Below are positions 1 to 64,000 of a stretch of DNA of 64,000 nucleotides, in pieces (the stretch's first letter is position 1; every line of letters begins with the position of its first letter). The stretch comes from an uncultured Pelagibacteraceae bacterium (GTDB lineage Bacteria; Pseudomonadota; Alphaproteobacteria; Pelagibacterales; Pelagibacteraceae): NCBI GenBank assembly GCA_902524545.1, contig CABZDW010000001.1, positions 62,001 to 126,000 of the forward strand, in the 5' to 3' direction. The notes under the pieces are model-generated. The model saw nothing but the letters and a program-made list of their open reading frames with translations, made no database searches and was not told the DNA's origin. Made by a program: the position numbers and the translations under genes.

Positions 1-491
1 TTAGAAATAATTTTCCATTATTCCTTATTGGCAATGGAAATAACAGAATTCAATTTATTCAAGTTGATGACTTATGTTTAATTATTAAAAAATGTTTAAG
101 CCTTAAAAAAAAAGATATATTTAATGTTGGAACAAAAAAATCCTTTACTTTCAAAGAAAATTTATTGCATATAATAAAAAATTCTAAATCTAAGTCAAAA
201 ATTTTTAATATAAACTATTATTTAGGAAGTTTTGCTTTAAATTTGTTAATTTTTTTAAAGCTAATTGATATAAATTATTATCACAAAGCATTACTTACAA
301 AAAATATAGTTCTGAACACAAAAAAAGTTTTTAAGACTCTGAAATTAAATTTTGATAGTTCCAGTAAAGACATACTTTTAGAAAATTATAATTATTATGT
401 GAAAAATTTAGAAAGAATAAGTAAAATTAAGTCTGGATCAGATAAAAAACCAAATTTAAAAATTCTAAATATCTTTAGATTAATCTCTTGA
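1..491 (+). CDS. NAD-dependent epimerase/dehydratase, C-terminal part (5' end outside window)
   Basis: Open from the first bases of the window in the frame that stops at 489-491, so only the last ~160 residues are seen. The visible part has the 'R-x-Q-F-I-x-V-D-D' segment and a following 'FNVGT' segment typical of the substrate domain of short-chain nucleotide-sugar epimerases/dehydratases; the Rossmann fold and the YxxxK catalytic motif must lie upstream, outside the window. The remainder is Lys/Asn/Ile-rich and poorly conserved. Its end overlaps the converging rfbA gene by 17 bases. The neighbourhood of rfbA, rfbB and a glycosyltransferase points to surface-polysaccharide sugar synthesis. 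Substrate cannot be assigned. An internal TTG could be read as a start, but the conserved sequence before it argues for a longer gene. Confidence 0.7.
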   Translation, partial: RNNFPLFLIGNGNNRIQFIQVDDLCLIIKKCLSLKKKDIFNVGTKKSFTFKENLLHIIKNSKSKSKIFNINYYLGSFALNLLIFLKLIDINYYHKALLTKNIVLNTKKVFKTLKLNFDSSSKDILLENYNYYVKNLERISKIKSGSDKKPNLKILNIFRLIS

Positions 492-1341
492 GATAAGATG
501 AATATTCACAATTACCATAAAATTTTATAGAGTCTTTAATATTTTTTTTATTAATCCATTTGTTGTTAAACGAAATTTCTTCTAAACAGGCTATCTTTAA
601 ACCTTGTCGATTTTCAATAGCAGATACAAATGCTGATGTTTTATAAAAATCTTTGATAGAACCTGTGTCTAACCAGGCTCCGCCTCTCCCAATGATATCT
701 GCACTTAATTGTTTTTTAGATTTATAAAAATTTAATAAATCAACAATTTCTATCTCACCTCTTTTTGATGGCTTTAGTTTTTTTGCTAATTCAATCACTT
801 TATTGTCAAAAAAGTATAATCCTGTTATCGCTAAATCTGATACGAATTTTTTAGGTTTTTCTCTGATCAACAAAATTTTATTTTTTTTATCTACTTTAGC
901 TACACCAAATCCTTCAGGGTGCTGAACTTTATGTAAAATAATTCTTGCACCTTTTTTTAATTTAGTATTTTCCAGGAGTTTTGAAGTAAGATTTTGACCA
1001 TAAAAAAAATTATCTCCTAAAATCATTGCTACGTTATCTTTGCCAATAAATTTTTCCCCAATTATAAATGCATCAGGTAATCCTCTAGGTTTATCTTGCT
1101 CCAGGTAAGTTATTTTTATTCCTAAATTATCCCCATTTGGAATAAGTTTTTTATATTGATATAATTGTCCTTTATTAACAATTATTAAAATATCTTTTAT
1201 TCCTGCGAGCATTAAGATTGATAATGGATAAAAAATTAATGGTTTATCGTAAATTGGAAGAAGTTGCTTATTAACTGCTTTAGTTAAAGGACTCATTCTT
1301 GTGCCTTTCCCACCTGCTAAAATAATTCCTTTTTTAATCAT
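475..1341 (-). CDS. rfbA: Glucose-1-phosphate thymidylyltransferase
   Basis: Makes dTDP-glucose from dTTP and glucose-1-phosphate, the first step of dTDP-sugar (for example dTDP-rhamnose) synthesis in the cytosol. At 288 residues it has the usual family length. The nucleotide-binding loop GGKGTR is at residues 10-15, followed by the 'SPLTKAVNKQLLP' type segment, and the metal-site 'LGDNFFYG' lies near residue 110. The start codon overlaps the end of rfbB by four bases, so the two genes are translated as one unit. rfbC and rfbD, needed to finish dTDP-rhamnose, are not in the window; they may lie elsewhere, or the pathway may branch to another deoxysugar. Confidence 0.93.
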   Translation of the reverse strand: MIKKGIILAGGKGTRMSPLTKAVNKQLLPIYDKPLIFYPLSILMLAGIKDILIIVNKGQLYQYKKLIPNGDNLGIKITYLEQDKPRGLPDAFIIGEKFIGKDNVAMILGDNFFYGQNLTSKLLENTKLKKGARIILHKVQHPEGFGVAKVDKKNKILLIREKPKKFVSDLAITGLYFFDNKVIELAKKLKPSKRGEIEIVDLLNFYKSKKQLSADIIGRGGAWLDTGSIKDFYKTSAFVSAIENRQGLKIACLEEISFNNKWINKKNIKDSIKFYGNCEYSSYLKRLI

Positions 1342-2351
1342 GATTGCCCCAGTCTTTTTACGATATCTTTTTTTGATAGGCTTTTGTAGTAACTTTTATT
1401 TTTATTATACCACTCAAATGTTAACTTAATTCCATCCATAAAACGAACTTCTGGTATCCAACCAAGTTTTTTAATAATTTTGTTACTGTTCAAAGCATAC
1501 CTAATGTCATGCCCTGGACGATCTTTAACGAAATTTATTTCTACATTATTTCCCACTTTCACCAATTTTCTTGAAATATTTAAGAGCTGCGAACACACTT
1601 GTAAGTTATTTAAATTTTTATTTGAACCAATGTTGTAAAATTCTCCAATTTTACCTTTTAAAAAAACTTTTATTAAAGCCTCACAATGATCTTTTACATA
1701 AATCCATTCCCTTGAATTTGTACCTTTTCCATAAATTGGTAAGGGCTTGTTATTTAAAATATTATAAATTAATTTTGGTATTAATTTTTCAGGATGTTGC
1801 TTAGGCCCGTAGTTATTTGAGCAGTTGGTTACTATAGCTGGAATTTTATAAGTTCTAATATATGAGCTCACTAAATGATCTGAGGCTGCTTTGCTTGCCG
1901 CATAAGGTGAACTAGGATTATAAGGAAACTTTTCATTTGAACGACCTATTAATATATCACCATAAACTTCATCAGTAGAAATATGAATGAGTTTACATTT
2001 GTGTTTTTTGGTAAAATTTTTAAAAGACTCTAATAATTTATAAACATCAACAATATTACTGTTAATAAAGTTATCTGGATTATCAATAGATCTATCTACA
2101 TGAGTTTCAGCAGCTAGATTAAATATACATGTAGGCTTGTATTTCTTTAATATTTTATAAAATCTTTTTGCTCCTATACTACATTTGAAAAATTTATAGT
2201 TTTTAGAATATTTAAATTCTTTAACATTATAGAAATTCGATGAATAAGAAACTTTATCAATATTTATAACAAAATAATTTTTTTTTATTAATAATTCAAT
2301 TAAATTACTACCTATGAAACCTAAACCACCAGTTACAATTATTTTTTTCAT
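1338..2351 (-). CDS. rfbB: dTDP-glucose 4,6-dehydratase
   Basis: Converts dTDP-glucose to dTDP-4-keto-6-deoxyglucose using bound NAD. The Rossmann glycine motif TGGLGFIGS is at residues 7-15, 'STDEVYG' (the Thr-Asp-Glu active-site segment of this family) is at 125-131, and the catalytic Y150-x3-K154 pair is in 'YAASK'. 'RPGHD' near the C-terminus is also typical. The 337-residue length is normal. It is the first gene of the reverse rfbB-rfbA pair; its start faces the divergent glycosyltransferase across 58 bases, so both promoters must lie in or near that AT-rich gap. Confidence 0.94.
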   Translation of the reverse strand: MKKIIVTGGLGFIGSNLIELLIKKNYFVINIDKVSYSSNFYNVKEFKYSKNYKFFKCSIGAKRFYKILKKYKPTCIFNLAAETHVDRSIDNPDNFINSNIVDVYKLLESFKNFTKKHKCKLIHISTDEVYGDILIGRSNEKFPYNPSSPYAASKAASDHLVSSYIRTYKIPAIVTNCSNNYGPKQHPEKLIPKLIYNILNNKPLPIYGKGTNSREWIYVKDHCEALIKVFLKGKIGEFYNIGSNKNLNNLQVCSQLLNISRKLVKVGNNVEINFVKDRPGHDIRYALNSNKIIKKLGWIPEVRFMDGIKLTFEWYNKNKSYYKSLSKKDIVKRLGQS

Positions 2352-2409
2352 TGATTAATTTATTTTTACATTAGTAAAAAGTATTAGTATAGTTGATTAC
2401 ACTGATCAT

Positions 2410-3300
2410 ATGTCAATATCTAGGCAAAATTTAACGGTAATAATTGTGAGCTTTATGAGTGAAAATGTGATCCACGAGTGTATTGGCTCTATACCAAAGG
2501 ATATCAAAATTGTTGTGGTTGATAATTCTAACAATAAATCTTTTAAAAATGAAATTGAAAAAAAATATAATAATGTTCGTTGTATATTATCAGAAAATAA
2601 TATTGGCATGGGTGCAGGTAATAATTATGGACTAAGTGAAATCGATACGGATTATGGATTTATTCTTAATCCTGATGTTATTTTAAGAAATGATACAATT
2701 GAGGAACTCATACTTGCTTCTAAAAAAATTAGTACGTTTTCAATTATTTCTCCAATTATGGAGAATAAAAATTACCCAAACTATAAAATAAGCAAAGAAG
2801 ATAATTCTATAAATAAAGAAGATGAACCTTTTAAAGTAAAGAGCGTTGATGGGTTTGCTATGCTATTAAATATTTCAAGACTAAATAAATTAGAAAATTT
2901 CAAAAATAAAAAATATTTTGATGAAAATATTTTTCTTTATTTAGAAAATGATGATTTATGTAAAAGAATACTCAAAAATGATGAAAAAATTTACATAGTG
3001 CCAAAATCAAAAATTAATCATCTTGGTGCAAAAGCTGTTGATGAAAAATATAAATATGAAATAGAGTTATCAAGAAATTGGCATTGGGTTTGGTCAAAAT
3101 TTTATTTTAATAAAAAACATTATGGTTTTTTAAATGCCTATATCAAAGTATGCCCAATATTTATATCAGCAACTCTTAAGATGCTTCTATATTTTTTTAC
3201 TAATAAAAGAAAAAAAGAAATATATTTATTTAGAATGTTAGGATTTGTAAATGCTGCTTTAGGAAAAAAATCTTTTTATAGGCCTAAAATTAACAATTAA
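2410..3300 (+). CDS. Family 2 glycosyltransferase (rhamnosyltransferase-like)
   Basis: GT-A type glycosyltransferase that probably adds a sugar to a lipid-linked or surface glycan. It begins with the 'LTVIIVSFMSENVIHECI' type strand-helix, has 'VVVDNSNN' near residue 35 and the metal/nucleotide-binding 'NPDV' near residue 88; a 'FLYLENDDLCKRI' segment around residues 172-184 is typical of dTDP-rhamnosyltransferase-like members. A hydrophobic segment near residues 235-258 may contact the membrane. It lies divergent to rfbB-rfbA, consistent with use of a dTDP-sugar, though the donor is inferred only from context. Its stop overlaps the converging apt gene by four bases. Confidence 0.85.
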   Translation: MSISRQNLTVIIVSFMSENVIHECIGSIPKDIKIVVVDNSNNKSFKNEIEKKYNNVRCILSENNIGMGAGNNYGLSEIDTDYGFILNPDVILRNDTIEELILASKKISTFSIISPIMENKNYPNYKISKEDNSINKEDEPFKVKSVDGFAMLLNISRLNKLENFKNKKYFDENIFLYLENDDLCKRILKNDEKIYIVPKSKINHLGAKAVDEKYKYEIELSRNWHWVWSKFYFNKKHYGFLNAYIKVCPIFISATLKMLLYFFTNKRKKEIYLFRMLGFVNAALGKKSFYRPKINN

Positions 3301-3824
3301 TGACCTGGAAACTCTACTAAGCTTTCTACATGATAGCCTTTTTTAACTAAACTGTCGGATCCATCTAAATCAAAAAGATTTATGACAAATATAAAACCAG
3401 CAACTTTTCCATTAGAGATTTCCACAAGTTTGGCTGCTGCATCTGCAGTACCACCAGTTGCAATTAGATCATCAATAATTAATAAAGAGTCTCCCTCACT
3501 AATAGAATCTTTGTGGACTTCTATGGTAGCTTTTCCGTATTCTAACTCAAAATCAACAGAGTGCACATCGGCTGGTAATTTGTCTTTTTTTCTAAACATT
3601 ATAAATGGTTTTTTCAGAATATAAGAAACTGCTGAGGCAAAAACAAATCCCCTTGATTCAATTGCTGCAATCTTATTAAATTTCAATTTTTTTGATCTTT
3701 CTATGATTTGATCAATTGTTTCAGAAAAAGCTTTCTCATTTTTAATTAATGTACTGATATCTCTAAATAAAATACCCTTTTTTGGATAATCTGGAATAGA
3801 TCTAATAAAGTCTTTTAAATTCAT
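3297..3824 (-). CDS. apt: Adenine phosphoribosyltransferase
   Basis: Converts adenine plus PRPP to AMP. The PRPP-binding segment IIDDLIATGGTADAA spans residues ~116-130 and 'ESRGF' is near residue 56, both diagnostic for Apt. I place the start at 3824 (175 residues, starting MNLKDFIRSIPDYPKKG), which matches family N-termini; a longer reading to 3872 would add 16 non-conserved residues and run into mtnP. It is divergent from mtnP with 41 bases between the start codons. MtnP releases adenine from methylthioadenosine, so this pairing makes direct metabolic sense: Apt recycles the adenine. Confidence 0.95.
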   Translation of the reverse strand: MNLKDFIRSIPDYPKKGILFRDISTLIKNEKAFSETIDQIIERSKKLKFNKIAAIESRGFVFASAVSYILKKPFIMFRKKDKLPADVHSVDFELEYGKATIEVHKDSISEGDSLLIIDDLIATGGTADAAAKLVEISNGKVAGFIFVINLFDLDGSDSLVKKGYHVESLVEFPGH

Positions 3825-3865
3825 AAGAGTAAAATATAAAAGTATAAATAAATTAAATTTATAAC

Positions 3866-4738
3866 ATGACAATTAATAAATTAGCAATAATTGGTGGTAG
3901 TGGTCTTTATGATGTCGAAGAGTTCAAAAATCGAGAATTATTAGATTTAATTACTCCTTGGGGAAAACCATCAGATCAAATTTTAAAAACTAATTACAAT
4001 AATAAAGAAGTCTACTTTTTACCTAGACATGGGAGAGGTCATTTTATTTCACCCTCTAAAATAAATTTTAGAGCAAATATTGATGCACTTAAACAATTAG
4101 GTGTGACAGATATTGTATCAGTATCAGCAGTTGGATCTCTAAAAAAGGATTTACCTCCTGGGAAATTTGTTATTGTTAATCAATTCATTGATCGTACATT
4201 TGCAAGAGAGAAAACATTTTTTGATGATGAAATTGTTGCTCATGTTTCTATGGCTCACCCAACATCTAACGGCCTTATGAATGCTTGCGAGGATGCAATA
4301 AAAAAAGAGAAAATTGAATACCAAAGAAATGGGACGTATATTGTCATGGAGGGACCTCAATTTTCAACTTTAGCAGAGTCTAATTTATATAGATCTTGGA
4401 AAGCAGATGTAATTGGGATGACTAATATGCCGGAGGCAAAATTAGCAAGAGAAGCAGAAATAAGATACGCATCTGTTTCTATGGTGACTGATTATGATTG
4501 TTGGCATCCAGATCACGAAAATGTTGATGTTCAACAAGTAGTAAAAGTTTTGCTAGGTAATGCTGTAAAGGCAAAAAATATGATTAAAAACTTAATAGAA
4601 AATTTTGAAAACCATATTGATCCTGATGATCCAACAAATAATTGTTTAGATGTAGCTATTATTACTGCACCGGAAAAAAGAACGAAAAAAACTATAGAAA
4701 AATTAAATACAGTAGCGGGAAGGGTATTGAAAAAATGA
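3866..4738 (+). CDS. mtnP: 5'-Methylthioadenosine phosphorylase
   Basis: Phosphorolysis of methylthioadenosine (MTA) to adenine and 5-methylthioribose-1-phosphate. The phosphate loop 'GGSGLYD' is at residues 10-16, 'RHGRGH' follows near residue 53, 'MEGPQFST' near 160, and 'TDYDCWH' near 210. The Asp-x-Asp in that last segment is the 6-amino-purine (MTA/adenosine) signature, as opposed to the guanosine/inosine type. Length (290) fits. It heads a tightly spaced operon: its stop overlaps the next start in an ATGA. MTA is the by-product of spermidine synthase, encoded as a fusion four genes downstream. Confidence 0.94.
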   Translation: MTINKLAIIGGSGLYDVEEFKNRELLDLITPWGKPSDQILKTNYNNKEVYFLPRHGRGHFISPSKINFRANIDALKQLGVTDIVSVSAVGSLKKDLPPGKFVIVNQFIDRTFAREKTFFDDEIVAHVSMAHPTSNGLMNACEDAIKKEKIEYQRNGTYIVMEGPQFSTLAESNLYRSWKADVIGMTNMPEAKLAREAEIRYASVSMVTDYDCWHPDHENVDVQQVVKVLLGNAVKAKNMIKNLIENFENHIDPDDPTNNCLDVAIITAPEKRTKKTIEKLNTVAGRVLKK

Positions 4739-5667
4739 AAAAATTATTATTAATTCTAATATTTTTAACAGCATCAAATACAGTCTACGCAAATGGAAAA
4801 ATTTTAAAAAGTGGTTTTTTCACTAAAACAGCCTCGGTAAAAGAAGGTATGAGCATTGATGATCCTAAAAATAAAATTATAATTATTTACAATCATGGTC
4901 AAAATTCAAATGATAAAGCACACAAGAGTGAATGTATTTGGGTGAATCAAATAAGAAATCAAGCCTCATTAGTTGATAAGGAAATTAATGGTAAAAAAAT
5001 TATGGTTTATAATTTCTGTTCAAATGAATTTGCGGGTGATATGTCATTAAAAAAACACTGGTGGAATTCTAAAACTCTTTATGTAGGTAAGCACAAATTA
5101 GATAAAAGAGTTGAAAAAAATTTGGAATTAGTTGAAAAATTTATAAGTATAGGGGTTCCAAGAAAACAAATTATTATATCAGGTCATTCATGTGGGGGTC
5201 TATTAACTTTAATGTTGTTATCAGCTCACCCCGATAAAGTAGGTGGGGGCATATCATATATGCAAGCTTGTTTTGGTAAGCTTTCTAAAACTTATAAAGT
5301 AAAAAAAGTAGGCCCTGAAAAGGCATTAGAAAAATTTGCTAAAAAATACCCAGGCCCTGCTCAATTACGATCAAGACAAATTAATAATATTAAAGAATCT
5401 GATAATGTTCCTGTTTTAGCTTTCACTCACCCCAAGGATAAATGGGAGGGACTGACATCTGATTGGTTAGAAGAAGTACCAGGAGTTAAAAGAATTGTTA
5501 TTTCTGAAGACTATAAAATTAAAGGAAAATCTTGTGTTGTAAAAGGAGTTGATTGGCAAAAAAATGTTTCAGCTCGGAAAAATCCGGGTCATGAGATGAA
5601 CCAAGGGTTATGTTTTCAATACTATAATCCAGAAATTCTTAATTTTATTGCTTCAAGATTAAAATGA
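4735..5667 (+). CDS. Secreted alpha/beta-hydrolase-like protein of unknown substrate
   Basis: A 310-residue protein with a clear signal peptide (MKK, hydrophobic core, cleavage probably after A19 in 'TVYA'). The nucleophile elbow is G-H-S-C-G-G with Ser152; Asp235 ('HPKDKW') and His286 ('NPGHEM') are good candidates for the rest of a serine-hydrolase triad. An early 'YNHGQNSN' looks like an oxyanion-hole 'HG' strand. Four or more cysteines could form disulfides in the periplasm. I chose the ATG at 4735, which gives an ATGA overlap with mtnP and starts exactly at the signal peptide; an upstream GTG/TTG-type start would add residues with no signal character. It sits inside the MTA salvage operon, but a periplasmic esterase/peptidase has no known role there. 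Confidence 0.75.
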   Translation: MKKLLLILIFLTASNTVYANGKILKSGFFTKTASVKEGMSIDDPKNKIIIIYNHGQNSNDKAHKSECIWVNQIRNQASLVDKEINGKKIMVYNFCSNEFAGDMSLKKHWWNSKTLYVGKHKLDKRVEKNLELVEKFISIGVPRKQIIISGHSCGGLLTLMLLSAHPDKVGGGISYMQACFGKLSKTYKVKKVGPEKALEKFAKKYPGPAQLRSRQINNIKESDNVPVLAFTHPKDKWEGLTSDWLEEVPGVKRIVISEDYKIKGKSCVVKGVDWQKNVSARKNPGHEMNQGLCFQYYNPEILNFIASRLK

Positions 5668-6734
5668 GAATTGAAGGTAAAGAATATCATACTATTTGGT
5701 TTGAAAATAATGTTGTAAAAATTATTGATCAAACAAAACTTCCACACCAATTTATAATTAAAGACCTTAAAACAGTTAAGGAGTCAATAAATGCGATTAA
5801 GGCAATGGAAGTAAGAGGTGCACCTTTAATTGGAGCTACTGCAGCTTATGGAATGGTTTTAGCTATTATTGAAAATAAAGATCGATCATTTTTAAAGAAA
5901 TCTTCTGAAGATTTAATAAGTTCAAGACCAACGGCAATAAATTTAAAGTGGGCTGTTGATAGAATGATTAAAAAAATATCAGGTGTTAATAGTGATCAAA
6001 TTTTAGAAATAGCCGTGCGAGAAGCTAAAGAAATTTGTGAGGAAGATATTAAATTTTGTGAAAATATAGGATTGAATGGGTTAAAAATTATTGAAGAAAT
6101 CTATAATAAAAAAAAAAATACAGTTAATATTCTCACTCATTGCAATGCTGGATGGCTTGCAACAATAAATTGGGGGACTGCTACCTCTCCAATCTATCAT
6201 GCACACAAAAAAGGAATTCCCGTTCATGTGTGGGCAGATGAAACTAGACCAAGAAATCAAGGAGCGAATCTTACATCCTATGAATTAAATGAAGAGGGAA
6301 TTAAAAACACAATAATTGCAGATAATACAGGTGGCATATTAATGCAAAGGGGTGAAGTTGATATGTGTATTGTTGGAACAGACAGAACTCTAGCGAATGG
6401 AGATGTTTGTAATAAAGTTGGAACTTATCTTAAAGCACTAGCAGCTTATGATAATAAGATTCCTTTTTATGTTGCACTACCAAGTTCAACGATTGACTGG
6501 AATATAAAAGATCATAAAGATATTCCAATTGAAGAGAGAAACTCAGATGAATTATCTCATATTGAAGGTTTAGATGAAAAAGGAGATATAAAAAAAATAC
6601 AAATTTATCCAAAAAAAAGTAAAGCTATGAATCTAGCTTTTGATGTAACTCCAGCAAAATATGTTTCAGGATTAATTACCGAAAAAGGAGTATGTGAGGC
6701 ATCAGAAAAAGGACTTAAAGAATTATTTAAATGA
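5664..6734 (+). CDS. mtnA: S-methyl-5-thioribose-1-phosphate isomerase
   Basis: Isomerises 5-methylthioribose-1-phosphate to 5-methylthioribulose-1-phosphate, the step after MtnP. 'RGAPLIGATAAYG' is at residues 51-63. The two known catalytic residues are present at the same numbers as in the Bacillus subtilis enzyme: Cys160 ('THCNAG') and Asp240 ('GTDR'). 'ADETRPRNQGANLT' is the family signature. Length 356 is normal. It overlaps the hydrolase gene upstream and the aldolase gene downstream by ATGA junctions, so the whole set is probably translated from one transcript. Confidence 0.95.
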   Translation: MRIEGKEYHTIWFENNVVKIIDQTKLPHQFIIKDLKTVKESINAIKAMEVRGAPLIGATAAYGMVLAIIENKDRSFLKKSSEDLISSRPTAINLKWAVDRMIKKISGVNSDQILEIAVREAKEICEEDIKFCENIGLNGLKIIEEIYNKKKNTVNILTHCNAGWLATINWGTATSPIYHAHKKGIPVHVWADETRPRNQGANLTSYELNEEGIKNTIIADNTGGILMQRGEVDMCIVGTDRTLANGDVCNKVGTYLKALAAYDNKIPFYVALPSSTIDWNIKDHKDIPIEERNSDELSHIEGLDEKGDIKKIQIYPKKSKAMNLAFDVTPAKYVSGLITEKGVCEASEKGLKELFK

Positions 6735-7384
6735 TGAATTTAGATCAAAGAAATCAGATAATTGAATATTCGTTAAAATTAAATTCAACAAATCTTTCAC
6801 CCCTTAGGTCAGGCAATATATCATTAAGAGGAATAGAGGATGATATAGAAGGATACTTAATTACTCCATCAGGAAAAAAATATGAAAGCTTAAAACCTGA
6901 AGATATTGTTTTTATGGGTTTAAATGAAGAAGAAAAAAAAAACTCCACGAACAAACCTTCATCCGAATGGAGATTTCATCGAGATATTTATGCAAATAAA
7001 AAAGAAGCACACGCCATTGTTCACGCTCATTCTCCACACGCAACAGCTGTATCTTCACATGGAAAACCTATTCCACCATTTCATTATATGATTGCTCTTG
7101 CAGGAGGAGAAGACATTAAATGTGCTGAATATGCTACTTTTGGAACAGAAGAATTATCTAAAAATGTTATCAAAGCTTTAGAAAATAGAACTGCTTGTTT
7201 AATGTCTAATCACGGGCAGGTTGCTTTTGGAAAAAATCTTGATGATGCATTTGAACTAGCACAAGAGATAGAAAATATTTGTCATCAATACACTATTGCT
7301 TTAAAATTAGGGCAACCTAAGATTCTTTCATTTGAAGAAATGAAAAAAGTTTTAGATAAGGCTAAAAATTATAAAAAAGGGTAA
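6731..7384 (+). CDS. Class II aldolase/adducin-family enzyme, probably acting on methylthioribulose-1-phosphate
   Basis: 217 residues of the fuculose-1-phosphate aldolase fold. The catalytic/metal set is intact: Glu79 ('SSEWRFH'), His98 and His100 ('HAHSPH') and His161 ('NHGQ'), each exactly six positions after E73, H92, H94 and H155 of E. coli FucA. Directly after mtnP and mtnA two roles are known for such proteins: MtnB (dehydratase of the full methionine salvage pathway) or the aldolase of the 'DHAP shunt', which splits methylthioribulose-1-phosphate into DHAP and 2-methylthioacetaldehyde. The conserved Glu and the absence of mtnC/mtnD-type genes nearby favour the aldolase reading, but sequence alone cannot settle it. 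Confidence 0.82.
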   Translation: MMNLDQRNQIIEYSLKLNSTNLSPLRSGNISLRGIEDDIEGYLITPSGKKYESLKPEDIVFMGLNEEEKKNSTNKPSSEWRFHRDIYANKKEAHAIVHAHSPHATAVSSHGKPIPPFHYMIALAGGEDIKCAEYATFGTEELSKNVIKALENRTACLMSNHGQVAFGKNLDDAFELAQEIENICHQYTIALKLGQPKILSFEEMKKVLDKAKNYKKG

Positions 7385-7385
7385 G

Positions 7386-8426
7386 ATGATTAAAGTTGGG
7401 GAGCATATTACTTTAGATATTATAGGTACTACAAAAGAGTACGATCCTTCAGTTTTTGAAAAAGTTATACACAAAATAGCTAAAGCAGCCAATGTTACTA
7501 TTTTGAATATTTCAAAATATAAATTTGAACCTCAAGGTTTTACTATTTTAGCGTTATTAGCCGAAAGTCATATTAGTTTCCATACATTTCCAGAAAATGG
7601 AATAATTAGTTTTGATTTTTTTACCTGTGGAAAAATAAGTCCATCAGTAGCAATTGATATTGTAAAAGAAGAATTTAAACATAAAAGAATCGTTAAAAAA
7701 GAATTTAATAGAGATACTAGATCTCTCTACCACGATATCTACAGTTCACCTGGATTACAAAAATCTTACGTTGTAAATGAAGTTCTAGAGGATTTTAAAT
7801 CAAAAGTTGGTCAACATATTGAAATTTTAGAATTAGAACAATTTGGAAAATCTCTATTTATTGATGGCGAAATACAAGTTGCAGCTTCAGATGAACACTT
7901 GTACAGCTCAACTTTTGTAGGAGCTGGTTTAAAATTAAATAAAAAAAATGAAAGAGCAGCAATTATTGGTGGTGGTGATGGTGGTGTTGCAAGAGAATGT
8001 ATTTCAAAAAAGTTTAACTTTATAGATTGGTATGAATTAGATCCAGAAGTTGTTGAAGTTTGCAATAAACACCTTGGAGATATTGGAAAAAAAGCCACAG
8101 AAAAAAATTCAGTTAAATGTGTATGGGGTGATGCTTTTGAAAGCATCAAGACTATAAATGAAGATACTTATGATCACATTTTTGTTGATTTAAATGATGA
8201 TCATTTTTGTATAGATCTTGCTGCTAAAAACATGGACTCTTTAATTAGAATACTTAAACCTAAAGGAGTTATTACTGCACAAGTTGGAAGCCAGGATAAA
8301 AAACCTCTTCAAGTTGAAAATTGGCTGAACGTATTTAATCATCATTTTGGAAATACTAATTTATCAAGAGTTTACATACCTAGTTTCGATTGTTCTTGGA
8401 ATTTTTCTTCATCAATAAATCATTAA
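7386..8426 (+). CDS. speDE: Fused S-adenosylmethionine decarboxylase / spermidine synthase
   Basis: Residues 1-~115 are a prokaryotic AdoMet decarboxylase: the self-processing site is Glu60-Ser61 in 'AESHIS' (Ser61 becomes the pyruvoyl group), with His66 and Cys81 ('FFTCG') matching the known H68/C83 processing and catalytic residues of the Thermotoga enzyme. Residues ~120-346 are a spermidine synthase: 'DGEIQVAASDE', 'GGGDGGVARE' (decarboxylated-AdoMet binding), 'ELDPEVVEV' and the catalytic-type Asp in 'FVDLNDD'. The usual Y-H-E after the 'DE' motif is Y-S-S here. One polypeptide thus makes decarboxylated AdoMet, transfers aminopropyl to putrescine and releases MTA, whose salvage genes are just upstream. 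One base separates it from the aldolase stop. Confidence 0.92.
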   Translation: MIKVGEHITLDIIGTTKEYDPSVFEKVIHKIAKAANVTILNISKYKFEPQGFTILALLAESHISFHTFPENGIISFDFFTCGKISPSVAIDIVKEEFKHKRIVKKEFNRDTRSLYHDIYSSPGLQKSYVVNEVLEDFKSKVGQHIEILELEQFGKSLFIDGEIQVAASDEHLYSSTFVGAGLKLNKKNERAAIIGGGDGGVARECISKKFNFIDWYELDPEVVEVCNKHLGDIGKKATEKNSVKCVWGDAFESIKTINEDTYDHIFVDLNDDHFCIDLAAKNMDSLIRILKPKGVITAQVGSQDKKPLQVENWLNVFNHHFGNTNLSRVYIPSFDCSWNFSSSINH

Positions 8427-8487
8427 TTTTTTCTTTTTAATAGCCATCATTTGTGAAATACTAATTCTTTTATTAAAGGAGATAACA

Positions 8488-9315
8488 ATGAATATATTCA
8501 AAAAAACTATTTTTTCAGTTTTACTTTCTCTGCTTGTAATGGGAAATGTTTATGCTGATAAAATAAAAATTGGTACAGAGGGTGCTTATCCTCCATGGAA
8601 CTCAAAAAGTGAGGCAGGTAAGCTTATAGGATTTGAAGTGGAACTAGCTTACACTCTATGCAGATATATTGGACAACAATGTGTAATAGTTGAACAAGAC
8701 TGGGATGGAATGATTCCCGCTTTAATCATGAGAAAGTTCGACGCAATAATGGCCGGAATGTCAATTACTGCAGAAAGACAAAAAGCAATAAGCTTTTCTC
8801 AAGGATATGCAGATGAAGTAGCATCTTTAGCAGTCATGAAAGGGTCAAGCCTAGAAGGTTTGGATACATCTGCTGGGATAAATCTTACAAAACCAAATGC
8901 TGCAGCTAAAAAAGATCTTAAAACACTTACTGGAGCATTAGCAGGTAAAACTGTCTGTGTACAAACTGCTACAATTCACCAAAATTTTTTAGACTCTGGT
9001 GATGTAGGAAAAGTAAATGTCAGAACATACAAAACACAAGACGAAGTTAACTTAGATTTAGCGTCAGGAAGATGTGATGCTGCATTGGCCGCTGCTGTTG
9101 CATTCAGTGATTATGCAGAAAAATCTGGTAAGCCAGTTGTCTTAACTGGACCAACTTTCTCAGGTGGTGCATTTGGAAACGGTGTTGGAGTTGGTATTAG
9201 AAAAGACGATACTGAACTTTTGAAAAAGTTTAACGCCGCTATTAATAAAGCGAGAAAAAACGGAGACATTAGTAGAATTGCTACTAAGTGGTTTGGTTTC
9301 GACGCTTCTATGTAA
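8488..9315 (+). CDS. Periplasmic amino-acid-type solute-binding protein of an ABC importer
   Basis: 275 residues, signal peptide 1-23 ending 'NVYA', then the family 3 binding-protein opening 'KIGTEGAYPPWN', 'GFEVELAYTLC', and 'DWDGMIPALIMRKFDAIMAGMSIT' of the basic amino acid/opine group (HisJ, ArgT, NocT/OccT). Two cysteine pairs could be disulfides. A strong Shine-Dalgarno AAGGAG (8477-8482) precedes the ATG, unusual for this window and fitting high expression of a binding protein. Two permease genes follow. Ligand not determined; opine/arginine-like or ectoine-like solutes are all possible from sequence. Confidence 0.9.
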   Translation: MNIFKKTIFSVLLSLLVMGNVYADKIKIGTEGAYPPWNSKSEAGKLIGFEVELAYTLCRYIGQQCVIVEQDWDGMIPALIMRKFDAIMAGMSITAERQKAISFSQGYADEVASLAVMKGSSLEGLDTSAGINLTKPNAAAKKDLKTLTGALAGKTVCVQTATIHQNFLDSGDVGKVNVRTYKTQDEVNLDLASGRCDAALAAAVAFSDYAEKSGKPVVLTGPTFSGGAFGNGVGVGIRKDDTELLKKFNAAINKARKNGDISRIATKWFGFDASM

Positions 9316-9330
9316 TTAAATTTTAGATTT

Positions 9331-9353
9331 GGCGACTATAATGTATAGTCGCC
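9331..9353 (+). promoter_or_regulatory. Intercistronic hairpin between binding-protein and permease genes
   Basis: A perfect 10-bp inverted repeat (9331-9340 with 9344-9353) with a 3-base loop, followed by a few more possible pairs up to 9358. The permease ATG is at 9361, so the hairpin covers the place where a ribosome site would be and no Shine-Dalgarno is visible. There is no T-run, so it is not a standard terminator. A hairpin here could stabilise the upstream binding-protein mRNA and lower permease translation, as is known for periplasmic binding-protein operons. Confidence 0.75.
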
Positions 9354-9360
9354 AATCTGT

Positions 9361-10053
9361 ATGGAACTTCTAGCATTCGGAGATACTGGTTGGGGTGATG
9401 AATTATTTTACGCAACCCTAATGACTATAGCTGTTTCAATAACAGCAATGTTTATAGGTTTTCTTTTTGCGTTAGTTTTTACTCCATTAAAATTATCTAA
9501 AAATAAGTTTTTAAATTTTATAGCAAATTCTTACACAACTATAATAAGAGGTATTCCAGAATTATTGGTAATTTATCTTTTCTTTTTTGGTGGAACTGGT
9601 GCAGTCATGTTTATTGCTTCAATATTTGGTTATAATGAATATATTGAAATTAATGCATTTATCACAGGGGCATTAGCAATTGGAATAATCTCTGGTGCTT
9701 ATTCAACAGAAGTTTTTAGGGGAGCAATTCAATCGATTGATAAAGGGCAGTTCGAAGCTGCCAATGTATTAGGTCTTAATAAATTTGGAAAATTTTTTAA
9801 AATTATTTTACCTCAAATATTAAGATTAGCTATTCCAAATCTAAGTAATGTTTGGCAAATAACTCTTAAAGACACTTCTCTAATTTCAGTTACAGGTTTA
9901 GTTGAAATCATGAGACAATCTTATATTGCTGCTGGATCAACAAGAGATCCATTATTCTTTTATTCATTTGCTGCAGTTTTGTATTTACTACTTACTTTTG
10001 TGAGTATGAAATTAATCAACAGATTAGAAGTCAAATATAGCAGGGGGTACTAA
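9361..10053 (+). CDS. ABC transporter permease, amino-acid (HisQ-type)
   Basis: 230 residues with about five membrane segments. The cytoplasmic EAA loop that contacts the ATPase is visible as 'FEAANVLGLNKFGKFFKIILPQ' near residues 138-160, and 'IIRGIPELLVIYLFFF' near residue 60 is the HisM/Q-family signature. It would form a heterodimer with the next gene product. The start ATG directly follows the intercistronic hairpin. Its last base is shared with the next ATG region, so the permeases are coupled. Confidence 0.9.
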   Translation: MELLAFGDTGWGDELFYATLMTIAVSITAMFIGFLFALVFTPLKLSKNKFLNFIANSYTTIIRGIPELLVIYLFFFGGTGAVMFIASIFGYNEYIEINAFITGALAIGIISGAYSTEVFRGAIQSIDKGQFEAANVLGLNKFGKFFKIILPQILRLAIPNLSNVWQITLKDTSLISVTGLVEIMRQSYIAAGSTRDPLFFYSFAAVLYLLLTFVSMKLINRLEVKYSRGY

Positions 10054-10727
10054 TGGATCTTGAATTAATGATTAATAGTTTCCCTAAATTATTAAGTGCA
10101 GCAGTGATAACTTTAAAACTTCTTTCAGTTTCTCTAATAATAGGATTATTCATTGGATTGTTTTTTGCAATTCTAAGATTAAATAAGAATATATTTATCA
10201 ATAGATTTGCTTATGGATATTCGTATGTTTTTAGAGGTACTCCGCTTTTAGTACAAATTTTTATAATTTATTTTGGATTAGGTCAGATAGAATATTTAAG
10301 ATCGACAATTTTATGGGTAATTTTAAAAGAGCCATATTGGTGTGCAATTATTGCTTTTGCTCTAAACACGGGTGCTTACACTTCAGAGATATTAAGATCA
10401 GCATTTCAAACAATTAAACCAGGAATAGTAGAGGCAGGTAAAAGTTTGGGCATTTCAAATAAAGTAATTTTTTATAAAATTCAGATACCTATCGCAATTA
10501 GACAATCTTTACCAGCATATGGAAATGAAATTATCCTGATGATGAAAGGAACTTCTTTGGCAAGCACAGTCACCATAATGGACCTTACAGGTGTTGCAAA
10601 ATATATAATTTCAACAACTTTTAAACCAATTGAAGTATTTATAGTTGCTGGTGGAATTTATCTATTTATGACTTTTATAATTCACAACGTAATTAAATTT
10701 TTAGAGAAAAAATACAGTTTTAATTAA
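10053..10727 (+). CDS. ABC transporter permease, amino-acid (HisM-type)
   Basis: 224 residues, about five membrane segments, with 'FRGTPLLVQIFIIYFGLGQ' near residue 60 and an EAA loop 'VEAGKSLGISNKVIFYKIQIP' near residue 130. Second permease of the importer, overlapping the first by one base. No ATP-binding subunit follows: the next gene is on the opposite strand and overlaps this one by four bases. The ATPase must be encoded elsewhere or shared with another importer. Confidence 0.9.
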   Translation: MDLELMINSFPKLLSAAVITLKLLSVSLIIGLFIGLFFAILRLNKNIFINRFAYGYSYVFRGTPLLVQIFIIYFGLGQIEYLRSTILWVILKEPYWCAIIAFALNTGAYTSEILRSAFQTIKPGIVEAGKSLGISNKVIFYKIQIPIAIRQSLPAYGNEIILMMKGTSLASTVTIMDLTGVAKYIISTTFKPIEVFIVAGGIYLFMTFIIHNVIKFLEKKYSFN

Positions 10728-11875
10728 AGTACTACTAAATCTAACTTATGTTTACCGAGTCTTTGGTTGCCATCTCTTGTAACTAAATAAGTTTCACCTA
10801 GGTTCATTGCTAAATGGTTTTCAGAGTCCATTAATATCATATGTAGGAAGAACACATTACCTGGTTCTATTACATACGGATTGCCAGTGTATAGCATAGG
10901 CCAATCCATCCAGTTTGGAGAAAAAGTATTTCCTAATGAGTAACCACAAGCGTTCATTCGAGCTTTTTTAAAACCAAGATCATCAAACGTTTTTGCATGA
11001 ATATCAAAAACTTCTCCAACTTTATTCCCAGGTTTTAATTTACTTTCACAATTTTTAAGAGCTTCAACACATGCTTCATGCATTTTATGATGTTTAGGAT
11101 TTGCCTTACCAATAGGAATAGTTCTAAACATTGCAGAATGGTAATGTCTATAAGTACCAGCCCATTCAACAGTTAATTGATCTTGTTTGTCTAAAATTTG
11201 TTTTTCTGCTTGATAACGACAAAGCAGTGCATTTTTACCAGAGCCAATTATAAATTCATTTGCAGGATAATCTCCACCACCCTCAAATATTACTTTGTTC
11301 ATTTCAGCTAATATTTTAGACTCACTTACACCAACTTTGGCATGTTTCCATACTTCGTCTAAAGCTCTATCAGCAAGCTCCGCAGCTTTTTTAACATAAA
11401 CAATTTCCTCTTCAGATTTTACAACTCGTAGTTTTGTTATTAAGTCTGATTTATCCTCAAGAGAACAATAATTTTCTAAAGATTTGTTTAATCGAAGAGC
11501 ATTACGACCAGTTAAACCATAAGCCTCATACTCAATTCCTATTTTCTTTCCTTTAAGATTTAATTCACTCAAAATAATTCTAAGATCATCAGTTGGATTT
11601 GATCCGTCTTTATCAACCCATATTCTAATATCTTCTATGTTGGATGTATTTTGAGCTTGTCTTAAATCAGGAGCCCTTGTGAGCAGTTTTATCTTTCCGC
11701 TTTTATCTAAAACCAATGTTTGAAAAAAAACATAACCAAAGGTATCGTATCCAGTTAGCCAATACATGGACTCTTGTCTAAACATCAAAAGAGCATCAAG
11801 GTTTTGCTCTTGCATAGAATTTAAAACTTTCCTTTTTCTGCTTGAAAACTCTTTTTTTGAAAAATGAAGCGCCAT
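10724..11875 (-). CDS. M24-family creatinase-like hydrolase, resembling ectoine hydrolase (DoeA/EutD group)
   Basis: 383 residues with a creatinase N-domain (1-~150) and a pita-bread M24 domain. The five metal ligands of Met/Xaa-Pro aminopeptidases are not kept: the first Asp position is Glu237 ('TVEWAG'), the second is Ala248 ('HSAMFRT'), and the usual Gly-His-Gly-x-Gly is 'CGYSLG'. Loss of the metal site with retention of the fold is known for creatinase, and the 'WAGTYRHYHSAM' and 'NWMDWPMLYTGNP' segments look like the ectoine hydrolase group as I remember it. A role in ectoine or another N-acyl/cyclic-imino solute breakdown is likely but not proven. It converges on the ABC permeases (4-base overlap), so the importer could supply its substrate. 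Confidence 0.62.
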   Translation of the reverse strand: MALHFSKKEFSSRKRKVLNSMQEQNLDALLMFRQESMYWLTGYDTFGYVFFQTLVLDKSGKIKLLTRAPDLRQAQNTSNIEDIRIWVDKDGSNPTDDLRIILSELNLKGKKIGIEYEAYGLTGRNALRLNKSLENYCSLEDKSDLITKLRVVKSEEEIVYVKKAAELADRALDEVWKHAKVGVSESKILAEMNKVIFEGGGDYPANEFIIGSGKNALLCRYQAEKQILDKQDQLTVEWAGTYRHYHSAMFRTIPIGKANPKHHKMHEACVEALKNCESKLKPGNKVGEVFDIHAKTFDDLGFKKARMNACGYSLGNTFSPNWMDWPMLYTGNPYVIEPGNVFFLHMILMDSENHLAMNLGETYLVTRDGNQRLGKHKLDLVVL

Positions 11876-11884
11876 TGAAATTAT

Positions 11885-12274
11885 TTAGTAACTGGTATAT
11901 TCTTTTATCTCTTTTATGACTGAACCGGTATGATTATTAATTTCTAATTTTATTTTTGCTCGATCATCATTAAGAAAATGGACGTCTCTTGAAAGTTTAA
12001 TAAATTTTTCGCCAAAATCTTTTTCTTTTTCACATTGTCTTTTATCATCCTCAATAACCCATAGTTTAGAATTTATTTTTTTGAGGGATTGATAAAGATC
12101 ATTAAGTTTATCATCAGATTTTACTTTCTTATCCAGCTGATTTTTTAAAATAGAGTGTTCATTACTGATAAATTTTAGTTTTTCTGAATCTTTAATTTTT
12201 CCTTGTTTGATTTCTAAAATTGAAATTTTATCCAAAAGTTCACCTATCGAAACTTCAACTATAATTTTATTCAT
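11885..12274 (-). CDS. DUF6165-like small protein
   Basis: 129 residues, charged and helical, beginning 'MNKIIVEVSIGELLDKISILEIKQGKI'. It matches my memory of the DUF6165 family, found beside lipopolysaccharide and glycosyltransferase genes; no catalytic motif is visible. The central part (residues ~25-110) has coiled-coil character. It is divergent from the family 9 glycosyltransferase with 32 bases between start codons and lies just upstream of, and co-directional with, the M24 gene. Function unknown. Confidence 0.6.
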   Translation of the reverse strand: MNKIIVEVSIGELLDKISILEIKQGKIKDSEKLKFISNEHSILKNQLDKKVKSDDKLNDLYQSLKKINSKLWVIEDDKRQCEKEKDFGEKFIKLSRDVHFLNDDRAKIKLEINNHTGSVIKEIKEYTSY

Positions 12275-12306
12275 AAAATTTAATACTGTGCTATCTTGTT
12301 ATAAAT

Positions 12307-13248
12307 ATGTCTAATATTTTAATTATTAAACACGGATCATTAGGAGATATAGCTCAAGCAAGTGGTGCAATTCAAGACATATTTGAAAATCATAAAAATG
12401 ATAGAATTTATTTACTAACCACAAAAGCTTATTTAGAAATTTTTAAAAAAAATCCATTTATTCATGAGGTAATTTTAGATAAAAGGTTACCAAAATATAA
12501 TCTTATATACTTATACTTCTTGATGAGAGAACTTAAAAAACATAGTTTTTTAAAAGTTTTTGACCTTCAAAATTCTTCAAGGACAAATTTTTATAAAAAT
12601 ATTCTTTCTCCTAAATCAAATAAAGAAACTTGGTCCAGTTCAATTACAACTTTACCGGAAGTAATAGATAAAAAGGAATTTGATAAACATTCAGTTTTAG
12701 ATAGATTCAATCACCAATTACAAACCTCAGGGTTAAAAACATCTTATACTCTAAATCCTGATTTTAGTTGGGCTTGTACTGATATTAAGGAAATTAAAAA
12801 TAACTTTAAGTTAGATAAATATATATTATTATTTCCCTTTTGCTCGCCTCACTTAAATATTAAGAAATGGCCTTACTATAATGATCTTATAAAACTTATT
12901 TTAGATAAATTTGGTAATGAATATAAAATAGTTTTAACTCCGGGCCCATCTGAGATAAACGATGCAAAAGAAATAAATGCTGAAGTTTTATTAGATAATG
13001 GAAAAGCGCTTGATATTTCTCAACTAACTTCTTTAATAAAAGAGAGCTCTTTTGTTATTGCAAATGATACTGGACCTGCTCATATTGCAGCTCATGTTGG
13101 AGCTAAAGGTTTAACTTTATTTGGAAAACATACCACTGCTTACAAAGTTAGCATTGAAACAGAAAATTTTAAAGCAATTGAAGTAACAGACTTGAATAAT
13201 TTAAGTGCAGAAAAAGTTTTTGAAAGATTAATTAATTCTTTAAATTAA
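12307..13248 (+). CDS. Family 9 glycosyltransferase (ADP-heptose:LPS heptosyltransferase-like)
   Basis: 313 residues. The N-terminus 'NILIIKHGSLGDIAQASGAI' is the GT9 acceptor-side signature, and 'ANDTGPAHIAAHVGA' near residues 254-268 is the nucleotide-sugar site of heptosyltransferases. It presumably transfers heptose or a related sugar to lipid A core at the inner face of the inner membrane. It ends four bases into the converging GT4 gene. The neighbouring DUF6165 and GT4 genes support a core-polysaccharide role. Confidence 0.87.
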   Translation: MSNILIIKHGSLGDIAQASGAIQDIFENHKNDRIYLLTTKAYLEIFKKNPFIHEVILDKRLPKYNLIYLYFLMRELKKHSFLKVFDLQNSSRTNFYKNILSPKSNKETWSSSITTLPEVIDKKEFDKHSVLDRFNHQLQTSGLKTSYTLNPDFSWACTDIKEIKNNFKLDKYILLFPFCSPHLNIKKWPYYNDLIKLILDKFGNEYKIVLTPGPSEINDAKEINAEVLLDNGKALDISQLTSLIKESSFVIANDTGPAHIAAHVGAKGLTLFGKHTTAYKVSIETENFKAIEVTDLNNLSAEKVFERLINSLN

Positions 13249-14327
13249 TTAAGAATTTTTTTGTATTCTTCAAAAGTTTTATCCCATTGAAATTTTAATA
13301 CATACTCTTTGGCATTTTTCCCAAATTCAATATATTTTTTATTTTCAATCATCGAATTTAATGATGAATAAATTTCATCTAGATTGTTCCCATCACAAAT
13401 TAATCCAGTTTTATCGTTGTCAATTACATCTGACGCACCACCATCTTTTCCTCCTAACGAAGGAATTCCATATTGTGCTGCTTCTACATAAGCTATTCCA
13501 AAACCTTCCACAGAAGTTTTATATATTATAGATGGCATGACAAAGATATTTGATTTAGCCAATAATGCATTTTTTAAATCTACACTTATGTCTTTAAAGA
13601 ACATTACTTGTGATGTTAGATCTAACTCTTCAACTAATTTTTTTATATTTTTCTCTTCATCACCATAACCAATACAAATATAAACAATATCAGGGTATAA
13701 TTGTTTCAAATTTCTTAGTGCCATAATTATTTTTTCATGATTTTTTCTTTTATCAAATCTAGAAACAGTAATAAGTCTTGGTGTTTTTACTTTTAATAGA
13801 CTTTCAACTTTCTCAAGAGATTTTTTATTTAATGCTTGAACTGGATCAGCTCCAGGATTTATAACTATAAGTCTACTCTGGTCTACACCATTATTTATTG
13901 CTAAATTTTTTGTATACTCAGAATTTGCAATTACTTTTTCTACATTGTTAAGAACTTTTATTGCTCTTTTATTTAATGAGCTTCCTAATGGATGGTTGAT
14001 CTCCTTACCATGTATTAAACAATACTTTTTTTTATCAGTTTTTATTAACTCTAAACTTTTCCAGTGATCAGCAATAATACCTTGAACTTTATTTTCTTTT
14101 AAAAATTCATTAATTAATTGAGCTTTTCTAATTTTTCTTAAAAATTTTATTCCACCAACTCTTTCAATTGAAAAACTCATTTGCTCATCAAAATCTTTAT
14201 GATTCTCTTGGTAATCTGCAAAAACTTTAATCATAAAATTTTTTGACATTTCACGGGATAAACCCCACATCAAACTTTGCATTCCACCCAATTCAGGCGG
14301 GAATGCTCTTGTCACAATAAGGTACAT
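13245..14327 (-). CDS. Family 4 glycosyltransferase
   Basis: 360-residue GT-B glycosyltransferase. The N-terminal glycine-rich segment 'TRAFPPELGGMQSLMWGLS' binds the acceptor side; 'ITVSRFDKRKNHEKII' near residue 190 and the E-x7-E motif in 'VEGFGIAYVEAAQYGIP' near residue 270 are the retaining GT4 signature. Likely part of surface or storage glycan synthesis with the adjacent GT9. Its start base is the last base of the redoxin stop, so the two genes are coupled. Confidence 0.88.
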   Translation of the reverse strand: MYLIVTRAFPPELGGMQSLMWGLSREMSKNFMIKVFADYQENHKDFDEQMSFSIERVGGIKFLRKIRKAQLINEFLKENKVQGIIADHWKSLELIKTDKKKYCLIHGKEINHPLGSSLNKRAIKVLNNVEKVIANSEYTKNLAINNGVDQSRLIVINPGADPVQALNKKSLEKVESLLKVKTPRLITVSRFDKRKNHEKIIMALRNLKQLYPDIVYICIGYGDEEKNIKKLVEELDLTSQVMFFKDISVDLKNALLAKSNIFVMPSIIYKTSVEGFGIAYVEAAQYGIPSLGGKDGGASDVIDNDKTGLICDGNNLDEIYSSLNSMIENKKYIEFGKNAKEYVLKFQWDKTFEEYKKILN

Positions 14328-14881
14328 TAATTAGTTTTCCACTTAATGCCACATCCAGCACTAGGAATTTGTTTCTCAGGTCCTTTATTAGTTTCGGCAA
14401 CTTGTTTCATGGCTTTAAAAAGATCGCTATCCCCATCTCTAACTGGAATTAATTTTTTAAGTTCTCTTACTCTTCCTCTATATTGAAGCTCTAGATCTTT
14501 GTTGTACCCAAAAAAATCCGGAGTGCATACTGCATCATAAGTTTTTGCAATTTCTTGAGTTTCATCAACTAAATAAGGAAAACCAAACTGGTTTTTTTTT
14601 GAAAACTCAATCATATTTTCAAATGAGTCTTCAGGATAATTTTCAGCATCATTGGCGCAAATAGCTACCGAGTTGATACCGATATCTTTTAGTTTTTTAC
14701 AATCTTCAACAATGTCCTTTGTTACTGCTTTAACATACGGACAGTGATTACAGATAAACATGATTAATGTTCCCTTTTCACCTTTAATATCTGTTAATGA
14801 AAGTATCGTACCTTCTGTAGATTTAAGCTTAAAGTCATGAGCTTTTTGACCAAAATCACATATTGGAGTTTGTATGGGCAT
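14327..14881 (-). CDS. Thioredoxin-fold peroxiredoxin-like protein (CNHCPYVK type)
   Basis: 184 residues of the AhpC/TSA-redoxin superfamily with C-N-H-C-P-Y-V-K near residues 44-51, the hallmark of a poorly characterised redoxin group. No signal peptide, so cytosolic. The second region 'CTPDFFGYNKDLELQYRGR' keeps the cis-Pro equivalent. Substrate unknown. It is divergent from the gamma carbonic anhydrase gene with 20 bases between the start codons and coupled downstream to a glycosyltransferase, probably by genome compaction rather than by function. Confidence 0.83.
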   Translation of the reverse strand: MPIQTPICDFGQKAHDFKLKSTEGTILSLTDIKGEKGTLIMFICNHCPYVKAVTKDIVEDCKKLKDIGINSVAICANDAENYPEDSFENMIEFSKKNQFGFPYLVDETQEIAKTYDAVCTPDFFGYNKDLELQYRGRVRELKKLIPVRDGDSDLFKAMKQVAETNKGPEKQIPSAGCGIKWKTN

Positions 14882-14901
14882 AATGTAATAATATATAAAT
14901 T

Positions 14902-15414
14902 ATGTTCTACGATTTAAAAGATAAAAAACCAAAAAACTCTGGCGAAAATTGGGTAGCGCCTAATGCAACAATAATAGGTGACGTTACCTTAGAAAAAAAT
15001 TCTAGTATCTGGTTTAATGCAACTTTAAGAGGTGATGTAGAAAATATACATATAGGTGAAGGTTCTAATGTTCAAGATGGATGTGTTCTTCACACAGACC
15101 CTGGATATCCGTTAAAGGTCGGAAAAAATGTCACGATAGGCCATATGGTTATGTTGCACGGTTGCACAATTGGAGAAAATAGCTTGATAGGTATTGGTGC
15201 AGTTATACTTAACAATGCAAAGATTGGAAAAAATTGTATTATTGGCGCCAAAGCCTTAATTACGGAAAATAAAGAAATACCTGATAACTCATTAGTAATA
15301 GGTTCTCCTGGAAAAGTTGTGAGAGAGCTTACCGAAGATGAGAAAAAAGCAATAACTGAAAACACAAAACACTATCAAGATAATTGGAAAAAATATTCTA
15401 AATCTATATTTTAA
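14902..15414 (+). CDS. Gamma carbonic anhydrase-family left-handed beta-helix protein
   Basis: 170 residues of hexapeptide repeats (roughly residues 15-140) ending in a C-terminal helix. The three metal-binding histidines are visible in 'VLHTDPG' and 'GHMVMLHGC'. This YrdA/PaaY/CaiE-type group binds zinc or iron; some members have weak carbonic anhydrase or thioesterase activity, many have none shown. Normal length. Followed after 5 bases by the tautomerase gene on the same strand. Confidence 0.88.
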   Translation: MFYDLKDKKPKNSGENWVAPNATIIGDVTLEKNSSIWFNATLRGDVENIHIGEGSNVQDGCVLHTDPGYPLKVGKNVTIGHMVMLHGCTIGENSLIGIGAVILNNAKIGKNCIIGAKALITENKEIPDNSLVIGSPGKVVRELTEDEKKAITENTKHYQDNWKKYSKSIF

Positions 15415-15419
15415 ATATA

Positions 15420-15860
15420 ATGCCAACTTATACAGTAACAAATTCAAACTTTAACATTTCCTCCAAACAACAAAAAAAATTAGCTGAAGGTATTACAAAA
15501 GTTCATAATGTAGTAACTGGTGCAAATACATATTTTGCACAAGTAATATTTAATAAAACAAAAAAAAATAACCATTTTATGGGTGGAAAAAAAGTCAAGG
15601 AGCCATCTTTATTTTTACTTGGTCAAATTAGAGCAGGTCGATCAAAAGAGGTAAAAGATAAGTTAATTGCTGATTTAAAAGATGTATTAGTCAAAAATTC
15701 CAAATTAGATGAAACTCAAGTATGGGTTTATATTAATGATCTACCCCCATCTCAAATGATTGAATACGGGGCTGTCTTACCAGAATCGGGCAAAGAGAAA
15801 GAGTGGTTTTCAAATTTGACAGTTAAATTAAAGAAAAAATTAGCAGCTATTGAAAAATAG
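15420..15860 (+). CDS. cis-3-chloroacrylic acid dehalogenase-like tautomerase
   Basis: 146 residues. After removal of Met the N-terminus is proline, the catalytic base of the tautomerase superfamily. Numbering from that Pro1, every residue known to be needed in cis-CaaD is at the same position: His28, Arg70, Arg73, Tyr103 and Glu114; the 'PPSQMIEYG...P..G.E.EWF' tail also matches. Most family members lack some of these. The real substrate in a marine bacterium need not be chloroacrylate; hydration of an unsaturated acid or tautomerisation is possible. It sits after the gamma-CA gene and ends 23 bases before a converging SemiSWEET gene. Confidence 0.85.
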   Translation: MPTYTVTNSNFNISSKQQKKLAEGITKVHNVVTGANTYFAQVIFNKTKKNNHFMGGKKVKEPSLFLLGQIRAGRSKEVKDKLIADLKDVLVKNSKLDETQVWVYINDLPPSQMIEYGAVLPESGKEKEWFSNLTVKLKKKLAAIEK

Positions 15861-15883
15861 ATATTCTAAATCAAACTTTTAAA

Positions 15884-16144
15884 TTATTTATATCTTAGTT
15901 TGTAAATTAAGATAAAAAAGCTTAATACTAGAGTAACAGCATTAGCTAAAATTATTGGCCAATCATTAATTATGAGACCGTATATGAGCCACGACAACAC
16001 TCCAATTGTGAATATTAAAAACATATATAATGAAATATCTTTTGTACTTCTTGACTTATAAACTTTTATTGCTTGAGGCAAGAATGCGAATGTGGTGCAA
16101 AATGCTGCGAAGAAGCCAATATATTTGGTTATGAATTCTGTCAT
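15884..16144 (-). CDS. SemiSWEET / PQ-loop membrane transporter
   Basis: 86 residues with three predicted membrane helices (about 8-25, 37-57, 62-82). The PQ motif 'FLPQAIKVYKSRS' lies at the end of helix one, as in bacterial SemiSWEETs, which work as homodimeric sugar uniporters. Substrate unknown. Six bases separate its start from the upstream PNPOx-like gene, so it is probably the last gene of a reverse operon with that gene and the beta-hydroxyacid dehydrogenase. Confidence 0.85.
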   Translation of the reverse strand: MTEFITKYIGFFAAFCTTFAFLPQAIKVYKSRSTKDISLYMFLIFTIGVLSWLIYGLIINDWPIILANAVTLVLSFFILIYKLRYK

Positions 16145-16150
16145 TTTAAC

Positions 16151-16750
16151 TTATGGAACTAACCAATCACTTTGATTGGTTTCTAAATTAAATTTTGCTC
16201 TTCGGTGTCCTTTAGCAGCAAGATATAGCCATTCAACAGATTTAACTTTACATTTAATGACAGTAAAGTTTTTATAACCTTCTTCACTCTGTTCCATAGT
16301 ATAATCAAAATCTTCTAATTTGGATATCATTCCTGATGTTGGATTATTTGATGTAGTCCCTGGAGGACTATCTGTTAAATAGCAACGTCTGCTTATATGT
16401 TGAGTTTTTTTCCAAGACTCTTCAGTTATAGAATTTTGATTATTAACCTCACACTCAACTTTAACTCTTAGTTGTATCTTTTCTTCTTTATCGTAGAAAA
16501 CTAAAGAGGCATTCTTGTTATTTTTAAGTATATACACTTTTGGAGATCTTAAATCGGTGTGAAACTGTAAGAGCTTACTTTCTCTGTCTGATTTACGTAA
16601 GACAACTATTCTACCATCAACTTCATTTTGATGAGCGCAAATAAAAACTGGAATTCTAAATGGTGAACTTCTGTTGGTTACAGCATCATCCAACATTGAC
16701 CAATATTTGTTTTGAATTTCCTCTAAATCTTCATAGTACGCTGGCTGCAT
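16151..16750 (-). CDS. Pyridoxamine 5'-phosphate oxidase-like FMN-binding protein
   Basis: 199 residues with the split-barrel FMN fold: 'RIVVLRKSDRESKLLQFHTDLRSPKV' is the FMN-phosphate-binding strand-turn and 'LAAKGHRRAKF' near the C-terminus matches the family's 'GxRRA' tail. True PdxH has additional substrate residues that I cannot confirm, so I call it PdxH-like rather than pdxH. Three bases separate it from the upstream dehydrogenase gene. Cytosolic, no membrane segment. Confidence 0.8.
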   Translation of the reverse strand: MQPAYYEDLEEIQNKYWSMLDDAVTNRSSPFRIPVFICAHQNEVDGRIVVLRKSDRESKLLQFHTDLRSPKVYILKNNKNASLVFYDKEEKIQLRVKVECEVNNQNSITEESWKKTQHISRRCYLTDSPPGTTSNNPTSGMISKLEDFDYTMEQSEEGYKNFTVIKCKVKSVEWLYLAAKGHRRAKFNLETNQSDWLVP

Positions 16751-16753
16751 ACT

Positions 16754-17623
16754 TTACTTTCTAAATCTTTTTATTAAACTTGAAGTATCCCAACGATTAC
16801 CACCCATTCCCTGTACTTCTTCGTAATATTTATCAACTAATTCAGTTACAGGTAACAATGAGCCATTATTTTTAGCTTCATCCATTGCAATTTTTAAATC
16901 TTTTCTCATCCAATCAACTGCGAAACCAAAATCAAATTTATTATCAATCATAGTTTTATATCTATTTTCCATCTGCCAAGATTGTGCTGCACCTTTTGAA
17001 ATAACTTCAATTACATCCTCCATATTTAATCCAGCTTTCATTCCAAAATTAATAGCTTCAGATAAACCTTGTACTAAACCTGCAATACAAATTTGATTAA
17101 CCATTTTCGCAAGTTGTCCATTTCCTGGACCACCAAGCAATTTCATTTTTTTACTATAACAATCAATTTTATCTTTTGCTTTGTCAAAGTCAGTTTGATC
17201 ACCACCAATCATAACTGTTAATGCACCATTTTCTGCGCCAGCTTGACCTCCTGATACTGGTGCATCTAGTGCACCAAATCCATTTTTTTTTGCATAAGAA
17301 TGTATTTCTCTTGCAATTGTTGCTGAAGCAGTTGTGTTATCAATATAAACTGCACCTTTTTTAATTGTTTTAAATACACCGTTGTCTCCAAAAGTAACCT
17401 CTCTTAAATCATTGTCATTTCCTACACATGTAAAAATGTATTCGGCATCCTTTGCAGCTTCGGATGGTGTGTCAGCTATTTTACCTTTAAATTCTTTAAT
17501 CCATTTTTCAGCTTTGGATTTTGTTCTGTTAAAAACAGTTACATTATGTCCACCTTTTGATATATAACCTGCCATTGGATAACCCATGACACCAAGGCCT
17601 ATGAAAGCAACATTACAACTCAT
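16754..17623 (-). CDS. Beta-hydroxyacid dehydrogenase (3-hydroxyisobutyrate dehydrogenase-like)
   Basis: 289 residues. Rossmann motif 'GLGVMGYPMAG' at 9-19, substrate-binding 'DAPVSGGQAGAENGAL' at 120-135, and catalytic Lys173 in 'GNGQLAKMVNQ'. These define the 3-hydroxyisobutyrate/tartronate-semialdehyde/glyoxylate reductase family; the exact substrate is not resolved. Its start is only 11 bases from the divergent MFS gene, so the promoters of the two must overlap coding sequence. Confidence 0.88.
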   Translation of the reverse strand: MSCNVAFIGLGVMGYPMAGYISKGGHNVTVFNRTKSKAEKWIKEFKGKIADTPSEAAKDAEYIFTCVGNDNDLREVTFGDNGVFKTIKKGAVYIDNTTASATIAREIHSYAKKNGFGALDAPVSGGQAGAENGALTVMIGGDQTDFDKAKDKIDCYSKKMKLLGGPGNGQLAKMVNQICIAGLVQGLSEAINFGMKAGLNMEDVIEVISKGAAQSWQMENRYKTMIDNKFDFGFAVDWMRKDLKIAMDEAKNNGSLLPVTELVDKYYEEVQGMGGNRWDTSSLIKRFRK

Positions 17624-17634
17624 AATTTTTTAAT

Positions 17635-18840
17635 ATGTTTAAAAGTTTAAGTTTAAAAGTAATCGTATTTGGTTTTATATTTACATTTTTTTCCAGTTTT
17701 GGACAGAGTTTTTTTCTTGGTCTTTTTAACTCTAGTATACGAGAAGCATTATCTATTACCCAGGGACAATTTGGAACAATTTATGCATCTGCAACATTAC
17801 TAAGCAGCTTTTTATTAATTTGGGTTGGAAAAAAAATAGATGATATCAATATATTTAAATTTGCTTTTTTTGTAACAATACTTCTGTCCTTCTCATGTTT
17901 TTTCTTTTCAAAAATTTCTTCAATAATCTTTTTATTTATTGCAATTTTTTTAATGAGATTTTCAGGTCAAGGTATGATGTCTCATACTGCAACAACAACA
18001 ATATCTAGATATTTTACAAAATCTAGAGGTAAAGCTTTAAGCACAAGTTGGTTTGGTCTCTCTACTGCTGAATTTATACTACCTGTTTTAATTGTATATC
18101 TACTAACTATAACTTCTTGGCAAAATTTATGGATGTATATTTCAATATTAGTTTTGATTTTTCTTCCAATAACTTCCTTTATTTTAGTTAAGAACTTAAA
18201 CTTTGAGTCTAGAGAGAAGACAAACCAAAAAGAATTTAATGAAAAAATAAAACAATGGAAAAGAATAGATGTTTTGAAGGATTACAGATTTTATATAGTT
18301 TGTTTGAATATGTTAGCGATGCCATGGATTGCAACTGGCGTGTTTGTTTATCAATCTTTCATTTCAGAGTCTAAAGGGTGGGGTACTTATGTAATTGCTC
18401 AATCTTTTATGGTTTATTCAATTTTATCAGTATTAACTCTATTAATTGCAGGATTTTTAATTGATAAATTTACGAGTAGAAAATTACTAATTTTTATGAA
18501 TATTCCGTTATTAATTTCTACTGTAGTTCTTATGTATTTTGATGTTTCATTCTCTGCTTTTGTATTTTTAGGTCTAATTGGTATTTCAAATGGACTTGCA
18601 AACGTTCTAGGTTCATCAACTTGGGCAGAAATTTACGGTGTAAGATATATTGGTTCAATTAAAGCTTTGACAACAGCTTTAATGGTTTTTTCTACTGCTT
18701 TTGGCACTGCTTTATTTGGAACATTAATAGATATTGGATTTACGATAGAGCAGATAGCCTTAATATCTTTTATATATATTGCCTTATCAGCGGCTCTTTT
18801 ATTCTTTGTTAAAAACAAGCTAAATCCAGAGTATTTATAA
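17635..18840 (+). CDS. Major facilitator superfamily transporter
   Basis: 401 residues, about twelve membrane helices. The loop between helices 2 and 3 is 'WVGKKIDDI' and the matching loop in the second half is 'GFLIDKFTSRK', the MFS motif-A positions. No close relation to a sub-family with known substrate is obvious; the monocarboxylate/oxalate-antiporter-like groups are possible. Divergent from the dehydrogenase, with rpoZ downstream on the same strand. Confidence 0.85.
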   Translation: MFKSLSLKVIVFGFIFTFFSSFGQSFFLGLFNSSIREALSITQGQFGTIYASATLLSSFLLIWVGKKIDDINIFKFAFFVTILLSFSCFFFSKISSIIFLFIAIFLMRFSGQGMMSHTATTTISRYFTKSRGKALSTSWFGLSTAEFILPVLIVYLLTITSWQNLWMYISILVLIFLPITSFILVKNLNFESREKTNQKEFNEKIKQWKRIDVLKDYRFYIVCLNMLAMPWIATGVFVYQSFISESKGWGTYVIAQSFMVYSILSVLTLLIAGFLIDKFTSRKLLIFMNIPLLISTVVLMYFDVSFSAFVFLGLIGISNGLANVLGSSTWAEIYGVRYIGSIKALTTALMVFSTAFGTALFGTLIDIGFTIEQIALISFIYIALSAALLFFVKNKLNPEYL

Positions 18841-18883
18841 AATTTTCCTTGATTTTTTAAACTTCACTGTGTAGATATTCCGC

Positions 18884-19417
18884 ATGGCTAGAGTTACCGT
18901 AGAAGATTGCATAGATAAAGTAGACAGTCCTTACGAGTTAGTTTTGGTAGCTAAAGAGAGAGCAACTCAACTTAATACTGGTATAGAACCCACTTTAGAT
19001 AAAGATAATGACAAAAACACTGTCATTGCTTTAAGAGAAATTGCAGAGGAAAATATTAAAGTAAAAGACCTTACTCAAAGTGCAGTTTATAAATTAAGAA
19101 AACATGTAGAGCAGGTTGATGATGGAGCCGAAGATGATGATGAAGTAGGTGATGATTTTGAAAGTTTATACAAAGGCGAAATTTCAAAAAGTGGGACACC
19201 TATTTTACCATCGAAGAGAGCGAGAAAGACACCAGAGAAAATACAAGTTTCAAATGACGATTTAGCAGAGTTATCACAAACAGCCAAGCCGGATATCGAT
19301 ACATCGGCAACTGACGAAACTGGAGAAGAACAAGGTGATGTTTCACTAGAGGAAGTTAATGAAACAGAAAATCAAACTTCTGAACAAGAAACTTCTAACG
19401 AGACTGAAAATAATTAA
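18884..19417 (+). CDS. rpoZ: RNA polymerase omega subunit
   Basis: 177 residues. The first ~65 are the conserved omega fold: '[30 protein letters not shown]' and '[16 protein letters not shown]'. Omega helps assemble and stabilise the beta' subunit. The C-terminal ~110 residues are a Glu/Asp/Ser/Thr-rich tail without clear fold, longer than in enteric bacteria, probably disordered. It ends four bases into the converging CoA-transferase gene. Confidence 0.94.
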
Positions 19418-20556
19418 GTAAATTCTTTTAAAATTTTTCCCCTATGCTCATCTAAATCAGGGATATCACCTCTAGTTTTTTCATCTTTATAGTTAGACAT
19501 TTTAATTGGATTACCAGCTAATTTGAAATCTCCAATTCTTTTATGAAAGGCCTTGACAATCATATTTCTGGCATCTACTTGAGGATTCTCTACCGCTTCT
19601 TTAATATTAAATATAGGACCACAGGGAATTTTCTCTTTTTCCATGTCACTAACCCATTCGTTGGTATTTCTAGTTAATAGTTTTTTTTCAAGAATCACTT
19701 TAAGTTCATCCATGTTTTGTGCTCTAGATGAGTTGTCAGAAAATTTTGTATCTTTATTAATTTCAGGCATACCCAAAAGTTCGCAAAGTTTTTCGAAAAG
19801 TCTATCATTACCAGCCGCAATAATAATATAACTGTCTTTAGTTTTAAAAGCTTCGAATGGTGCAATTGATGGATGACGTGATCCCATTGGTTTTGGTATT
19901 TCATTTTTTGCCAAGTAACGAGCTATAGCATTTTCTAAAATCGCTATTTGACAATCAAGCATTGAAACATCTATGTACATACCTTTACCGGTTTTTTGTC
20001 TATCGTAAAGAGCTGCATTTATTCCAATTGCTGTAAACAAACCAGCTGTGATATCTCCAATTGATGTTCCTACTCTTGTTGGTTCTGAGTTAGGTTGACC
20101 GGTCACACTCATTAATCCGCCCATACCCTGAACAACCATATCATAAGCAGGCAGTTCTTTTAGAGGCCCAGTTTGTCCAAAACCGGAAGCAGATGCATAA
20201 ATTAATTTTGGATATTTTTTATTTACATCTCGCCATCCGTATCCCCATTTTTCCAAAGTGCCTGGTTTAAAATTTTCAACTAATATGTCAGCTTTTGATA
20301 AAATCTTATCAAAAATTTTTTTGTCTTCGTCTTTTTTTAAGTTAAGAGCAATACTCTCTTTACCTCTATTTAGTGACATAAAATAAGCGGAGTAATCTTT
20401 TATGAATGGTCCAAATTTACGGGAATCATCACCAATTTCTGGAGCTTCAATTTTAATCACTCTTGCACCAAGATCAGATAAAATCATCGTGCAATAGGGA
20501 CCGACTAATACTCTCGTTAAATCAACAACTAGCAGGTTTTTTAAAGGTCCGTCCAT
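19414..20556 (-). CDS. CaiB/BaiF family (class III) CoA-transferase
   Basis: 380 residues. '[30 protein letters not shown]' at the N-terminus and '[12 protein letters not shown]' follow the formyl-CoA transferase pattern, and the catalytic Asp is in '[14 protein letters not shown]' near residue 190. Moves CoA between carboxylic acids by an aspartyl-CoA thioester route. Substrate not predictable. It is transcribed away from the TRAP operon, whose promoter lies in the 95-base gap; a TRAP-delivered organic acid would be a natural substrate, an inference from position only. Confidence 0.88.
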
Positions 20557-20588
20557 GTAATTTCTATAATATTTGAGTTTTTGGCGAC

Positions 20589-20617
20589 TTGACTCTTATT
20601 AATAAGTTCATTTTAAT
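20589..20617 (+). promoter_or_regulatory. Putative sigma-70 promoter of the TRAP operon with internal palindrome
   Basis: TTGACT (20589-20594), 17-base spacer, TTTAAT (20612-20617). The spacer contains the perfect 12-base palindrome CTTATTAATAAG at 20595-20606, placed where a repressor could block polymerase. A ribosome site AGAGGG (20639-20644) precedes the dctP ATG at 20652. AT-rich palindromes can arise by chance, so the operator reading is weak. Confidence 0.5.
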
Positions 20618-20651
20618 CGAATTAATAAAAATAACAATAGAGGGAAAAATA

Positions 20652-21662
20652 ATGTTAAAAAAAATATCTTTATATTTAACTTCATTAGTTTTTGTTTTTA
20701 CTACTATTGGTTCTGCTTATGCTGTTACGCTAAAAGCTAGTCACCAATGGCCTGGAACACCAAGAGCTGATGGATCTTTCGACCCACGTCATGAAATGGT
20801 ACAAATCATTGCTGACGAGGTAAAAAAAGCAAATGTTGGAATAGATATCAGAATTTATCCAGCTAAATCATTATACAAACCTAAAGAACAGTGGAAACCA
20901 ATGACAACTGGTCAATTGGATATTTCTGCTTTTCCATTAGCTTATGCATCTAAGTTCCATCCTGAATTTGATGCAACTTTAATGCCAGGAACTGTTAAAA
21001 ATCACGATCACGCATTGAGATTCAATAAAGGTCCGATGATGACTGAGATTAAAAGAATTATTAACGATGCTGGCGTAGTAGTTTTATCTGATGCATGGTT
21101 AGGTGGTGGTTTTGCTTCAAAGTCAAAATGTATAAAAAATCCTAGTGATGCAAAAGGTCAAGTTATGAGAGCTGCGGGTAAAGCATTTAACCAAATGTTA
21201 GAAGCAGCTGGTGCTGGTATTCAAAGTATGCCATCATCAGAGATATACACAGGTTTACAGACTGGTGTATTAACTGGTGCAAATACTAGTTCAGGAAGTT
21301 TTGTAAGTTACAAAATTTATGAACAAGTTTCATGTGCAACTCCTCCAGGAAAATTTGGTCTATGGTTTATGTATGAGCCAATCCTTATGTCAAAAAAGTC
21401 TTTTGATGCTTTGAACTCTAAGCAACAAAAAGCTTTAATGAAAGCTGGAAAAGTTGCTGAGAAATATATGACAGCTCAAGTTGAAAACTTAGACAAAAAG
21501 TTTGAAGACGCTTATAAAGCTGCAGGCGTAAAATTAGTATATATGTCTGAAAAAGACCATGCTGCATGGGTAGAGATTGCAAAAAAATCTTCTCACAAAG
21601 CATTTGCTGATAAAGTTCCAGGTGGCGATAAGCTAATGGAAATGGCTTTAGCAGTTAAATAA
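20652..21662 (+). CDS. dctP: TRAP transporter solute-binding protein
   Basis: 336 residues, signal peptide 1-24 (ending 'GSAYA'), then 'VTLKASHQWPG' typical of DctP-family binding proteins, and 'PSSEIYTGLQTGVLTGANTS' around residues 195-215, the segment including the substrate-carboxylate contact region. Binds an organic acid in the periplasm for the DctQM carrier. The ATG at 20652 was chosen for the signal peptide start and the AGAGGG ribosome site; an earlier in-frame start would put 21 unconserved residues in front. Followed by a terminator-like hairpin and then dctQ. Confidence 0.93.
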   Translation: MLKKISLYLTSLVFVFTTIGSAYAVTLKASHQWPGTPRADGSFDPRHEMVQIIADEVKKANVGIDIRIYPAKSLYKPKEQWKPMTTGQLDISAFPLAYASKFHPEFDATLMPGTVKNHDHALRFNKGPMMTEIKRIINDAGVVVLSDAWLGGGFASKSKCIKNPSDAKGQVMRAAGKAFNQMLEAAGAGIQSMPSSEIYTGLQTGVLTGANTSSGSFVSYKIYEQVSCATPPGKFGLWFMYEPILMSKKSFDALNSKQQKALMKAGKVAEKYMTAQVENLDKKFEDAYKAAGVKLVYMSEKDHAAWVEIAKKSSHKAFADKVPGGDKLMEMALAVK

Positions 21663-21676
21663 AATAATATATAAAG

Positions 21677-21713
21677 AACCCCTATTTAATTTGATTAAAT
21701 GGGGGTTTTTTTT
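21677..21713 (+). terminator. Intrinsic-terminator-like hairpin between dctP and dctQ
   Basis: A 14-bp stem (21677-21690 with 21694-21707; one G-T pair) with a TTG loop, GC-rich at the base, followed by eight T (21706-21713). The last T directly precedes the ATG of dctQ at 21714. It should end most transcripts after dctP and let a minority read into dctQM, giving much more binding protein than carrier. Confidence 0.85.
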
Positions 21714-22208
21714 ATGAAAAAAAAGTATCTTCAACTTTGTGATTTGATAGCTAAAGCATGTGGTGCCTTCGCTGTATTGGCATTGCTTTTATCAATATTA
21801 GTAATAGTTGAACTTGTTTTTGAAAGATATTTTTTTCAAAGAGCGATTACATGGCAAACAGAACTTGTCACAATGTTATTAGTTGCTTCAACTTTTATAG
21901 GTAGTGTATACGTTTTAAGTGAAAAAGCTCATGTGAGCATGGAATGGATTTATGATTTTTTATCAAAAAAAAATATAATTAGATTAAAAATTTTTACATC
22001 CTCAATAAGTTTACTTTTTTTCTTAATTTTATTTTATTTTGGATTTTTAATGTTCGAGGAAGCATTTACCAAAAACTATTCCACAGGAACTGTCTGGGAT
22101 CCACCATTATGGATACCATATTCATCAATGATGTTGGGAGCTTTACTAATGATATTACAGTATATCGCAGAAATTATAAAATTAACTGACGAAAAGGATT
22201 TTAAATAA
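21714..22208 (+). CDS. dctQ: TRAP transporter small permease
   Basis: 164 residues with four membrane segments ('LALLLSILVIVELVFERYF', 'LVTMLLVASTFIGSVYVL', and two more). 'WQTELVTMLLVASTFIGS' is the usual DctQ signature. I start at 21714 because an in-frame ATG at 21699 lies within the terminator stem and would add 'MGVFF' only. No Shine-Dalgarno: the base before the ATG is the end of the T-run. dctM starts on the base after the stop. Confidence 0.88.
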   Translation: MKKKYLQLCDLIAKACGAFAVLALLLSILVIVELVFERYFFQRAITWQTELVTMLLVASTFIGSVYVLSEKAHVSMEWIYDFLSKKNIIRLKIFTSSISLLFFLILFYFGFLMFEEAFTKNYSTGTVWDPPLWIPYSSMMLGALLMILQYIAEIIKLTDEKDFK

Positions 22209-23540
22209 ATGGATCCACTCATTATAGCATTGATAGTTGCAGTTTTTACTTTATTGGTACTTTTTTCTGGAATTCCAATTGCTTTTGGTTTGAGTTTTGT
22301 TTCAATAGCTCTATTAGTTACATTTGAAGGTTTTCAAATGCTTGATGTCTTTGCTGAAACATTTTTTGCAGGACTAAACTCTTTTGTTCTACTTTCTATA
22401 CCAATGTTTATTTTAATGGGAATGGCCGTTGCCAACTCCCCAGCGGGAAAAGATTTATATACAGGATTAGATAGATGGCTTTGGAGAGTACCAGGAGGAT
22501 TGGTAATTTCTAATATTGGAGCATGCTCAGTTTTTGCAGCTTTGAGTGGATCTAGTCCCGCAACTTGTGCTGCGATTGGAACAATGGGAATACCCGAAAT
22601 GAGAAAAAGGGGATATTCGGATCAGATTGCAACAGGAACTATCGCAGCCGGTGGAACTTTGGGAGTTTTAATTCCTCCAAGTATTGTTTTAATTGTTTAT
22701 GGAATTGCAACTGGTACGTCTATTGGAAGATTATTTTTATGTGGTCTTGTGCCTGGTTTTATGTTGGCGGGAATGTTTGCAATATGGGCTCTAATACATA
22801 GTTATTTTATTGATAAAGATGCAGCAAAAGCTCTAAGAAATAGAGTGAGACCAACTCTAAAAGAAAAACTCGAAGTTTTACCGAGAATTCTTCCTTTCCT
22901 AGCTATTATAGCAGGTGTTTTATATGTACTTTATGGAGGAGTCGCAACACCCTCAGAGGCATCTGGAGTAGGAGCATTTTTAGTTTTTGTATTAATTGCA
23001 GTTGTTTATAAAATTTACCAGCCAAAAAAGATTTGGAACATTGTTAAAGTTTCAATGAAAGAAAGTGTAATGATAATGTTCATTATTGCTGCCTCATATC
23101 TCTTTGCATTTACTCTTTCACAACTGTATGTAACTCAGTCTTTAGCACAGAGCATGGTTGAATTAAGCTCTAATAAATGGGTTGTGTTTATGCTAATAAA
23201 CATATTTCTATTAATAGCTGGTTTCTTTTTACCGCCAGTTGCAGTTATAGTAATGACTTCAGCAATATTATTACCAGTTATTACTACTTTAGGTTTTGAC
23301 CCATACTGGTTTGCAATAGTATTTACAATCAATATGGAGATTGGCCTAATTACACCACCAGTTGGATTAAATCTTTATATTATAAAAGGAATTACCCCAG
23401 ACGTTAGTTTGTCAGAAATTTTAAAAGGATCTATACCATTTATGATAATTATGGCTTTAGCTATAGTAATTTTATGTATTTTTCCTGAGATTGTTACATG
23501 GTTCCCTGATAAAATAATGGGTAAAGACCTTGGATTCTAA
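22209..23540 (+). CDS. dctM: TRAP transporter large permease
   Basis: 443 residues with about twelve to thirteen hydrophobic helices. 'LGVLIPPSIVLIVYG' and the repeat-half 'GLITPPVGLNLYI' carry the paired conserved Pro-Pro segments of DctM. Uses a sodium gradient to import the solute delivered by DctP. Begins directly after the dctQ stop and ends 11 bases into the dusA reading frame. Confidence 0.94.
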   Translation: MDPLIIALIVAVFTLLVLFSGIPIAFGLSFVSIALLVTFEGFQMLDVFAETFFAGLNSFVLLSIPMFILMGMAVANSPAGKDLYTGLDRWLWRVPGGLVISNIGACSVFAALSGSSPATCAAIGTMGIPEMRKRGYSDQIATGTIAAGGTLGVLIPPSIVLIVYGIATGTSIGRLFLCGLVPGFMLAGMFAIWALIHSYFIDKDAAKALRNRVRPTLKEKLEVLPRILPFLAIIAGVLYVLYGGVATPSEASGVGAFLVFVLIAVVYKIYQPKKIWNIVKVSMKESVMIMFIIAASYLFAFTLSQLYVTQSLAQSMVELSSNKWVVFMLINIFLLIAGFFLPPVAVIVMTSAILLPVITTLGFDPYWFAIVFTINMEIGLITPPVGLNLYIIKGITPDVSLSEILKGSIPFMIIMALAIVILCIFPEIVTWFPDKIMGKDLGF

Positions 23541-24531
23541 AAAAGAAATAAACAGAAAAATATCAGTTGCCCCAATGATGGATTGCACAGATAGGCATGA
23601 TCGTTTCTTTTTAAGACTGATGAGCAAAAATGTTATGCTCTATACTGAGATGGTTGCTACAAAATCAGCAATTCACGGTGATCGAAAAAAAATTTTATCT
23701 TATAGTCCTGAAGAAAAACCATTAGCTTTGCAAGTTGGTGGGTCTGATAAAAAAGAATTAGCAGAAGTAGCTAAAATTGCCGAGGATATGGGTTACGATG
23801 AAATTAACATTAACCTCGGTTGTCCTAGCAAAAAAGTTCAAAAAAATAAATTTGGTGCATGTTTAATAAAAGAACCTGACTTGGTTGCTGAATGTATCAA
23901 TTCAATGGTGAATGCTTGTAAAATACCTGTTACGGCAAAAACAAGAATTGGTTTTGATGATACAGAAAAATTTGATTATTTAAATAATTTTATTCATAAA
24001 ATGAAAGATGCTGGTTCAGAAACATTTATTTTGCATGCAAGAAAAGCAATTTTATCAGGTTTATCTCCAAAACAAAATCTAAATATTCCAAAACTAAATT
24101 ACAAAATGGTTTATGACATTAAACAAGAAAATCCTGATTTAGAAATAATTATAAATGGTGGAATTACAAAAGTTGAGGAAATTAAGAATCATTTGAAGTT
24201 TTGTGATGGTGTGATGATAGGAAGATCAATTTATCAAAATCCATATTCTTTAATAGAAATTGAAAAAGAAATATTCAATACAAAGAGTAGTCCTACTAGA
24301 GAGCAAGTGGTAGAAAAACTTTTAGAGTATGCTGATAGAGAGGTAAAATTGGGAACAAAGATCAATCATATTATGAGACATACCGTAGGTTTATATCATG
24401 GACAAGTTGGTTCTAAAGAATGGAAAAGATATTTAAGTGATAATATGATGGCAAGAGACTCTGATTTTCAAAAAACAAAACATATCATGACCATTGTTCA
24501 GAATAATGAGAAAGCAATTCAGACTAACTAA
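23530..24531 (+). CDS. dusA: tRNA-dihydrouridine synthase A
   Basis: 333-residue FMN enzyme that reduces uridines in the tRNA D-loop. 'SVAPMMDCTDRHDRFF' near the N-terminus, 'INLGCPSKKVQKNKFGACLIKEP' (with the catalytic Cys in 'GACL') and 'MRHTVGLYHG' near the C-terminus are DusA signatures. No ATG occurs before the conserved 'APMMD', so the start is probably the TTG at 23530, inside the last codons of dctM; the first residues are thus uncertain. Confidence 0.9.
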   Translation: MDSKKEINRKISVAPMMDCTDRHDRFFLRLMSKNVMLYTEMVATKSAIHGDRKKILSYSPEEKPLALQVGGSDKKELAEVAKIAEDMGYDEININLGCPSKKVQKNKFGACLIKEPDLVAECINSMVNACKIPVTAKTRIGFDDTEKFDYLNNFIHKMKDAGSETFILHARKAILSGLSPKQNLNIPKLNYKMVYDIKQENPDLEIIINGGITKVEEIKNHLKFCDGVMIGRSIYQNPYSLIEIEKEIFNTKSSPTREQVVEKLLEYADREVKLGTKINHIMRHTVGLYHGQVGSKEWKRYLSDNMMARDSDFQKTKHIMTIVQNNEKAIQTN

Positions 24532-24533
24532 TA

Positions 24534-25370
24534 ATGGAAACTTTAGACATAAATGAAATTATAAATCTTTTATTTGTTTTATCTTTGGCAGCTTCAGTTG
24601 CAGGTTTTATGGCAGGTTTACTAGGAGTTGGTGGCGGTATTATAATAGTGCCTGCGCTATATTATGCTTTTACTGTTTTAGATTTTGATATTGCAACAAG
24701 AATGCATCTTTCAGTTGGTACTTCTTTGGCAATCATAATTCCAACATCCATTATATCAACAAAAACCCACATGGAGTATGATGCGGTTGATTTTAAGCTT
24801 ATAAAATCTTTTGGTATATTTATTTTATTTGGTGTTATTGGAGGAACATTTTTAGCAGTAAATTTAAAAACACCAGCTTTTGTTTTATTCTTTTCCATAA
24901 TGGCTTTTATAGTTGGTTTATTTTTTATTTTTTTTAGGGAACAACTTTTAAAAAATCCAAAAATGATTTCTGATTCAGCTAAAAATATTTCAGGAGTTAT
25001 TATAGGTTTCATATCTGTATTATTAGGGATTGGTGGTGGATCATTAATGGTTCCTTTTATGAGAACTTTTGGATACGATATTAGGAAATCAATTGGAACT
25101 GCAGCAGGAGTTGGTTTTCTGATTGCTGTATTTGGTACAATTACAATGATTACTGGAGGTAAAATTGTAGATAATATTAATACACCCTACAGTCTTGGAT
25201 ATGTGAATTTACTTGGATTTCTAGTTTTCGTGCCAGTGACAATGATTATGGCTAGAGTAGGCGCGAAAGCAGTTTATAAAATAGATAAAAATATATTGAG
25301 CAAGATTTTTGGGTCATTCTTAATTATCGTATCGATTAGATCTTTTTTTGAATACTTAGCAATAAATTAA
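24534..25370 (+). CDS. TauE/SafE family membrane transporter
   Basis: 278 residues with about eight membrane helices and the two repeated motifs 'GLLGVGGGIIIVPAL' (near residue 29) and 'VLLGIGGGSLMVPF' (near residue 163) of the TauE/SafE (DUF81) family. Members export sulfite, sulfoacetate or related anions. The substrate here is not evident. It starts two bases after the dusA stop and ends two bases before a converging DUF2061 gene. Confidence 0.88.
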   Translation: METLDINEIINLLFVLSLAASVAGFMAGLLGVGGGIIIVPALYYAFTVLDFDIATRMHLSVGTSLAIIIPTSIISTKTHMEYDAVDFKLIKSFGIFILFGVIGGTFLAVNLKTPAFVLFFSIMAFIVGLFFIFFREQLLKNPKMISDSAKNISGVIIGFISVLLGIGGGSLMVPFMRTFGYDIRKSIGTAAGVGFLIAVFGTITMITGGKIVDNINTPYSLGYVNLLGFLVFVPVTMIMARVGAKAVYKIDKNILSKIFGSFLIIVSIRSFFEYLAIN

Positions 25371-25372
25371 TA

Positions 25373-25573
25373 TTAACCAGTTCCCCACTTGACCTTGTTC
25401 CAAATTCTCTCATGAAAATAGTAAAAAAAAAGTGGAACTATTGATCCAACACCTAGTATTCCTGCACCTGTAAATGTTCCAGTGTAGATGTATCCAAAAA
25501 TTACCCAATAAATAAAAATGATAAATCTCCAAGAAAAAGTTTTAGCTATTGATCTAATTTTTTTGTCTGCCAT
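25373..25573 (-). CDS. DUF2061-like small membrane protein
   Basis: 66 residues: a basic N-terminus 'KKIRSIAKTFSWRF', then two hydrophobic segments and 'YYFHERIWNKVKWG', the usual DUF2061 pattern. Function unknown. Its ATG follows directly after the T-run of a terminator-like hairpin on the same strand, so its expression may depend on read-through from the phosphomutase gene or on a leaderless start. Confidence 0.75.
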   Translation of the reverse strand: MADKKIRSIAKTFSWRFIIFIYWVIFGYIYTGTFTGAGILGVGSIVPLFFYYFHERIWNKVKWGTG

Positions 25574-25611
25574 AAAAAAAAGAGGTGACTTCAGTCTCCC
25601 TCCATCACCTC
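25574..25611 (-). terminator. Terminator-like hairpin before DUF2061
   Basis: On the reverse strand a 7-bp stem GAGGTGA/TCACCTC (forward 25605-25611 and 25582-25588), loop 16 bases, is followed by eight T (forward 25581-25574) that abut the DUF2061 ATG. Best read as the terminator of the upstream phosphohexomutase gene (stop at 25676). The long loop makes it weaker than the dctP-dctQ hairpin. Confidence 0.6.
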
Positions 25612-25675
25612 ACAAATATAGATTAAATGATTCTTTACAGTTCTATGAACACTTTTTAGTTGAATCTTACCTTTG

Positions 25676-27130
25676 TTAAATTTTTTGATCGTACTCACCA
25701 ATCTTGCCAGTTTTCTTTAATGTTTTATCAATGAATTTAAAAATATTTAATTTTCTTTCATCAGAAGTAGGGCTTTCAGTTACTATAACTAAAGAAGGTT
25801 TATTTGATGAAGCCCTAATCAGACCCCATGAACCATCTTCGAAAGAGAATCTTACCCCATTTACCGTTATTATTTCTTTTATTTCTTGATTATCTATTTT
25901 TATTTTTTCTTCTTTTAATTTCTTAAATTCATTTACCATCTGATTTACTACGCTATATTTTTCTTCATCTGAGCAAAAAGGAGCCATTGTTGGTGATTGA
26001 TAAGTGATGGGGAGATCCTTAATAATTTCACTCATTTTTTTATTTTGATTATTTAATAAATGACAAACTTGAATTGCTGAATTAATCCCATCATCATAAC
26101 CATATCCTAATGGTTGATTGAAAAAGAAATGACCACTTTTTTCGAATCCTGCTAAAGCTTTTTCATTATGAACTTTTCTTTTAATATGTGAGTGACCAGT
26201 TTTCCAGTATAAAGTTTCGCATTGATTTTGATTTAAAACCTCATCGGTTGAATAAAGACCAGTTGATTTAACATCTACAATAAACTTTGACTTTTTATGT
26301 AAATTTGAAAGATTTCTTGCAATCAATAATCCTATTTTATCTGAAAAAATTTCATTTCCCTCATCATCAATTACACCAACTCTGTCTCCATCCCCATCAA
26401 AACCAAAACCTATATCAGCTTTATTATCTTTTACGGATTTTGCAATGGCATGAAGCATTTCGAGATCTTCAGGGTTTGGATTGTATTTTGGAAAATTCCA
26501 ATCTAAATCACAATCCAGCTCAATCACTTCACATCCTATACCTCTTAGTATATCTGGAGCGAATATACCTGCAGTACCATTACCACAAGCAACTACAGCT
26601 TTAATCTTTTTATTTATTTTATTTTTATTTATTAAATCGTCTTTATAAATTTTATCAAAATTTTTTATTTGTTTTTGGTTACCTTTTCCCTCAGAGAAAT
26701 TTTGACTTAAAGTAATTTCTTTTAATTCGTTCATTTCCTCTGGTGCGTGAGTTAACCCCTTTTTGATACCCATTTTTACACCTGTCCAACCATTCTCATT
26801 ATGACTGGCTGTCACCATTGCGACCGCATCAGCATCTAAATTAAATTGTGCAAAATAAACCATTGGCGATAAAGATAAGCCAACATCTTCAATTAAACAT
26901 CCAGTTGAAATTAAACCTTTCTTTAGTGCCGACTTTATCTTTTCACTATATGATCTATAATCATGTCCGACAATAACTCTTGGATTTTCTTTTTTAGTAT
27001 GTTTTTTAATTTGTGTTCCAAGGCCTTTTCCAAGATTCGTTATTCCTGGTTCATTGATGTCCTTTTCAAAGACCCAACGAGCGTCATATTCACGAAAGCC
27101 ATATGGGTCTATTTTTAAAGTTTCAGACAT
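25676..27130 (-). CDS. Phosphomannomutase/phosphoglucomutase
   Basis: 484 residues of the alpha-D-phosphohexomutase family. The phospho-serine loop is in 'VTASHNENGWTGVK' (near residue 108), the metal loop 'FDGDGDRVGVID' is near residue 244, the sugar loop 'GFEKSGHFFF' near 335, and the phosphate-binding loop 'RASSNKPSL' near the C-terminus. Interconverts hexose-1- and hexose-6-phosphates and would supply mannose-1-P or glucose-1-P to the nucleotide-sugar genes. Divergent from nrdA across 156 bases. Confidence 0.93.
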   Translation of the reverse strand: MSETLKIDPYGFREYDARWVFEKDINEPGITNLGKGLGTQIKKHTKKENPRVIVGHDYRSYSEKIKSALKKGLISTGCLIEDVGLSLSPMVYFAQFNLDADAVAMVTASHNENGWTGVKMGIKKGLTHAPEEMNELKEITLSQNFSEGKGNQKQIKNFDKIYKDDLINKNKINKKIKAVVACGNGTAGIFAPDILRGIGCEVIELDCDLDWNFPKYNPNPEDLEMLHAIAKSVKDNKADIGFGFDGDGDRVGVIDDEGNEIFSDKIGLLIARNLSNLHKKSKFIVDVKSTGLYSTDEVLNQNQCETLYWKTGHSHIKRKVHNEKALAGFEKSGHFFFNQPLGYGYDDGINSAIQVCHLLNNQNKKMSEIIKDLPITYQSPTMAPFCSDEEKYSVVNQMVNEFKKLKEEKIKIDNQEIKEIITVNGVRFSFEDGSWGLIRASSNKPSLVIVTESPTSDERKLNIFKFIDKTLKKTGKIGEYDQKI

Positions 27131-27183
27131 ACTGTTAATTACTTACATTTTTTCAGTTTTTATAGTTGAAATATTTTTTCATT

Positions 27184-27198
27184 GTTCTATAAATGTTC
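27184..27198 (+). promoter_or_regulatory. LexA-box-like direct repeat upstream of nrdAB
   Basis: GTTC, seven bases, GTTC: exactly the spacing of the alphaproteobacterial SOS box (GTTC-N7-GTTC). It lies 89 bases before the nrdA start, in the gap shared with the divergent phosphomutase gene. Further down an ACAAC-N5-GTTGT inverted repeat (27241-27255) is a second possible protein site. Two 4-base matches can occur by chance in 156 bases. Confidence 0.4.
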
Positions 27199-27286
27199 TA
27201 TTGATTTACTTGTTATATAGTATATTGATACGAAGCGCATACAACATGTAGTTGTTTACGTAATAATAACAAAAATATTAATAAAT

Positions 27287-29227
27287 ATGAACAAAATACT
27301 ATCACAGGCTCTGAAGAAAGCTGTCTCTGAATATAGTCCAGAAGTAAATCAGGCTGTAAAAAACAATAGACCTGACCTTTTCTCTTTAAACAATGAAACT
27401 GAGCTATTTCAAAACGATAAAGGCATAATTATTAAGATTGATAGATCTAGAGATGCAAATCTCACTGATTTTGGTAAAGCAACTTTAAAAGATAGATATT
27501 TAGGACAAAATGAATCTTATCAAGATTTATTTGCAAGAGTAGCAAGCACTTACTCAGATGATAACCTTCATGCGCAAAGAATTTATAACTACATTAGCAA
27601 TCTTTGGTTCATGCCTGCAACTCCAGTTTTATCAAACGGTGGGACTAAAAGAGGTTTACCTATTTCGTGTTTTCTTAATGAAGCTTCAGATAGCTTAGGT
27701 GGTATTTTAGATCTTTGGAGTGAGAATGTTTGGTTAGCTGCAAAAGGTGGTGGTATAGGAAGTTATTGGGGCAACCTAAGATCCATTGGAGAAAAAATAG
27801 GAAAAGTTGGAAAAACTTCTGGAATAATTCCATTTATAAAAGTAATGGACTCCTTAACTATGGCAATCAGCCAAGGTTCTCTAAGAAGAGGTTCAGCTGC
27901 ATGTTATCTTCCAATTGATCATCCTGAGATTGAGGAATTTATCGAAATGAGAAGACCAACCGGCGGTGATCCAAACAGAAAATCTTTAAATTTGCATCAT
28001 GGAGTTTTAGTATCAGATGCATTTATGAGAGCTGTAGAAACAGATGAACAATGGGCACTCAAAAGTCCAGTTGACGGGACTATTCAACAAACTTTATCAG
28101 CTAGAAACTTATGGATTAGATTATTAACAGCAAGAATAGAGACAGGTGAGCCTTATATAATTTATATTGATACTGTTAATAGACAAATCCCTCAGCATCA
28201 CAAATTAGCTAATCTTACAGTTAAAACTTCTAATTTGTGTAGTGAAATAACTTTACCTACAGGAATTGACAAGGATGGACATGATAGAACAGCTGTTTGT
28301 TGTCTGTCTTCTTTAAATTTAGAAAAGTATGATGAGTGGAAAAATGATCCAAATATGATTGGTGATGTAATGAGATTTTTAGATAATGTTTTATCTGATT
28401 TTATAAACAAAGCACCGGATCAATTTAAAGATGCTAAATACTCTGCAGAAAGAGAAAGAAGCGTTGGTTTAGGTGTAATGGGTTTCCATTCCTTTTTACA
28501 AAAAAACAGAATTCCACTTGAGTCAGTGATGGCAAAATCTTGGAACAAAAAAATATTCAAACAAATTGATGAACAAGTTAATCAGGCCTCAAAAGATTTA
28601 GCTGAAGAAAGAGGAGCGTGTCCTGATGCTGCAGAATATGGATTTCAAGAAAGATTTTCAAATAAAACTGCAATAGCCCCAACAGCCTCTATTTCGATAA
28701 TTTGTGGAGGAGCTTCTCCAGGAGTAGAACCTATTGCTGCTAATAGCTATACTCATAAAACTTTATCAGGATCATTTAATGTCAGGAATAGATATCTTGA
28801 AGAGATCTTAGAAGCTCATAGTAAAAATGATGATGAAACATGGTCCACAATTACAACTAACCAAGGGTCAGTTTCACATTTAGACTTTTTAACTGACTTA
28901 GAAAAAGACGTTTTTAAAACAGCTTTTGAACTAAACCAGAAATGGATTGTAGAATTAAGTGGTGATCGAACACCTTTTATTTCTCAAGCCCAATCAGTTA
29001 ATTTATTTTTACCAGCAGACGTTCATAAAAAAGAATTACATAGAATTCATTTTGATGCTTGGAAAAAAGGTTTAAAAAGCCTTTATTACTGCAGATCAAA
29101 ATCAATTCAAAGAGCTGAAAATATCAATGATGCAAAATCAACAGATGTTACAGCCAATGTATATAAATCTAAAAATAACCAACCAAACCAAGAACCAGAA
29201 TACGAGGAGTGTTTATCATGTCAGTAA
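27287..29227 (+). CDS. nrdA: Ribonucleoside-diphosphate reductase, alpha subunit (class I, no ATP-cone)
   Basis: 646 residues. Active-site cysteines are Cys128 ('PISCFL') and Cys338 ('AVCCLS'); the radical-site Asn316-Cys318-Glu320 is in 'NLCSE', and the C-terminal redox pair is in 'CLSCQ'. Reduces NDPs to dNDPs with NrdB. The protein is about 110 residues shorter than E. coli NrdA, and the N-terminal ATP-cone that gives dATP overall inhibition is absent; only substrate-specificity control should remain. A possible LexA box lies upstream. The stop overlaps the nrdB start. Confidence 0.95.
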   Translation: MNKILSQALKKAVSEYSPEVNQAVKNNRPDLFSLNNETELFQNDKGIIIKIDRSRDANLTDFGKATLKDRYLGQNESYQDLFARVASTYSDDNLHAQRIYNYISNLWFMPATPVLSNGGTKRGLPISCFLNEASDSLGGILDLWSENVWLAAKGGGIGSYWGNLRSIGEKIGKVGKTSGIIPFIKVMDSLTMAISQGSLRRGSAACYLPIDHPEIEEFIEMRRPTGGDPNRKSLNLHHGVLVSDAFMRAVETDEQWALKSPVDGTIQQTLSARNLWIRLLTARIETGEPYIIYIDTVNRQIPQHHKLANLTVKTSNLCSEITLPTGIDKDGHDRTAVCCLSSLNLEKYDEWKNDPNMIGDVMRFLDNVLSDFINKAPDQFKDAKYSAERERSVGLGVMGFHSFLQKNRIPLESVMAKSWNKKIFKQIDEQVNQASKDLAEERGACPDAAEYGFQERFSNKTAIAPTASISIICGGASPGVEPIAANSYTHKTLSGSFNVRNRYLEEILEAHSKNDDETWSTITTNQGSVSHLDFLTDLEKDVFKTAFELNQKWIVELSGDRTPFISQAQSVNLFLPADVHKKELHRIHFDAWKKGLKSLYYCRSKSIQRAENINDAKSTDVTANVYKSKNNQPNQEPEYEECLSCQ

Positions 29228-30234
29228 CAGAAAAAATTAAAATGCCAAATAAAGAAATAGTTCAACCAAAAAAAATGGGTTTGTTAGTTGAAAACCCAGT
29301 TTACAAGCCTTTTAGATACCCATGGTGTTACGATGCATGGCTAACTCAACAAAGAATACATTGGTTACCAGAAGAGGTGCCATTAGGTGATGATGTTAGA
29401 GATTGGCAAAAAAATCTAACACAATCAGAAAAAAATTTATTAACCCAGATATTTAGATTTTTTACTCAAGCTGATGTTGAAGTTAACAATTGTTATTTAA
29501 GACATTATACAACTGTGTTTAAACCAACAGAAGTTTTAATGATGATGACTGCTTTTGCTTCAATGGAGACAGTGCATATTGCAGCTTATTCTCATTTATT
29601 AGACACAATCGGAATGCCAGAGTCAGAATATTCTGCATTCATGAAGTATAAAGAAATGAAAGATAAATATGATTACATGCAAAATTTTGACATGAGTTCA
29701 AAAGAGGACATTGCAAAAACAGTTGCTGTCTTCAGTGCTTTTACCGAAGGCCTTCAACTTTTTGCAAGTTTTGCAATTCTTTTAAATTTCCCAAGACATA
29801 ATAAAATGAAAGGAATGGGTCAGATAGTTACCTGGTCTGTTAGAGATGAAACACTTCATTGTAATTCAATGATTAGAATTTTTAAAGAATTCATAAAAGA
29901 GAATCCGGAAATATGGAATGCAAAATTAAAAAAAGAACTTTATGAGGCTTGCAGGACTATTATAGAACATGAGGATGCTTTTATTGATTTAGCTTTTGAA
30001 ATGGGTCCAATGGAAGGCTTGACTGCAAAAGAGGTCAAAGATTACATTAGATTTATTGGAAACAGAAGATTAGTTCAATTAGGTCTAGAGCCTATTTATG
30101 ATGTCCAAAAAAATCCATTAGGATGGTTAGATACAATGCTAAATGCTGTTGAGCACATGAACTTTTTTGAGGGTCGTGCAACTGAATATTCTAAAGCATC
30201 CACACAAGGAACTTGGGTAGAAGCTTTTAGTTAA
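29218..30234 (+). CDS. nrdB: Ribonucleoside-diphosphate reductase, beta subunit
   Basis: 338 residues. The di-iron ligands Asp86, Glu117, His120, Glu177, Glu211 and His214 are all present, and the radical tyrosine is Tyr124, each two positions after the E. coli numbers for the first helix pair, so a normal tyrosyl-radical cofactor is expected. I start at the ATG 29218 because GAGGAG (29202-29207) is well placed for it; the GTG at 29209 is too close to that site. Overlaps nrdA by ten bases. Confidence 0.95.
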   Translation: MSVTEKIKMPNKEIVQPKKMGLLVENPVYKPFRYPWCYDAWLTQQRIHWLPEEVPLGDDVRDWQKNLTQSEKNLLTQIFRFFTQADVEVNNCYLRHYTTVFKPTEVLMMMTAFASMETVHIAAYSHLLDTIGMPESEYSAFMKYKEMKDKYDYMQNFDMSSKEDIAKTVAVFSAFTEGLQLFASFAILLNFPRHNKMKGMGQIVTWSVRDETLHCNSMIRIFKEFIKENPEIWNAKLKKELYEACRTIIEHEDAFIDLAFEMGPMEGLTAKEVKDYIRFIGNRRLVQLGLEPIYDVQKNPLGWLDTMLNAVEHMNFFEGRATEYSKASTQGTWVEAFS

Positions 30235-30277
30235 TATATAAATTACATATACATAAATATCAAATGAGCATTCTCAA

Positions 30278-30580
30278 ATGTTTATCGCAATGAATAGGTT
30301 TAAAATTGTATTAGGTAAAGAAGCCGAATTTGAAAAGGTTTGGAAGGAAAGAGATACACACCTTAATGATGTTAAAGGTTTTAAAGAGTTCCATTTAGTT
30401 AAAGGTGAAAAAAATGAGAAATTTTCATTATACGCCTCTCATAGCATTTGGAATTCTAAAGATGATTTTATTAACTGGACTAAATCAGAAAATTTTAGAT
30501 TAGCTCATAAAAATGCGGGACAACATAAAAATTTATATCTTGGAGCACCTAACTTTGAAGGTTTTGAAGTAGTGATTTAA
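30278..30580 (+). CDS. Antibiotic-biosynthesis-monooxygenase-fold protein (ABM domain)
   Basis: 100 residues, a single ferredoxin-like ABM domain: 'MFIAMNRFKIVLGKEAEFEKVWKERD', 'GFKEFHLVKG', 'ASHSIWNSKDDFINWTKSENFRLAH'. Similar folds include IsdG/HmoB heme-degrading enzymes and quinol monooxygenases; no heme ligand can be assigned with certainty. Start may be the first or the fifth residue (Met). Between nrdB and two other small genes on the same strand; no functional link is evident. Confidence 0.75.
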   Translation: MFIAMNRFKIVLGKEAEFEKVWKERDTHLNDVKGFKEFHLVKGEKNEKFSLYASHSIWNSKDDFINWTKSENFRLAHKNAGQHKNLYLGAPNFEGFEVVI

Positions 30581-30612
30581 ATATATCTTAAACTTAAATT
30601 AAGGAGTGAAAT

Positions 30613-30798
30613 ATGAAAATATTGAAAGAATTGAGTGATGCAAAATTAGTTATTGTAGATTTAGAGGTGAGATTAGGAGAAAAATTAAGAAGTGCTCCTA
30701 CTTTATGTGCGAAGTATAAAGGAAAAATTATACCTCTTAATACTGCCCATGATGGAAGACCAATATTAATGAAAGAAGAAAATTCTATAGAAAACTAA
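30613..30798 (+). CDS. Small hypothetical protein
   Basis: 61 residues, not recognised. A good ribosome site AAGGAG (30601-30606) stands seven bases before the ATG, stronger than for most genes here, which supports real translation. Features: a central 'LRSAPTLCAKYKGKIIPL' and 'AHDGRPILMKEE' C-terminal part. No membrane segment. Probably co-transcribed with the DUF4149 gene, which starts three bases after its stop. Confidence 0.6.
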   Translation: MKILKELSDAKLVIVDLEVRLGEKLRSAPTLCAKYKGKIIPLNTAHDGRPILMKEENSIEN

Positions 30799-30801
30799 AT
30801 C

Positions 30802-31191
30802 ATGATTGAACAAGTTAGTATTTATTTAACGGCAATGGTTTTAGGAATTATGTTATTTTTTTCATTTGTAATTGCTCCAGTAGTATTTACTACCCTGGAT
30901 GAAGATAATGCTAGAAAGTTCATAAGAAGAATATTTCCTTTTTATTATAACGTAAATTTAGGGATAAGTTTAATTGTTCTATTAACATTTATATTTTTAA
31001 GTAAGTTAGGAGTTGATTTCTACTTAATATTAGTCATTAGCTTATTATTTGCTATATCAAATTACCTATTAATGCCATTGATCAATAAATACAGAGATCA
31101 AAATCAGGAGAAAAAATTTAAATACTCTCATTTTATATCTGTTGTTATAAATTTTGTGCAGATGATTTTCTTAGTTGTTTTGCTTATTTAA
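30802..31191 (+). CDS. DUF4149-like integral membrane protein
   Basis: 129 residues with four predicted membrane helices (about 5-30, 48-68, 72-92, 108-128). 'GIMLFFSFVIAPVVFTTLDEDNARKFIRRIFPFYY' is the TMEM205/DUF4149 signature, with the Ala-Pro in helix one. Function unknown. Last forward-strand gene before the converging methylcitrate operon (19-base gap). Confidence 0.78.
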   Translation: MIEQVSIYLTAMVLGIMLFFSFVIAPVVFTTLDEDNARKFIRRIFPFYYNVNLGISLIVLLTFIFLSKLGVDFYLILVISLLFAISNYLLMPLINKYRDQNQEKKFKYSHFISVVINFVQMIFLVVLLI

Positions 31192-31210
31192 TAAAATCTC
31201 CGTTAAATAA

Positions 31211-32335
31211 TTATCTCTGGTTTAAACGAATAACTTTTCTATATTTGCTACCCTTGTAGCTTGCGAGAGGTCTTATTAGTTTGTTTGCAGCATGTTGCTC
31301 AATTATATGAGCTGACCAACCTGTAATTCTTGAGATTACAAATATTGGTGTAAAAAAATCAGTATCAAAACCCATTAAATGGTAAGTAGGTCCGGTAGGA
31401 TAATCCACATTTGGATAGATGTTTTTTCTCTCAATCATTACTTTTTCAACGATGTCATAAATTTTTTCAAATTTTTTGTCTTTTTTAATTTTCGCAACTT
31501 TTCCAAAATACTCTCTCATTGTAGGAACTCTTGAGTCACCACTTTTGTAAACTCGATGACCAAATCCCATCACAACATCCTTATTATCAAGTGCATTATT
31601 AATCCATTTTAATGCATTTTCAGGTTTTTTAATTTTGTTCATCATGTGCATCACTTCTTCATTAGCTCCACCATGTAGAGGACCTTTTAAACTAGCGATT
31701 GCTCCAGTAATTGCTCCATGAATATCAGATAAACTACTCGTTATAGTTCTAGCTGTAAATGTTGATACATTAAAACTATGCTCAGCGTATAAAATTAATG
31801 AGACATCAAAAGCTTTTACAATATCTTTACCAGGTACTTTTCCAAAACACATATGAAAAAAATTTTCAGAAAATGAAAGATTTTTTTTAGGGGGAATAAT
31901 CTTTTTGCCTTTTCTTACTCTATAAAATGCTGCTAAAGCAACTGGAGTTTTAGCAAAGATTCTCATTACTTTTCTCATGTTTGATTTTGGTGAATTGTCT
32001 TTGGTCTCTTTATCTTCAAGACCCATTATACTAACAGCAGTTCTTGCAACATCCATAGGGTGAGCTTTTTTGGGGAATTTTTTAATGTCATCTAATAAAG
32101 TTTTTGATAAGTTTCTCTCTTTTTTCTCAACTTTTTCAAAAGCTTTTAATTGTTTTTTAGTTGGCAGTTCACCATTTAAAATTAAATAAGCAACTTCTTC
32201 AAACTTACATTTTGCACATAAATCTTGAGCGGCATAACCTCTATAAGTTAAAGAGTTGATTTCAGGCATTACTTTAGAAACTTCTGTTTCATCAACAGTT
32301 ATTCCAAGTAGGCCTTTTTTAATATCCTCACTCAT
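31211..32335 (-). CDS. prpC: 2-Methylcitrate synthase
   Basis: 374 residues of the small citrate-synthase type. 'LLGITVDETEVSKVMPEINSLTYRGYAAQDLC' at the N-terminus is typical of methylcitrate synthases, with the conserved 'LHGGANEEVMHM' and 'GFGHRVYK' catalytic histidine segments and 'AEHSFN'. Condenses propionyl-CoA and oxaloacetate. It shares one base with prpB, which places it in the prpD-prpB-prpC operon and supports the methylcitrate assignment over general citrate synthase. Confidence 0.92.
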   Translation of the reverse strand: MSEDIKKGLLGITVDETEVSKVMPEINSLTYRGYAAQDLCAKCKFEEVAYLILNGELPTKKQLKAFEKVEKKERNLSKTLLDDIKKFPKKAHPMDVARTAVSIMGLEDKETKDNSPKSNMRKVMRIFAKTPVALAAFYRVRKGKKIIPPKKNLSFSENFFHMCFGKVPGKDIVKAFDVSLILYAEHSFNVSTFTARTITSSLSDIHGAITGAIASLKGPLHGGANEEVMHMMNKIKKPENALKWINNALDNKDVVMGFGHRVYKSGDSRVPTMREYFGKVAKIKKDKKFEKIYDIVEKVMIERKNIYPNVDYPTGPTYHLMGFDTDFFTPIFVISRITGWSAHIIEQHAANKLIRPLASYKGSKYRKVIRLNQR

Positions 32336-33231
32336 TATTCATGACCCTCTGTGTCAAAATTATAAATTTTTTCGTCTACACTATTGTATTTTTCATAATC
32401 TACAAGATCATATAATCTTTTCCTAGTTTGCATTTTATCAATAATGTTATTTTGATGTCCACTTGAATAAATGTCTCTTAAACCGTCTTCAACATTTTTC
32501 ATTGCTAATCTCTGAGTTGTAACGGGATAAATAACTATATTATATCCAAGATTTTCTAGTTCTTTGTAGTTTAATAATTTTGTTTTTCCAAATTCAGTCA
32601 TATTAGCTAGCAAATAACATGAAAGTTCTTTTCTAACTTTTTCAAAATCTTTTTCATTGTGAAGCGCTTCAGGAAATATAATCTCCGCACCAGCGTCGAT
32701 ATAAGCTTTACACCTGTCAATCATTTTATCTATTCCTTCTACGCTTTTTGCATCTGATCTTGCAATAATCTTAAAATTTTCATCTTTTTTTGCTGAAACA
32801 CATTCTTTAATTTTTTTGACCATTGCATCAGTAGATATCAATTCTTTATTATCTAAGTGTCCACATCTTTTTCTCTCGATTTGATCTTCAATGTGAACTC
32901 CACTAATTCCAAATTCCTCAAAAGTTTCAATAGTTTCTTTACAAGATTTAAATCCAGTATCTATGTCAACAATAGTAGGAAGATTAGTAACCCTGGAGAT
33001 TAAATATGATCGAGTGCTAACATCTTGTAATGTAGTCAAACCAATATCTGGAAACCCAAGATCATTTGCCATAACACCACCTGAAACATAAACAGCATCA
33101 TAGCCTATCTCTTCTATTAATTTTGCAGTTAGGGGATTATAAGCACCAGGTACCCTTAGTATATTTTTTGATTTTAATTTTTTAGAAAAATCTTTTCTTT
33201 TTTGTATTGGTTCTTTTTCAACAAAATGCAT
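32335..33231 (-). CDS. prpB: 2-Methylisocitrate lyase
   Basis: 298 residues of the isocitrate-lyase/PEP-mutase superfamily. The catalytic 'KRCGH' motif (near residue 120) replaces KKCGH, and 'YVSGG', 'DIDTGF' and 'EDQIE' are as in PrpB. Splits 2-methylisocitrate into succinate and pyruvate. Middle gene of the reverse operon, sharing single bases with both neighbours. Confidence 0.93.
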   Translation of the reverse strand: MHFVEKEPIQKRKDFSKKLKSKNILRVPGAYNPLTAKLIEEIGYDAVYVSGGVMANDLGFPDIGLTTLQDVSTRSYLISRVTNLPTIVDIDTGFKSCKETIETFEEFGISGVHIEDQIERKRCGHLDNKELISTDAMVKKIKECVSAKKDENFKIIARSDAKSVEGIDKMIDRCKAYIDAGAEIIFPEALHNEKDFEKVRKELSCYLLANMTEFGKTKLLNYKELENLGYNIVIYPVTTQRLAMKNVEDGLRDIYSSGHQNNIIDKMQTRKRLYDLVDYEKYNSVDEKIYNFDTEGHE

Positions 33232-34733
33232 TAAAAAATACCTTTTTTTAAATTTCTTTTAATTTTATTTTTTCTTACCACAATATTTAATCTATCTAAT
33301 TGACCAGGCTTTAATTTTCTTAAGTTTTGCACTGTTTTTAAAAATCTATCTATTTCTTTTTTATTTAATAAATTTTCAGTTAAAGTTAAAAATTTATTAA
33401 TATAATTTTTTCTTTTAAAGGGTCTTGAACCATAAGGATGAGCATCTGCAACCCCTTGTTCTTCAGTGATCTTTTTTCCATTTTTTAAAGTTATTACTAC
33501 CTTTGCACCAAAGGCCTTTTTTCTAGGATTTGGATCATGATATTTTTTTGTCCATTTCTTATCTTCATGAGTTTTGATTGATCTCCAAATCTTAATTGTA
33601 CTTTTTTTCTTTGCCCTAGTTTTTGTATACGATTTCACATGATGCCAATCACCATCCTCTAAAGCAACAGCAAAGATGTACATTATCGAATGATCTAATG
33701 TTTCCCTGCTAGCATTTGGATCCATTTTTTGAGGATCATTTGCACCCGTACCAATCACATAATGAGTGTGATGACTGGTATAGATATCTATTTTTTTAAT
33801 TTGATTAAGATTTGAAACTTTTTTTTTAAGTTTTTTGGCAAGATCAATTAGCGCTTGAGATTGATATTCAGCTGAATATTCTTTTGTATAAGTTTCGAGT
33901 ATAGCTTTTTTAGCTTCATTCCTTTTTGGAAGTGGAACTTTATATAAAGCTTTTTTTCCATCTAAAATTCTTGCAATAACACTATCTTCACCCTCATAAA
34001 TTGGACTTGGTGCACCTTCACCCCTCATAACTCTATCAACAGCCTCTATGGCAAGTTTACCAGCATGTGCAGGCGCATAAGCTTTCCAACTTGAGATTTC
34101 TCCTTTTCTAGATTGTCTAGTTGAAATAGTTGTATGAAGAGCTTGCTGAACAGCTTGATATATCGTTTCTGTATTTAGTTTTAGCATAGATCCGATACCA
34201 GCGGCAACACTTGGCCCTAGATGGGCTATGTGATCTACTTTATGTTTATGCAAACAAATCCCTTTTACTAAATTAACTTGAACTTCATAGGCAGTTATTA
34301 TTCCCCTCAAAAGATCATTTCCACTTTTTTTATTTTGTTGTGCAACACTTATTAAGGGAGGAATGTTATCACCAGGATGACTGTAATCAGCTGCTAAAAA
34401 AGTATCATGAAAATCAAGTTCTCTTACAGCTGTTCCGTTACTCCATGCCGCCCATTCACAGTCAAATTTTAATTTACTGTTAACTCCAAATATCGTTGCA
34501 CCATTCTTTCTTAAATGTTTTAAAGCCATTTCTCTTGATGAAACAACTGGATGTCTATTTAAAGAAGCTATTGCAACTGATGCATTATCAATAATTCTGT
34601 TAATTACCATTTCTATTGCTTCCTTATCTAATTTTGCGTTATCACTAGCAATCTCAGCAATTTTCCAGGCCAACTGTTTTTTTTTTGATAAATGGACTTT
34701 AGATGGAAAAACTTTTACGTTGTGTATGATCAA
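33231..34733 (-). CDS. prpD: 2-Methylcitrate dehydratase (MmgE/PrpD family)
   Basis: 500 residues, including '[28 protein letters not shown]' and '[32 protein letters not shown]', typical of PrpD. Dehydrates 2-methylcitrate to cis-2-methylaconitate. First gene of prpDBC. Propionyl-CoA arising from DMSP, branched amino acids or odd-chain lipids would enter here. No prpR-type regulator or prpE is adjacent. gph lies 51 bases upstream on the same strand and may share the transcript. Confidence 0.92.
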
Positions 34734-34784
34734 AATAACTCCTAATAGAAAACTGTTCTAATATGTAAAAAAAAATAATCAATA

Positions 34785-35468
34785 TTAAAGATATTTTGCT
34801 ACAATTTTTTCAACACCAATAAAGTCTTTTATTAAGTGATTATGGTAAATTTCAGTTGTATTCTTTTCGGTATATCCGTCTTCTAGTAAAATAACTGGTA
34901 TCCCAGCTTCTTTTGCAGCATTAGCATCTGTCTCACTATCACCAATCATTAAAGTTTTTTTTAGATCTCCATCTAAAATTTCAACTACTGAGATCAAATG
35001 TCTTGGATCGGGTTTACAATAATCAAATGTATTGTGACCAGCAACATACTCAAAGAAATCGTAAATTCCAATTTTTTTTAAAAGATCAATTGCTAAATGC
35101 TCTTGTTTATTTGTACAAACACCCATTGAAATTTTTTTTTCTTTTGACCATATTAAGAACTCCTTAACTCCATCAATTAGTTTACTTTCATTTACTATAT
35201 TTTTTCCATAATAATCTACAAACTCTTTAACCATTTCTTTTTTAATCTTTTCATCTTGGACTTTTCCAAATTCCTTTTTAGCCTGACCCCATATAGATCT
35301 ACCAAGCATTGCACCGGCGCCTTGGCCTACCAAGTTTCTTATTTCCTCAGTAGATTTTGTTGGATATCCAAATTTATTCATCACATGATTATGGGCCCGC
35401 ATTAAATCTGGCGCCGTATCTACCAATGTGCCATCTAAATCAAAAAGAATTGTGTAAATTTGTTTCAT
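34785..35468 (-). CDS. gph: Phosphoglycolate phosphatase-like HAD hydrolase
   Basis: 227 residues. HAD motif I 'LFDLDGTLVDT' at residues 8-18, motif II 'GVCTNK' near 115, motif III Lys, and motif IV 'MIGDSETDANAAKEAG'. The cap domain between motifs I and II fits Gph. Removes phosphate from 2-phosphoglycolate made by DNA repair or oxygenation reactions. Divergent from the GlmU-like gene across 71 bases. Confidence 0.82.
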   Translation of the reverse strand: MKQIYTILFDLDGTLVDTAPDLMRAHNHVMNKFGYPTKSTEEIRNLVGQGAGAMLGRSIWGQAKKEFGKVQDEKIKKEMVKEFVDYYGKNIVNESKLIDGVKEFLIWSKEKKISMGVCTNKQEHLAIDLLKKIGIYDFFEYVAGHNTFDYCKPDPRHLISVVEILDGDLKKTLMIGDSETDANAAKEAGIPVILLEDGYTEKNTTEIYHNHLIKDFIGVEKIVAKYL

Positions 35469-35539
35469 TATTAAAAGTATTTTTAAGAAATATTTTGTGA
35501 ATTAAGAAAGATATATACTTAATATAAATGATTTTCTAG

Positions 35540-36163
35540 ATGAAACAATTAAATTTACAAAAACTTCAAAATTCACTCAGAAAGAAATTTCTAAAATCTG
35601 GAGTAAAAATGATTGCCCCAGACACGATTTATTTTTCAAAAGATACTAAAGTTGGAAAAAATGTGACGATAGATCCATATGTAGTTTTCGGATCGAAAGT
35701 TAAAATTGGAAATAATGTTAATATCAAATCTTTTAGTCACCTAGAAAATTGTAAGATTGAGAATAAAGTAGAGATTGGACCTTATGCTAGAATAAGACCA
35801 GGCACTACTTTAAAAGAAGGTTCCAAGATTGGAAATTTTGTTGAAATAAAAAAAAGTACAGTTGGAAAAAAAACCAAGGTAAATCATTTAGCTTATGTGG
35901 GTGATACCATAATTGGTAAATCAGCCAATGTTGGAGCAGGAACAATTACTTGTAATTATGATGGAATAAAAAAAAATAAAACTAAAATTAAAGATAATGT
36001 TTTTATTGGTTCTAACTCTTCATTAGTTGCTCCACTAACTCTTGAAGAGAATAGTATAATTGGAGCAGGATCAGTAATTACAAGAAGCGTAAATAAAAAA
36101 TCTTTAGCACTTACAAGAAGTCAACAACTAGAAATTAAAAATTATAAAAGAAAGTCTAAATAA
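35540..36163 (+). CDS. Stand-alone GlmU-type acetyltransferase domain (no uridylyltransferase domain)
   Basis: 207 residues that align with only the C-terminal half of GlmU: the linker helix ('LQNSLRKKFLKSGVKMIAPDT'), hexapeptide repeats from ~residue 40, 'RIRPGTTL', 'GNFVEIKK', 'VNHLAYVGD' (His of the acetyltransferase base) and 'GAGTITCNYDG'. Acetylates glucosamine-1-phosphate. The N-terminal UTP-binding half (LAAGxGTRM) is missing here and there is no room for it, since gph starts 71 bases upstream on the other strand. glmS follows after two bases, so the amino-sugar role is well supported; a separate uridylyltransferase must exist elsewhere. Confidence 0.88.
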   Translation: MKQLNLQKLQNSLRKKFLKSGVKMIAPDTIYFSKDTKVGKNVTIDPYVVFGSKVKIGNNVNIKSFSHLENCKIENKVEIGPYARIRPGTTLKEGSKIGNFVEIKKSTVGKKTKVNHLAYVGDTIIGKSANVGAGTITCNYDGIKKNKTKIKDNVFIGSNSSLVAPLTLEENSIIGAGSVITRSVNKKSLALTRSQQLEIKNYKRKSK

Positions 36164-36165
36164 CT

Positions 36166-37986
36166 ATGTGTGGAATAATAGGGATAAATAGTAATAGACC
36201 AGTTTCGTCAACAATAATTAGCTCTTTAAAAAAATTAGAGTATAGAGGTTACGACTCTGCAGGAATTGCAACACTTTTAAATAATGAAATTAATGAAGTT
36301 AAATCCGAGGGGAGAGTAGATAAACTTGAAAATAATTCATTAGTTCAGAATATGTTGGGAACAATTGGTATCGGTCATGTTCGTTGGGCAACACATGGTC
36401 TACCAAATAGTATAAATGCTCATCCACATTCATCTCAAAATGTTTCTGTTGTACATAATGGAATAATTGAAAATTCAACTTTACTAAAAAAATTTTTAGT
36501 TTCCAAGGACCACAAATTCAAATCACAAACAGACACCGAAGTAATTGTTCATTTGATTACAGAAAATTTAAAAACAGAAAATATTGTAAACTCTATAAAA
36601 AAAACTTTAAAATCCCTTCATGGTAGTTTTGCACTTGGAATAATATTTAAAGATCAACCAGATCTAATTGTTGGCGCAAGAAGAGGTTCACCTTTAGCTG
36701 TAGGTTATGGTCCAAATGAAAATTATTTAGGCTCTGATTCTTATGCTTTAAAATCAATGACAAATAAAATTACTTACCTCAATGATGGTGAATTTTGCAT
36801 GATTAAAAAAGACCATGTAGAATTTTTTAATGAGGATGGAGTTAAAATTAATAAAAAAGTTTTAGAGTTATCTTTAGAGGAAGAAAAATATGACAAAGGT
36901 GATTATAAACACTTTATGGCCAAAGAAATAGAAGAACAACCTACCACATTAAAAAATGGGATTAATGAATATTTAGATACGAAAAATAATGATATTAATA
37001 TTTATAATTTTCCATGGAAAACTAACGAAATTTCTTCAGTAACTCTCATCGGTTGTGGAACAGCTTATCATTCTTGTTTGCTTGCAAAATATTGGTTTGA
37101 AGAACTTACCTCATTAGATGTGAATGTAGATATAGCTTCTGAGTTTAGATACAGAAAAAATAGGCTTAAAAAAGAAACCTTATATGTATTTGTATCTCAA
37201 TCTGGTGAAACAGCTGATACTTATGCAGCCTTAGATTTGTGTAACCAAAATGATATGAAAACATGTGCAGTTGTAAATGTTATTGAAAGTTCAATTGCTA
37301 GAGACTCCAAATTTGTTTTGCCAATACATTGTGGAACTGAGATAGGTGTTGCATCTACAAAAGCTTTTTTAGGGCAAATCCTTATATTGTATATCTTAGC
37401 TTTAAAAATTGGATTATTAAGAAAAGATCTAAAAAAAGAGTTATTTGATCAAAAGTTCAAAGATCTAAAATCTTTACCAAAATTAGTAGAAAAAACTTTG
37501 TTAATGGATAACAAGATACAAACAATATCAAATACCTTTAACGAAGCTAAAGGTTCAATGTTTTTAGGTAGAGGTTTTTCCTTTCCAATAGCATTAGAAG
37601 GTGCATTAAAATTAAAAGAATTATCTTATATGCATGCTGAAGGATATCCAGCCGGTGAAATGAAACATGGACCACTTGCTTTGATAGAGGAGGGTATGCC
37701 AGTTGTTGTTTTAGCCCCAAGAGACAATTATTATAAAAAAACTATTTCGAACATGCAGGAAGTTATTGCAAGAGGGGCAAAAGTTTTATTAGTAACAAAT
37801 AAAAGTAGTGACGAGATAGTTTCTGAAAATATTTGGGAAAAAATTGAAGTTGAAACTGCTAATGAGGATCTTTTGCCCTTTCTTTTAACAATCCCTTTAC
37901 AAAAATTAGCTTATTTTTCAGCACTTAAAAAAGGATTTGATATAGATAAGCCTAGAAATTTAGCCAAATCAGTAACCGTTGAATAA
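36166..37986 (+). CDS. glmS: Glutamine-fructose-6-phosphate aminotransferase
   Basis: 606 residues, normal length. N-terminal Ntn glutaminase domain begins 'MCGIIGINSNRP' (Cys2 becomes the nucleophile), then two SIS sugar-isomerase domains with 'SQSGETADT' (near residue 345) and 'GRGFSFPIALEGALKLKELSY' (near 470), ending 'DKPRNLAKSVTVE'. Makes glucosamine-6-phosphate for peptidoglycan and lipid A. Directly downstream of the GlmU-like acetyltransferase; the missing step between them, GlmM, is not in the window unless the phosphomutase at 25.7 kb does it. Confidence 0.96.
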   Translation: MCGIIGINSNRPVSSTIISSLKKLEYRGYDSAGIATLLNNEINEVKSEGRVDKLENNSLVQNMLGTIGIGHVRWATHGLPNSINAHPHSSQNVSVVHNGIIENSTLLKKFLVSKDHKFKSQTDTEVIVHLITENLKTENIVNSIKKTLKSLHGSFALGIIFKDQPDLIVGARRGSPLAVGYGPNENYLGSDSYALKSMTNKITYLNDGEFCMIKKDHVEFFNEDGVKINKKVLELSLEEEKYDKGDYKHFMAKEIEEQPTTLKNGINEYLDTKNNDINIYNFPWKTNEISSVTLIGCGTAYHSCLLAKYWFEELTSLDVNVDIASEFRYRKNRLKKETLYVFVSQSGETADTYAALDLCNQNDMKTCAVVNVIESSIARDSKFVLPIHCGTEIGVASTKAFLGQILILYILALKIGLLRKDLKKELFDQKFKDLKSLPKLVEKTLLMDNKIQTISNTFNEAKGSMFLGRGFSFPIALEGALKLKELSYMHAEGYPAGEMKHGPLALIEEGMPVVVLAPRDNYYKKTISNMQEVIARGAKVLLVTNKSSDEIVSENIWEKIEVETANEDLLPFLLTIPLQKLAYFSALKKGFDIDKPRNLAKSVTVE

Positions 37987-38021
37987 TAGAAAAACTCTGA
38001 TACAACAATCCTGAGTTGAAC

Positions 38022-39401
38022 ATGAAAAATTGGAAAGTAAATAGTTGGAGAAAGTATCCTGTCAAACATATACCAAAGTATGATGATGAGAAGGAACTTA
38101 ATAGTGTTTTAAATAAATTAAAAACATTTCCACCACTTGTTTTTGCAGGTGAAACAAGACACCTCAAAGATCAACTTGCTAAAGTAGTTGATGGAAAAGC
38201 ATTTCTATTACAAGGTGGTGACTGCGCAGAAAGTTTTGCAGAATTTCATCCTGATAATATTAGAGATACTTTTAAAGTAATACTTCAAATGGCTTTAGTA
38301 ATGACATATTCGGCATCTTTACCTGTTGTAAAACTTGGAAGAATTGCTGGACAGTTTTCTAAGCCAAGAAGTGCCCCAACAGAAAAACAAGGTGACATTG
38401 AATTACCAAGTTATTTAGGTGACAACATTAATGCAATAGACTTTAACGAAAAAGCTAGAAGACCTGATCCAAAAAGAATGTACAAAGCATATTCTCAATC
38501 AGCCTCAACACTAAATCTTTTGCGAGCATTTTCAAAAGGTGGTTTTGCAGACTTGAACAAAGTTCATTTATGGAACTTAGATTACATTAAAAAAAGTCCA
38601 CAAGCGAAAAAGTTTAAAGACTTAGAGGATAAAATTGCTGATGCATTGGCTTTTATGGAAGCATGTGGAATAACTTCAGACTTTAATAATAGATTATACA
38701 CCGTTAATTTCTGGACATCACATGAAGCTCTTCATTTACCATTTGAGGAAAGTATGACAAGAGTAGACTCAACAACTGGTGAGTATCATGATACATCTGC
38801 TCATTTTGTTTGGATTGGTGATAGAACAAGACAACTAGACGGTGGACACGTTGAATTTTGTAAAGGAATCGAAAATCCGATTGGAATAAAGTGCGGTCCT
38901 ACTTCAAAACCTGAGGAGATTGCAAAAATTTGTGAGGTATTAAATCCAAAAAATGAAAAAGGAAAAATAACTCTGATTTCCAGATTTGGTCATCAAAATG
39001 TTGAAAAGTTTTTACCGAAGTTAATTAGAAGAATCAGAAAAGAGGGACTTAATGTTATTTGGTCATGTGATCCGATGCATGGTAATACTATTGCATCAAC
39101 AACCGGATTTAAAACTAGACCTTTCAATAATGTAGTAAATGAGGTTAAAAATGTTTTTGGTGTCCATCAGTCAGAGGGAAGTTATGCGGGTGGTTTGCAC
39201 GTCGAAATGACTGGTCAAGATGTGACAGAGTGCACTGGAGGTGCTAGAAAAATATCTGATGCTGATTTGTCAAGTAGATATCATACACACTGTGATCCAA
39301 GACTAAATTCTGATCAAGCTTTAGAATTGGCTTTTTTAATTTCTGATGAAATTAAAAAGAACTCTAATTACGCAAAAAATATTATTAAAGCCGCTTCTTA
39401 A
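38022..39401 (+). CDS. Class II 3-deoxy-7-phosphoheptulonate synthase
   Basis: 459 residues of the plant/Mycobacterium-type DAHP synthase: 'PLVFAGETRHLKDQLA', 'LLQGGDCAESFAEF', 'KLGRIAGQFSKPRS', 'SCDPMHGNT' and 'GGLHVEMTGQDVTECTGG'. First step of the shikimate pathway. I use the ATG at 38022; the TTG two codons earlier is a less likely start. 35 bases after glmS on the same strand. Confidence 0.94.
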   Translation: MKNWKVNSWRKYPVKHIPKYDDEKELNSVLNKLKTFPPLVFAGETRHLKDQLAKVVDGKAFLLQGGDCAESFAEFHPDNIRDTFKVILQMALVMTYSASLPVVKLGRIAGQFSKPRSAPTEKQGDIELPSYLGDNINAIDFNEKARRPDPKRMYKAYSQSASTLNLLRAFSKGGFADLNKVHLWNLDYIKKSPQAKKFKDLEDKIADALAFMEACGITSDFNNRLYTVNFWTSHEALHLPFEESMTRVDSTTGEYHDTSAHFVWIGDRTRQLDGGHVEFCKGIENPIGIKCGPTSKPEEIAKICEVLNPKNEKGKITLISRFGHQNVEKFLPKLIRRIRKEGLNVIWSCDPMHGNTIASTTGFKTRPFNNVVNEVKNVFGVHQSEGSYAGGLHVEMTGQDVTECTGGARKISDADLSSRYHTHCDPRLNSDQALELAFLISDEIKKNSNYAKNIIKAAS

Positions 39402-39480
39402 AGCTTATTAATCAAATAGGCTAATTAAGTATGACTATTATTATTATACAATTTTAATTATAAGTAATTATATCTTAAAT

Positions 39481-41139
39481 ATGGACAAAAAATTAAAAAT
39501 CGCTTTAGCACAATTAAATCCTTTAGTTGGAGATGTTGTAGGAAATATTGATAAACTAATAACAATTAGATCCAAATTAGACGACGACATAGATGTGTTA
39601 GTTGCACCAGAACTTTATGTGTCGGGATATCCGATAGATGACTTAGTTCTAAGAGAGGATTTTCTAAATTTAGTTGAGAATGAAATAAAAAAACTCGTAG
39701 AAACTACAAAAGACGAAAAATCATCAATAATTTTTGGTGCACCACGAAAAGACAGAAAAGACATTAAAAATTCCGTATTTGTAGCTGAAAATGGAAAAAT
39801 TATTGCAATAAAAGATAAGTATGAGCTTCCTAATACAGGAGTTTTTGATGAACAAAGAATATTTACTGAGGGTAAATTAGAAGATTGCGTGAAAATAAAA
39901 GATATAAGATTTGGGTTACCAATTTGTGAGGATATTTGGGAAAAAACAGTTCTTGAAAAATTATCAGAATCAGGTGCAGAGATTATTATTGCAATTAATG
40001 CTTCACCCTTTACAGTTTCTAAAAGTTTTGAAAGAGAGCATGTAACCTTAACAAGAGTTAAAGAAATAAAACTGCCACTTATTTATCTTAATAGAATTGG
40101 TGGACAAGATGAATTAATATTTGATGGTTCCTCTTTTGGGTTAAACTATGATGGAAGTAAATTTTTCTGCTCAAAAGAATTCAAAGAGGAAATTTCAGTC
40201 ATAAATCTTTTAAAACAAAATGGAAAATGGATAGGCAATGGAAATCAAAGAAAAAATTCATCTGAAACAGAAAGATTGTATAAAGCCTTAGTTCTAGGAT
40301 TAAGAGATTATGTAAATAATAACAAATTTAATGGAGTTGTTTTAGGTTTATCGGGTGGTGTTGACTCCGCCCTAGTTGCAGCAATAGCAACTGATGCATT
40401 TGGCTCAGAAATGGTCCAAGCAATAATGCTCCCAAGTCCTTTTACAGGTCAAGAAAGTCTTAGTGATGCAAAAGATGCAGCCAATCTTTTAAAGATTAAA
40501 TTTTCAAATTTAGAAATTAGTGAAGCCATGAGAATTGTTGATAAAACTTTGGTAAAATTTAATGGAAATAATTTTTCCCCTGGTATCACTGAAGAAAATA
40601 TTCAGTCAAGGTTGAGGGGTTTACTTTTAATGGCTTTATCAAACAGATATGGCTATATGGTATTAGCTACTGGAAATAAATCAGAATATGCTGTTGGGTA
40701 TTCAACTTTATATGGTGATATGTGTGGAGGTTTCGCACCTATCAAAGATGTATGGAAAACTGATGTTTTTAAATTATGTAGATGGAGAAATGAAAATTTT
40801 TCTGACCTGTTTAAAGGTCAAAAAGGACAAGTGATTCCGGAAAACATCATAACAAAAGCACCAACAGCTGAATTGAAAGAAAATCAAAAGGATTCTGATA
40901 GTTTACCGGAATACGAAATTTTAGACGAAATTTTAAAAGATTTAGTTGAAAAAGAGATTTCAGTTGAGAAAATTATATCAAAAGGCTTTGAGAGAAAAGT
41001 TGTCGAAAAAACAGCTCGTCTATTAGCTAAATCTGAATATAAAAGGTTTCAAGCAGCACCAGGACCAAAAGTAACTTCAAAGGCTTTTGGGAGAGACAGA
41101 AGATTTCCGCTTACAAGTGGTTTTAATAATTGGAGCTAA
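39481..41139 (+). CDS. nadE: Glutamine-dependent NAD+ synthetase
   Basis: 552 residues in two domains. The N-terminal nitrilase-like glutaminase has its Glu-Lys-Cys set in 'APELYVSGYP', 'KYELPN' and 'PICEDIW'. The C-terminal synthetase has the PP-loop 'GLSGGVDSALVAAIATDAFG' near residue 290 and 'GNKSEYAVGYSTLYGDM'. Converts deamido-NAD to NAD with glutamine as nitrogen donor. The cysS ATG starts on the base after its stop. Confidence 0.95.
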   Translation: MDKKLKIALAQLNPLVGDVVGNIDKLITIRSKLDDDIDVLVAPELYVSGYPIDDLVLREDFLNLVENEIKKLVETTKDEKSSIIFGAPRKDRKDIKNSVFVAENGKIIAIKDKYELPNTGVFDEQRIFTEGKLEDCVKIKDIRFGLPICEDIWEKTVLEKLSESGAEIIIAINASPFTVSKSFEREHVTLTRVKEIKLPLIYLNRIGGQDELIFDGSSFGLNYDGSKFFCSKEFKEEISVINLLKQNGKWIGNGNQRKNSSETERLYKALVLGLRDYVNNNKFNGVVLGLSGGVDSALVAAIATDAFGSEMVQAIMLPSPFTGQESLSDAKDAANLLKIKFSNLEISEAMRIVDKTLVKFNGNNFSPGITEENIQSRLRGLLLMALSNRYGYMVLATGNKSEYAVGYSTLYGDMCGGFAPIKDVWKTDVFKLCRWRNENFSDLFKGQKGQVIPENIITKAPTAELKENQKDSDSLPEYEILDEILKDLVEKEISVEKIISKGFERKVVEKTARLLAKSEYKRFQAAPGPKVTSKAFGRDRRFPLTSGFNNWS

Positions 41140-42501
41140 ATGAATAAAGATATTTTTTTATCAAATAGTTTAGGTAATAAGAAAGAAAAATTTAATCCAA
41201 TTGATCCAACAAATATCGGAATGTATGTATGTGGTCCAACGGTGTATGATGATCCTCATATCGGGAATGCAAGACCATTAATAATTTTTGATATATTGTT
41301 TAAGGTTTTAAAATGTAAATATGGAAATAAGTCGGTTACGTATGTTCGAAATATTACTGATATAGATGATAAAATTATCAAATCATCTGAAGAAAAAAAA
41401 ATTCCAATAACTAAATTAACTTCAAATATTATAAAAAAATTTCATGAAAATTGTAATTATTTAAATTGTGAAACACCAACTCACGAACCTAAAGCTACTG
41501 ATAATATTGATTTAATGATCGATATGATACACGAATTAATTAAAGGTGAATATGCCTACGAGAGTGAAAAGCATGTTTATTTTAAGATAAAAAAATTTAG
41601 AAATTATGGTATGCTCTCTAATAAAAATATTGATGATTTGATAGCAGGTTCAAGGGTAGAATTATCTGAAAACAAGCAAAATCCAGAAGATTTTGTATTA
41701 TGGAAACCATCAGTTGGCACAGAACCGTTTTGGGATTCTCCTTGGGGTAAAGGAAGACCTGGATGGCATTTAGAATGTTCAGTAATGTCAAAAAAATATC
41801 TAGGTAATACCTTTGATATACATGGAGGAGGTCGAGATTTAATATTTCCCCATCATGAAAATGAGATTGCACAGTCGCTATGCGCAAATAAAACAAAAAA
41901 ATTTGCGAATTATTGGATTCACAATAATTTTGTAACAATGTCGAACGAAAAAATGTCCAAATCACAGGGAAATATTTTAAAGATAAGTGATTTAAAAAAA
42001 ATATATAATGGTCAAGTCTTAAGATTAGCTCTAATTAGCGCTCACTACAGTCAGCCACTGGACTGGAATGAAAAACTTATGGAAGAATGTGAAAAAACTC
42101 TAAACAAGTGGTATAATTGCTATGTTAATGTTGATCAAAAAATATTGATACAAGATAATGATCTAAAACCTTTGTATGATGACTTAAATACACCGGGCTT
42201 TATTTCAGTACTGCATGAGCTTTTTGATAAGGCTAAAGACGGTGGTCAAAAAGACAAAGAACTATTTACAACTGCATGTAAATTTATTGGACTTTTAAGT
42301 CAATCAAAAGAAGAGTGGAATAGCTTTAGAAAGAGAAATCTGAAAATTTCTGAAAAAGATATTCTAGCAAAAATTAATCAAAGAAATGATGCTAGAATTA
42401 AAAAAAATTACGAATTAGCAGATAAAATTAGAGATGAGTTATTCGATGAAGGTATTTTAATTGAAGATGAGGATGGTAAAACAATTTGGAAAGCTAAATG
42501 A
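41140..42501 (+). CDS. cysS: Cysteinyl-tRNA synthetase
   Basis: 453 residues. Class I motifs: 'DPHIGNAR' (HIGH box, near residue 38) and 'KMSKSQGN' (near 270). Zinc ligands include the Cys in 'YVCGPTVYDD' and 'HLECSVMS' with 'HHENE'. The C-terminal helical domain is complete. Stop overlaps the cimA ATG by four bases. Confidence 0.96.
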   Translation: MNKDIFLSNSLGNKKEKFNPIDPTNIGMYVCGPTVYDDPHIGNARPLIIFDILFKVLKCKYGNKSVTYVRNITDIDDKIIKSSEEKKIPITKLTSNIIKKFHENCNYLNCETPTHEPKATDNIDLMIDMIHELIKGEYAYESEKHVYFKIKKFRNYGMLSNKNIDDLIAGSRVELSENKQNPEDFVLWKPSVGTEPFWDSPWGKGRPGWHLECSVMSKKYLGNTFDIHGGGRDLIFPHHENEIAQSLCANKTKKFANYWIHNNFVTMSNEKMSKSQGNILKISDLKKIYNGQVLRLALISAHYSQPLDWNEKLMEECEKTLNKWYNCYVNVDQKILIQDNDLKPLYDDLNTPGFISVLHELFDKAKDGGQKDKELFTTACKFIGLLSQSKEEWNSFRKRNLKISEKDILAKINQRNDARIKKNYELADKIRDELFDEGILIEDEDGKTIWKAK

Positions 42502-44099
42502 CTAAAGAAAGATTATATATTTTTGACACGACATTAAGAGATGGTGCTCAAACTCAAGGTGTAGATTTTTCATTAGAGGACAAGGAAAAAATTGCTCTAA
42601 CTTTAGATAATCTGGGTGTGGATTATATAGAGGCAGGATGGCCTGGAGCTAATCCAACTGATACAGAATTTTTTCAAAAGAAGCATGAATTTAAAAACTC
42701 AAAACTAACATCTTTTGGTATGACGAAGAAATCAGGACGTAGTGCAGAAAACGATACTGGTTTATCCGCAATTATGAATTCAAATACTTCAGCTGTGTGT
42801 TTAGTTGGTAAGTCTTGGGATTTTCATGTTGATCTTGCTTTGGGAATAACAAATGAAGAAAATTTGAATAATATTTCTGAGAGCGCTAAACATTTTGTTA
42901 AGGCAAAAAAAGAATTTATGTTTGATGCTGAGCATTTTTTTGATGGTTATAAAGCAAATCCAAAATATGCACTATCCTGTATCAAAGCAGCTTATGATCA
43001 AGGCGCAAGGTGGATCATACTGTGTGATACAAATGGAGGAACACTTCCACATGAAGTTACACAGATAGTCAGTGAAGTCGCAAAAGTAGTACCAGGAAAA
43101 AACTTAGGAATTCATGCTCATAACGATACCGGTAATGCAGTTGCTAATTCATTAGCAGCAGTATTGTCTGGAGTTAGACAAATTCAAGGTACAATAAATG
43201 GGTTAGGCGAGAGATGTGGAAATGCAAATTTGATGTCGTTAATTCCTACATTTTTTTTAAAGAAGGACTTTTCATCTCAGTTTGAAATTGGAATAAAATC
43301 AAAAAACATTAAAAATCTTACTGATTGCTCAAGACTTTTAGATGAAATTTTGAATAGAAAACCCAATCAACATTTACCCTATGTAGGTGCTGCAGCTTTT
43401 TCACATAAAGGGGGATTACATGTATCTGCTGTGCAAAAAGATCCTAAAACTTATGAGCATATTAATCCAGAGGAAGTTGGTAACGCAAGAAACATTATCG
43501 TCTCCGATCAATCAGGCAAGTCAAATATTATCTCAAGATTAAAGAGTATCAAAGTTAATATTCAAGAAAATGATCCTAAAATTAAAAAATTATTAGATGA
43601 AGTAAAAGATAGAGAATTCATCGGTTATAGTTATGATGGTGCAGATGCATCATTCGAATTATTAGCTAGAAGAATTATTGGAGAGATACCGCGATATATA
43701 TCTATTAATGAATATGACGTTTTGGTAAAAAAAAATAAATCCGGTGAAATAGTTTCCTCTGCAAAAGCACAATTGGAGGTTGATGGGGAAAAAATAATGT
43801 GTGAAGGAGAGGGGAATGGTCCAGTTAATGCTTTAGATAATGCCATCAGACAAAACGTTGATAGATTAGCAAAATACTCAAAATATTTAAAAGATTTAAA
43901 ACTAGTAGATTATAAAGTCAGAATCTTAAATACAGGAACTGAGGCTGTAACAAGAGTTTCAATTGAAAGTACAGATTCTCATGGAAAAAATTGGTTTACT
44001 ATTGGTGTGTCTACAAACATTATTGATGCTTCATTCAAAGCATTAATTGATAGTTTAGATTATAAATTATTCAAAGATAATGCACCTGCAAGTAAATAA
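42498..44099 (+). CDS. cimA: (R)-Citramalate synthase
   Basis: 533 residues. 'IFDTTLRDGAQTQGVDFSLEDKE' and 'HAHNDTGNAVANSLAAV' are the metal-binding motifs of the isopropylmalate/citramalate synthase family; the overall organisation with a long C-terminal regulatory domain (from ~residue 400) and 'SDQSGKSNI' fits the CimA subgroup. Condenses pyruvate and acetyl-CoA, giving a threonine-independent route to isoleucine. Confidence 0.9.
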   Translation: MTKERLYIFDTTLRDGAQTQGVDFSLEDKEKIALTLDNLGVDYIEAGWPGANPTDTEFFQKKHEFKNSKLTSFGMTKKSGRSAENDTGLSAIMNSNTSAVCLVGKSWDFHVDLALGITNEENLNNISESAKHFVKAKKEFMFDAEHFFDGYKANPKYALSCIKAAYDQGARWIILCDTNGGTLPHEVTQIVSEVAKVVPGKNLGIHAHNDTGNAVANSLAAVLSGVRQIQGTINGLGERCGNANLMSLIPTFFLKKDFSSQFEIGIKSKNIKNLTDCSRLLDEILNRKPNQHLPYVGAAAFSHKGGLHVSAVQKDPKTYEHINPEEVGNARNIIVSDQSGKSNIISRLKSIKVNIQENDPKIKKLLDEVKDREFIGYSYDGADASFELLARRIIGEIPRYISINEYDVLVKKNKSGEIVSSAKAQLEVDGEKIMCEGEGNGPVNALDNAIRQNVDRLAKYSKYLKDLKLVDYKVRILNTGTEAVTRVSIESTDSHGKNWFTIGVSTNIIDASFKALIDSLDYKLFKDNAPASK

Positions 44100-44813
44100 A
44101 TGAGTAAAAATAATATCTCATTTATTCTAAATAAACCCCAGTTATCTGAAAATATTGGTGCCTGTGCTAGAGCAATTAAAAACTTTAATTTTAAGAAATT
44201 GGTTTTAGTTAGTCCTAAACCTGTTTTACCTAACGACAAAATCTTTGCCACATCGGTTGGAGCCAAAGATGTTATTATAAAAAGTAAAAAATATAATAAT
44301 TTAGAGAAGGCCATAAGCAAAATTGATATTGTCATTGCCACTTCTGCGAGATTTAGAAATAAAAATATCAAACATATACATTTAGGTGACTTAAAGGATA
44401 TTAATTTTAAAAAGAAAATTGGTTTTTTATTTGGTTCAGAGGCATCGGGTTTGTCAAACGATGAAATCAGTTACGCTAATTATACTATGCAAATACCTAC
44501 TAACCCTGATTTTAAATCTTTAAATCTATCCCATAGTCTGATCATAATTGCTCAATACGTCTCTAGTCTTATTAAACTGAAAAATATCCCATTTAAAAAA
44601 TCAAAAAAAGTCAAATCAGCCAGTAAAAAAGAGATACAATCAATGTTGAGTCTTTGTGTTAAAAATTTAGATGAAGTTAATTTTTTTAGACCTAAAGAAA
44701 AGAAAGCAAAAATGCTTGAGAACTTGAGAAATATTTTTTATAAAATGGAGTTATCTGATAAAGAAACACGCATATTATCAGGTGTATTTGCAAGTTTAGG
44801 TAAAAAACGTTGA
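44100..44813 (+). CDS. trmJ: SpoU-family RNA methyltransferase, probably tRNA TrmJ
   Basis: 237 residues. SPOUT fold with the knot motif 'GFLFGSEASGLSNDEI' near residue 120 and 'QIPTNPDFKSLNLSHSLIIIAQ', typical of TrmJ (2'-O-methylation at position 32 of tRNA). A C-terminal helical extension fits the group. The symbol is inferred from these motifs and length. Starts directly after the cimA stop; a promoter for rpsD begins at its last base. Confidence 0.8.
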   Translation: MSKNNISFILNKPQLSENIGACARAIKNFNFKKLVLVSPKPVLPNDKIFATSVGAKDVIIKSKKYNNLEKAISKIDIVIATSARFRNKNIKHIHLGDLKDINFKKKIGFLFGSEASGLSNDEISYANYTMQIPTNPDFKSLNLSHSLIIIAQYVSSLIKLKNIPFKKSKKVKSASKKEIQSMLSLCVKNLDEVNFFRPKEKKAKMLENLRNIFYKMELSDKETRILSGVFASLGKKR

Positions 44814-44841
44814 TTGACAAATAAAAGAGTAAGTTTATAAA
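44814..44841 (+). promoter_or_regulatory. Sigma-70 promoter of rpsD
   Basis: Consensus TTGACA (44814-44819), 16-base spacer, TATAAA (44836-44841). The first transcribed base would lie about 44847-44849, with the rpsD ATG at 44854, so the mRNA leader would be only about 5-7 bases and effectively leaderless. No Shine-Dalgarno is visible. It is the best promoter match that I see in the window. Confidence 0.7.
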
Positions 44842-44853
44842 GCCCAATATCAC

Positions 44854-45471
44854 ATGACAAAGAGAATTAACTCCAAACACAAAGTTGATAGAAGACTAAA
44901 AGTTAATTTATGGGGCAGACCCAAAAGCCCATTTAATAAAAGAGCCTATGGACCAGGTCAGCATGGTCAGACTAGACAAGGCAAACCTTCAGATTATGGT
45001 ATTCAACTACAGGCAAAACAAAAACTTAAAGCTTATTACGGAAATATTAATGAAAGACAATTCAGAAATATTTATAAAAAGGCCTCTATGCTTAAAGGAG
45101 ATACAAGTGAAAATTTAATTGGACTTTTAGAGAGAAGATTAGATGCAGTAATCTACAGAGCTAAATTTGCAACAACAATTTTTTCGGCAAGACAATTAAT
45201 TAATCACGGACACGTTAAGGTAAATGGAAAAAAAGTAAATATTTCTAGCTATTTAGTTAAAGAGGAAGATAGTATTGAAATAAGAAATAAATCAAAACAA
45301 TTAGCAATCATTGACATAGCTTTAGCAAGCAAAGAGAGAGAAGCACCCGAATATATTCAATTAGATCAAAAAAATAAAAAATTTAAATTTGTAAGAATTC
45401 CAAAATTTGAAGAAGTTCCATATCCTATAGTAATGGAACCAAATTTAGTCATCGAATACTACTCAAGATAA
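44854..45471 (+). CDS. rpsD: 30S ribosomal protein S4
   Basis: 205 residues. '[38 protein letters not shown]' opening of the alphaproteobacterial S4, then the S4 RNA-binding domain '[38 protein letters not shown]' (residues ~90-130) and the C-terminal '[18 protein letters not shown]'. Primary 16S rRNA binder. Has its own strong promoter just upstream. Confidence 0.97.
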
Positions 45472-45473
45472 AA

Positions 45474-46217
45474 TTGAACTTTCTTAGTTTATTGAAAAGA
45501 GGCTTAATTTATAAGCTTAAAAAAAAAATTAATGTTGATTTGGATGGAATAGAATACTCTTCCCTAGACAAGCTATTTTCTCATTACGGAACAGATAAAT
45601 CTGAATACAGTAAAGATAAAAAATTTAAAACTCACGGTTTTTCAAAATATTACGAGAAACATCTATCTTTTTTTAAAGATAAGAAAATTAAAATTTTAGA
45701 AATAGGATCATTTTCAGGAGCTTCAGCTGCTGCTTTTTCAAAATACTTTTCAAATTGTGAAATTTATTGTTTAGATATTAATATTTCTAATTTTAAATAT
45801 TATTCAAAAAAAATTCATGTATACGGTTTAGATTCATCAAATCCAGAAATGGTTACAAAATTTTTGAAAAAGATAAATCTTAAAGAAACTTTTAAATATT
45901 TTGATATAATAATTGATGATGGATCTCATAAACAAAGTGATCAATTAAATGCGTTAAATCATTTCTATGAATATCTTGTTGAAGGTGGTTTTTATGTAAT
46001 TGAAGATTATAAATTTCCAGATTATTTTAAACATCTTAATGACGTGAACGATATTAAAATTGATGAATTAACAGATCATATTTTGAAAAAAAAATTATTT
46101 TCATCCTCATTAATTTCAACTTACGTAATTAATCTTTTACTAAATACTAATAAAAATATTTATAAGTATAAAGGTAACACCGATATATCTGATATGGTCT
46201 TTATTGAAAAAAATTAG
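45474..46217 (+). CDS. Class I SAM-dependent methyltransferase
   Basis: 247 residues. 'SLDKLFSHYGTDKSEY' plus 'THGFSKYYEKHL' precede the SAM-binding 'KILEIGSFSGASAAAFSKYF' (near residue 75); 'DIIIDDGSHKQSDQ' near 140 is metal/substrate-binding in the MycE/cephalosporin-hydroxylase-like methyltransferase group that often methylates sugars. The only start available is the TTG at 45474, two bases after the rpsD stop; no ATG occurs before the conserved part. Base use is as AT-rich as the glycan genes. Substrate unknown; surface sugar methylation is possible. Confidence 0.78.
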   Translation: MNFLSLLKRGLIYKLKKKINVDLDGIEYSSLDKLFSHYGTDKSEYSKDKKFKTHGFSKYYEKHLSFFKDKKIKILEIGSFSGASAAAFSKYFSNCEIYCLDINISNFKYYSKKIHVYGLDSSNPEMVTKFLKKINLKETFKYFDIIIDDGSHKQSDQLNALNHFYEYLVEGGFYVIEDYKFPDYFKHLNDVNDIKIDELTDHILKKKLFSSSLISTYVINLLLNTNKNIYKYKGNTDISDMVFIEKN

Positions 46218-46546
46218 CTTTTAAATTTTATATTTTTTTCCTCAAAAACTTTTTTTAATTCACCACTTTCGTACATTTCTTTTAAAATATCACAGCCACC
46301 AACAAATTCTTTTTTTACATAAAGTTGAGGGATAGTAGGCCAATCACTAAAAATTTTGATTCCCTCTCTGATTGATTGGTCTTCAAGAACATTTACACTT
46401 TTAAAATTCACCTCTAAAATTTTAAGAATGTTTGTGACTGCCATCGAGAATCCACACTGTGGCGCATCTGGAGTTCCCTTCATAAATAAACATACATCGT
46501 TAGTATCGATATGATTTTGAATTATATTTTTTGTTTTATCATCCAT
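46214..46546 (-). CDS. grxD: Monothiol glutaredoxin
   Basis: 110 residues, with 'LFMKGTPDAPQCGFSMAV' holding the single-Cys CGFS active site near residues 32-35 and 'DWPTIPQLYVKKEFVGGCDI'. CGFS glutaredoxins carry a [2Fe-2S] cluster with glutathione and partner BolA in iron-sulfur delivery. The bolA gene is directly upstream and shares its last base, so the partner pair is co-translated. Confidence 0.95.
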   Translation of the reverse strand: MDDKTKNIIQNHIDTNDVCLFMKGTPDAPQCGFSMAVTNILKILEVNFKSVNVLEDQSIREGIKIFSDWPTIPQLYVKKEFVGGCDILKEMYESGELKKVFEEKNIKFKS

Positions 46547-46776
46547 TATTGTTCCTTTGTTTTAATAGCTAAGGCATGTAATTCATTGCCCATTCTTCCT
46601 TTTAATGAATTATAAACCATTTTGTGTTGCTCAATTTTACTTTTTCCAACAAATTGAGATGATGTTATCGTAGCAGAATAATGATTACCATCTCCGGCTA
46701 AATCTTGTATTTCAATTGAAGCGTCTGGCATTGCTTCTTTGATAAACCTCTCAATTTCTTTTAAATCCATTGCCAT
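46546..46776 (-). CDS. bolA: BolA family protein
   Basis: 76 residues from the ATG at 46776 ('MAMDLKEIERFIKEAMPDAS'), which is two bases after the purL stop and matches family N-termini; a longer reading from 46803 would overlap purL by 25 bases and add nine non-conserved residues. 'DLAGDGNHYSATITSSQFVGKSKIEQHKMVY' includes the conserved His used in cluster binding. Partner of GrxD. Confidence 0.92.
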   Translation of the reverse strand: MAMDLKEIERFIKEAMPDASIEIQDLAGDGNHYSATITSSQFVGKSKIEQHKMVYNSLKGRMGNELHALAIKTKEQ

Positions 46777-46778
46777 AA

Positions 46779-48968
46779 TCAAAGCATATAACTCTTTAGC
46801 CAATTAGTATTATATGATTTTAATTCGTCAATTGTTAGTTTCGTCTTTTGATCAATTATCATCTCTTTATCGATAATTTTACCTATCTCATCATAATGTA
46901 CTGAATTTTTATCTAAGATTTTTGATACTTCTTTGAAATCTTTTGGATTTATTTCAATTAAATATCTTCCTTGATCTTCAGCAAAAAAGTATTCAATTTC
47001 ATTAATTAAAAATTTTGGTTTTTTTATTTGTATACCCTTGTTACCTTTTATACACATTTTGCTTATTGCTGTAATTATTCCACCCAGAGATACATCATGG
47101 GCACTTTTAATGAAATTTTTGTCTATTAAATTTAGTAAAGTCATGCCATTGTTCTTTTCATTAAATAAATTTACCTCAGGTGGGGGTCCATTATTCTCAT
47201 TTAATATAATTCTTGATAATAAACTTTGATCAATATGACCCTCCGTTTTACCAATCACTAATACAATATTTTCGATTTCCTTAAAATCCATTGTGATCAT
47301 TTTTTTGTAATCTTTAATCAAACCTACACCTCCTATTGTAGGAGTTGGTTTAATTCCGATGTCTTTAGTTTCGTTATAAAAAGATACATTTCCTGAGACA
47401 ACAGGATAATCTAAATACTTGCATGCTTCACTAATACCCTGAACACATTCGACAAACTCACCTATATTTTCCTCTTTCTCCGGGCTTCCAAAATTTAAAC
47501 AATTTGTAACTGCTATGGGTTTTGCACCTACTGAGATTAAATTTCTCCAAGTTTCACAAACGACTTGTTTCCCCCCTGTAAGTGGATGTGCCCAACAATA
47601 ATTTGCAGATGAATCAACTGTAGCAGCTATAGCCTTATCTGTTTTGTGAATTCTTACTACCCCTGAATCTCCACCTGGTTTTTGTATAGTATCACCCATT
47701 ACCGTGTGATCATATTGTTGCCAAATCCATTCTTTACTACAAACGTTTGGACTGGATAAGATTTTTTTTAATGTATCTTTGATTTTAAGACTTTTAAATA
47801 GTGTTTTATTTGTTTTATTTTTTTTTGGTAATTTTGATTTTTTCCATTTTCGATCATACATCGGAGAATTTTCAACCAATGTATTAACTGGAATATTAGC
47901 TACTTGTTTGTTATCAAAAAATAATTCTATATTCTTTGTATTGGTTGTTTTTCCAATTATAGCAAAATCTAAATTCCATTTATCAAATATTTTTTTGGCT
48001 ATTTCCTCTTTACCACTCTCAAGCACTATAAGCATTCTTTCTTGGCTTTCTGATAACATAATTTCGTAAGGTGTCATTTTAGTTTCTCTACACGGGACTT
48101 TGTTTAAATTAATTTCAATACCTAAATTTCCCTTTGATGCCATTTCAATACTTGAAGAGGTTAGACCTGCAGCCCCCATGTCTTGAATTGCAATTATAGA
48201 GTCTCCATACATTAATTCCAAACACGCTTCTAATAGAAGTTTTTCAGTAAAAGGATCCCCAACTTGCACAGTTGGTTTTTTTTCCTCAATTTTATCGTCG
48301 AAACTTGCTGAAGCCATACTTGCTCCATGAATTCCATCCCTACCAGTTTTTGATCCAACATATATAACTGGTTTATTTAAACCAGTGGCCTTAGAGTAAA
48401 ATATCTTATCTTTTTTAACCAGCCCCAAAGTCATTGCATTTACCAAAATATTTCCATTATACGATCTATCAAAAGAGGTTTGTCCCGCTATCGTAGGTAC
48501 TCCCATGCAATTACCATAACCACCAATTCCATTAACGACACCTCTTAATAAATTTTTTGTTTTTTTATTTTGGGTTGATCCAAAATGGATTGAATTTAAG
48601 TTAGCAATGGGTCTTGCGCCCATAGTAAAAACATCTCGCATAATTCCACCAACTCCAGTAGCAGCCCCTTGATATGGCTCAATAAATGATGGATGATTAT
48701 GACTTTCGATTTTAAAAACTATTGCATCTCCATCTTCAATATCAATAACCCCTGCATTTTCCCCTGGTCCTTGAATTACTTTTTTTCCTTTTGTGTGTAA
48801 TTTTTTCAAATGAATTCTTGAAGATTTATAAGAGCAATGTTCATTCCACATCGCTGAAAATATACCTAACTCGGTAATGTTAGGTATTCTCTTCAACAAT
48901 TTACAAATTTTTTTGTATTCATCTGATTTTAAACCATGTTCGATAGCAATTTTTTCGTTAACAAGCAT
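46779..48968 (-). CDS. purL: Phosphoribosylformylglycinamidine synthase subunit PurL
   Basis: 729 residues, the small PurL type that works with PurQ (glutaminase) and PurS. '[11 protein letters not shown]', '[10 protein letters not shown]', '[22 protein letters not shown]', and '[10 protein letters not shown]' are diagnostic. Uses ATP and ammonia to make FGAM. All three subunits are in this operon, in order purS-purQ-purL. One base is shared with purQ. Confidence 0.96.
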
Positions 48969-49651
48969 TATTTAATGTTATTTAAAAGATTTTTAAAAAA
49001 GATGGATCCATCTTCTCCGGACAAACTTTCATCTATCATTCTTTCAGGATGAGGCATCATGCCTAAAACATTTTTTTCTTTATTAAAAATACCTGCAATA
49101 TTTTTAATTGAGCCATTAGGATTCATTTGATCATTTGTATTGCCATTTTGATCACAGTAATAAATAGCTATTTGATTATTATCTTCAATCTCTTTGAGTT
49201 GATCGTTGGTACAAAAATAATTACCCTCATTATGAGCTATATGAAATTCCAAAACTTTTTTATCAAGATTTTTAAAAAAAATGTTCTCTTTGTTGTCAAC
49301 TTTCACGTGGACATTTTTACAAATAAACTGAAGATATTTGTTTCTTAATAATACTCCAGGCACTAATTTGGACTCAACTAAAATTTGAAAACCATTACAA
49401 ATTCCCATAACCAATCCTCCCGATTTTGCAAAATTAATTACTGAATGCATAATTTTTGATTTTGAGGCCATACTGCCACAACGTAAATAATCACCGTAAG
49501 AAAAACCACCAGGCAAAACAATCAAATCACTTTTGGGCAATTCTTGATCATTATGCCAAATCATTTTATTTTTAAATCCAAATTTTGTTAGAGCCACATC
49601 CATGTCTCGATCACAATTTGAACCAGGGAAGGTTATAACCGACGATTTCAT
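48968..49651 (-). CDS. purQ: Phosphoribosylformylglycinamidine synthase, glutaminase subunit PurQ
   Basis: 227 residues of class I glutamine amidotransferase. '[13 protein letters not shown]' at the N-terminus, the nucleophile Cys in '[10 protein letters not shown]' near residue 85 and the His/Glu pair in 'PHPERM' near 200. Supplies ammonia to PurL. Three bases after purS. Confidence 0.96.
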
Positions 49652-49654
49652 TAA

Positions 49655-49897
49655 TTATTGTGTTTCAATAATTTTGTAGTTTTCAATAACAAGATTAGCT
49701 AAAAGTTTTTTACACATATCTTCCACAAGATCTTTAGCTTTTTTTGGATCATTTTCTTTAACATCAATTTCAAAATACTTTCCTTGTCTAACTTCATTGA
49801 CAGAATTAAAACCCATACTATCTAATGTCTCATGAATTACCTTGCCTTGTGGATCTAAAACATCCTTTTTTAGAGTTATTACTGCAGAAACTTTCAT
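49655..49897 (-). CDS. purS: Phosphoribosylformylglycinamidine synthase subunit PurS
   Basis: 80 residues: 'VITLKKDVLDPQGKVIHETLDSMGFNSVNEVRQGKYFEIDV' matches PurS, the small adaptor that joins PurQ to PurL. Start overlaps the purC stop by four bases. Confidence 0.95.
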   Translation of the reverse strand: MKVSAVITLKKDVLDPQGKVIHETLDSMGFNSVNEVRQGKYFEIDVKENDPKKAKDLVEDMCKKLLANLVIENYKIIETQ

Positions 49898-50679
49898 TTT
49901 CGCCTCTTTTTAATTGAGGATAGTTTAGTAACATTTACTGCAGAAACATTAGATTGCTCATGTAGAATTCCAAGTCTTTTAGCAACTTCGGTATACGCAG
50001 GTAATAAATCTCCTAAATCTTTTCTAAATCTATCTTTATCAAGTTTCTTGTCAGTTGCAGAGTCCCACAATCTACAAGTATCAGGGCTTATTTCATCAGC
50101 CAAAATTATTTCTTTTCTACCATCAATTTTAGTTCGCCCAAATTCTAATTTAAAATCAATTAATTTTATTCCGACTCCTCTAAACATTCCAATCATAAAA
50201 TCATTAATTCTAAAAATAGTTTTTTTTATTTTTTCAATTTCTTTTTTATTTGCCCAATCAAATGCGTAAATATGATCCTCTGAAATTAAAGGATCACCAA
50301 GCTTGTCATCTTTTAAACAGTATTCAATTAAAGGCTCTTTTAGTACAGTTCCATCTTCTATTCCAAGTCTTTTGGTTAAAGATCCTGTCGCTACATTTCG
50401 AATAATAAATTCAATTGGAATTATTTCTACAAATTTAATCAATTGTTCTCTCATGTTTAGTCGTTTGACTAAATGATTTTCAATACCAATTTGAGATAAA
50501 TTTGTAAGTATATGTTCAGAAATTCTATTATTTAGAACTCCTTTACCCTCAATAGTAGTTCTTTTTTCATTATTAAATGCTGTAGCATCATCTTTAAAAT
50601 ATTGGATTACTAAATTTTTATCTGAGGTCGAATAAATTATTTTTGCTTTTCCCTCGTAAAGTTTCTTACCCTTTTTCAT
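49894..50679 (-). CDS. purC: SAICAR synthetase
   Basis: 261 residues. 'LYEGKAKIIYSTSDKNLVIQYFKDDATAFN' N-terminal ATP-grasp-like part, 'VRNVATGS' and 'LADEISPDTCRLWD' are signatures of phosphoribosylaminoimidazole-succinocarboxamide synthase. A basic C-terminal tail 'KLSSIKKRRK' extends past the fold. One base is shared with purB. Confidence 0.95.
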   Translation of the reverse strand: MKKGKKLYEGKAKIIYSTSDKNLVIQYFKDDATAFNNEKRTTIEGKGVLNNRISEHILTNLSQIGIENHLVKRLNMREQLIKFVEIIPIEFIIRNVATGSLTKRLGIEDGTVLKEPLIEYCLKDDKLGDPLISEDHIYAFDWANKKEIEKIKKTIFRINDFMIGMFRGVGIKLIDFKLEFGRTKIDGRKEIILADEISPDTCRLWDSATDKKLDKDRFRKDLGDLLPAYTEVAKRLGILHEQSNVSAVNVTKLSSIKKRRK

Positions 50680-51971
50680 TATTTGAAAACCCGCTTAAAA
50701 ATTAGATTTACATTTTTAAAGTGTTTAGAATAATTAAAGATAGACTTTAATTTTTTAATTGAAATTTTACTCATTATTAACTTGTCAGATTGGATAATAT
50801 TAAGCAAATCTAAATTTTCAGCAAAACATTTTTTTGCATATCCTTGAACTAAATTATAGGATTTCTCCCTTGTGATACCAGTTTTTGTCAGCTCTAGCAT
50901 TACTTCTTGTGAAAAAATTAGCCCTTTAGTTAGATTAAGATTTTCTAGCATTTTTTTTGGATAAACAATCATATTATCTAAAACAACTGCTAATCTTGTA
51001 AGAGCAAAATCTAAAGTAATATTTGCATCAGGACCAATATTTCTCTCTACACTTGAATGTGAAATATCTCTTTCATGCCAAAGTGCAATATTTTCAAGCG
51101 CTGGAACAACAGTGCTTCTTACCATTCTTGCTAGTCCCGTTAAATTTTCACTTAAAATTGGATTTTTTTTATGAGGCATCGCAGACGAACCCTTTTGACT
51201 TTTAGAAAAGTATTCTTGCAATTCGTAAACTTCTGATCTTTGTAAATGTCTTATTTCTATTGCAACCCTTTCTACACTTCCTGCAATGATACCTAAAACT
51301 GAAAAATAAAACGCATGTCTATCTCTTGGGATTATTTGAGTAGAGATTGGTTCAACTTTTAATCCGAGTTTTTTTGCAACATATTTCTCAACATTAGGAT
51401 TTACATTTGCAAATGTTCCAACAGCTCCAGAAATTGCACAAGTTGATATTTGATCTATAGCGTGAACTAATCTTTCTCTATTTCTTTTGAATTCTTCATA
51501 AAAGGAAGCTAATTTTAATCCAAATGTTATTGGCTCAGCATGAATTCCGTGACTACGTCCAATACAAGGAGTAAATTTATATTTTTTAGATTGTTTTTTT
51601 AATACTTTTAAAATTTGATCTATGTCTTTTAAGATAAATTTTCCTGATTGAACTAATTGAATATTAAAACTTGTATCCACTACATCAGATGATGTCATAC
51701 CAAGATGCAGATATCTTGCTTTAATTCCTGCCTTTTCTGTTATGGAAGTTAAAAAAGCAATTACATCATGTTTAACTTTACTCTCAATTTGGTGAATTCT
51801 TTTTACATTTATCCTAGCTTTTTTCCTAACTATTGATGAGACCCCTTTTGGTATTTGATCAAGTTTTTCCATTGCTTGAGCTGCAGCAATTTCAACATCT
51901 AACCAAATTTTATATTTATTTTCTTCAGACCAAATATCAGTTAGTTCTTTTCGCGAGTATCTTTTAATCAT
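50679..51971 (-). CDS. purB: Adenylosuccinate lyase
   Basis: 430 residues of the fumarase/aspartase superfamily. 'GMTSSDVVDTS', 'RSHGIHAEPITFG', and the flexible loop 'KGSSAMPHKKNPI' with its catalytic Ser (near residue 260). Acts on SAICAR and adenylosuccinate. Follows map by three bases. Confidence 0.96.
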   Translation of the reverse strand: MIKRYSRKELTDIWSEENKYKIWLDVEIAAAQAMEKLDQIPKGVSSIVRKKARINVKRIHQIESKVKHDVIAFLTSITEKAGIKARYLHLGMTSSDVVDTSFNIQLVQSGKFILKDIDQILKVLKKQSKKYKFTPCIGRSHGIHAEPITFGLKLASFYEEFKRNRERLVHAIDQISTCAISGAVGTFANVNPNVEKYVAKKLGLKVEPISTQIIPRDRHAFYFSVLGIIAGSVERVAIEIRHLQRSEVYELQEYFSKSQKGSSAMPHKKNPILSENLTGLARMVRSTVVPALENIALWHERDISHSSVERNIGPDANITLDFALTRLAVVLDNMIVYPKKMLENLNLTKGLIFSQEVMLELTKTGITREKSYNLVQGYAKKCFAENLDLLNIIQSDKLIMSKISIKKLKSIFNYSKHFKNVNLIFKRVFK

Positions 51972-51974
51972 TAA

Positions 51975-52748
51975 TTATAAGTATGGGGGCTTAGAATAAC
52001 CTTTAGCAGATTCTGTAAATATTTCATAACCATTTTCAGTAATTCCAACAGTATGCTCAAATTGTGCAGATAAAGATTTGTCTTTTGTAACTGCAGTCCA
52101 CCCATCATTAAGCATTTTAACATTAAATTTACCGGCATTAATCATTGGTTCTATTGTAAATGTCATCCCAGGTTTTAATTCCATACCTGTATTCTTTGTT
52201 CCATAATGTAAAATGTTTGGTGGTTCATGAAATGATGTACCTATCCCATGACCACAAAAATCCTTAACTACAGAAAATCCTTTTTCTTCAATATAAGATT
52301 GTATTTCATGACCAATATCTCCAAGTTTAATACCAGGTTTTAAGATGTTAATTGCTTTCATCATAGACTGATAAGTTGCATCAATTAGATTGTTTAATTT
52401 TACCGAAGTTTTTCCAACACAAAACATTCTACTTGTATCTCCATAATGTTCATTAATGATAGCAGTTACATCTACATTAAGCGCATCTCCTTCAACTAAA
52501 ACTCTATCCTCTGAGGGCACACCATGACACACAACATGATTAAGAGATGTACATAAAGATTTAGTAAAACCACGATAATAAAGTGGGGCAGAGTGGCCAC
52601 CATTATCTTTTATAAACTCGTAGCCAAGCTTATCTATGTAAGCTGTTGAAATACCTTCTTTAATATTTTCCGTTAACATGTCTAAAGTTTGTGAAGCTAG
52701 CTTTCCAGCTATTCTCATTTTTTCAAATTTTTCAGTATAATTACTCAT
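51975..52748 (-). CDS. map: Methionine aminopeptidase, type I
   Basis: 257 residues. The five metal ligands Asp-Asp-His-Glu-Glu are in 'NVDVTAII', 'YGDTSRMF', 'CGHGIGTSFHEPP', 'TIEPMI' and 'QFEHTVG', unlike the degenerate M24 protein at 10.7 kb. Removes N-terminal Met from nascent proteins. The ATG at 52748 is preferred to a TTG one codon earlier. It overlaps the sfsA end by eight bases. Confidence 0.95.
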   Translation of the reverse strand: MSNYTEKFEKMRIAGKLASQTLDMLTENIKEGISTAYIDKLGYEFIKDNGGHSAPLYYRGFTKSLCTSLNHVVCHGVPSEDRVLVEGDALNVDVTAIINEHYGDTSRMFCVGKTSVKLNNLIDATYQSMMKAINILKPGIKLGDIGHEIQSYIEEKGFSVVKDFCGHGIGTSFHEPPNILHYGTKNTGMELKPGMTFTIEPMINAGKFNVKMLNDGWTAVTKDKSLSAQFEHTVGITENGYEIFTESAKGYSKPPYL

Positions 52749-53439
52749 CAATAATTTTTATTTTTTTATCTATATAAATTTTTTTAGAACTAATGTTACA
52801 TCTATAAGCCAAAAAATTTACTCCAGCTTTTTTTGCTATTAAATAATTTTCATAGTACTTACTATCAATATCTTTTGCTATTTTAAAGTATTCCATATTT
52901 TGTATTTGAACTAGAAATATTAAGTAAGACTTATAACCTTTTTTTATGGCATCAATAAGGGTAAGTAAATGTTTTGATCCTCTAGTAGTAATAGCATCTG
53001 GAAACTCAGCTGTTTTTTTATCTCTAAAAAATGTTACATTTTTTACTTCTAAGAAACTTTTTTGACCTTTTTTTTCAATTAAAAAATCAAATCTAGTCTC
53101 TTTATTAAAAAAAACTTCTGAATTAATCTTATCGTTATTTTTGAATTCCTTGACTAGGTTATTATCTAGTCCGTGACGTACAATTTTATTTGCTCTATGA
53201 GTATTTATTCCGACAAAGTTTTTTTTGGCCTTAATAATTTCTAGACCATATTTTAATTTTCTTTTTGGATCATCATGCTTGAATAAATGCACTTCATTAC
53301 CTTCATCTAGCAAACCTTTCATAGATCCAGTATTTGGACAATGTGCAGTGACAATTTCTTTATTTAGATTTACATCAACAAAAAAACGCTTATATCTTTT
53401 GATTAATTTGCCTTTTAATAAAGACCTGGTAAATTCCAT
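52741..53439 (-). CDS. sfsA: Sugar fermentation stimulation protein homolog
   Basis: 232 residues. 'MEFTRSLLKGKLIKRYKRFFVDV' matches the SfsA N-terminus and fixes the start at 53439; 'AHCPNTGSMKGLL' and 'FLEVKNVTFFRDKKTAEFPDAITTRGSKHL' are the family core. SfsA binds DNA non-specifically and resembles nucleases; its role is not clear. First gene of the long reverse purine operon; only 20 bases separate its ATG from that of the divergent CinA-like gene. Confidence 0.9.
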   Translation of the reverse strand: MEFTRSLLKGKLIKRYKRFFVDVNLNKEIVTAHCPNTGSMKGLLDEGNEVHLFKHDDPKRKLKYGLEIIKAKKNFVGINTHRANKIVRHGLDNNLVKEFKNNDKINSEVFFNKETRFDFLIEKKGQKSFLEVKNVTFFRDKKTAEFPDAITTRGSKHLLTLIDAIKKGYKSYLIFLVQIQNMEYFKIAKDIDSKYYENYLIAKKAGVNFLAYRCNISSKKIYIDKKIKIIDE

Positions 53440-53459
53440 ATTCGAATTATACATATAAA

Positions 53460-54209
53460 ATGAGTAAAAACACAAAAGTAAATGCTGCGATATTAATCAT
53501 CGGTAACGAAATTCTTTCTGGTCGAACTCAAGACACTAACACAAGTACATTAGCAACATGGCTAAACTCTATCGGTGTTAAAGTTAATGAAGTAAGAATA
53601 ATTCCAGATCAAGAAAGAATAATTATAGAAACTTTAAATATTTTAAGGAAATCTAATAATTATGTTTTCACAACAGGTGGTATAGGTCCAACTCATGATG
53701 ACATTACAGCTCAAACAGTTGCTAAGGCTTTCGGTCTTAAATACGAGCTTCATAAAGAAGGATATAAAATATTAGAAGCTTATTACAAGCCAGGTGAGTT
53801 TAACGAAGGAAGACAAAAAATGGTTTGGATGCCTGAAAATGCAGAGTTAATTCTCAATCCAACTAGTGGAGCCCCAGGTTTTAGTGTGGAAAATGTTTTT
53901 TGTTTACCAGGGGTACCATCAATTATGAAATCAATGTTGGGTGGATTAAAGAATAAGATAGTTGGGGGTGACCCTATCTTAAGTCACACTATTAGTTTAA
54001 AAACAGTAGAAAGTGAAATTGCAAATTCTTTAACAAAAGTACAAGAGCAAAACCAAGATGTTGAGATAGGAAGCTACCCATTCTTCCATGCTGGCAAACT
54101 TGGAGTTTCAATAGTGCTTCGTTCAGAGAATCAATCTAAAATTGATCAATGTAATTCTCAAATATTAAAATTTGTTAGTGATAAAAAAATAGAAGTTGTC
54201 GATAGGTAA
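53460..54209 (+). CDS. CinA-like molybdopterin-binding domain protein
   Basis: 249 residues, only the N-terminal MoCF/MogA-like domain of CinA: 'AAILIIGNEILSGRTQDTNTSTLATWLNSIG' and 'VFTTGGIGPTHDDITAQTVA' near residues 76-95, then 'PGVPSIMKSM'. The C-terminal NMN deamidase (PncC) domain of full CinA is missing. Such stand-alone proteins may act in nucleotide-pyrophosphate clean-up or NAD recycling. The next gene starts on the base after its stop. Confidence 0.87.
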   Translation: MSKNTKVNAAILIIGNEILSGRTQDTNTSTLATWLNSIGVKVNEVRIIPDQERIIIETLNILRKSNNYVFTTGGIGPTHDDITAQTVAKAFGLKYELHKEGYKILEAYYKPGEFNEGRQKMVWMPENAELILNPTSGAPGFSVENVFCLPGVPSIMKSMLGGLKNKIVGGDPILSHTISLKTVESEIANSLTKVQEQNQDVEIGSYPFFHAGKLGVSIVLRSENQSKIDQCNSQILKFVSDKKIEVVDR

Positions 54210-54614
54210 ATGCTTTATTTTGCTTACGGAAGTAATCTTCATCATTTTCAAATGAAGAGAAGATGTAAAGATAGTTCTTTTATTAAAAAGATTAATCTTA
54301 AGGATTTTAGATTAACTTTTAGAAGCAAGTATAGAGCCGCTGATATTGAACCAAAAAAAAATTCCATAGTACCGGGAGGCTTATTTGAAATTTCTAGGAG
54401 CGATGAAAAAAAACTAGACGTTTATGAAGACTACCCAATTTTATATAAAAAGTATTATTTCTCACATTATGGAAAGAGAGTTATGACTTATACAATGGTT
54501 CAAAAAACCAGTTTTAGATTTCCAACTGAAAGATATTTAAATGTTGTAAAATGTGGATACAAAGATTGTAAACTTGATCAAAAATATTTAGAACAAGCAT
54601 TATCAAATAAATAA
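54210..54614 (+). CDS. Gamma-glutamylcyclotransferase-like protein
   Basis: 134 residues. 'LYFAYGSNLHHFQMKRRC' holds the YGSN substrate loop and 'LDVYEDYPILYKKYYF' the acidic residue expected at the catalytic position. The family releases 5-oxoproline from gamma-glutamyl amines or peptides. Real substrate unknown. Coupled to the CinA-like gene, and converging on the GH13 gene with five bases between. Confidence 0.8.
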   Translation: MLYFAYGSNLHHFQMKRRCKDSSFIKKINLKDFRLTFRSKYRAADIEPKKNSIVPGGLFEISRSDEKKLDVYEDYPILYKKYYFSHYGKRVMTYTMVQKTSFRFPTERYLNVVKCGYKDCKLDQKYLEQALSNK

Positions 54615-54619
54615 ATTTT

Positions 54620-56341
54620 TTATATGTTTGATAACCACATGGTCTCAAACGGTTTGAGTTTAAGAGATTTATTTAAAGAGTTTATTTTAGGATTAATAAT
54701 ATTTTTCCATTTATTATATTTTTTGTTTAATTTTGGGTATTGATCTACTGAGGAACAATTAGTAATTGACATAATTGTTTGCTTTTTATCTAGACTAATC
54801 CTTTTAAAACAAAATAATTTAGGTCCAAGATTAATATTTAATCTTTTTGAATTAGGGTGAAATGCTTTTTGTTTTCTCTTAATTTCTAATAATTTCCCAA
54901 TATTTTGATAAAAAATGCGTTGTTTAGATGTTTTATCACTTAATTTTTTTGTGATATTTTTGTAGTTCCATTTATATCTATTAACATCTCTATTATTACC
55001 AGTTATTACATACTTTGCTTCATCGTTAGCTTTTCCAAATAAAGAATTGAAATAAATAGCCGGAATACCCTCAAAAGAAATCATTATTGCATGAGCTGCA
55101 ATATACCGTTCTAAGAAAAATTTCCCATAAGGATCAGTGTCTGATTTTTTTAATGCATCAAAAATAGTGATATTTGCTTCATAAACTTTTTTAGATTTAT
55201 TTTTAATTTTTCTATACGAAAATTTTGATCCATTTTTTTTTAATCTTTTAAGAAAATCATTTAACGATTTTTTATTTAATATTCCTTCGGTAGGCCTCAT
55301 GCCAATACCATCGTGTGATGCAATGAAATTTAAATAACTATTCTGGAATTTAGCAGTGGGAAGTTTTTTACTCCATTTGTTGAGATATGAACTATTTTCA
55401 AATAAAAAAGCATGGATTAATAAGGGCGGAAGAGAAAAATTATAAATCCAGTTAGCCTCATCGTTTTTACCAAAATAACTTAAATTTTCTTTTTCTGGCA
55501 AATTTGTTTCTGTAATGATTATAGTTTCTACGTTTAAGAGATTACTGATAAGTCTAAATAATTTAACTATTTCATGAGTTTGTTTTAAATTTATACAGTT
55601 GGTACCATTTTTTTTCCAAAGATAAGCAATAGCATCTAATCTAAAAATTGTGACACCATTACTAACGAGGTGAACCATGATCTTAATAAATCTAAGAAGC
55701 ACTGATGGGTTCTTGAAATCCAAGTCTATTTGATCAGCACTAAAAGTTCGCCATAAATAATCCGATTTTCTAAAGATATCTATCTTTTTTAGTAATTTAT
55801 GATCTCTTGGTCTTACCACTTTAGATGTATTAAACCTAGAATTAACAGTTAAAAAATAATCTTTACCAGGTTTTTTTTTTTTAAGAAAATTTTTAAACCA
55901 CAAACCTCTTGCTGATGAGTGATTAATTACAATATCGGCCATCACATGACTAGATTTTGAAATCTTTTTTATATCAGACCAATTACCTATTCTTTTTTCT
56001 ATTTTATAATGATCTTTTACAGCAAAACCACTATCGCTACTAGAGGGATAAAAAGGTAAAAAATGAATAGCATCAAAATATTTATTTAAATTTTTTTTAA
56101 AAAAATTTTGAAAAACTTTAATTGAACTTTTTTGATTTGAATTAATGTTATCTCCATAACATATTACTAATGAAGTTTTTTCTGAAATAGTAAGTTTTTT
56201 TTTTGAGTTATTTTGATTAAATTTTTTGATTATTTGAATTATTTGATCTTTTAAATGATTAATATCTTTTTTATCTAAAGAAGGTTTGTAAATAGACCTT
56301 AGTATATAACTAATCTTTTTTTGGTTTTTTTGAAATAGCAT
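54620..56341 (-). CDS. GH13 sucrose-phosphorylase-like enzyme, probably glucosylglycerate phosphorylase
   Basis: 573 residues. 'LPFYPSSSDSGFAVKDHY' near 95-112 is the GH13_18 phosphorylase signature. The catalytic set is intact: Asp236 ('FRLDAIAY', nucleophile), Glu278 ('ITETN', acid/base) and Asp344 ('ASHDGIG'). No signal peptide, so cytosolic. Its position, sharing one base with the glucosylphosphoglycerate synthase gene, favours reversible phosphorolysis of glucosylglycerate to glucose-1-phosphate and glycerate over sucrose phosphorylase. Specificity should be tested. Confidence 0.8.
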   Translation of the reverse strand: MLFQKNQKKISYILRSIYKPSLDKKDINHLKDQIIQIIKKFNQNNSKKKLTISEKTSLVICYGDNINSNQKSSIKVFQNFFKKNLNKYFDAIHFLPFYPSSSDSGFAVKDHYKIEKRIGNWSDIKKISKSSHVMADIVINHSSARGLWFKNFLKKKKPGKDYFLTVNSRFNTSKVVRPRDHKLLKKIDIFRKSDYLWRTFSADQIDLDFKNPSVLLRFIKIMVHLVSNGVTIFRLDAIAYLWKKNGTNCINLKQTHEIVKLFRLISNLLNVETIIITETNLPEKENLSYFGKNDEANWIYNFSLPPLLIHAFLFENSSYLNKWSKKLPTAKFQNSYLNFIASHDGIGMRPTEGILNKKSLNDFLKRLKKNGSKFSYRKIKNKSKKVYEANITIFDALKKSDTDPYGKFFLERYIAAHAIMISFEGIPAIYFNSLFGKANDEAKYVITGNNRDVNRYKWNYKNITKKLSDKTSKQRIFYQNIGKLLEIKRKQKAFHPNSKRLNINLGPKLFCFKRISLDKKQTIMSITNCSSVDQYPKLNKKYNKWKNIINPKINSLNKSLKLKPFETMWLSNI

Positions 56342-57561
56342 TAAGAATGTTTTTTATTATCATCATTAACTACTTTTTCAAGTCTTCCTAGAAAATCTGG
56401 TATGGCACTTTTTACTCTGCTCCATGTTGGTATAAAAGGAGTATCCATGGGATTTTGGATAAATGCTTCTCCAGCTTTCATTATGTTTATTGCAAATAAC
56501 TCAACAGCTTTTTCTTCTGTGTGTGAGTCTAATTTTAGACCATTCATTGCTGCATCACTTCTATAAATATCAATAAGATCAAGAGCAGATCTATAATATG
56601 TTGCTTTTAACGATCTAAATTTCTCTCTACTAAACGTATTACCTTGTGTAGCCAACTTTTTAATAAATGTTTTAATTATATCAATTGACATTCTAGATAA
56701 TCCTTTGGTTTCATCATCAATGGATAAAACTTGATGTTTATGATCGTATGTGTCAGCCAAATCAACCTGACAAATATTTTGAGGAGAAAAACTTCTTTGC
56801 ATTTCAGATAAAATTCCTACTTCTATTCCCCAATCTGAAGAAATTCTCAACTCTGGCAAAACATTTCTTCTAAACGAAAACTCTCCAGCTAAAGGGTATT
56901 TGAAGGATTTCATAAAATTTAAGTAATCACTTTTACCAATAGTTTTCTCTAAAGCTGTTAATAAAGGGAAAACAAGTAATCTTGCAACTCTGCCATTCAT
57001 TTTGTTATTAGCTACCCTTGGATAGTATCCCTTACAAAACTCAAAATTAAAAAGGGGATTTACAACTGGATAAAAAAGTTTTGCAAGCATTCTTCTATCA
57101 TAAGTTTTTATATCACAATCATGCAAAGCAACTGAACGAGCAGTATCTCTTGCAATACACATACCTATGCAATACCAAACATTCCTTCCTTTTCCAAGTT
57201 CACTGGGGGCAAGATTATTTTTTTTTAATTCTTGATCCAGTTTCTTTAGTCCAGGTCCTTCATTCCACAAAAGAGAGAAAGGGGTTTTTAATTTTTTAAA
57301 AAATCTCCAAGCTTTTTTTGCTTGGGTTTCGTTGGCTTTATCTAAACCAACAATTACGTGATCTAAATATTTAGTTTTACTTATCTCATCTACGATTTTT
57401 GGCAAAGCTGATCCCTCTAATTCTGAATAAAGACAAGGAAGAATCAGCTCCATCTTTCTTTCTTTAGAGAATTTTAGTAAATCTTTTTCGATTTCACTAG
57501 TAGATCTAGTTCCAAAGTCATGTAAAGTTGAAATTATTCCATTTTGAGAAAAGTCGCCCAT
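56341..57561 (-). CDS. gpgS: Glucosyl-3-phosphoglycerate synthase
   Basis: 406 residues of GT-A type glycosyltransferases of the GpgS/mannosylglycerate-synthase-like group. 'LPCLYSELEGSALPKIVDEI' near 41-60, 'GKGRNVWYCIGMCIARD' and the DxD motif Asp148-Cys-Asp150 ('LHDCDIKTY'). Transfers glucose from an NDP-glucose to 3-phosphoglycerate. Glucosylglycerate is a nitrogen-free compatible solute, suited to nitrogen-poor seawater. Between gpgP-like and GH13 genes in one reverse operon. Confidence 0.88.
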   Translation of the reverse strand: MGDFSQNGIISTLHDFGTRSTSEIEKDLLKFSKERKMELILPCLYSELEGSALPKIVDEISKTKYLDHVIVGLDKANETQAKKAWRFFKKLKTPFSLLWNEGPGLKKLDQELKKNNLAPSELGKGRNVWYCIGMCIARDTARSVALHDCDIKTYDRRMLAKLFYPVVNPLFNFEFCKGYYPRVANNKMNGRVARLLVFPLLTALEKTIGKSDYLNFMKSFKYPLAGEFSFRRNVLPELRISSDWGIEVGILSEMQRSFSPQNICQVDLADTYDHKHQVLSIDDETKGLSRMSIDIIKTFIKKLATQGNTFSREKFRSLKATYYRSALDLIDIYRSDAAMNGLKLDSHTEEKAVELFAINIMKAGEAFIQNPMDTPFIPTWSRVKSAIPDFLGRLEKVVNDDNKKHS

Positions 57562-57570
57562 ATACGAATT

Positions 57571-58380
57571 TTAGACATTATAATTTATTTTAGCTAGAGC
57601 TTTTTTAACCACATCAGCCCAGCCTTCAGGTGATGGCATATTAGAAAATATCAAATTATCTATGTTTATTTGATCTAACTTAAATTTATCATTAAATACT
57701 AAACAGGGGACATCACAGCTTTTCAACATATCTAAGTCATTATAATTATCACCAACTGCAATTGACTTAATTTTATATTCTGTTTTCTTTAAAATTTTTA
57801 TTACTTTATTCATTGATTTTACTTTATTAATATTATCACAGAGATTTATAACACGCCCCCCTTCTTGAAGGGTTAATGAATTAGAATTTAAAATTTTTGA
57901 TAATTTATTTTGTTCATTTTTATCACCCTTAAACAAAAAAGGTGAAGTATATTTTCTATTCAAAGCATTTTTAAGTTTATCATCTTTTTGGCCAAATATT
58001 ATTTCTTGTTCTTTTTTGCTAATTTTAGAAATTTGAATACATTTATTTTTTAATTGTTCAGGTACTTTATCATTAAAAATTTTAATCAATTCTTCTTTCT
58101 CTCTGCTCAGAACAATCTTATCAGGAAAATTAGTATTAATTAGATTTAACCCTTGTATTAAAGATCCATTTTCAGAAATATATGGAAGCTTAACACCAAG
58201 TTCTTCATTAAATTTTTCAATTTCTTTTTCGGTTTTACTTGAATTTGGAATTATAATTATTCCATGATCTACAAGGCTTACAATATAATCTTTTATTGTG
58301 TCAAATTTAAAAGTATCTCTATGTAAAAGCGAACCATCTAAGTCTGTAAAGATTGCCACTTTTAAATTTTTTTTCATCAT
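57571..58380 (-). CDS. Glucosyl/mannosyl-3-phosphoglycerate phosphatase (HAD family)
   Basis: 269 residues of the HAD-IIB type. Motif I is Asp13-Leu-Asp15 ('FTDLDGSLL'), motif II 'IPNSSKTEKEI', motif IV 'AVGDNYNDLDML', as in MpgP. Removes phosphate from glucosyl-3-phosphoglycerate to give glucosylglycerate. First gene of the reverse operon; its promoter lies in the 191-base gap shared with the divergent sugar-phosphate cyclase. Confidence 0.87.
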   Translation of the reverse strand: MMKKNLKVAIFTDLDGSLLHRDTFKFDTIKDYIVSLVDHGIIIIPNSSKTEKEIEKFNEELGVKLPYISENGSLIQGLNLINTNFPDKIVLSREKEELIKIFNDKVPEQLKNKCIQISKISKKEQEIIFGQKDDKLKNALNRKYTSPFLFKGDKNEQNKLSKILNSNSLTLQEGGRVINLCDNINKVKSMNKVIKILKKTEYKIKSIAVGDNYNDLDMLKSCDVPCLVFNDKFKLDQINIDNLIFSNMPSPEGWADVVKKALAKINYNV

Positions 58381-58538
58381 TCAAATTACAATAAATATGT
58401 TTATAAACACTTCTAAAATTTACATTTTTCGAGCAAATTTATAAAATTGACCTAAAAATTTAATATTTTTGATCTTATAAGAATTTCTACTTGAGGATGA
58501 ATTTAATAATTAAAATATGTTATGAGACATAGTGCGTT

Positions 58539-58566
58539 TTGACTTAAAAAAAAAATATTTTAAACA
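58539..58566 (+). promoter_or_regulatory. Possible promoter of the sugar-phosphate cyclase gene
   Basis: TTGACT (58539-58544), 16-base spacer that includes a run of ten A, TAAACA (58561-58566). The start of transcription would fall close to the ATG at 58572, again giving a leaderless type mRNA; no ribosome site is visible. The -10 match is modest. The rest of the 191-base gap (58381-58571) shows no RNA-like structure. Confidence 0.4.
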
Positions 58567-58571
58567 GAATT

Positions 58572-60311
58572 ATGGTCTCTGAAAAAATTATCAATTTTTC
58601 AAAATATTTTATCTTAAATAAAAAAAACATCCCAAACGACCAGAATTTATTGGAAAATTTTGTCAACAACAATCACTTTGAAGATCTATTGATCAGTTTA
58701 GCTAAAGTAGATCCCTACGACTTCAAAATATCTGATGAATTTTTAAAATTAAACGCAATTTCTTCGTTACCTCATTTAAGAATACTAAAAACTTCCTTAA
58801 ACTTGACTACTGAAAGGTTTATTCTTGAACTCTCTTATTTAGTATCACCTTTTAATAAAAATTTATCCACAGAATTAAAACTTTTATCTTCAAAAATTAG
58901 TAACACAAATTTCGGAAGTGCAAAATTAATTTCAAACTTACTTAATAGTTCAAAAAATTTGTTTTATAAGAAACTTATTTTAGATTTTGAGCAAAAAAAT
59001 CCTTTAGCACTATATCCAACCTCTAGTTACAGAAATTCAAGCGGACATGTTGTAAGTTCAAATGATTATCAACAGATAGAAGCAACTATGAACCTAAACA
59101 CTTTTACATCAATTAAAGTAGAGGAGAATACATTAAATATCAATAATCCTCTTTTAAGAGATAATTATAAATCGTTTGGAAGATGTGTTTGTTTAATAGA
59201 CCAAAACATTGACGATAATTATGGAGTAGAAATTGAAAATTATTTTAATCATCATTCAATTATTTTAGAAAAGCTTGTTTATAGAGCTATGGAAGTTGAT
59301 AAGCATATAAAAAATGTTGAAAGGATAGTCGAGGATTTTAGAAAGTTAGGTGTAAATAGAAACGAACCTATTCTAATAATTGGTGGGGGAGTTATAGGAG
59401 ATATTGGAGCTTTTGCTGCATCTATTTATCATCGAAGTACTCCATATATAATGTTGTCAACTTCAGTTGTGAGTGCAATAGATAGTGGACCTAGCCCAAG
59501 ATCTTGCTGTGATGCTGGTGGATTTAAAAATCTTTTGGGTTCTTTTCACGCTCCTGTGCTTAATATATCTGATCGTTCATTCTTTAAAAGTTTAAGAACT
59601 TCCTGGGTCCGTCACGGTATTGCTGAGATACATAAGATGGCTGTAATTAGAGATAAGGAATTATTTCATTTACTTGAAGATACAGGACTTGATTTAATGA
59701 AAACTCACTTTGGTACAATTAATTGCAAAACTCAGGACAAAATAGTTTCAAAATCAAAAAAAATAATTGGCTTATCTTTAAAAAGTTACGTTGAAAGTGA
59801 ATATGATAACTTACATGAAGTTCACAGCATTAGGGATCACGCATTTGGCCATGGACTAAGCGCAAATTTTGAGCTTAAAGCAGGATTATTACACGGACAT
59901 GCTATTAGTGTTGAAATGAATTTGAGTACTTTTATGTCTTACAAAAGAGGCTGGATAAATGAAAAAGATTTACATAGAATTTTTAAGTTATTTAGTGAAT
60001 ATGAACTAAGCTTATGGCATGATATTTTATTAGATGAAAAATGTATGAACGAGGGCTTTGATAAAATTTTGCAAAAAAGAGGAGGTAACTTAGCTATTCC
60101 AGTCCCAACTAGTATTGGAAAATGCAAATATATAAATGACTTAACAAAATCTGAGCTAAAGGAGATTATTCAGGAATATAAATCAGTAGTTTCAAAATAT
60201 CCAAGAAAGGGATTAGGTGTTGAACCACTTTGTTCAGATGCTGGCCTTGAAGACCCAGTAACTGTTTTTAAAACCGAGGAAAATATTTCAAAAGAAGCAA
60301 ATTTAAATTAA
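58572..60311 (+). CDS. Sugar-phosphate cyclase (dehydroquinate-synthase-like), possible C7-cyclitol synthase
   Basis: 579 residues. Residues ~175-540 are a dehydroquinate-synthase fold: NAD loop 'GGGVIGDIGAFAASIYHRSTPYI' at 271-293, metal-type residues Glu352 ('AEIHK'), His423 ('DHAFGH') and His441 ('LLHGHA'). The segment 'DSGPSPRSCCDAGGFKNLLGSFHAP' (304-328) and 'HGHAISVEM' differ from AroB and recall sedoheptulose-7-phosphate cyclases (valiolone-type). Residues 1-~175 are an unrecognised helical extension, making it ~200 longer than AroB. Probably not the shikimate enzyme. The next gene, a glycosyltransferase-like protein, starts five bases after its stop. Product unknown. Confidence 0.72.
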   Translation: MVSEKIINFSKYFILNKKNIPNDQNLLENFVNNNHFEDLLISLAKVDPYDFKISDEFLKLNAISSLPHLRILKTSLNLTTERFILELSYLVSPFNKNLSTELKLLSSKISNTNFGSAKLISNLLNSSKNLFYKKLILDFEQKNPLALYPTSSYRNSSGHVVSSNDYQQIEATMNLNTFTSIKVEENTLNINNPLLRDNYKSFGRCVCLIDQNIDDNYGVEIENYFNHHSIILEKLVYRAMEVDKHIKNVERIVEDFRKLGVNRNEPILIIGGGVIGDIGAFAASIYHRSTPYIMLSTSVVSAIDSGPSPRSCCDAGGFKNLLGSFHAPVLNISDRSFFKSLRTSWVRHGIAEIHKMAVIRDKELFHLLEDTGLDLMKTHFGTINCKTQDKIVSKSKKIIGLSLKSYVESEYDNLHEVHSIRDHAFGHGLSANFELKAGLLHGHAISVEMNLSTFMSYKRGWINEKDLHRIFKLFSEYELSLWHDILLDEKCMNEGFDKILQKRGGNLAIPVPTSIGKCKYINDLTKSELKEIIQEYKSVVSKYPRKGLGVEPLCSDAGLEDPVTVFKTEENISKEANLN

Positions 60312-60315
60312 TTAA

Positions 60316-61299
60316 ATGTATCAATTTGTAATCCCAATTCATCATGTGAATTGGAGCACAAGAGCAGTTCTTGAGGGTATTTATCAAAAATATAATCCAA
60401 AAAATATCTTTGTAATAACATCAGAAAATGAGATAAAAATTTTAAAAGACAAATCCAAAAATTGGAAAATTAAAAACTTAACCTTATTGGATGAGGATAA
60501 CTTTTTTTTAAAAAAATATGGTTTAACAAAAACTGACATTGTTTCGCAAATTACTCAAAACAAACCAAATTATACTCCCGGTTGGTTGTACCAACAAATT
60601 ATCAAATTAGGAGCCGATAATGTTATTAACGAAATAGACGAAGTTTTTATAGTATGGGACTCAGATTTGCTTCCAGTGAAATCTTGGCCGCTTGTCGATG
60701 AAAAAAAAGAAAAATTTGCCTTATTACAGGATAAATCATATGGAAATCAGGATGTTTTAAATTCATGGAAAAATTTGATTACAAATGTATTAGAGATAAA
60801 TCCAGTCCAAGATGTGAGGGGAACATTCACTTCACATCATATGATTTTTAAAAAAAAGTATTTAAAAAGTCTAAAATCAAAATTCAAACATCATTTCAAA
60901 TCAGATCAAAGTTGGATTGAATTAATAATAAAAGCCGCAAATATTTATGGCTCTTTTGGGGAATATTGGACATATGCTAGCTGGGTAAATCATATAAATA
61001 AAAACGACCTAAACTATTATCCTTACGAAGAATATGGTTTATCTACAGAGAGATTTTATGATAATGGAAATGGTATATTTTCTAAAAAATATAAAGAACA
61101 TATAAATTTTAATGATCAGGAGGATTTTTATCCTTCATACTCTTCAATATTAAATTTCATAGATAAAAACTATCAATCTCATCCATCTTCTCTATCGTTT
61201 GAAACAAATATTAGGCATACAAAAAAGAGAAGTGAAAGTATTCACCTTGAGGAAAAGAGGTCTATTTGGAGAGAAAAAAAAGCTTTTGATAGAGAGTAA
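60316..61299 (+). CDS. DUF6492-like putative glycosyltransferase
   Basis: 327 residues. 'YTPGWLYQQIIKLGADNVINEIDEVFIVWDSDLLPVKSW' near residues 91-128 has the 'WYxQQ..KL' and 'DSD' (metal-binding) pattern of DUF6492, GT-A-like proteins of unknown substrate. 'TSHHMIFKKKYL' and 'FGEYWTYASW' follow. Cytosolic. With the cyclase upstream it forms a two-gene unit that may make and glycosylate a cyclitol. The C-terminus is charged and probably disordered. Last forward gene before the tRNA-Leu island. Confidence 0.7.
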   Translation: MYQFVIPIHHVNWSTRAVLEGIYQKYNPKNIFVITSENEIKILKDKSKNWKIKNLTLLDEDNFFLKKYGLTKTDIVSQITQNKPNYTPGWLYQQIIKLGADNVINEIDEVFIVWDSDLLPVKSWPLVDEKKEKFALLQDKSYGNQDVLNSWKNLITNVLEINPVQDVRGTFTSHHMIFKKKYLKSLKSKFKHHFKSDQSWIELIIKAANIYGSFGEYWTYASWVNHINKNDLNYYPYEEYGLSTERFYDNGNGIFSKKYKEHINFNDQEDFYPSYSSILNFIDKNYQSHPSSLSFETNIRHTKKRSESIHLEEKRSIWREKKAFDRE

Positions 61300-61317
61300 G
61301 AAAATATAATAATATTT

Positions 61318-61464
61318 TTATCGAGTAAGAAGCAAAGTTTTCTTATTTTTTTTACTTTTTACCTTATTTTTTTGATCACAATATCTCTTAAAAGCATAAG
61401 CTGCTGATACACTACCAATTAGCATAAATTTTAATATCTTTAATTTAATGAGTTTTTTAATCAC
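61318..61464 (-). CDS. Possible small basic membrane-anchored protein
   Basis: 48 residues from a GTG at 61464 (or 35 from an internal ATG): a short hydrophobic stretch 'FMLIGSVSAAYAFK' followed by a Lys-rich tail. It begins two bases after the stop of the small membrane-protein gene at 61467-61670, which suggests coupling. Not recognised; could be chance in an AT-rich region. Confidence 0.25.
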   Translation of the reverse strand: MIKKLIKLKILKFMLIGSVSAAYAFKRYCDQKNKVKSKKNKKTLLLTR

Positions 61465-61466
61465 GG

Positions 61467-61670
61467 TTAAATATCAAATTTTTCTAGTAAGAAATTGATT
61501 ACTAAATTGTAGAAAAATACAAAACAAAAAATGTAGAAAAGAAAAATTATTCCTTTAGAATTAAAAATATATCCAGTTGAGGTTAAAAGCACAATAAACA
61601 GGCTAATTGATAAAGCGAGCTTTGATTGTGATTTTTTTTTTAAATGAGATTTAACAATATTTTTTTTCAT
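61467..61670 (-). CDS. Possible small two-helix membrane protein
   Basis: 67 residues: basic N-terminus, hydrophobic helices at about 18-35 and 40-60, C-terminal 'LLEKFDI'. No family recognised. It fills part of the 742-base stretch (61300-62041) that otherwise holds no certain gene. Length and membrane pattern support it, but no ribosome site is evident. Confidence 0.4.
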   Translation of the reverse strand: MKKNIVKSHLKKKSQSKLALSISLFIVLLTSTGYIFNSKGIIFLFYIFCFVFFYNLVINFLLEKFDI

Positions 61671-61774
61671 TATGTATAATGATAATTATTAAAGATATTT
61701 ATTCACTATTAATTTTGTCCTACCTGGACATTATAATTGTCCATCAATGTTTATAAAATATTTAAATAAATAAC

Positions 61775-61878
61775 AATTTTACTTATTAACCTTGTTCAAT
61801 TATAAATATTAGCATAAATACTCATGAAAATAACTCATGCCCTCGTGGTGAAATTGGTAGACACAAAGGACTTAAAAT
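61775..61878 (+). repeat. Left copy of tRNA-Leu promoter plus 5' half (attachment-site-like)
   Basis: 104 bases that recur at 63619-63722 with a constant offset of 1,844 and no gap. The upstream ~64 bases (probable tRNA promoter) have seven differences; the last 40 bases (61839-61878) are identical to positions 1-40 of tRNA-Leu(UAA), through the anticodon loop. After 61878 the sequence leaves the tRNA. This is what is left of a tRNA gene split by an insertion, or an att site. Confidence 0.9.
61839..61878 (+). pseudogene. tRNA-Leu(UAA) 5'-half fragment
   Basis: Exact match to the acceptor 5' strand, D-arm, anticodon 5' strand and loop of the intact gene at 63683. It lacks the variable arm, T-arm and 3' acceptor strand, so it cannot fold to a tRNA. 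Its promoter region is kept, so a half-tRNA or a transcript into the island may still be made. Confidence 0.9.
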
Positions 61879-61900
61879 AGTTTCAGTTGAGGAATTTCAG

Positions 61901-61920
61901 AGTCTCTAATAGTCTCTAAT
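61901..61920 (+). repeat. 10-base tandem repeat near left end of the element
   Basis: Two exact copies of AGTCTCTAAT with a partial third following (GGTCTTAAT). About 22 bases inside the left tRNA fragment. Could be a recombinase arm site or simple slippage. Confidence 0.6.
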
Positions 61921-62001
61921 GGTCTTAATCCCTTATAATCCTATAACTTTTTAAATCGTTGGATTATTTTTATTGGAAAATATGAATAATAAATTCTGTT
62001 A

Positions 62002-62036
62002 AACTAGTAGCAAACTAGTAGCCAGAGAGATAAAAT
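62002..62036 (+). repeat. 35-base direct repeat, copy 1 (arm-site-like)
   Basis: Contains ACTAGTAG twice (62003 and 62014, 11 bases apart), then CCAGAGAGATAAAAT. It ends five bases before the ATG of the cargo gene, so its 3' part (AGAGAGAT) could also serve as ribosome site. Copy 2 at 63579-63613 has the same order with four or so changes. Confidence 0.8.
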
Positions 62037-62041
62037 TTTAT

Positions 62042-63565
62042 ATGTTTGATTTTCTTAAAAACAATAAGTGGATTAAATATTATGATGAAATTAAATCATA
62101 TTTTAACCCAAGATTTTTAATTGATGCAATCATTCCTACAGATATTATTGATACAGCAAAAACAGTAGCAAGTAACAAATCAGAAGACCAAATATTTAGA
62201 TTTATAATAGGGTGTGCAATAGTTAGAGGAATACTTATTGCAATTCCTGGAGATGTAGCTGTTGGGTTATATATTGCTCAAGCTATTGATTTTGCAATGG
62301 CAGCCAATATAGCAAGACTAGTTGGTTTAGATTTTAAAAAAGAAAATATTTTTAAGTTGTTAGGAGCTGCAAGTCTTTCTGCAGTTGCTGTGCTTTATGC
62401 ATTTGAAAAAGTTTTAAATATTATATTTAAATTCGTAGCGAATTTACCAATTGCGGCACCAGCTTCATTTGTTTCTACTACAATAACTTCATTATTTTTG
62501 GGTTTTTTTTGTTACCTTGCTTTTACTGAAATTAAAAATAGTGGTAACAAAAAACTTAAAATATTATCTATTGGAAAAATAGCAAAAAACGCATCTACCT
62601 TTACTTATAAAATCGGTAAAAATCTAATGACTTTGTTATTTAAAGATATGCCAGGACTATTCAATCAAGTGAAAGAAAATGTAAAATCTTTTATGCAGCT
62701 AAACATTGACTATAAAAAAAAAATTAAGGGAGAATTTTTTTTTGCTGCAAGTATGGCTTATTTACTAGACGGAAAGACACAAAGTTTTGATGGTCCAATA
62801 AGTCAAATGTGGCTGGATGCTTGGAGAATGTCGTATACTAATAAATTAGGCCCTGATGCCTCGATTGAAGATATTAAAAATCTAGCACAACAGTATCAGC
62901 CTGAGCAAATGCCCGGCGTTGAGAATTTGGTACAATCAAAGTTTTATGAAATTTTGGAGGAAAACTATGAAAATATGGATGGAGATAATTGGTCAGCAAA
63001 ACTTTTTACTGATCCATCACATCCTGCTACAGATGTAAGGTTTTATAACTCTGAGACTAATCAAACTTATGAAGTAAACTACAAACTAACTGATGACACT
63101 GAATACATTGAGCATCATTTAGAAAAATATCCTGATACACCAGTTGTAACTTCACCTGAAACAGCCGAGAAAATGAATAATCCATTAGTTACTGGAGGGC
63201 AGTATGAAACTAAAGAAGTTATTAAATTATCAGATGATAATTTCATGAAATTATTAAATTCAAAACATACACTTTATTTGCAAGAGGGGGCTGCGGCAGC
63301 AGGTGTTATAGTGTTATCAATTCACTTATTTCCATTTTTTGTGCATTATTTCAAAGAAAATATTGATAGAGAACAATTTATGTTAGCTGTTAAGAAATTT
63401 GTACCAGATGTTACTACCAAAACTTTAAATAGAATAATAATGCTTACACTCATGGGACCTATTTTTGGATGGTTTTTATTAGCAAGATTTTTATTAAATA
63501 TATCAACTCACGAAAGTGATAATGTTAAAGATATAAAGCAATTATTTTATAAACCACTTGTATAG
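62042..63565 (+). CDS. Element-borne membrane protein with DUF697-like N-terminal part, function unknown
   Basis: 507 residues. Residues ~50-165 are hydrophobic and Gly/Ala-rich and resemble the DUF697/YcjF membrane region ('PGDVAVGLYIAQAIDFAMAANIARLVGL'), but no GTPase P-loop precedes them. Residues ~225-390 are soluble, with 'DPSHPATDVRFYN' and a 'YIEHHLEKYPDTPVVTSPE' segment. Two more hydrophobic helices lie near 405-430 and 460-485. No recombinase R-H-R-Y motif or nuclease motif is seen. As sole cargo of an element at a tRNA gene, a role in phage exclusion, toxin action or element maintenance is plausible but unproven. Confidence 0.75.
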   Translation: MFDFLKNNKWIKYYDEIKSYFNPRFLIDAIIPTDIIDTAKTVASNKSEDQIFRFIIGCAIVRGILIAIPGDVAVGLYIAQAIDFAMAANIARLVGLDFKKENIFKLLGAASLSAVAVLYAFEKVLNIIFKFVANLPIAAPASFVSTTITSLFLGFFCYLAFTEIKNSGNKKLKILSIGKIAKNASTFTYKIGKNLMTLLFKDMPGLFNQVKENVKSFMQLNIDYKKKIKGEFFFAASMAYLLDGKTQSFDGPISQMWLDAWRMSYTNKLGPDASIEDIKNLAQQYQPEQMPGVENLVQSKFYEILEENYENMDGDNWSAKLFTDPSHPATDVRFYNSETNQTYEVNYKLTDDTEYIEHHLEKYPDTPVVTSPETAEKMNNPLVTGGQYETKEVIKLSDDNFMKLLNSKHTLYLQEGAAAAGVIVLSIHLFPFFVHYFKENIDREQFMLAVKKFVPDVTTKTLNRIIMLTLMGPIFGWFLLARFLLNISTHESDNVKDIKQLFYKPLV

Positions 63566-63578
63566 GACTTTATAGGAT

Positions 63579-63613
63579 AACTAGTAGGAGACTAGTAGCC
63601 AGGGAGATAAAAT
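63579..63613 (+). repeat. 35-base direct repeat, copy 2 (arm-site-like)
   Basis: ACTAGTAG at 63580 and 63591 (11 bases apart), then CCAGGGAGATAAAAT. It begins 13 bases after the cargo gene stop. Before it are two TATAGGA copies 10 bases apart (63561, 63571); the left end has the reverse complement TCCTATA at 61939. Paired, phased short repeats near both ends recall tyrosine-recombinase arm sites. Confidence 0.8.
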
Positions 63614-63618
63614 AAAAA

Positions 63619-63722
63619 AATTTTACTTATTAGACTTGTTCAATTATAAATATTAGCATAAACACTCATGAAATTCATTAATGCCCTCGTGGTGAAATTG
63701 GTAGACACAAAGGACTTAAAAT
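63619..63722 (+). repeat. Right copy of tRNA-Leu promoter plus 5' half
   Basis: Same 104 bases as 61775-61878 with about seven differences, all upstream of the tRNA. It supplies promoter and 5' half to the intact tRNA-Leu. Differences only outside the tRNA suggest that the two copies diverged before or since insertion, with the tRNA part under selection or forming the crossover. Confidence 0.9.
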
Positions 63723-63768
63723 CCTTGCCGCTTGCGGAGTGCCAGTTCGAGTCTGGCCGAGGGCACCA
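63683..63768 (+). tRNA. tRNA-Leu (anticodon UAA), CCA encoded
   Basis: 7-bp acceptor stem GCCCTCG/CGAGGGC, D-arm with 'TTGGTAG', 5-bp anticodon stem AAGGA/TCCTT around loop CTTAAAA (anticodon TAA), a long variable arm (class II tRNA) and T-loop 'GTTCGAGT', discriminator A at 63765 and CCA at 63766-63768. Reads UUA, the dominant leucine codon in this AT-rich genome, so disruption would be lethal or costly. nadK starts four bases after the CCA. Confidence 0.97.
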
Positions 63769-63772
63769 TTAA

Positions 63773-64000
63773 ATGAAAAAAATACAAATTATTTCTGATA
63801 AAAATTCAAAGTCACAAAAAATTAAAAACCTCTTAATAAAAATATTCAATAAGTTTAAACCTCTAAAATCTAATATCATTATTGTTGTTGGCGGGGATGG
63901 ATTTATGCTTAAGACATTAAAAAAATATAAAAAAACAAAAAATTTTTTTTATGGAATTAATTCTGGCAATTATGGTTTTTTAATGAATAAATTTTCATCA
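63773..64000 (+). CDS. nadK: NAD kinase, N-terminal part (3' end outside window)
   Basis: First 76 residues. 'IIIVVGGDGFMLKTLKKY' carries the catalytic GGDG loop (near residue 42) and 'FYGINSGNYGFLMN' is the next conserved strand-turn. Phosphorylates NAD to NADP. The ATG is four bases after the tRNA-Leu CCA, so the gene is probably read from the tRNA promoter and freed by tRNA processing. Confidence 0.88.
   Translation, partial: MKKIQIISDKNSKSQKIKNLLIKIFNKFKPLKSNIIIVVGGDGFMLKTLKKYKKTKNFFYGINSGNYGFLMNKFSS

Follow-up and report, generated by a model that had tools for sequence, protein, structure and literature searches.

A likely non-autonomous integrative cassette in a Pelagibacteraceae tRNA-Leu(UAA) gene and the matched, variable words at its ends

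The attP sites of the T7-like cyanophages P-SSP7 and S-TIP37 match the first half of tRNA-Leu, and integration needs the integrase together with attP, according to the available text of PMC8776855. Delivery of a tRNA 5' half, which an earlier note on the DNA studied here set apart from most integrating elements, thus has a precedent. The locus described below shares traits with several other systems, each as presented in the accessible part of its source. CALIN integron cassettes and MITEs are recombinase-less units moved in trans by the enzyme of a related element (PMC11389934). Tycheposons and VEIMEs are marine elements, the former bordered by tRNA genes and carrying a tyrosine recombinase (PMC10872708, PMC11389934). 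CIMEs keep their att sites, have no integrase and accrete in tandem at one site (PMC5704250). In mycobacteriophages, the attP core lies between pairs of putative arm-type sites and the lambda-like integrase has an arm domain (PMC10865867).

The window, a stretch of 64,000 nucleotides from an uncultured Pelagibacteraceae bacterium, contains a tRNA-Leu(UAA) gene interrupted in the anticodon loop by a 1,844-bp insert that brings a new promoter and 5' half (Table 1). The flanking direct repeat (61765-61878 and 63609-63722) has the spacing of 1,844 given in the earlier note but is 114 nt long, with 103/114 positions identical, instead of 104 bases. ARAGORN finds a single intact tRNA-Leu(TAA) at 63683-63768, with the anticodon at tRNA positions 35-37, while the left repeat copy follows the tRNA only as far as position 40. 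When 61839-61878 is placed directly before 63723-63768, the result is identical to the intact tRNA at every letter. The left copy is therefore a dead 5' half and the right copy completes the working gene, as had been read from the sequence; the insert also brings promoter and 5' half as stated then, both being supplied by the right repeat copy. A group I intron in tRNA-Leu(UAA) was set aside on the sequence, since the insert duplicates the promoter region and 5' half and the two flanks make the tRNA when joined without it. By convention the element boundaries are drawn where the shared core stops, the crossover base lying somewhere within it.

A second direct repeat, which turned out to be the key feature of the element, lies just within both insert ends (62002-62036 and 63579-63613, 35 nt, 91%). 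Both sides of the core carry matched word pairs at fixed spacing, putatively of arm type. The word pair is absent from the stranded promoter (61765..61838), as expected for a pre-insertion site. An inverted relative of the TATAGGACTTTATAGGATAAC motif, TAATCCTATAAC, is found close to the left element end, and the short repeats at 61901..61929 are possible sites for accessory proteins. The tRNA-derived core direct repeats that flank the insert and the rebuilt tRNA are those of lambda/P4-type integrative elements; an integrase of its own is absent from the window element, which is for this reason filed only as a non-autonomous relative of that type.

Table 1. Features of the interrupted tRNA-Leu(UAA) locus (positions in the window)
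Feature	Coordinates	Strand	Basis
Resident tRNA promoter region, stranded upstream of the dead half	61765..61838	+	114-nt repeat, upstream sequences
Dead 5' half of tRNA-Leu(UAA), positions 1-40; left crossover core	61839..61878	+	repeat and joined flanks
Inserted element, 1,844 bp	61879..63722	+	repeat and joined flanks
Three direct repeats AGTCTC / AGTCTC / GGTCTT, ~10-bp period, near the left core	61901..61929	+	sequence
Left word pair CTAGTAGC-aaa-CTAGTAGC, +126 from 61878; putative arm-type site	62004..62022	+	word-pair scan
Sole cargo gene, 507 aa	62042..63565	+	ORF list, PADLOC
TATAGGACTTTATAGGATAAC motif adjoining the right word pair	63561..63581	+	sequence
Right word pair CTAGTAGG-aga-CTAGTAGC, -141 from 63722; putative arm-type site	63581..63599	+	word-pair scan
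Element-borne promoter region for the rebuilt tRNA (promoter role inferred)	63609..63682	+	114-nt repeat
Element-borne tRNA-Leu 5' half; right crossover core	63683..63722	+	ARAGORN, repeat, joined flanks
Resident 3' half of tRNA-Leu	63723..63768	+	ARAGORN, joined flanks
Rebuilt intact tRNA-Leu(UAA)	63683..63768	+	ARAGORN

The insert has one long ORF, and profile searches of this ORF gave no match to a recombinase, in agreement with the earlier description of one gene and no recombinase. The 507-aa product matches the PADLOC candidate-defence model PDC-M72B (E 5e-11, residues 258-384), which is also matched by three scanned homologues and is the sole functional lead. Hydrophobic stretches suggest a membrane protein. 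The only Pfam match is PilZ-like and below cut-off (E 0.039), the best PHROGs match has E 0.21, and the single-sequence AlphaFold2 model is useless (mean pLDDT 37). Relatives of the protein were not found in viral contigs, nor was a further copy of the element found elsewhere in the window's genome.

Promoter and 5' half are matched at E <= 1e-12 in 281 of the 399 genomes of the genus, a recurrence that makes the repeat more than chance, and many of these genomes have additional half copies upstream of the same tRNA, which makes it a hotspot for cassettes in the genus. The 100 loci surveyed hold 92 intact tRNAs, 88 stranded 5' halves and 80 inserts; they were picked partly for multiple copies (60 come from the top of the genome match list, some of them chosen for having two copies there), which inflates the proportion of occupied sites. 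From the first 40 fetched stretches L003, L070 and L071 were left out (no tRNA match), and from a later set of 10 only L138-L140 entered. The satellite integrase described below is absent from 77/80 inserts, the search in L148-L207 being made with the satellite-integrase profile alone on ORFs of at least 120 aa. The earlier note had taken the lack of an empty site in any close genome as a sign against integration; unoccupied sites are present in the genus, with 32 of the 92 intact-tRNA loci having no upstream half copy in the fetched stretch, 16 of which also fail the looser word-pair filter. The inserts comprise one of 267 bp without a gene and then range from 975 bp to 11.4 kb (n=80, median 2.6 kb), so that the 1.84 kb of the window element, which the earlier note presented as unusually small, is unexceptional here. 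Cargo across the cassettes includes restriction-modification, caspase-domain and other candidate defence genes, surface proteins and metabolic genes.

The cassettes bear a tandem pair of 8-nt words at a fixed distance from each core. A strict filter for such pairs was passed by 58/88 left ends and 78/178 right-end positions, versus 63/20,000 random positions. By the script's count the left pair starts at +127 to +129 in 56 of the 58 passing ends and the right pair at -141 in 70 of 78, the window pair beginning 141 bases before 63722, the last shared base. Both ends carry the same word in 42 of the 46 strict cassettes, a match meaning that at least one left word copy equals one right copy; none of 20,000 permutations gave a count as high. 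The ends share a word in 36/39 when one cassette per cargo cluster is taken, compared with 5.5% between cassettes and 1/17 for ends of adjacent cassettes that face each other over a shared core. Thirty different words occur, a number that includes words one letter apart and two satellite ends (L138, L139); among them are CCAGCACA, CCAGTACC and CTAGTAGC. The four strict cassettes with unlike ends differ by one letter (two of them) or two letters (the other two). The looser set has 55/62 exact matches, 57/62 within one letter and 7/62 unlike; its outliers differ by 2, 2, 3, 6 and 7 letters, the last being the L140 insert, which carries an integrase and a GTTCCACA-type word that the script misread, and the one before it L038, which adjoins a degraded core. 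L168 (267 bp) was removed because its two ends share one word pair and match trivially, which lowered the counts from 63 to 62 (looser) and from 47 to 46 (strict).

These cassettes could be old satellites or prophages that lost their integrase, immobile as CIMEs, with the matched words as leftovers of the parents. The rarity of the integrase in the inserts agrees with such decay, as do the divergence of some half copies higher up the arrays (85% in L038, 88% in L041) and the 17/80 inserts in which one end or both lack a pair that could be scored. We regard it as unlikely, since clean word pairs still match in nearly all strict cassettes and the same cargo is seen with different matched words. 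One 2,654-bp cassette is present in two copies, with 5 differences over the central 2,254 bp (99.8% identical) and 29 and 14 in the two 200-bp ends; the word is changed at both ends, which were thus replaced around a retained middle. Some cargo families keep one word (the caspase group L152, L156 and L184 all have CCAGTACC; L154 and L162 both have CCAGCACA), which plain descent explains equally.

The satellites, which code a tyrosine integrase of ~545 aa, occupy the same tRNA site with the same end layout as the cassettes. In 9 of the 10 satellites with both arms readable, the left arm holds an exact copy of the right-hand word within the reading frame of the integrase; the left arm of L095 does not match its right arm. 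In the closest satellite group, four of the six distinct words recur among the cassettes. The window's exact word CTAGTAGC was not found in any satellite; the nearest is CTAGTAAT, in L095. A search of the same genome for recombinases, as the earlier note proposed, gave a PF00589 protein (see below) and no satellite integrase in an assembly that is 89% complete, so that any helper would need to be external to it. The 7,799-bp contig L076 has a 99-nt terminal repeat that crosses the core and continues into the contig's left end, the pattern expected of a circle or a tandem copy. Among the junctions of 23 IMG/VR contigs with the exact tRNA half, for which ORFs were listed in L076, L097 and L084 and integrases alone searched in the rest, no clear free circle of an integrase-less cassette was found; L078 and L089 continue into the full tRNA 3' half. 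The tRNA region is matched by 216 phage records, none over 80% of the region; most of the 40 matches listed are ordinary tRNA-Leu matches, and five Pelagibacter phage records belong to the 216 outside these 40.

Residues R373, K400, R485, H508 and Y518 of the L076-type integrase, invariant in 13 sequences, are presumably the catalytic R, K, R, H and Y of a tyrosine integrase. Modelled residues 29-124 align with the arm-type binding domain of the HPI integrase (77/77 residues, Z 9.6, rmsd 2.0), so the L076 protein has both the arm-type domain and the catalytic set of lambda/P4-type integrases. Pfam Phage_integrase matches L095 and L210 above cut-off and L076 below it, with no match for L092 and L140; the integrase profile had no match at E 0.01 among sequences of solved structures (PDB). 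Three near-identical pairs differ in their words, and in each of them the arm-type DNA-binding domain has diverged (arm and rest, respectively: L076/L091 78% and 94% identical, L092/L094 51% and 96%, L222/L225 58% and 93%), the rest staying at 93-96%; L076 and L097, which have the same word, are 97% identical in the arm region and 94% in the rest. The excess of arm changes is significant by Fisher's test (p 1e-6 for L097/L091, 5e-23 for L094/L092). Over seven related integrases, word and arm domain correlate (Spearman -0.50; exact Mantel 166/5,040). L138 and L139, with words four letters apart, show no significant excess (p 0.07), and in L095 and L139, whose words differ by two letters, the arm region is conserved (77%).

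The window insert is probably a non-autonomous integrative cassette moved in trans by word-reading satellite integrases. The minimal satellite-like element of the earlier note is thus the reading that fits best, and its movement in trans we likewise infer. The words would serve as arm-type sites, recognised by the N-terminal arm-binding domain of a satellite tyrosine integrase. A satellite arriving with an integrase for the right word would excise the cassette as a circle and integrate it in trans, each arrival pushing older cassettes away from the tRNA 3' half, and the cargo, here a candidate defence gene, would travel inside. Word and arm domain would diverge together, giving several mobilisation channels that are kept separate at one chromosomal target. 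We lean, by a modest degree, towards the further reading that this forms an address code, in which satellite integrases diversify their arm domain with the 8-nt word and keep the target, up to about thirty insulated channels share a tRNA, and cassettes join a channel by the word at both ends and switch by exchanging both.

It is very unlikely that the word pairs serve the cargo or the tRNA promoter, as operators or replication iterons, and match between ends through duplication of a unit (e.g. a target-site duplication). The 35-nt unit is indeed a direct repeat around the cargo, with the window's left unit just upstream of the ORF, and L168 has a single unit and no cargo, as deletion between two units would give; yet the word distances are fixed relative to the core, in satellites the left unit falls within the reading frame of the integrase at a similar distance, and arm-domain divergence goes with the word in the three near-identical pairs. 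Least probable is movement by a chromosomal host tyrosine recombinase (~317 aa): a PF00589 protein, mostly of ~310-327 aa, is present in 29/39 genomes including the window's, but in the latter Pfam detects SAM-like and catalytic domains and no arm-type domain, which leaves no reader for 30 different words, and the variation of the words would be unexplained with a fixed host enzyme.

Bacteria of the SAR11 group are among the most numerous cells of the sea and have very small genomes. If cassettes are moved as proposed, a streamlined ocean bacterium has at its disposal a library of cassettes of one to a few genes, moved in trans and often carrying defence genes. The tRNA-Leu locus offers a defined site of exchange, and its code, readable and statistically tested, links cargo to a class of helper enzyme. 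Trans-mobilisation becomes directly testable, and natural pairs of arm domain and word are available to study how integrase arm specificity evolves.

Integration by way of the 5' half at tRNA-Leu was already known; no report of matched variable arm words was found in the literature searched, a scope with most subscription papers outside it, including the original tycheposon and VEIME ones. P-SSP7 and S-TIP37 are phages with their own integrase, and the available text of PMC8776855 describes no cassettes or matched word pairs. Likeness of the satellite integrase to P4-like integrases (HPI and HAI7 arm domains; PDB 3jtz, 3ju0, 3rmp) is by fold only, without a sequence match. Tycheposons, in the accessible description (PMC10872708), measure 4-200 kb, carry a recombinase and have no word code described; set against that description, the window element has the tRNA and the cargo and no recombinase. 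The mycobacteriophage integrases are phage-borne and bring the 3' half or the whole tRNA (PMC10865867, available part). Attachment here is by attP-like arms and a tRNA target, versus attC sites or transposon ends in CALIN cassettes and MITEs (PMC11389934, available part); judged from sequence, the direct word repeats and tRNA core argue against a CALIN or integron cassette. In its retained att sites and absent integrase the window element resembles a CIME, a kind defined also by the loss of integration and transfer genes from a parent. It differs in that many small cargo units here keep matched, varied arm words, which suggests use in trans rather than decay.

In the window, a 114-nt stretch terminating in positions 1-40 of tRNA-Leu(UAA), the 5' half or core, is found in two copies that lie 1,844 bp apart and are identical at 103/114 positions. 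The left copy is dead as a tRNA beyond position 40, and the 3' half follows on the right copy. When 61839-61878 is fused with 63723-63768, the result is exactly the intact tRNA. The spaced direct repeat, the dead left half and the tRNA completed by the right copy, all described in the earlier note from the sequence alone, are thus borne out. The same holds for its one-gene insert lacking a recombinase: the only long ORF codes for 507 aa, and Pfam, PHROGs and integrase searches found no recombinase match in the insert. The ORF that comes after the tRNA had been named there as a putative nadK.

The tRNA with the start of the next gene has a match at E <= 0.001 in 51/61 genomes of a first genus sample (42 below 1e-12), and the promoter plus 5' half alone matches at 1e-12 in 281/399 genus genomes. 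The 100 surveyed loci, a biased sample of the genus, contain 92 intact tRNAs and 88 stranded 5' halves; from one core to the next they enclose 80 inserts (median size 2.6 kb). Within the stretch read, one half copy lies upstream of 43 of the 92 intact tRNAs, two upstream of 14, three upstream of 3 and none upstream of 32. The unoccupied tRNA-Leu sites that the earlier note proposed to seek in relatives do exist, because 16 of these 32 loci also fail the looser of two filters for the end sequences described below (a few of the 16 have a single degraded word). Note that three loci (L037, L048, L201) carry between cores a two-gene insert (406 + 279 aa) without word pairs. One of its genes is related to a window ORF; genes of the neighbouring region are therefore also found between cores.

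Inserts code for one to several proteins, mostly unrelated across inserts, whose families were assigned by Pfam and PADLOC (see table). Defence genes are frequent in the cassettes but not universal, since 5/20 cassette proteins scanned singly match PADLOC at 1e-5. The window 507-aa protein and the three homologues scanned all match PDC-M72B (PADLOC), a candidate defence family, and the protein family is patchy (5/201 genomes). A 70% homologue in genome G158 is followed by a tandem pair (TGTTGTAC twice), perhaps the end of another cassette family; no tRNA-Leu core was found on its contig, L003.

Features of the window and of other loci, with cargo families (Pfam/PADLOC)
Locus	Feature	Position	Strand
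window	intact tRNA-Leu(UAA), near window end	63683-63768	+
window	ORF related to a gene of the two-gene insert	57571-58380	
L037	two-gene insert	4572-6749	tRNA oriented +
L048	two-gene insert	551-2728	tRNA oriented +
L201	two-gene insert	8479-10656	tRNA oriented +
L168	gene-free insert	11246-11513	tRNA oriented +
L084	cassette-type right end	4953-5129	
L003	tandem word pair	~2723-2745	
L153	type IIG MmeI-like enzyme		
L174	another type IIG enzyme		
L040	EcoRI-type methylase + GmrSD/HNH protein		
L039	type I-like methylase + specificity pair		
L041	Mrr-type nuclease		
L152, L156, L184	caspase-domain proteins		
L045, L158	trypsin-like proteins		
L047, L159	autotransporter proteins		
L038	carbamoyltransferase (an example of further families)		

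Each cassette end has, just inside it, two 8-nt words in tandem (a word pair) with an 11-bp period, followed by a GAGATAA-like sequence. A strict word-pair filter is passed by 58/88 left ends and by 78/178 right-end positions, which take in resident promoters without element, versus 63/20,000 random positions. The left pair starts at +127 to +129 in 56/58 and the right one at -141 in 70/78 (script's count). The survey gave 30 distinct words, some differing by one letter. The two ends of an insert match, namely at least one left copy is identical to one right copy, in 42/46 inserts (36/39 with one insert per cargo cluster; 55/62 with the looser filter), compared to 5.5% between different inserts and 1/17 for the facing ends, ~270 bp apart, of neighbouring inserts. 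In all 20,000 permutations the sum stayed below the observed one; relatedness lies outside the model of this test and is partly controlled by the cargo-cluster and neighbour comparisons. The window cassette has CTAGTAGC at both ends. The gene-free 267-bp insert of L168, made only of left and right ends with one common word pair, is the product that would be expected from deletion between matched pairs.

Words also switch. A single 2,654-bp cassette has CTAGAAAC at both ends in L049, CTAGTAGC at both ends in L148 and mixed ends in L163 and L175. Between L049 and L148, the middle 2,254 bp show 5 differences, versus 29 in the first and 14 in the last 200 bp; both ends were therefore exchanged and the cargo retained. 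Related cargo is likewise found between different matched words (L046 vs L047; L149 vs L176), and in some cargo families the word stays constant (L152, L156, L184).

A pattern scan found the exact tRNA 5' half in 23 IMG/VR contigs. Four of them (L076, L091, L095, L097) code for a ~545-aa tyrosine integrase and share the tRNA site and end layout of the cassettes; such elements are termed satellites. L076, where a primase-helicase (AEP-TOTE, DUF5906; close relative in L097) follows the integrase, has a 99-nt terminal repeat spanning the core, as expected of a circle or tandem copy. The integrase has matches in 6/300 genus genomes (in pieces in G159, weak in G253) and 10/397 family genomes (three <1e-90), few against the many cassettes. 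Six phage contigs (L077, L083, L086, L087, L090, L096) have a tyrosine recombinase matching other integrases beside or near the 5' half; Pfam detected no arm domain in the two scanned, both short (L086, L077), nor in the host's own 317-aa recombinase.

Both arms are readable in ten satellites (L076, L091, L095, L097, L208, L209, L222, L223, L225, L226), and in all except L095 the right word is repeated exactly in the left arm. The left word lies inside the integrase reading frame and the second copy of its pair is often degraded. Satellites and cassettes have CTAGAAAC, CCAGCACA, CCAGTACC and CTAGGATC in common, which common descent could also explain; no helper with the window word CTAGTAGC was found among the satellites recovered here. 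At the starts of contigs L210 and L224, satellite integrases of this family adjoin what we take to be tRNA-Cys-like sequence (ARAGORN found no whole tRNA there), and tandem words again lie close to the left end; the word code may extend past tRNA-Leu. On the phage-like contig L084, presumably with a PhoH-like gene, there is a right end of the cassette type, which has CCTGTACA as its word and includes promoter and tRNA half; the apparent start of another gene follows. No left cassette end was seen on it; such a phage is a possible vehicle for cassettes.

The candidate reader of the word is the integrase arm domain. As modelled by AlphaFold2 (pLDDT 79, pTM 0.44), the L076 integrase resembles lambda and Tn1549 integrases. 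The arm-type domain of HPI integrase aligns over 77/77 residues with positions 29-124 of this model (Z 9.6, rmsd 2.0), and this region also aligns with HAI7 (Z 9.4) and with a P4-like integrase (Z 9.0). Substitutions were counted over region 28-122, fixed ahead of this structural match. L076 and L097, with the same word, are 97% identical in the arm region and 94% in the rest. Three pairs with different words diverge in the arm: L076/L091 (78% versus 94%), L092/L094 (51% versus 96%) and L222/L225 (58% versus 93%). Two pairs speak against a simple rule: L138/L139, with words four letters apart, has no significant excess of arm changes (p 0.07), and L095/L223, two letters apart, is 77% identical in the arm and 59% in the rest. 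The exact Mantel count for seven integrases is 166/5,040.

We propose that the word pairs are arm-type sites bound by the satellite integrase, which would read the word, excise a same-word cassette and integrate it in trans at tRNA-Leu(UAA). Each arriving cassette would restore the tRNA through its own promoter and 5' half. Anatomy, distribution, matching of the words, the common site and layout and the arm divergence of pairs with unlike words are direct observations; binding, movement in trans and passage from cell to cell are inferred.

Cyanophages integrate at the first half of tRNA-Leu (PMC8776855), and uv-Fonsiphage-EPL, HTVC011P and HTVC025P, phages of SAR11 relatives, at tRNA-Leu(TAG), bringing their own tRNA-Leu (PMC6811365). 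CIMEs are integrase-less att-flanked elements, CALIN and MITE are units moved in trans (PMC5704250, PMC11389934), and paired arm sites are also known (PMC10865867). As far as our literature searches reach, it is new that integrase-less cassettes form arrays and bear arm words both matched and diversified, and that divergence of the integrase arm domain is linked to the word.
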